Source: a bacterium
GTDB lineage: Bacteria; Planctomycetota; J058; JAJDCP01
DNA: 5,054 nucleotides
Reading direction: 5' to 3'
Assembly: GCA_030428695.1 (NCBI GenBank)
Contig: JAUIEM010000541.1
Span: 1-5,054 of the forward strand
Shown piece after piece: positions 1 to 5,054 of this stretch. The position numbers and the translations under genes are program-made. The notes under the pieces were generated by a model, which was not told the origin of the DNA, ran no database searches, and worked only from the letters and a program-made list of their open reading frames with translations. Each line of letters begins with the position of its first letter. Position 1 is the first letter of the stretch.

Positions 1-2
1 CG

Positions 3-1841
3 GCGGCCTGTCTCGAGAACGTCGTCGGGGACATCGAGATCCCCGAGCATCCGATCGTGCGCGAGACGATGCGCGACTGCCTCGAGGACTTCATGGACAT
101 CGGCGCGCTCGAAGAGCTGCTGCGGCAGATGGCCGGGGACGAGCTCGAGCTGATCGCGGTCGACAGCGTCGAGCCCTCGCCGCTCAGCCACGAGCTGCTC
201 AACGCGAACCCCTACGCCTACCTCGACGAGGCGCCGCTCGAAGAGCGCCGCTCGCGGATGGTCGCGACCCGGCCGGGGCTCGACCTGCACCCGGCGTCGG
301 TGATCGACGGCGACGCGATCCGGCAGGTCGAGGAGCAGCTCAAGCGCCATCCGCGCGACGCCGAAGAGCTTCACCTGCTGCTGCTCAACCGCTGCCTGCT
401 GCCGCTGCCCGAGCTCGCCCGCGGCCTGGCCGTCGAGCCCGGCGGGCTCGACAGCGCGCGGCGCTGGTTCGCGGACCTGGTCGCAGAGGGGCGGGCCCTG
501 CGCGCGACCTGGAGCTGCGAGGGGGCCTCCCGCGAGGGCTGGCTGGCCCGCGAGCGCGCCGAGCTGGTCGCCGCCGCCCTGGCCGGGGCGGTGCTGACGC
601 CGCCGCCGACGCTCGGCCCGGCGGATGACGAGGACGAGGCGCGGCAGCGCGTCGTCTTCGGGCTGTGCGAGACCCGCGGCCCCCTGCGGGTCGAAGAGGC
701 GGCAGCGCTGCTCGGCATGCCGGCGGGGCAGGTGCGCCAGGCCCTGCTCGGGCTCGAGACCAAGGGCAGCGTGATGCGGGGGAACTACCGCGGTTACGGC
801 GAAGAGTGGATCGAGAAGAGGAACCTCCAGCGCATCCACAAGCTGACCCTGCGCGGCCTGCGCAACCGCGTGCGGGCGGTCACCCCCGAGCGCTTCTGCG
901 CCTTCCTGCGCTCCTGGCAACACGCCGCCGAGGGCCGGCGGCTGTACGGCGCCGAGGGCCTTGCCGAGCTCGTCGAGCAGCTGCAGGGCCTCGAGCTCGA
1001 GGTGCGCCAATGGGAGAGCGAGGTCTTCGCCGCCCGCTGCGACGGCTACCGGAACGAGTGGCTCGACGCCCTGTGCTACGCCGGCGAGGTGGTCTGGGCG
1101 CGGCGTGGGCTGCGCGACGGCATCGCCCAGCGCCGCCCGCTCAAGGTCGGCCTGTTCTTCCGCGACGAGGTCAGCGCCTGGCTCGAGCCGGTCCCGGACG
1201 AGCTCCCGGCGCTGTCCGACAAGGCGCGGACCGTGCTGCGCTTCCTCGACGGCGCGGGGCCCTCCTTCCAGGGCGCGATCGAGCGCGGCGCCAGCCTGCT
1301 GAGCTGCGAGGTCGAGGACGCGCTGTTCGAGCTCGCCTGGGCCGGCCTGGTCAGCGCGGACGGCTTCGCCGCCCTGCGCAGGCTGGTCGGCGGCCCGCGC
1401 AAGAAGCCCACCCGGCTCCCGCGTCGGGGGCTGCGCCGGGCCGGCCTGCGCGGCGGCCGCCTGCCGGCCGGCGGGCGCTGGTCGCTCTTGCGCCGTGAGC
1501 TCGCCCCGCGCCCCGAGGCGGACGTCTGCGCCCGCCAGCTGCTCGTCCGCTACGGCGTGGTCTTCCGCGACGTGCTCGGCGTCGAGACGCGGCTGCCTCC
1601 CTGGCGCGAGCTGCGCTACGCCCTGCGCCGGCTCGAGGCCTCCGGGCAGGTGCGCGGCGGGCGCTTCGTGCGCGGCTTCAGCGGCGAGCAGTTCGCCCTG
1701 CCCGAGGCCGCCGCCGCCCTCGAGGCGCGGCGGAGCGCGCTGTTGCAGGGGGACGAGCTGCCAGCGAAGGATCCCCTCGGACTGCTGATCCGGCAGCTGC
1801 TGACGAAGGCGCACGGGGCGAGCGTGGGGGTGGGGGCCTAG
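3..1841 (+). CDS. lhr: Lhr-family ATP-dependent DNA helicase, C-terminal part (5' end off window)
   Basis: Superfamily 2 helicase of the Lhr type, a 3'-5' DNA translocase linked to DNA repair. The frame is open to the left edge and the residues before the GTG at 57 (GDIEIPEHPIVRETMRDC) are typical Lhr sequence, so 57 is not the start. 612 residues are visible. The helicase motor domains lie outside the window. Seen here is the DEAD-associated region with its signature NPYAYLDEAPLEERR (about residues 69-83), then a long tract that fits the tandem winged-helix C-terminal domain of long-form Lhr (about 1500 residues in Escherichia coli), including GGRFVRGFSGEQFALPEA at 552-569. After the DPLGL match (590-594) the protein ends within 18 residues in a Gly/Val/Ala tail, whereas long Lhr proteins as I recall them continue into a further C-terminal segment. 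Partner genes upstream cannot be seen. The family call is firm; domain boundaries are approximate. Confidence 0.9.
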   Translation, partial: AACLENVVGDIEIPEHPIVRETMRDCLEDFMDIGALEELLRQMAGDELELIAVDSVEPSPLSHELLNANPYAYLDEAPLEERRSRMVATRPGLDLHPASVIDGDAIRQVEEQLKRHPRDAEELHLLLLNRCLLPLPELARGLAVEPGGLDSARRWFADLVAEGRALRATWSCEGASREGWLARERAELVAAALAGAVLTPPPTLGPADDEDEARQRVVFGLCETRGPLRVEEAAALLGMPAGQVRQALLGLETKGSVMRGNYRGYGEEWIEKRNLQRIHKLTLRGLRNRVRAVTPERFCAFLRSWQHAAEGRRLYGAEGLAELVEQLQGLELEVRQWESEVFAARCDGYRNEWLDALCYAGEVVWARRGLRDGIAQRRPLKVGLFFRDEVSAWLEPVPDELPALSDKARTVLRFLDGAGPSFQGAIERGASLLSCEVEDALFELAWAGLVSADGFAALRRLVGGPRKKPTRLPRRGLRRAGLRGGRLPAGGRWSLLRRELAPRPEADVCARQLLVRYGVVFRDVLGVETRLPPWRELRYALRRLEASGQVRGGRFVRGFSGEQFALPEAAAALEARRSALLQGDELPAKDPLGLLIRQLLTKAHGASVGVGA

Positions 1842-1845
1842 CGGG
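1815..1845 (+). other. Putative G-quadruplex motif across the helicase stop codon
   Basis: Four G-runs lie on the plus strand at 1815-1818, 1826-1830, 1832-1836 and 1843-1845, with loops of 7, 1 and 6 bases. This satisfies the usual G3+N1-7 pattern. It spans the last codons of the helicase gene and its TAG at 1839-1841. It overlaps a possible GGGGGC/GCCCCC hairpin, so the two folds would exclude each other. Seen in the sequence; folding is inferred. Confidence 0.45.
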
Positions 1846-1856
1846 TCGGCGCCCCC
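1832..1856 (+). terminator. Possible hairpin at the 3' end of the helicase gene
   Basis: GGGGGC at 1832-1837 pairs with GCCCCC at 1851-1856 around a 13-base loop that contains the stop codon. There is no T-run after it, so a classical intrinsic terminator is not supported. In a GC-rich genome facing a convergent gene it may still slow or end transcription. Weak call. Confidence 0.25.
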
Positions 1857-1868
1857 GGTCTGGTTTCC

Positions 1869-1904
1869 ATCGGGATCGGGATCGGGATCGGGATCGGAGT
1901 CGGA
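1869..1904 (+). repeat. Hexamer tandem repeat (ATCGGG)n with perfect G-quadruplex spacing
   Basis: Four exact ATCGGG units (1869-1892) are followed by two diverging units, ATCGGA and GTCGGA. The GGG runs at 1872, 1878, 1884 and 1890 are each separated by ATC, which gives a textbook G3N3G3N3G3N3G3 motif on the plus strand, the sense strand of the helicase transcript. It lies 28 bases after the helicase stop. Read on either strand it could be slippage-prone. No coding role is supported. Confidence 0.85.
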
Positions 1905-2117
1905 AGCGACCACAAGACAGCCGCGGGGAGACGATGTGCTTCCGTTGCAGCACCAGCCTCCGGTCCATGGCCTGAGGCGGGGCGCAGATCTGCGCGGGAC
2001 GCGACTTGTCGCGTCCGCGGAGAGCTGCCTCGGCCGCGCCGCTGCGAAGCACCGACGTGGACGAAGAAGGCGCAGCGTCTCCTGGAAGTCCCGCGGGCGG
2101 CGAGCCGCAGGATTTCC
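1901..2117. other. Gene-free intergenic region rich in inverted repeats
   Basis: The gap between the convergent helicase and DUF523 genes contains no reading frame with a recognisable product. It holds a series of complementary arms: 1901-1907 with 1938-1944 (7 bp); 1956-1960 with 1974-1978 (5 bp); a 14-bp palindrome at 1982-1995; 1997-2005 with 2008-2016 (9 bp); 2041-2046 with 2071-2076 (6 bp); and 2084-2091 with 2110-2117 (8 bp with one G-U), enclosing a GCGG-CGAG-CCGC hairpin. A structured non-coding RNA, a stack of terminators, or chance pairing in GC-rich DNA are all possible. No promoter for an RNA gene is evident. Confidence 0.4.
1982..2016. repeat. Two adjacent perfect inverted repeats
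   Basis: A 14-bp perfect palindrome GCGCAGATCTGCGC at 1982-1995 is followed one base later by GGACGCGAC-TT-GTCGCGTCC at 1997-2016, a perfect 9-bp inverted repeat with a two-base centre. As RNA the second would form an 8-bp stem with a CUUG tetraloop. Being symmetrical, it would read as a hairpin from both convergent genes. No T-run follows on either strand, so a terminator role is only inferred. Confidence 0.55.
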
Positions 2118-2129
2118 ACGCGGATCGCG

Positions 2130-2174
2130 GTGAGATGCCAGGGTCGGCCCATCGGCCGAGCGCCCGCCTCTCAC
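2130..2174 (-). terminator. Nested stem at the 3' end of the DUF523-DUF1722 gene
   Basis: Three arm pairs nest around one loop: GTGAGA (2130-2135) with TCTCAC (2169-2174), GGG (2141-2143) with CCC (2163-2165), and TCGGCC (2144-2149) with GGCCGA (2154-2159). That makes 15 paired positions in 45 bases with small bulges. The outer arm covers the TGA stop of the gene. It could serve as a transcription end or a 3' stabilising stem. There is no T-run, so the call is tentative. Confidence 0.35.
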
Positions 2175-3130
2175 ACCGTGTTCAGCAACATCATCTCCCG
2201 CGGGTGCGGCTCGAGGTAGATCTGCTCGGACAGGTAGCTGCCGCCGACCTTCTTCTGGAAGTAGCGCATCAGCGTGATCGGCACGATCAGCGGCACGAGG
2301 CCGGTCCGGTAGGACTCGATGCTCGCGTGCAGCTGCTCGCGGTCGAAGTCGTCGAGGGACTTCTTGAAGAAGCCCGCCAGGTGCTGCAGCACGTTGGTGT
2401 GGCGTTTGCGCGTCCCGACCCGGCACAGGGCCTCGAAGAAGCGCACGGCGTAGCGGTCGAGCACGTCCTCGAGCGCGTGCTGGCTCGCGTCGGCGACCAG
2501 GCGCCCGAGCTCGCGCATCACGACCTCGTCGCGGACCATCAGGAGGAATTTGTGCCGCCCGTGGAAGTCGCTCAGGGCCCGCCGGCTCGGGGCTTCCCGC
2601 AGCTTCCGCCAGCGGGCGTGGCAGTAGACCCGGACGATGAAGGCCTCGCGCAGGAGCGGATCGTGCAGGCGGCCCTCCTCCTCGAGCGGCAGGAGCGGGA
2701 AAGCCGCGCGCAGGGCGGCGGCGAACAGGCCGGAGCCGGTCGGGTCGGGCATGCCCTTGTCGTTGTAGACCTTGACCCGGAAGAGCCCGCAGCTCGGCGA
2801 GCCCTTCTTGAGGATGAAGCCGTCGAGGCCCTCGGCGCGCAGCTCTTCTACCCGCGTCGCGGAGAAGCCGCTCATGTCCTCGGTCAGGTCGCGGCCGTCG
2901 CTCGGCACGACCATGCGCGGCGCGTCGGGGTCGCCGACGAGGCGTAGTGTGGGCCGCGGCACACCGAGCCCGACCTCGACCTCCGGGCAGACCGGCACGT
3001 ACTCGAAGTACTGGCCGAGCGTCCCGGTCAGGTAGCGGTCGCGTTTGTGCCCGCCGTTGTAGCGCACCTCGTTGCCGAGCAGGCAGCTGCTGATGCCGAT
3101 CCGCAGGCGCGCTTCCGGTTCTTCCGCCAT
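2171..3130 (-). CDS. DUF523-DUF1722 fusion protein (TudS/YbgA type)
   Basis: A 319-residue cytoplasmic protein with two known domains. Residues 8-150 match DUF523, the family of TudS, which removes sulfur from thiouracil or thiouridine monophosphate using a [4Fe-4S] cluster held by three cysteines. The three expected cysteines are present at C16 (SSCLLG), C48 (PVCPEVE) and C114 (SPSCGL). Residues 180-310 match DUF1722, known as YbgA in Escherichia coli, with FHGRHKFLLM (189-198), NVLQHLAGFFKK (246-257) and YRTGLVPLIVPITLMRYF (274-291). The role of DUF1722 is unsettled. The ATG at 3130 is chosen because a perfect AGGAGG lies six bases upstream; the in-frame GTG at 3157 has no such site and overlaps the predicted -10 box. 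The gene diverges from the DUF2878 gene. Domain assignment is firm; the desulfidase reaction is inferred from the family. Confidence 0.92.
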   Translation of the reverse strand: MAEEPEARLRIGISSCLLGNEVRYNGGHKRDRYLTGTLGQYFEYVPVCPEVEVGLGVPRPTLRLVGDPDAPRMVVPSDGRDLTEDMSGFSATRVEELRAEGLDGFILKKGSPSCGLFRVKVYNDKGMPDPTGSGLFAAALRAAFPLLPLEEEGRLHDPLLREAFIVRVYCHARWRKLREAPSRRALSDFHGRHKFLLMVRDEVVMRELGRLVADASQHALEDVLDRYAVRFFEALCRVGTRKRHTNVLQHLAGFFKKSLDDFDREQLHASIESYRTGLVPLIVPITLMRYFQKKVGGSYLSEQIYLEPHPREMMLLNTV

Positions 3131-3136
3131 CGCTTC

Positions 3137-3142
3137 CCTCCT
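3137..3142 (-). promoter_or_regulatory. Shine-Dalgarno site fixing the DUF523-DUF1722 start
   Basis: Reads AGGAGG on the minus strand, with a six-base spacer to the ATG at 3130. This consensus site decides for ATG 3130 over the longer GTG start at 3157. Confidence 0.8.
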
Positions 3143-3155
3143 CGCGTCCACTCGC

Positions 3156-3184
3156 ACTCTAGTGTCTTGCCTATGTTTTGTCTA
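3156..3184 (-). promoter_or_regulatory. Candidate sigma70-type promoter for the DUF523-DUF1722 gene
   Basis: On the minus strand, TAGACA (3179-3184, 5 of 6 matches to the -35 consensus) and TAGAGT (3156-3161, 4 of 6 matches to the -10 consensus) are separated by exactly 17 bases. This places transcription start roughly 20 bases before the ATG at 3130, just ahead of the ribosome binding site. It lies in the most AT-rich stretch of the window. Housekeeping promoters in high-GC bacteria vary, so this is moderate support only. Confidence 0.45.
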
Positions 3185-3194
3185 GATTTTGTCT
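3163..3194. repeat. 11-bp-period TTTTGTCT direct repeats, operator-like
   Basis: TTTTGTCT occurs at 3176-3183 and again at 3187-3194, an 11-bp step close to one helical turn, with a shorter TGTCT at 3163-3167. The first copy overlaps the predicted -35 box of the minus-strand gene, and all copies sit between the two divergent starts. This is the expected geometry for a regulator that binds one face of the helix and controls both genes. No regulator gene is in the window, so the protein is unknown. Confidence 0.4.
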
Positions 3195-3215
3195 GCTCTC
3201 TCCGCTACGATGTGC

Positions 3216-3222
3216 GGGGAGG
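3216..3222 (+). promoter_or_regulatory. Shine-Dalgarno site fixing the DUF2878 start
   Basis: GGGGAGG with an eight-base spacer to the ATG at 3231. It favours this start over the upstream in-frame ATG at 3189, whose product would carry 14 extra residues that do not resemble the family. Confidence 0.65.
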
Positions 3223-3230
3223 CAGGGACC

Positions 3231-3764
3231 ATGAAGGCCGCGATCAACATTGTAGCCTTCCAGCTCGGCTGGTGGTGCTGTGTGCTCGGCGCGGCCCGGG
3301 GCGGGCCCTGGCTGGGCCCGGTCTTCGCGCTCGTGTGGCTGCCCCTGCACCTGCGCTTCTTCGGGCTCCGCCGCGAGGCCGGCCTGGTCGCGGTGTGTGT
3401 CCTGTTCGGGGGGCTGCTCGACAGCGCGGTGATGGTCGGCGGCTTCGTCGCCTATCCGCCCGGTTTCTGGCTCGCGCCGCCGTGGATCTGGGCGCTGTGG
3501 GCGCTGTTCGGGACCACCCTGCACCACAGCATGCGCTGGCTGCGCCGGCGCTGGCTGCTCGGGTTGGTGCTCGGGGCGATCTTCGGGCCCCTCGCCTACC
3601 GGGGGGCGGCCGCGCTCGGAGCGGTCACCCTGCCTCGCTCGGAGGGCCTGACACTGCTCGTGCTCGGGCTGGTCTGGGGCGGCGCGATGCCGCTGCTCGG
3701 CGCTCTCGCCGGGCGTTTCGAGCCGCGCCGGGCTCAGTCCTCGCCCGCGCAGCTCCTGCAATAG
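3231..3764 (+). CDS. DUF2878 family integral membrane protein
   Basis: A 177-residue inner-membrane protein of unknown biochemical function. It begins directly with the family-like stretch NIVAFQLGWWCCVLGAA (residues 6-22) and shows six likely membrane helices at about 5-21, 26-44, 50-74, 84-98, 108-130 and 138-160. DUF2878-type landmarks are GLLDS (61-65), the LWALFGTTLHHSMRWLR tract (89-105) and GPLAY (119-123). The length is normal for the family. The 16-residue polar tail after the last helix is encoded over the end of the convergent cysteine-rich gene (31-bp overlap). The gene is divergent from the DUF523-DUF1722 gene, with 100 bp between the two ATGs. From memory, DUF2878 genes in gammaproteobacteria often lie with cyclopropane-fatty-acid synthase-like, DUF1365 and photolyase genes; none of those are visible here. 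Family call confident, role unknown. Confidence 0.87.
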   Translation: MKAAINIVAFQLGWWCCVLGAARGGPWLGPVFALVWLPLHLRFFGLRREAGLVAVCVLFGGLLDSAVMVGGFVAYPPGFWLAPPWIWALWALFGTTLHHSMRWLRRRWLLGLVLGAIFGPLAYRGAAALGAVTLPRSEGLTLLVLGLVWGGAMPLLGALAGRFEPRRAQSSPAQLLQ

Positions 3765-4672
3765 GTCGCCTCCGGGTCCTGCTTGCGCAGGGCGTGGCAG
3801 GCCTTGCAGAACACGTACTCGCCGCGCATGTAGCCCAGGTCGCAGTCTTCGCACCAGCCGTCTGCCTTCATCGCCTTGTAGCAGCTCGCGCAGGCCGCGC
3901 TGAGCTCGCCGTACCAGCCGACGCCGCAGTCGGTGCACCAGCCGCCGTCGGGGTTCTTCATGTTCGCGAGGCAGCCCTGGCACCAGGCCATGTTGCCCTT
4001 GTAGTGGCCGACCTCGCAGGTCTCGCACCAGCCGCCTTCCGCCGCGCGCATCAGCCCGTAGCAGCTCTTGCACTCGGTCGTGTAGCCGTCGGTGTGGCCG
4101 ACGCCGCAGCCTTCGCACCAGCCGCCCTCGTCGCTCTTCATCATGCCGTGGCAGTCGCGGCAGCCGACCGCCTGGCCGTAGACGAAGCCCTGGCCGCTGT
4201 CCTCGCACCAGGCGTCCTCGCGGACCGCGGTCAGGCACGCCTTGCAGCTGAGCTCGAGGTCGTAGTAGTGGCCCGTGTCGCAGGTCTCGCACCAGCCGCC
4301 TTCATCGGCGCACTTCGCGGTGTGGCAGCCGCGGCAGGCGACCTTCTCGGACCAGAAGTAGCCCGACTTGCAGGTGTCGCACCAGCCGTCGGCCATGTAG
4401 GCCTCGTAGCATCCCTGGCAGCTGAACTTCTCGGCTCCGTAGTAGCCGACCTTGCAGGCGTCGCACCAGGCGCCGTCCCAGCCTGCGCGGGCGTCGAAGC
4501 AGGTGCGGCACTTCTCGCGGGTGCCGTCCCACAGGATCCCGCTCTGGCAGCCGTCACACCAGTAGGCGTCATCGAGCTCGGTCAGCGTGTTGCAGGCTTC
4601 GCAGCCGTCCTGCGCCGCGAGCGGCACCGCGAGCAGCGCCAGCACGCAGAGCATCCCCATCCACCGTGTCAT
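3734..4672 (-). CDS. Secreted cysteine-ladder protein, ten ~30-residue double-CxxC units
   Basis: A 312-residue protein I cannot assign to a named family. Residues 1-20 form a Sec signal peptide (TRW, then a hydrophobic core ending VPLAA; cleavage likely near A20). The rest is ten units starting at C24, C55, C85, C113, C143, C171, C201, C231, C261 and C289. Each unit is about 28-31 residues, with consensus C-x2-C-[YHLF]-x(8-10)-W-C-x2-C-x2-G-[YH]. CxxC pairs therefore recur nearly every 15 residues (sometimes 13), with 19 of 20 pairs intact and 40 cysteines after the signal. Unit 5 has Ser159 in place of a cysteine and unit 4 has an extra C121. The spacing resembles zinc-ribbon knuckles, but export argues for disulfides or extracytoplasmic metal binding. 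The start is ATG 4672, with AGGAGG four bases upstream. It overlaps the DUF2878 gene by 31 bp and lies 87 bp downstream of a methyltransferase gene on the same strand. The reading frame is certain, the function unknown. Confidence 0.88.
   Translation of the reverse strand: MTRWMGMLCVLALLAVPLAAQDGCEACNTLTELDDAYWCDGCQSGILWDGTREKCRTCFDARAGWDGAWCDACKVGYYGAEKFSCQGCYEAYMADGWCDTCKSGYFWSEKVACRGCHTAKCADEGGWCETCDTGHYYDLELSCKACLTAVREDAWCEDSGQGFVYGQAVGCRDCHGMMKSDEGGWCEGCGVGHTDGYTTECKSCYGLMRAAEGGWCETCEVGHYKGNMAWCQGCLANMKNPDGGWCTDCGVGWYGELSAACASCYKAMKADGWCEDCDLGYMRGEYVFCKACHALRKQDPEATYCRSCAGED
4014..4039 (-). repeat. 26-bp exact repeat, copy in unit 7 of the cysteine-ladder gene
   Basis: Identical to 4278-4303. 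It encodes the EGGWCETC core of unit 7. Exact DNA identity, not just protein similarity, suggests recent duplication or gene conversion between units. Confidence 0.8.
4278..4303 (-). repeat. 26-bp exact repeat, copy in unit 4 of the cysteine-ladder gene
   Basis: Identical to 4014-4039 and 264 bp away, equal to 88 residues or exactly three units. It encodes the EGGWCETC core of unit 4. Confidence 0.8.
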
Positions 4673-4676
4673 CGAT

Positions 4677-4682
4677 CCTCCT
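4677..4682 (-). promoter_or_regulatory. Shine-Dalgarno site fixing the cysteine-ladder protein start
   Basis: AGGAGG on the minus strand, four bases before the ATG at 4672. The spacer is short but the match is perfect, and starting here puts the signal peptide at the very N-terminus. A longer in-frame start at 4744 would bury the signal peptide behind 24 residues. Confidence 0.7.
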
Positions 4683-4736
4683 CGGGCAGTATGCCCCGTC
4701 ACCCAGGTCCCTTCAGGGTAGAGCAGGCAGGTCGAG

Positions 4737-4758
4737 GGTTGCAACCGCGGCGCCGCGG
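4737..4758 (-). terminator. Two overlapping palindromes after the methyltransferase gene
   Basis: CCGCGGCGCCGCGG (4745-4758), a perfect 14-bp palindrome, begins one base after the methyltransferase stop. It overlaps GGTTGCAACC (4737-4746), a perfect 10-bp palindrome, by two bases. On the minus strand the first could form a GC hairpin just past the stop codon, but no T-run follows. The TTGCAA core also resembles a -35 box, though no convincing -10 box follows it. Terminator, regulator site and chance are all open. Confidence 0.3.
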
Positions 4759-4759
4759 C

Positions 4760-5054
4760 TCAGGCGCGGACGAGGACGTACAGCCGGTGGGGAGAGGAGC
4801 CGTCGGCGGGGCGGTCGTCGTAGCCGCCGTACACGCTCTCGACCGCGAGGCCGAGGTCGCCGAGCAGGGACTCGAAGCGCGCCCGGCTGCAGCAGCTGCC
4901 GGTGAACGGAAAGCGCTCCTCGCTGATCCGGCCGTCGACCTCGTGCTCGTAGCGGATCTCGCCGGACACCCGCTCGCCGTCGACCTCGAGCCGGTGGAAC
5001 ACCCGCACGACCCCGCCTCCGGGCCGGCGCAGCACCCGCGCGGGACCCTCGGGG
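4760..5054 (-). CDS. Class I SAM-dependent methyltransferase, C-terminal end (5' end off window)
   Basis: Only the last 97 residues are visible and the frame is open to the right edge, so the GTG at 5035 need not be the start. The sequence has the look of the C-terminal half of a class I methyltransferase: paired beta strands (VVRVFHRLEVDGER, then EIRYEHEVDGRI), a helix with RARFESLLGDLGLAVESVYG (about residues 57-76) where many members read 'ellaeaGF.v..vyG', an acidic YDD loop, and a closing RLYVLVRA strand. The SAM-binding motifs would lie off the window, so cofactor binding cannot be checked. An unusual CC pair sits at visible residues 54-55, just before the final helix. The substrate is unknown. 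It is upstream of the cysteine-ladder gene on the same strand with an 87-bp gap, so co-transcription is possible but not shown. Confidence 0.68.
   Translation of the reverse strand, partial: PEGPARVLRRPGGGVVRVFHRLEVDGERVSGEIRYEHEVDGRISEERFPFTGSCCSRARFESLLGDLGLAVESVYGGYDDRPADGSSPHRLYVLVRA

Follow-up and report, generated by a model that had tools for sequence, protein, structure and literature searches.

What might an exported bacterial protein built from a long, regular series of CxxC pairs be used for? The question was raised by a gene in a 5,054-nt stretch of Planctomycetota DNA (the window), for which an initial annotation had proposed an exported cysteine ladder that was either metal-binding or disulfide-braced. 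Cysteine-rich metal stores have been seen mainly as cytoplasmic, because thiols oxidise in the envelope.

A ten-unit CxxC ladder encoded in the window

The ladder gene occupies positions 4672..3734 of the minus strand and encodes 312 amino acids followed by a stop codon, comprising a signal peptide and ten units of about 30 residues. The annotation had located the feature correctly at 3734-4672, leaving its strand unstated. GC3 reached 0.95 in the ladder frame, and the remaining minus-strand frames gave 0.56 and 0.55; the ladder frame is therefore very probably translated. The protein begins with a hydrophobic signal peptide (approximately residues 1-20; 4613..4672, minus strand), consistent with the proposed export. 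Cleavage at LAA/QDG was judged by eye, and no lipobox was seen in this leader by eye.

All ten units lie on the minus strand. Unit 1 (residues 24-54; 4511..4603) carries CEAC...WCDGC, unit 2 (residues 55-84; 4421..4510) CRTC...WCDAC, unit 3 (residues 85-112; 4337..4420) CQGC...WCDTC, and unit 4 (residues 113-142; 4247..4336) CRGC...WCETC together with one additional cysteine (C121). In unit 5 (residues 143-170; 4163..4246), CKAC...WCEDS, the fourth cysteine position is occupied by Ser, giving the sole broken pair. Unit 6 (residues 171-200; 4073..4162) carries CRDC...WCEGC, unit 7 (residues 201-230; 3983..4072) CKSC...WCETC, unit 8 (residues 231-260; 3893..3982) CQGC...WCTDC, and unit 9 (residues 261-288; 3809..3892) CASC...WCEDC. 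Unit 10 (residues 289-312; 3737..3808) contains CKAC...YCRSC, and the chain ends four residues further on.

As the annotation had counted, 19 CxxC pairs are intact, the twentieth being C156-x-x-S159. When residues from position 21 onward were shuffled 10,000 times, the mean was 5.3 pairs and the maximum 14. The first cysteines step by 15 residues, with 16 at two places and 13 at three, if the broken pair is included; the odd-to-even steps, again counting C156, are 15, 15, 13, 15, 13, 15, 15, 15, 13, and 16. Trp precedes the even pair in nine of the ten units and Tyr does so in the tenth, and, with the broken pair counted, x-x-Gly follows nine of the ten even pairs, all as first described. The claim that odd pairs are followed by Tyr, His, Leu, or Phe held in nine units and failed in the first, where Asn is found. 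DNA identity between units ranged from 0.46 to 0.70, and the array therefore does not reflect recent duplication.

The ladder defines a family centred on Planctomycetota

When the window protein was compared in a single-sequence search with 5.8 billion proteins, 1007 candidates were returned, none at E <= 0.001. A Pfam search (E up to 1) gave DZR_2 (PF18912) alone, at 13.5 bits under a gathering threshold of 27, and searches of NCBIfam and PDB gave chance-level matches only. Plasmids and phages contained no match to the ladder at E <= 0.1, and no paper on the family was found in openly licensed PMC text. Relatives were first recovered only with a DNA pattern for the ladder, W-C-x-x-C-x-x-G ... 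C-x-x-C ... W-C-x-x-C-x-x-G, which matched six times in the window and not once in 200 window shuffles. In the genome collection it identified 17 loci, nine of which (L038, L040, L044, L045, L047, L048, L050, L051, and L052) were true ladders. These came from eight genomes, including five of Planctomycetota, one Candidatus Scalindua, and one Rhodospirillaceae MAG; L040 and L051 share one Planctomycetota genome. The other eight loci were rejected as low-complexity, repeat, or chance frames, and 36 loci found with a looser pattern in viral contigs were judged to be noise.

Profile searches extended this set. An alignment of long ladders (A1) matched one protein, a fragment of the L044 ladder, and an alignment of six short members (A2) yielded 50 matches (E <= 0.01), three or more of which were the query's own records. 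A profile of 26 members (A3) matched at least 29 of 294 Planctomycetota genomes, a lower bound in that scoring covered about the first 15 candidates from each genome, and a count that includes four genomes known beforehand (G001, G003, G004, and G008). By eye, the WCxxC..G motif, at times in variant form, was recognised in all 29 alongside CxxC partners. Outside Planctomycetota, two of 785 genomes from four phyla matched, both being genomes around which the samples had been drawn: the Rhodospirillaceae MAG, alone among 249 genomes of its phylum (a binning error could possibly account for the ladder there), and the genome of L048, alone among 47 of its own phylum. A third candidate, L145, the single hit among 240 genomes from the phylum to which a Verrucomicrobiaceae MAG belongs, was rejected as a cytoplasmic-looking double zinc ribbon protein. 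None of 249 genomes matched in the phylum of a Paenibacillus, a sample without a positive control. With the window protein itself as query, 15 of 392 Planctomycetota genomes were matched (best E 5.2e-49, with 45% identity over about 197 residues).

Comparisons with hhalign joined long ladders, short ladders, and a wide-spaced subfamily at 99.4% and 98.9%, figures that cysteine richness may inflate. The final set comprised 77 members, the window protein included, with 264 units. Deduplication of this set removed only entries with a shared C-terminal 60 residues or containment, and the extraction rule missed or excluded L083, L088, L089, and L092, which by eye are true relatives. Homologues with varying unit number had been predicted, and members were found with one to ten units; the ten of the window protein is the highest value, other relatives having one to eight, and the lone one-unit entry (P0039) looks truncated. 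By a crude rule, a hydrophobic N-terminal segment was present in 72 of the 77 members, 34 of them lipobox-like; the remaining five were fragments or artefacts of the rule. Profile matches to PRDM9 C2H2 zinc-finger arrays (E 0.0002) were dismissed as a coincidence of Cys/His spacing, and no stretch passed alone. Judged from sequence, these proteins are a real family, mainly of Planctomycetota. The ladder pattern is kept by relatives in other genomes, and, as the annotation had anticipated, the Pfam and NCBIfam models do not recognise it. Its centring on Planctomycetota, together with the odd-then-even parity and the genes for thioredoxins, efflux, and ECF factors beside some ladders (both described below), went beyond that annotation.

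Odd and even half-sites probably form one four-ligand unit

The units follow the pattern CxxC-x(8-13)-[W]CxxCxxG[YF]xxG. Column counts over 193 units, left after 28 gappy ones had been removed from the 221 in the alignment, gave the consensus CKSCKKAKAENGWCDGCKVGYVAGKKTKC. Conservation of the cysteines, of W/F, and of the first Gly is partly built in by the seed pattern; outside that pattern, the second Gly is conserved at 81% and the Y/F following the first Gly at 80%. In most ladder proteins the first half-site is odd and the last is even. In the wide-spaced subfamily, the odd-even spacing is 13-14 and the even-odd spacing mostly 34-39, and P0041 contains two isolated odd-even units. This start and end parity, the subfamily spacing, and P0041 point to an odd half-site and the even one after it as the likely four-ligand unit. 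Nineteen odd half-sites had no cysteine 8-14 residues downstream, a number of these lying in fragments or extended frames; the unit count includes a few half-sites in upstream frame extensions (for example, in L093). In L072, the even half-site comes first, with H-S-H before it.

For the window protein, AlphaFold predicted a regular repeat, mostly with good confidence (mean pLDDT 85.5, pTM 0.66). pLDDT was at least 90 at 176 of 312 residues, and ten-residue blocks between residues 41 and 300 scored 85-97; in the model of P0024, residues 61-130 averaged 94-97. The predicted order of the repeat is strand, CxxC knuckle, hairpin, and CxxC at the start of a helix. Small metal folds are hard for Foldseek, which gave no PDB match at E <= 0.001 for either model. 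PDB matches found by VIA-align were not significant for either model, and viral structures gave no match at E <= 0.001.

In the treble-clef finger, a knuckle is followed by a hairpin and a helix, and the ligand pairs sit on the knuckle and the helix of one finger. The predicted order of knuckle, beta-hairpin, and CxxC helix in the ladder would fit this fold, and even-odd pairing of treble-clef type would equally suit the model; the parity of the ladders and the lone units favour odd-even pairing. Double zinc ribbons (PF18912, PF07191, and PF17032) likewise pair two CxxC knuckles at a distance of about 13-15 residues, and an aromatic residue often precedes the second. Both of their knuckles lie on beta-hairpins, whereas a helix is predicted right after each odd CxxC of the ladder. 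The ladder also differs from them in being exported, by prediction, and in forming long tandem arrays.

Ligand substitutions favour metal over disulfides

In the 264 units, the fourth position was Cys in 231, His in 12, the chain end in 5, Ser and Lys in 3 each, Asp, Thr, Ala, and Gly in 2 each, and Arg and Pro in 1 each. His thus accounted for 12 of the 28 non-Cys residues, compared with a background of about 2.5%; the corresponding p value of 1.5e-12 is descriptive only, because units share ancestry. A metal site tolerates His as a ligand and a disulfide does not, so the concentration of Cys-to-His swaps at one position makes metal sites likelier than disulfides. Both Asp residues occurred in L044 and were counted in favour of metal; counting against the metal reading, 14 of the 28 residues were neither His nor Asp. 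The two options left side by side by the initial annotation were in this way narrowed, with metal now favoured.

Further features of the relatives, namely His-rich linkers, an HMA-like tail, and weak matches to zinc families, were also counted in favour of metal. His-rich linkers (at least five His per 30-residue stretch) were present in 6 of the 77 members. The C-terminal domains of the long ladders L045, L052/L059, P0007, and P0011 align together and are HMA-like, without the CxxC of HMA. HMA scores were below the Pfam cut-off of 24.8 for L059 (20.5 bits, E 0.00066) and P0007 (20.3 bits, E 0.00076), and Pfam detected no HMA in the other two of the four tail-bearing proteins, L045 and P0011, nor in the window protein. 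Weak Pfam matches of the 26 A3 members fell into 17 families, ten of them zinc families by name; the most frequent was DZR_2, in 8 of the 26 (best E 0.00032).

Some relatives adjoin thioredoxin, efflux, and ECF genes

Neighbourhoods were examined in 31 regions from 30 genomes, and linkage was counted over 27 ladder loci from 26 genomes for two families, PF03190 and RND, that had been picked after viewing the loci. A full-length PF03190 gene was found within 3 kb of the ladder at three loci (0.04 expected) and any PF03190-like gene at four (0.12 expected). An RND gene was found within 5 kb at four loci (0.85 expected, p 0.011), a weak signal taken alone. Overall, 6 of the 27 loci had a PF03190-like gene or an RND gene within these distances, and 21 had neither.

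At L122 and L123, genes for an ECF sigma factor, an anti-sigma factor, the ladder, a PF03190 thioredoxin (exported by eye), an RND pump, and an adaptor run in one direction, and L123 additionally has a TolC-like gene. The sigma, anti-sigma, and adaptor calls at L122 were made by similarity to other loci, and the two loci look like a single ancestral operon. L108 contains ECF, zf-HC2 anti-sigma, and ladder genes before a contig end cuts the locus, and L110, L125, and L126 likewise have ECF genes no more than 1 kb upstream of the ladder. In L105 (7058-10536), a ladder lipoprotein, a thioredoxin-reductase-like gene (TIGR01292, 313 bits versus a cut-off of 343), and a lipoprotein-like PF03190 thioredoxin follow one another in one direction. 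A Thioredoxin_7 gene, its product exported by eye, adjoins the ladder in L109, and the ladders of L106 and L127 stand beside RND and adaptor genes. The RND pumps scored below every NCBIfam class cut-off and therefore cannot be called metal pumps. The RND and ECF/anti-sigma genes near some relatives suggest a part in the handling of metal or thiol stress.

Within the 5,054-nt window, the ladder has no thioredoxin, RND, or ECF neighbour, and the genes around it offer no functional link. At the start of the window lies the C-terminal part of an Lhr-type helicase (3-1841, plus strand; DEAD_assoc and WH2-WH4_Lhr), open at that edge, whose best match among 149 Planctomycetota genomes was 44% identical over nearly its full length. 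It is followed by a gap containing a short tandem run of the CGGGAT hexamer (1871-1897), a fusion of a 2-thiouracil desulfurase-like domain (PF04463, DUF523) with DUF1722 (2171-3157, minus strand), and a DUF2878 membrane protein (PF11086; 3189-3764, plus strand), which is convergent with the ladder gene and overlaps its 3′ end by 31 bases. A methyltransferase-like fragment was recognised by eye.

A putative exported metal-thiolate array

The export signal, the repeat structure, the family, the swap pattern, and the linkage seen at some loci are shown; from these patterns we infer metal binding, odd-even pairing, a reduction step, and a buffering role, and we judge it moderately probable that the ladder is a modular, multi-site thiolate metal binder acting outside the cytoplasm. 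Each unit of about 30 residues would offer four ligands, from the odd CxxC, where a short helix would begin, and from the even [W]CxxC, placed in a beta-knuckle before the hairpin. Together these would bind a single metal ion of soft or borderline character, such as Zn, Cd, or Cu(I). The window protein could then hold up to ten ions, with just three Cys ligands in unit 5, and capacity would scale with unit number. The thiols would have to remain reduced outside the cytoplasm, which in several relatives could be accomplished by the exported thioredoxin encoded next door. Tentatively, the family may represent a dedicated extracytoplasmic metal store of Planctomycetota, an expandable four-ligand thiolate array with its own exported DsbH-type thioredoxin and a link to ECF-controlled RND efflux. 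Such a store would correspond to a metallothionein that is folded and exported, with repeat number setting its capacity, a proposal that we regard as possible rather than probable.

The metal might instead serve folding only, with metal-stabilised knuckles forming a stiff extracellular or periplasmic spacer, adhesin, or scaffold. The regular repeat predicted with good confidence by AlphaFold would suit such a protein, variation in unit number is typical of spacer proteins, and the 34 lipoprotein-like members could anchor a scaffold. Many members, however, have two or three units only, which is short for a spacer, and a structural metal leaves the His-rich linkers, the HMA-like domain, and the thioredoxin linkage unexplained; we consider it unlikely. 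A third possibility is that the WCxxC pairs alternate between dithiol and disulfide states, buffering thiols or relaying electrons, with the DsbH-type thioredoxin and, in one relative, thioredoxin reductase as partners. Trp before CxxC resembles the thioredoxin site, PF03190 proteins that are exported by eye adjoin the ladders of L105, L122, and L123, the reductase-like gene of L105 sits between the ladder and the PF03190 gene, and the Thioredoxin_7 neighbour of L109 also points this way. This role appears rather improbable: Pfam found no thioredoxin family in the window protein, for which a fold of repeats of about 30 residues each is predicted, His at the fourth position of 12 units would abolish the CxxC redox pair, and a redox array has no need of strict four-Cys spacing.

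The ladder's predicted export, its richness in Cys, and its tandem CxxC pairs would also be expected of a disulfide-braced surface protein, similar to the CXXC-rich coats of protozoa. Chlamydiae are relatives of planctomycetes. Disulfide cross-linking of the chlamydial envelope (PMC6752827) was counted in favour of such a coat. We nevertheless regard it as very improbable, given that the Cys-to-His swaps are concentrated at one position and that weak profile matches lean to zinc families. Moreover, the linked PF03190 family carries the name of chlamydial DsbH, characterised as a reducing periplasmic oxidoreductase (PMC5193440). The Giardia VSPs and other protozoan CXXC proteins (PF03302) share surface location or export and many CXXC motifs with the ladder, and Pfam gave no match of the window protein to PF03302 (E up to 1). 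The protozoan proteins are stabilised by metal and/or disulfides (PMC6341118), and the comparison is an analogy only.

Among known systems, the putative thiolate metal binder would share multi-metal thiolate storage, by analogy, with the metallothioneins. Metallothioneins are Zn/Cd/Cu thiolate buffers. Pfam matched none of their families to the window protein and one of 26 relatives to Metallothio_Euk (E 0.026); the ladder further differs from them in its apparent export, its modular units, and its Trp/Gly framework. The DsbH/PF03190 thioredoxins, neighbours in some relatives, are candidate partners and no homologues of the ladder. Small Cys4 metal knuckles are known; what would be new is an exported tandem array of them in such a genomic setting. 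If the proposal is true, a direct test becomes feasible for a reduced thiol-metal pool maintained by bacteria beyond the cytoplasm. A name and a profile would also become available for recurrent exported proteins of Planctomycetota that were unrecognised by Pfam and NCBIfam in the searches made.

Additional observations were made in individual relatives. An L-D-x-H-G-H motif is conserved between the units of the wide-spaced members L087, L090, L091, L093, L094, and L096, and a similar motif occurs in P0035, P0046, and P0051. In L127 (2399-5847), and at the same places in L051, the ladder lipoprotein lies near a YeeE/YedE-type sulfur-transport gene (PF04143), and a TusA-like frame was recognised there by eye as well. 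Finally, a frame in L088, with no obvious signal peptide, adjoins a TPR-like region (by eye) and contains a ladder-like unit, CTCDVG...WCYDHNRGWVDG...CWRC, that includes a C-x-x-H pair.
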